Source: Caldifarciminota bacterium
GTDB taxonomy: Bacteria > Hydrothermota > Hydrothermia > S141-80
DNA: 5,752 nt
Direction of reading: 5' to 3'
Assembly (NCBI GenBank): GCA_015490255.1
Contig: WFYF01000272.1
Coordinates: 1 to 5,752 of the forward strand
Positions 1 to 5,752 of this stretch are shown here, one piece after another. The translations under genes were made by a program, and so were the position numbers. Below the pieces are notes generated by a model that was not told the origin of the DNA, ran no database searches, and worked only from the letters and a program-made list of their open reading frames with translations. Position 1 is the stretch's first letter; each line of letters starts with the position of its first letter.

Positions 1-486
1 GGGGTATTCGCGGGAGGGGACCTGGTGGAAGGACCGTCCCTGGTGGTGAAGGCCATGGCCTGGGGGTATCGCATCGCCCGGGCCGTGGACCATTATCTGG
101 CCACCGGCGAACTCCCCGCGAAGGAACCCGCTCGGAAAACCGCCAGCCTGGCCTTCATCCGTCTGGACGCCTTTCTCCCGAAACCCCGTCTGGAAGCCTC
201 CCGTCAGGTGACGGTCAACGAGGCCGGAGAGCTCTCCCTCAGCCAGGAGGAAGTAATCACCTGGGATGAGGGACGGGTGCTGGAGGAAGCCTCCCGCTGC
301 TTCGTGTGCGGCACCTGCAACGGATGCACGGTGTGCGCCACCTTCTGTCCCGACGCGGTGATCACCATGGAAAACGGCAAACCCGTGATTGACTATGACC
401 ATTGCAAAGGTTGCGCCATCTGCGTGGAGGAGTGCCCCCGGGCGGCACTCTCCATGGTGGACGAACGGGTGGAGGTGCGGCCATGA
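1..486 (+). CDS. GltD-like FAD/NAD(P)H oxidoreductase C-terminus fused to a dicluster ferredoxin (2-oxoacid oxidoreductase delta domain), 5'-partial
   Basis: The frame is open from base 1, so the gene begins upstream; 161 residues are visible. Visible residues 1-33 begin GVFAGGD and continue into a helix rich in A, V and R. This is the FAD-binding C-terminal signature of GltD-like (glutamate synthase small subunit type) oxidoreductases. A linker of about 65 residues follows, then a CxxCGxC segment (C100, C103, C106) and two bacterial-ferredoxin cluster motifs, C106-C109-C112-C116-P and C135-C138-C141-C145-P, each CxxCxxCxxxCP. By family knowledge such proteins serve as the delta subunit of cytoplasmic pyruvate/ketoisovalerate oxidoreductases. 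They carry electrons from the catalytic alpha/beta pair, and here possibly on to NAD(P) through the flavin domain. The stop codon overlaps the porA start by four bases (ATGA), so the genes are co-transcribed. The upstream flavoprotein portion is inferred from its last 33 residues only. An internal GTG at 25 is not the true start, because the family signature begins before it. Confidence 0.88.
   Translation, partial: GVFAGGDLVEGPSLVVKAMAWGYRIARAVDHYLATGELPAKEPARKTASLAFIRLDAFLPKPRLEASRQVTVNEAGELSLSQEEVITWDEGRVLEEASRCFVCGTCNGCTVCATFCPDAVITMENGKPVIDYDHCKGCAICVEECPRAALSMVDERVEVRP
471..476 (+). promoter_or_regulatory. Ribosome binding site of porA
   Basis: GGAGGT lies six bases before the ATG at 483. 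It decides the start. The frame is open back to an ATG at 402, but that one has no comparable site and would add 27 low-complexity residues read out of frame from the ferredoxin coding sequence. Confidence 0.8.
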
Positions 487-1685
487 GCATCCCCAAAATT
501 TCGGACGTGGCCGGGACCTGGAAGGTTCTGACCGGCAACCATACGGTGTCCCACGCCGTGAAACTGGCGCGGGTGGATGTGATTTCCGCCTATCCCATCA
601 CCCCCCAGACCCACATTGTGGAACTCCTCTCGGAAATGGTGGCGTCCGGGGAACTCCCGGCACGGTTCATCACGGTGGAGTCGGAACACTCCGCCATGGC
701 CGCCTGCATCGGGGCCGCGGTCGGGGGGGTGCGCACCTTCACCGCCACCTCCGCCCAGGGCCTGGCCCTGATGCACGAACTCCTGCACTGGGCCGCCGGT
801 GCACGACTTCCCATCGTGATGGTGAACGTGAACCGGGCCATGGCCCCTCCCTGGTCCATCTGGACAGACCAGAACGATTCCCTCTCCCAGCGGGACACGG
901 GCTGGATGCAGGTGTATGCGGAATCCAACCAGGAGGTGCTGGACCTGCTCCTCATGGCCTATCGGGTGGCCGAGACCGTGCTTCTCCCGGTGATGGTGGT
1001 TCTGGATGCCTTTGTGCTCTCCCACACGGCGGAACCCGTGTACCTGTATGACCAGGAGGTGGTGGACGCTTTCCTGCCCTCTCTGGACTATCCCTACAAA
1101 CTGGACTTCACCGACCCCCGCTCGGTGGGGAATCTGGCGGATCCCTCCCTCTATTTTGAGTTCAAGGTCCGTCAGGAACAGGCCATGCAGCGGGCCCGTC
1201 AGGTGTGGAAAGAGGTGGGTGAGGCCTTCGGAACGCACTTTGGTCGGTCCTATGAACCCGTGGAGGCTTACCGGGTGGAGGATGCGGATACGGTGTTCGT
1301 GATCGCCGGCGCCACGGCCACCACGGTCCGGGTTGCGGTGGACCATCTCCGGGAACGGGGCGAACGGGTGGGGCTCCTGAAACTCCGGCTCTTCCGGCCC
1401 TTTCCCTTTGAGGCGGTGCGGGATGCTCTCCGGGGTGCGTCCCGGGTGGTGGTGCTGGACCGGAACATCTCCTTCGGTCACCACGGGATTTTCTTCCAGG
1501 AGGTGAAATCCGCCCTCTACGGCATGCAGCCGGCTCCGGACATGTTCGGCGCCGTGATCGGTCTGGGCGGACGGGATGTGACCGTGGACACCGTGCTGGA
1601 AGTCTATGACAAACTCTCCGCCTGGGACCCCACAGACCCCACGCCCCATTTTGTGGGGGCGCGTTTCCGGGAGGACGGGGCATGA
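483..1685 (+). CDS. porA: Pyruvate/2-oxoacid:ferredoxin oxidoreductase, alpha subunit
   Basis: This 400-residue protein has the usual length for PorA of the multi-subunit oxidoreductases. The N-terminal pyrimidine-binding transketolase-like domain shows YPITPQT (37-43; the I-T-P stretch faces the substrate), then VESEHSAM (65-72) with the conserved acidic residue that contacts thiamine diphosphate. TATSAQGLALMHE (87-99) and WTDQNDSLSQRDTGW (127-141) are typical of PorA. The C-terminal transketolase-like domain carries LRLFRPFP (301-308) and VVVLDRNISFG (322-332). With PorB it forms the catalytic core that oxidatively decarboxylates a 2-oxoacid with CoA in the cytoplasm. It overlaps its neighbours by four bases on both sides (483-486 and 1682-1685), implying translational coupling. 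Pyruvate is the likeliest substrate from the overall motif set, but 2-ketoisovalerate and related oxoacids cannot be excluded from sequence alone. Confidence 0.93.
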   Translation: MSIPKISDVAGTWKVLTGNHTVSHAVKLARVDVISAYPITPQTHIVELLSEMVASGELPARFITVESEHSAMAACIGAAVGGVRTFTATSAQGLALMHELLHWAAGARLPIVMVNVNRAMAPPWSIWTDQNDSLSQRDTGWMQVYAESNQEVLDLLLMAYRVAETVLLPVMVVLDAFVLSHTAEPVYLYDQEVVDAFLPSLDYPYKLDFTDPRSVGNLADPSLYFEFKVRQEQAMQRARQVWKEVGEAFGTHFGRSYEPVEAYRVEDADTVFVIAGATATTVRVAVDHLRERGERVGLLKLRLFRPFPFEAVRDALRGASRVVVLDRNISFGHHGIFFQEVKSALYGMQPAPDMFGAVIGLGGRDVTVDTVLEVYDKLSAWDPTDPTPHFVGARFREDGA

Positions 1686-2641
1686 GCGTGAAAACCGTGA
1701 ACACCACCCAGAGGCATTACGGGCTGCTCTTCCATGCCGGAGAGCAGGAACTTCTGGAACCGGGACACGTGGCCTGTCAGGGGTGCGGCGCCACCCTGGC
1801 CATGCGCCTGGCGCTGAAGGCCCTCGGCCCCCGGACGGCGGTCGTGGTGCCCGCCTGCTGCTGGACGGTGATCGACGGCCCCTTCCCCCAGCACGCCCTG
1901 CGGGTTCCTCTGTTCCATACCGCTTTTGAAACCGCCGCCATCGCCGCCACGGGCATCCGGGCCGCCCTGAGCATCCGGGGGGAGGAAGATGTGACCGTGA
2001 TGGCGTGGGCCGGCGACGGGGGGACGTACGACATCGGCCTCCAGGCCCTTTCCGGTGCGGCCGAGCGCAACGAGGACGTGCTCTATGTGGTCTATGACAA
2101 CGAAGCCTATATGAACACCGGCATCCAGCGAAGCGGTGCCACGCCCGTGGGGGCCTGGACCACCACCACCCCGGATGGGGCCCGGCGGCACGTGCTCAAA
2201 AAGGACATCGTGGGGATTCTGGCGGCCCACCGGGTTCCCTATGTGGCCACCGTGTCCCCGGCCTTTCCGGAGGACTTCGTCCGGAAGTTCAAAAAGGCCC
2301 GGGACATCCGGGGATTCCGGTTCATCCAGGTCCTCTCCCCCTGCCCTCCGGGCTGGAAATTCCCCTCCGAAAAAACCGTGAGCCTCGCCCGTCTGGCGGT
2401 GGAGACCCTGGTGTTCCCCCTGGTGGAAATGGAAGACGGCCGGCGGGTGACGGTGAACTATCGTCCGGCCCGGCCCCGACCCGTGGAGGACTATCTCCAG
2501 GCCCAGGGCCGTTTCCGGAACCTGCCGGAGGCCCTGCGGGAGGAGATCCGGAGACAGATTCTGGAGCGGTTTGAAGATCTCCTGGAGGCCCACCGGAAAA
2601 CCCACGGCACGGACGAAAATATCCCCACCACCCTCCGCTGA
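1682..2641 (+). CDS. porB: Pyruvate/2-oxoacid:ferredoxin oxidoreductase, beta subunit (thiamine diphosphate binding)
   Basis: The protein has 319 residues, normal for PorB. Its thiamine diphosphate motif starts at GDGGTYDIG (111-119) and ends near VVYDNEAYMNTG (136-147), matching the GDG...N pattern that binds Mg and diphosphate. Four cysteines suit the [4Fe-4S] cluster next to the cofactor: C32 and C35 (ACQGCGA), C60 (or C59, in PACCW) and C221 (SPCPPG). The adjacent C59-C60 pair is slightly unusual, as most relatives have Gly-Cys there. The family passes electrons from the hydroxyalkyl-thiamine radical through this cluster to the delta subunit ferredoxin clusters. The start is an ATGA overlap with porA, and GGGAGG ends seven bases before the ATG. 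It is the last gene of the operon. The next promoter begins 36 bases after its stop, and no convincing terminator lies between. Confidence 0.94.
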   Translation: MSVKTVNTTQRHYGLLFHAGEQELLEPGHVACQGCGATLAMRLALKALGPRTAVVVPACCWTVIDGPFPQHALRVPLFHTAFETAAIAATGIRAALSIRGEEDVTVMAWAGDGGTYDIGLQALSGAAERNEDVLYVVYDNEAYMNTGIQRSGATPVGAWTTTTPDGARRHVLKKDIVGILAAHRVPYVATVSPAFPEDFVRKFKKARDIRGFRFIQVLSPCPPGWKFPSEKTVSLARLAVETLVFPLVEMEDGRRVTVNYRPARPRPVEDYLQAQGRFRNLPEALREEIRRQILERFEDLLEAHRKTHGTDENIPTTLR

Positions 2642-2677
2642 AACCGCCGTGCGCCGGGCCTTCCGGAAGGTGTCCGT

Positions 2678-2706
2678 TTGACAGGGCTTCCTCCAGGGTG
2701 TACAAT
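2678..2706 (+). promoter_or_regulatory. Sigma70-type promoter of the sorting-domain protein gene
   Basis: A perfect -35 box TTGACA (2678-2683) and a one-mismatch -10 box TACAAT (2701-2706) are separated by exactly 17 bases. Transcription should start near 2713, leaving a leader of about 50 bases before the ATG at 2763. No extended -10 TG is present. This separates the next gene from the por operon. Confidence 0.82.
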
Positions 2707-2723
2707 GCCGTTGCAGGGTACAC
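2698..2723. promoter_or_regulatory. Candidate operator dyad over the -10 and start site
   Basis: GTGTAC (2698-2703) and GTACAC (2718-2723) are exact inverted copies with a 14-base spacer, centred near 2710. They overlap the -10 box and the predicted start. The position suits a repressor site, but six-base arms occur by chance often enough that this is only a candidate. Confidence 0.3.
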
Positions 2724-2752
2724 AACCCCTTTTCCCCCCTGCCCGAACCTCT

Positions 2753-2757
2753 GGAGG
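2753..2757 (+). promoter_or_regulatory. Ribosome binding site choosing between two adjacent ATG codons
   Basis: GGAGG lies two bases before the ATG at 2760 and five bases before the ATG at 2763. The second spacing is the more workable, so 2763 is taken as the start. The difference is one methionine. Confidence 0.65.
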
Positions 2758-2762
2758 AAATG

Positions 2763-4388
2763 ATGTTTCCCAGTTTTCTCATCGGGCTTCTCCTTGCAGG
2801 AATGCCCCCGTCCATGTCTTCCGAACTCCTTGATCGGCTGCCCCGGGACCTGGGCACCGCCCGGCTGGAAATCCCGGGAGATCACGCCCTTTACCGGGCA
2901 GTTGAAGAGGCATGGAACCGGAATGACGCCGGCGGGGTGCAGGCCGCCCTCACAGCCCTGGAAGAAGCCGGTCTCACGATTTCTGAATTCGGTCTCGCCT
3001 TCACTGAACCACGTCCTCTCGCGGGTCTCGGGGTGAACGGAGGCCCTATCCCGATATCCGACTCCCTCAACGTCCGGGAGGTGGAACTCGTGGCCGATCC
3101 GAACACCGGCAATCTCGTGGCCTTCCTGGCCGTGGACACCTCTGCAACCTCCACGTCTTTCCACATCCTCACCCTCCTTTCCACCGACGGGGGCAACACC
3201 TGGATGGAAACCTATGACTGGGCCGGGCTCAACCCATACAAAATCAGCGCCTTTTACGGCGCGGTCTCCGGAACCACCTTCGCCTATGTGGCGGATATTT
3301 TTGGAACAGGAAGCGCCCGGCTCCGTCGCTTTCCCTTCGCCACCGGAGAATACGATGCCGCCTTCGGCAACGCCATCGTGACCACCTCCGCGGACACGCT
3401 GAAAGAACTCTCTGCTTTCACCAACGACGGTGGAAGCTTCGGTTATTTTCTCTATCTCCATTCAAACGGCGAGGTGGAATACCGGTATTCTTCTCTGGAC
3501 ACCCCCTCCTTTGGCACCTATGCCACGGGCGTAACCAACGCAGACCACGGCCTTTCGGGAACCTATGTGACCGGCCAGATCTTTCCGGTGATCTTCGCCT
3601 ATACCGACGCCACCGGTGACACCCTGTTCCTGCGCTGGCGCACGGGAGGCACCGCCTTCGGCGGGACCTTTTTCACCGGAAGCGCATACAACGGCATTTT
3701 TCAGACCTCGGTGGCGGCCCTGGCGGACACGGTGCTTATCGCCTATGACACTTATGACACCACACAGAATGCCTATGTGATCCGTTATCGCATCTCCTAT
3801 GGGGACACCACGTCCTTTCTCACCGGCACCATCAGCACGGATCTGACGCGGGGGCAGCGCTCTCCCCGAGTGGTGGAAAACGACGGGCAGTTTGCCGTGT
3901 CCTGGATCTTCTTCGGTGGAGTGGAGCCGGATTCCCTCGTTCTGCGCACCCGCCTGGTGGGATCGGCCGCCTGGTCCAGCCCCTGGACGTTTCCCTACGA
4001 CTTCCAGAGCACACCGGATCAGGATCTCGCGCCCATGGGGGGCGGGACCTGGGGATTCCTGGCCATTGATGAGGGACGGGGAGGTCAGGCCCTCTTCATG
4101 GCCTCCACCTGGACGGAAGTGGCCGAACCGGTGAATAGCACTCCGGTGAGCCGGATCCGGCTGGACCGGACCGTGGTTTCCCGGAGGGGCGCGCTCCGCC
4201 TGGTTGTTCCCCGGATGGGCCGGATGAAAGTTTCTCTTCTCAATGCGGCGGGGCGGCAGATGGGTGTGGTGTATGAAGGACCAGCCCGGGAAACGGTGCT
4301 GCGGGCACCGGGCCGTGCCGGGGTGTATTTCCTCCGGGTGGAACGCCGCGGCACGTCGGACATCCAGCGGTTCGTGGTGCTGCCCTGA
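2763..4388 (+). CDS. Predicted secreted Asp-box protein with C-terminal FlgD-like/type-IX-like sorting domain
   Basis: The 541-residue product has a hydrophobic N-terminus (FPSFLIGLLLAG, residues 2-13) that can act as a signal peptide, although it lacks the usual positive charge. A short helical segment (20-80) leads into a long beta-rich body of many short strands rich in T, Y, F, G and S. It contains one clear Asp-box, STDGGNTW (140-147), the turn motif of sialidase-like beta-propellers. The body (about 100-450) could therefore be a propeller with poorly conserved blades, but no catalytic sialidase residues can be assigned. The last 80 residues (about 463-541) match the pattern of C-terminal secretion domains: basic linker, MKVSLLNAAGRQMG, then GRAGVYFLRVERRG and a final FVVLP strand. 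In families with such tails the domain directs transport across the outer membrane or cell-surface attachment. The gene stands alone between its own promoter and terminator. The specific ligand or substrate is unknown. Confidence 0.82.
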   Translation: MFPSFLIGLLLAGMPPSMSSELLDRLPRDLGTARLEIPGDHALYRAVEEAWNRNDAGGVQAALTALEEAGLTISEFGLAFTEPRPLAGLGVNGGPIPISDSLNVREVELVADPNTGNLVAFLAVDTSATSTSFHILTLLSTDGGNTWMETYDWAGLNPYKISAFYGAVSGTTFAYVADIFGTGSARLRRFPFATGEYDAAFGNAIVTTSADTLKELSAFTNDGGSFGYFLYLHSNGEVEYRYSSLDTPSFGTYATGVTNADHGLSGTYVTGQIFPVIFAYTDATGDTLFLRWRTGGTAFGGTFFTGSAYNGIFQTSVAALADTVLIAYDTYDTTQNAYVIRYRISYGDTTSFLTGTISTDLTRGQRSPRVVENDGQFAVSWIFFGGVEPDSLVLRTRLVGSAAWSSPWTFPYDFQSTPDQDLAPMGGGTWGFLAIDEGRGGQALFMASTWTEVAEPVNSTPVSRIRLDRTVVSRRGALRLVVPRMGRMKVSLLNAAGRQMGVVYEGPARETVLRAPGRAGVYFLRVERRGTSDIQRFVVLP

Positions 4389-4396
4389 AAAGGGCA
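4381..4396 (+). other. GAAA-tetraloop hairpin across the stop codon
   Basis: TGCCCT and AGGGCA form a perfect six-pair stem around the loop GAAA. The TGA stop at 4386-4388 sits in the last stem base and the loop. It lies 17 bases before the terminator and may stabilise the transcript end. It could be coincidental. Confidence 0.4.
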
Positions 4397-4413
4397 TGCC
4401 GGATGAACCTTTC

Positions 4414-4438
4414 GGGGCGGCGCAGACCGCCCCTTTTT
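4414..4438 (+). terminator. Intrinsic terminator of the sorting-domain protein gene
   Basis: GGGGCGG (4414-4420) pairs perfectly with CCGCCCC (4427-4433) across the six-base loop CGCAGA, followed at once by five T. It begins 25 bases after the stop codon at 4388. Confidence 0.92.
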
Positions 4439-4468
4439 CTGCCCGGAAGTCCATGCGGCAACAAACTG

Positions 4469-4497
4469 TTTTCCGTTCTTTTCCGGGGCTTTATACT
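4469..4497 (+). promoter_or_regulatory. Promoter of tRNA-Arg
   Basis: A good -10 box TATACT (4492-4497) lies 18 bases before the tRNA, so transcription should start near 4504. The -35 region 17 bases upstream (TTTTCC, 4469-4474) is a weak match. The position between a terminator and the tRNA supports the call. Confidence 0.6.
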
Positions 4498-4515
4498 AAA
4501 TCCAGCACCCTGCGC

Positions 4516-4589
4516 GCCCTCGTAGCTCAGCAGGACAGAGCGGCGGCTTCCTAAGCCGCAGGTCGGAGGTTCGAGTCCTCCCGGGGGCG
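4516..4589 (+). tRNA. tRNA-Arg (anticodon CCT)
   Basis: This is a full cloverleaf of 74 bases. The acceptor arms are GCCCTCG (4516-4522) and CGGGGGC (4582-4588), with one T-G wobble. U8 and A9 are at 4523-4524. The D stem is GCTC/GAGC (4525-4528, 4538-4541) with a nine-base loop. The anticodon stem is GCGGC/GCCGC (4543-4547, 4555-4559) with loop TTCCTAA and anticodon CCT at 4550-4552. The variable loop has five bases, and the T arm is GGAGG-TTCGAGT-CCTCC (4565-4581). A at position 20 (4535) is the known arginine identity base. The discriminator base is G (4589). The 3' CCA is not encoded and must be added enzymatically. It reads AGG codons, a minor class in this GC-rich DNA. Confidence 0.97.
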
Positions 4590-4649
4590 CGGCTTTTCCC
4601 TCCGATTCTGACTCCAGCAGGCCGATACCGGTGGGGATGGTGGAAATCC

Positions 4650-4676
4650 GGTGGATTTCAGATCTCCACCTTTTTT
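4650..4676 (+). terminator. Probable intrinsic terminator of tRNA-Arg
   Basis: GGTGGA (4650-4655) pairs with TCCACC (4665-4670) over a nine-base loop, followed immediately by six T (4671-4676). It lies 60 bases after the tRNA. A competing hairpin, GAAATCC (4643-4649) with GGATTTC (4653-4659), overlaps it, so formation may be conditional. Confidence 0.7.
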
Positions 4677-4702
4677 CCATCACCTGGAGGACCGGGGTTT
4701 TC

Positions 4703-4724
4703 CACCGTCATTTCGGTGAATTTT
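4703..4724 (+). terminator. Weak terminator-like hairpin on a TTCCACC box
   Basis: CACCG (4703-4707) pairs with CGGTG (4714-4718) over the loop TCATTT, then AATTTT. Five pairs and a short T-run make a weak terminator at best. It is built on the repeated box. Confidence 0.3.
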
Positions 4725-4786
4725 CTCTGGACCCCGCAAGAAAATGCGCCAGAATTCCCGCAGCGGGAAATCCTCCCTTCTGATTC

Positions 4787-4810
4787 CACCATCCCTCTGG
4801 TGAGTTTTTT
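4787..4810 (+). terminator. Terminator-like hairpin on a TTCCACC box
   Basis: CACCA (4787-4791) pairs with TGGTG (4798-4802) over six bases, followed by AG and six T (4805-4810). The same box can instead pair as GATTCCACC (4782-4790) with GGTGGAATC (4817-4825). That nine-base perfect dyad would enclose and disrupt this terminator. Confidence 0.4.
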
Positions 4811-4859
4811 ATCTCCGGTGGAATCTCTGTTTTCCGGTGTTTCTCCCCCCTCAACTTCT

Positions 4860-4894
4860 GGTGGAAAACTGAATTCCACCGACATTGCGGTGGA
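4860..4894. repeat. Three-part inverted repeat with two mutually exclusive hairpins
   Basis: GGTGGAA (4860-4866) pairs perfectly with TTCCACC (4874-4880) across seven bases. Alternatively, TCCACCG (4875-4881) pairs perfectly with CGGTGGA (4888-4894) across six bases. The middle arm is shared, so only one hairpin can form at a time. Confidence 0.65.
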
Positions 4895-5036
4895 GTGTCT
4901 GTGTTCGTATATGTCCCGGAGTTTCCAAATCCCCGGGTTTGCCGCAAACGGCATCCCTTCCACAGGACAGGGTTCACTGTTTATTCCACCGTTTTCTTTG
5001 TGGAGTGTGTGTTTTCCATCAGAATTCCACCACCCC

Positions 5037-5066
5037 TTGACAGGTTTGGCGCGGGCGCTGTATCTT
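5037..5066 (+). promoter_or_regulatory. Sigma70-type promoter of the window-edge gene
   Basis: A perfect TTGACA (5037-5042) is followed after 18 bases by TATCTT (5061-5066, four of six matching). The -35 starts six bases after the last TTCCACC box (5025-5031). The predicted start, about seven bases past the -10, is the A of the ATG at 5073. Confidence 0.65.
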
Positions 5067-5072
5067 TCAGGC

Positions 5073-5752
5073 ATGCATGGCGCCCGGTGGTTCGGTTTCG
5101 CCCTGTGGAGTGTGTGGTCGGTTTCGTGTGCCTATCCCATGCTTTCTTCTCCCCCTTCCCCCCGGGGCGGAGAAGGGCTTGAAGTGGGTGTGATGGGCGC
5201 AGCCACACCGGTGACCCGGGTTGAATATGCCTCCTGTGCAGGCACAGAGCGGACAACGTGGCGGGAGCGCTATCAGTGGGGCCAGGGAGAGGGAGTTTTC
5301 CGGTGGACCACCACCGCCGGCAGCACGCGTGTGGTTTTTCATCTCGGATACGGCTGGGTGGGTATGTGGCGAGAGCTGGATGGTCCTTACCGGATGGCGT
5401 TCTGGGAGAACGCGTGGTATGCTTCTCCAGAGGTTTCTTTCGTGTTTCCCCGGTACCGGTTTCTCCTGGGTGTGGGGGCCCGGCCAGTTCTGTGGAAATC
5501 TTCTTTGCCTTCAGGTGCTCCTTTTTCGGGACTGACATCCACGTCTTTCCCCTATCCGGTGTTTTACGCAGTTCCCTATATGGAGGTGGGGGAGAACCTG
5601 GATCTTGTACTTTCTGTGTTTTCTCCCGGCATGGCGCTGGTGTGGCGGAAAGGGGGTCTTGAGATTTCGGGATTCTGGAGTGTGGGCGCCTATCCGGCTG
5701 TGGTGCTGGCGACCTGGCCTCTCGCTCTTTTCTTTCCCAACGATGCAGTGGA
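5073..5752 (+). CDS. Predicted exported, aromatic-rich beta-barrel-like protein, 3'-partial
   Basis: From ATG 5073 the frame runs 226 codons without a stop and leaves the window, so the gene is cut at its 3' end. The first 20 residues form a plausible signal peptide: a short basic start (MHGAR), the hydrophobic core WFGFALWSVWSV, and a likely signal peptidase I site SCA/YP after residue 20. C19 lacks a proper lipobox. The mature part is rich in W, F, Y and G with alternating strand-like segments, for example TRVVFHLGYGWVGMW, PEVSFVFPRYRFLLGVG and LVLSVFSPGMALVW. This resembles outer-membrane beta-barrels, but I recognise no family. No Shine-Dalgarno precedes the ATG, and the promoter places the transcript start at the ATG. 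Later in-frame ATGs (5139, 5193) would remove the signal peptide. The frame is also open upstream to an ATG at 4911, but that stretch looks non-coding. Confidence 0.72.
   Translation, partial: MHGARWFGFALWSVWSVSCAYPMLSSPPSPRGGEGLEVGVMGAATPVTRVEYASCAGTERTTWRERYQWGQGEGVFRWTTTAGSTRVVFHLGYGWVGMWRELDGPYRMAFWENAWYASPEVSFVFPRYRFLLGVGARPVLWKSSLPSGAPFSGLTSTSFPYPVFYAVPYMEVGENLDLVLSVFSPGMALVWRKGGLEISGFWSVGAYPAVVLATWPLALFFPNDAV

Follow-up and report, generated by a model that had tools for sequence, protein, structure and literature searches.

Eight exact copies of the heptamer TTCCACC, five on the + strand and three on the - strand, are crowded into 393 bp (4639-5031) between a tRNA-Arg gene and the promoter-like site of an orphan reading frame. 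We tentatively propose that they form a single-locus, locally duplicated array of half-sites, a predicted protein docking platform that would control the orphan gene. Speaking for protein sites are the observations that the cluster lies far above the genome's own rate for this box, that a promoter-like site follows directly after the last box, and that the boxes are more alike than their flanks.

Genomic setting and density of the boxes

The window, meaning the whole stretch of 5,752 bp analyzed here, is an entire contig (C272) of a draft assembly (1.70 Mb; 1,701,893 bp in 353 contigs, 78% complete). Its features outside the array are as follows:

1-486, + strand, ferredoxin-type frame (Pfam scan of the extended frame)
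483-1685 and 1682-2641, + strand, two oxidoreductase subunits (POR_N, PFOR_II and TPP_enzyme_C by Pfam)
2760-4388, + strand, unclassified 542-aa protein
4414, terminator-like site between the 2760-4388 gene and tRNA-Arg
4516-4590, + strand, tRNA-Arg, anticodon CCT (ARAGORN; Rfam RF00005)
5037-5066, + strand, promoter-like site TTGACA-18-TATCTT (consensus match only, 10 of 12 positions)
5073-5752, + strand, orphan reading frame (truncated at the contig end, with 226 aa visible)

The two best named matches of the oxidoreductase beta subunit come from Candidatus Hydrothermota and WOR-3 drafts (62 and 66% identity), closely followed by Zixibacteria and other phyla (61-62%), which weakly suggests a position near Hydrothermota. 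At E values up to 1, the tRNA is the sole Rfam match in the window, with no further known RNA. About 480 bp between 4595 and 5072 lack a coding-like frame, none exceeding 0.6 bits (codon score, 120-bp steps), in agreement with the initial annotation that no coding gene explains the boxes. Across the array and into the orphan frame (4600-5600), T outnumbers A on the + strand (AT skew -0.25 to -0.39).

Of 397 candidates from a large protein set, none is homologous to the orphan product at E≤1, and its frame has no match in 40 relatives. One weak paralogue occurs in its own genome (contig C334, L036 2516-3163; E 2.6e-5); it also lies at a contig end, with its upstream region beyond the contig. 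The codon bias of the orphan frame is weak, with a lower and less even score than in two further gene segments from the window, and a single-sequence structure prediction gave a pLDDT of 32.8, too low to interpret.

All eight boxes described by the initial annotation, five direct and three inverted in a non-coding stretch, were recovered, with + starts at 4700, 4784, 4874, 4984 and 5025 and - starts at 4639, 4817 and 4860. The longer shared flanks that it pointed out are likewise present, GAATTCCACC twice (4871 and 5022) and GTTTTCCACC twice (4697 on the + strand and 4860 on the - strand), and the last box, ending at 5031, does adjoin the -35 element, which starts at 5037.

The claimed excess over chance also stands when measured against the genome itself. 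TTCCACC occurs 1113 times in 1,701,893 bp (555 for the reversed control), a rate at which 393 bp would be expected to hold 0.257 copies; the Poisson P(≥8) is 3.8e-10, or about 1.6e-6 when multiplied by the number of such windows. Shuffling gives 1.56 copies for the whole window against 16 observed, a figure that overstates the excess because TTCCACC is common in this genome and commoner outside intergenic stretches; the genome rate is the better yardstick because 8 of the 16 window copies sit outside the array, within coding frames. Local density was assessed in a sample of 79 of the 353 contigs, taken whole (512,433 bp, 30% of the assembly), the remainder being covered by pattern, DNA and model searches only. 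With intergenic DNA called by a rough codon-score method, the box is not equally frequent elsewhere: other intergenic DNA carries 0.37 per kb (23 in 62.5 kb) and DNA outside called intergenic stretches 0.74 per kb, against about 20 per kb in the array.

In this sample the runner-up among TTCCACC clusters has 3 per 393 bp; among other 7-mers, leaving out those of period 1-3, the runner-up reaches 6 per 393 bp. The array is, simple repeats aside, the densest 7-mer cluster in the 79 contigs. The contrast is weaker when one mismatch is allowed: the array then holds 14 boxes in 482 bp, and 4730 overlapping windows average 3.5 and reach 12 at most. The spaced form TTCCACC-N6-10-GGTGG is not clearly enriched genome-wide (19 versus 15 in the control).

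Architecture and probable kinship of the units

The array is composed of the following elements:

4638-4682, imperfect palindrome A, 45 bp, with four boxes (- 4639, - 4650, + 4664, + 4675) at steps of 11, 14 and 11
4639-4645, - strand, exact box, outer box of palindrome A
4700-4706, + strand, exact box that opens palindromic unit B (4700-4721), its degenerate opposed half, 15 bp further along, reading GGTGAAT
4784-4790, + strand, exact box that opens palindromic unit C (4784-4805), its degenerate opposed half, 15 bp further along, reading GGTGAGT and followed by a T run
4817-4823, - strand, exact box opposed to the 4784 box and 33 bp downstream of it
4860-4866, - strand, exact box, first of a triplet at 4860 (-), 4874 (+) and 4889 (-, one mismatch), steps 14 and 15
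4864-4906, imperfect palindrome E, 43 bp, centre TTCCACC-N8-GGTGGAG
4874-4880, + strand, exact box, left half of palindrome E
4958, one-mismatch box apart from the groups
4984-4990, + strand, exact box that opens palindromic unit F (4984-5005), whose second half reads TGTGGAG
5014-5031, + strand, tandem pair of TTCCATC (5014) and exact TTCCACC (5025), 11 bp apart, ending 5 bp before the -35

With up to one mismatch, the array thus comprises 14 boxes, arranged in partly palindromic groups in which steps of 11, 14 and 15 bp recur, as in the group F-G, where + 4984, a degenerate - half at 4999, + 5014 and + 5025 follow at steps of 15, 15 and 11. Four palindromic units fit TTCCACC-N8-(G/T)GTGRN, and the spacings between palindromes (about 50, 84, 90 and 110 bp) show no helical phasing.

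Sequence common to the units reaches beyond the box. Over 34 nt, units B, E and F are 74% alike, 14 of 36 unit comparisons attain p 0.01 or less (200 dinucleotide shuffles each, uncorrected), and CWG lies within 7 nt upstream of six of the eight exact boxes compared with 55 of the 352 other boxes of the sample (Fisher p 4e-4), a post hoc feature picked after inspection. These common flanks speak for a relationship by duplication among the units.

Aligned with one another, the four units have identical left boxes but drifting right halves (GGTGAAT, GGTGAGT, GGTGGAG, TGTGGAG); the left box is invariant by choice, the units having been selected for it, so the argument that the box is what has been retained is partly circular. 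Changes on both sides of a pair occur in 1 of 32 pair cells, and 84.4% of cells pair, against 28-56% when the partner is slid. Column shuffles reach the observed pairing values in 242 of 500 cases, which does not separate the hairpin and protein readings. The score for an opposed half-site peaks at +15 (26 versus a mean of 15.4 over 33 distances, about 2.5 sd), with a runner-up of 25 at +33; three of the eight exact boxes (4700, 4874, 4984) have such a half-site at +15 with at least 5 of 7 matches, and three others (4639, 4817, 5025) have none at +15 or -14.

Searches across the genome and its relatives

A covariance model built from the four array units (R1) found in its own genome the four founders (E 1.5e-5 or better) and then nothing better than E 0.37, with 150 of 671 first-look candidates scored. 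Nine weak matches were inspected, and no more than two boxes per 393 bp surround any of them. Among 41 genomes, one other belongs to the same family (G001) and no other to the same genus; in G001 the model gave nothing below E 3.96 (150 of 638 first-look candidates scored). The G001 contigs carrying a homologue of the 2760 gene (C305, 59% identity) and a match to the tRNA-Arg (C316, 89%) have at most two boxes per 393 bp. The array appears absent from G001, where no homologue of the orphan gene was found either.

The initial annotation had also raised a family of hairpin repeats inserting after tRNA genes. Of 29 tRNA loci, only the present one carries the cluster: the other 28, several truncated by contig ends and some overlapping, have at most two boxes per 400 bp. 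Because the model of the array units finds no credible further copy and the cluster is missing from these tRNA loci, the results support neither a dispersed repeat nor one linked to tRNAs, and in the parts of the genome examined by sequence the cluster appears to have no credible second copy. A tRNA-linked integrated element is likewise not supported, with no integrase domain among the contig frames scanned by Pfam and, in the 40 of 45 own-genome candidates scored, no partial match confined to the 3' end of the tRNA. Neither of the two collections searched for a phage or plasmid origin gave a match.

The same genome does carry a large palindrome family of unrelated sequence, roughly GGGGTCCCC-A-NNN-AATTCC-loop-GGAATT-NNN-T-GGGG, with stems of about 13-15 bp (for example L262 279-729, L249 1137-1544, L212 5446-5673, L036 227-318 and L267 118-217). 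In 17 aligned copies the CCCC/GGGG ends are invariant and six inner pairs vary, with 40 of 170 cells compensatory and no G-U pairs, an absence that is partly built in because the copies were picked by Watson-Crick pairing. A model of this family (R2) has at least 129 strand matches at 68 or more places on 32 or more contigs (150 of 1332 candidates scored), with up to six places per contig. On C292, five copies immediately precede RNase P RNA, and on C334, C128 and C319 copies stand upstream of a tRNA gene. In G001 it has three matches at two places, and in the other 19 of 20 relatives searched none at E up to 0.01, so that the genome holds a large palindrome family not shown by those 19. Against the array, its best E is 0.5, not a credible match. 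A separate sequence, TTATACACA, is found no more than about 35 bases from a contig end on C110, C153, C170, C205, C246 and C288, which suggests a repeat that breaks the assembly.

Readings of the array

In the reading that we favor, a palindrome of ~37-45 bp would have been duplicated locally, the box, rather than the hairpin, would be what is kept, and the half-sites would be read by a DNA-binding protein, probably a dimer because many half-sites are opposed. The array would then act as a multi-site docking platform upstream of the promoter-like site at 5037-5066, which is predicted to be used, and the bound protein would control the downstream orphan gene. Protein sites are favored over hairpins because the box repeats exactly while the partner halves drift, and because exact boxes occur without a partner, boxes for which a pure hairpin function has no need. 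Against protein sites, the pairing of the four units is largely intact, as the hairpin reading expects; Pfam recognized no regulator gene in five frames and one extended frame of the contig, the array model gave no credible second site in the own genome or in G001, and the G001 contigs with the 2760 homologue and the tRNA-Arg match show no conserved cluster; moreover, the palindromes are unphased, the promoter is a consensus match, and the orphan frame has weak codon bias and no homologue. The operator array suggested initially is thus compatible with the promoter position and with boxes more alike than their flanks, whereas no regulator on the contig and no second site were found to accompany it. 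Multi-site operators resemble the array in having opposed half-sites at recurring spacing, the last beside the -35, but the array differs by its many, widely spread sites for a single target: eight to fourteen sites over 390 bp are a large number for a regulator of one target. A literature search for GGTGGAA as an operator or binding site gave no such site by title.

The strongest rival, because the genome does gather palindromes between genes, is a cluster resembling the bacterial interspersed mosaic element (BIME), that is, a palindrome multiplied locally without a specific regulatory role; we regard this as somewhat doubtful. Flanks shared beyond the box, the 84.4% pairing, the unphased spacing and the many intergenic clusters of the unrelated palindrome at similar spacings (such as the five copies on C292) all fit it. 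They are offset by the restriction to one locus in the search with the array model, by the lack of a credible array match to the dispersed family, and by compensatory changes that are few in the array (1 of 32 cells in four units versus 40 of 170 in 17 copies of the dispersed family, sets that differ in size and selection). The Y1 transposase domain (PF01797) was found in neither of two genomes, the own assembly (78% complete) and G001, against 5 of 14 controls. BIME and repetitive extragenic palindrome (REP) clusters, as described for example in PMC2817692, are likewise short intergenic palindromes in both orientations, several per cluster; the array differs from them by its single locus, the transposase not found, and a shared 7-bp box with drifting partner halves. 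Of the REP/BIME features, palindromic 20-40 bp units in clusters are present, and genome-wide dispersal and the Y1 transposase were not seen in these searches.

Tandem intrinsic terminators that end tRNA-Arg transcription before the next promoter, the box being a by-product of hairpin duplication, are an unlikely explanation for the array as a whole. Between 4380 and 5200, both strands together hold seven terminator-like sites versus 2.1 (sd 1.3) in shuffles; four of them coincide with palindromes of the array (B and C, plus E on each strand) and the rest lie at 4414, 4471 and 5047. On each strand the array region also folds better than any of its 100 shuffled versions (z -4.1 and -3.4), as is expected of any inverted-repeat region. 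Palindrome A, which the terminator scan missed because its loop of 9 exceeds the limit, forms an RNA hairpin of -19.8 kcal/mol (z -3.85) with TTTTTT (4671-4676) after the inner stem, although this T run is partly paired in the predicted fold; whatever the remaining array does, palindrome A is plausibly a terminator for tRNA-Arg. Against terminators, the tail of E is T-rich but interrupted, F is not among the scan sites, and folding is weak in unit C (-6.5 kcal/mol, z -1.5) and in unit F (-7.9 kcal/mol, z -2.0). Terminators need pairing and not an identical box, partnerless boxes add nothing to them, and the boxes extend to the next -35.

A replication origin or origin-like iterons, with the boxes read by an unusual DnaA, had been suggested as well, and we consider this quite improbable. 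In its favor are some 480 bp without a coding-like frame but with many boxes in both orientations, a GC content of 51% in the array against 62% in the window, and the location inside the array of the 50-bp GC minimum of the whole window (38%, at 4976); the 100-bp GC of the array, however, never falls below 47%. The skew of the 5.7-kb contig changes sign several times, the contig being too short to inform. The oriC consensus is TTWTNCACA and D433, H434 and T435 are DnaA specificity residues, as given in PMC7561715. The window contains no exact consensus box; within the array two boxes are one mismatch away, both TTTTCCACC. The initial annotation had likewise noted a one-base difference from the consensus. 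Clusters of oriC boxes, as described in PMC7561715, likewise lie in non-coding DNA in both orientations, and the array departs from them by a last base C for A, by dnaA lying elsewhere, and by a short, moderate GC dip. Exact TTWTNCACA forms no cluster elsewhere in the 78%-complete assembly (74 copies, no two within 500 bp), which leaves the origin reading some room, and the densest one-mismatch spot of the 30% sample (five per 400 bp on C97) lies in a coding frame.

The position of dnaA, proposed initially as a check, speaks against an origin here: the gene lies on contig C93 with other neighbors, and the single canonical box upstream of it (TTTTCCACA) ends CCACA, not CCACC. Its frame (L220, about 4573-5815) is split between two frames, by sequencing error or a real break. 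In the DnaA proteins of this genome and G001, RHHTTV stands in place of the RDHTTV of the solved structure 1j1v, which we take to be E. coli DnaA on its box; 2z4r, presumably T. maritima DnaA, has RSHPVV and differs at further contact residues. The DnaA motif of Thermotoga ends CCACC, an end shared by the shorter array box. That DnaA recognizes a 12-bp motif, according to PMC7561715. In G001, some 1.9 kb separate the 3' end of dnaA from the homologue of the array-adjacent 2760 gene. These residues and this neighborhood are hints rather than support, because the DnaA change is also present in G001, where the searches revealed no array. The more specific scenario, in which a DnaA with H for D reads CCACC-ending boxes and dnaA has moved while the origin stayed by its former neighbor, is more improbable still. 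No literature match was found for TTCCACC as a DnaA box, and the paper on a cultured WOR-3 strain (PMC12285271) has no passage on repeats, dnaA or intergenic DNA. If the array were an origin, a changed DnaA box would be paired with a changed DnaA contact residue; if its boxes were only multiplied palindromes, the locus would show how palindromes arise between genes in this genome. If, as we tentatively favor, the boxes are protein sites, an uncultured lineage would have a control region of unusual density for a single target.
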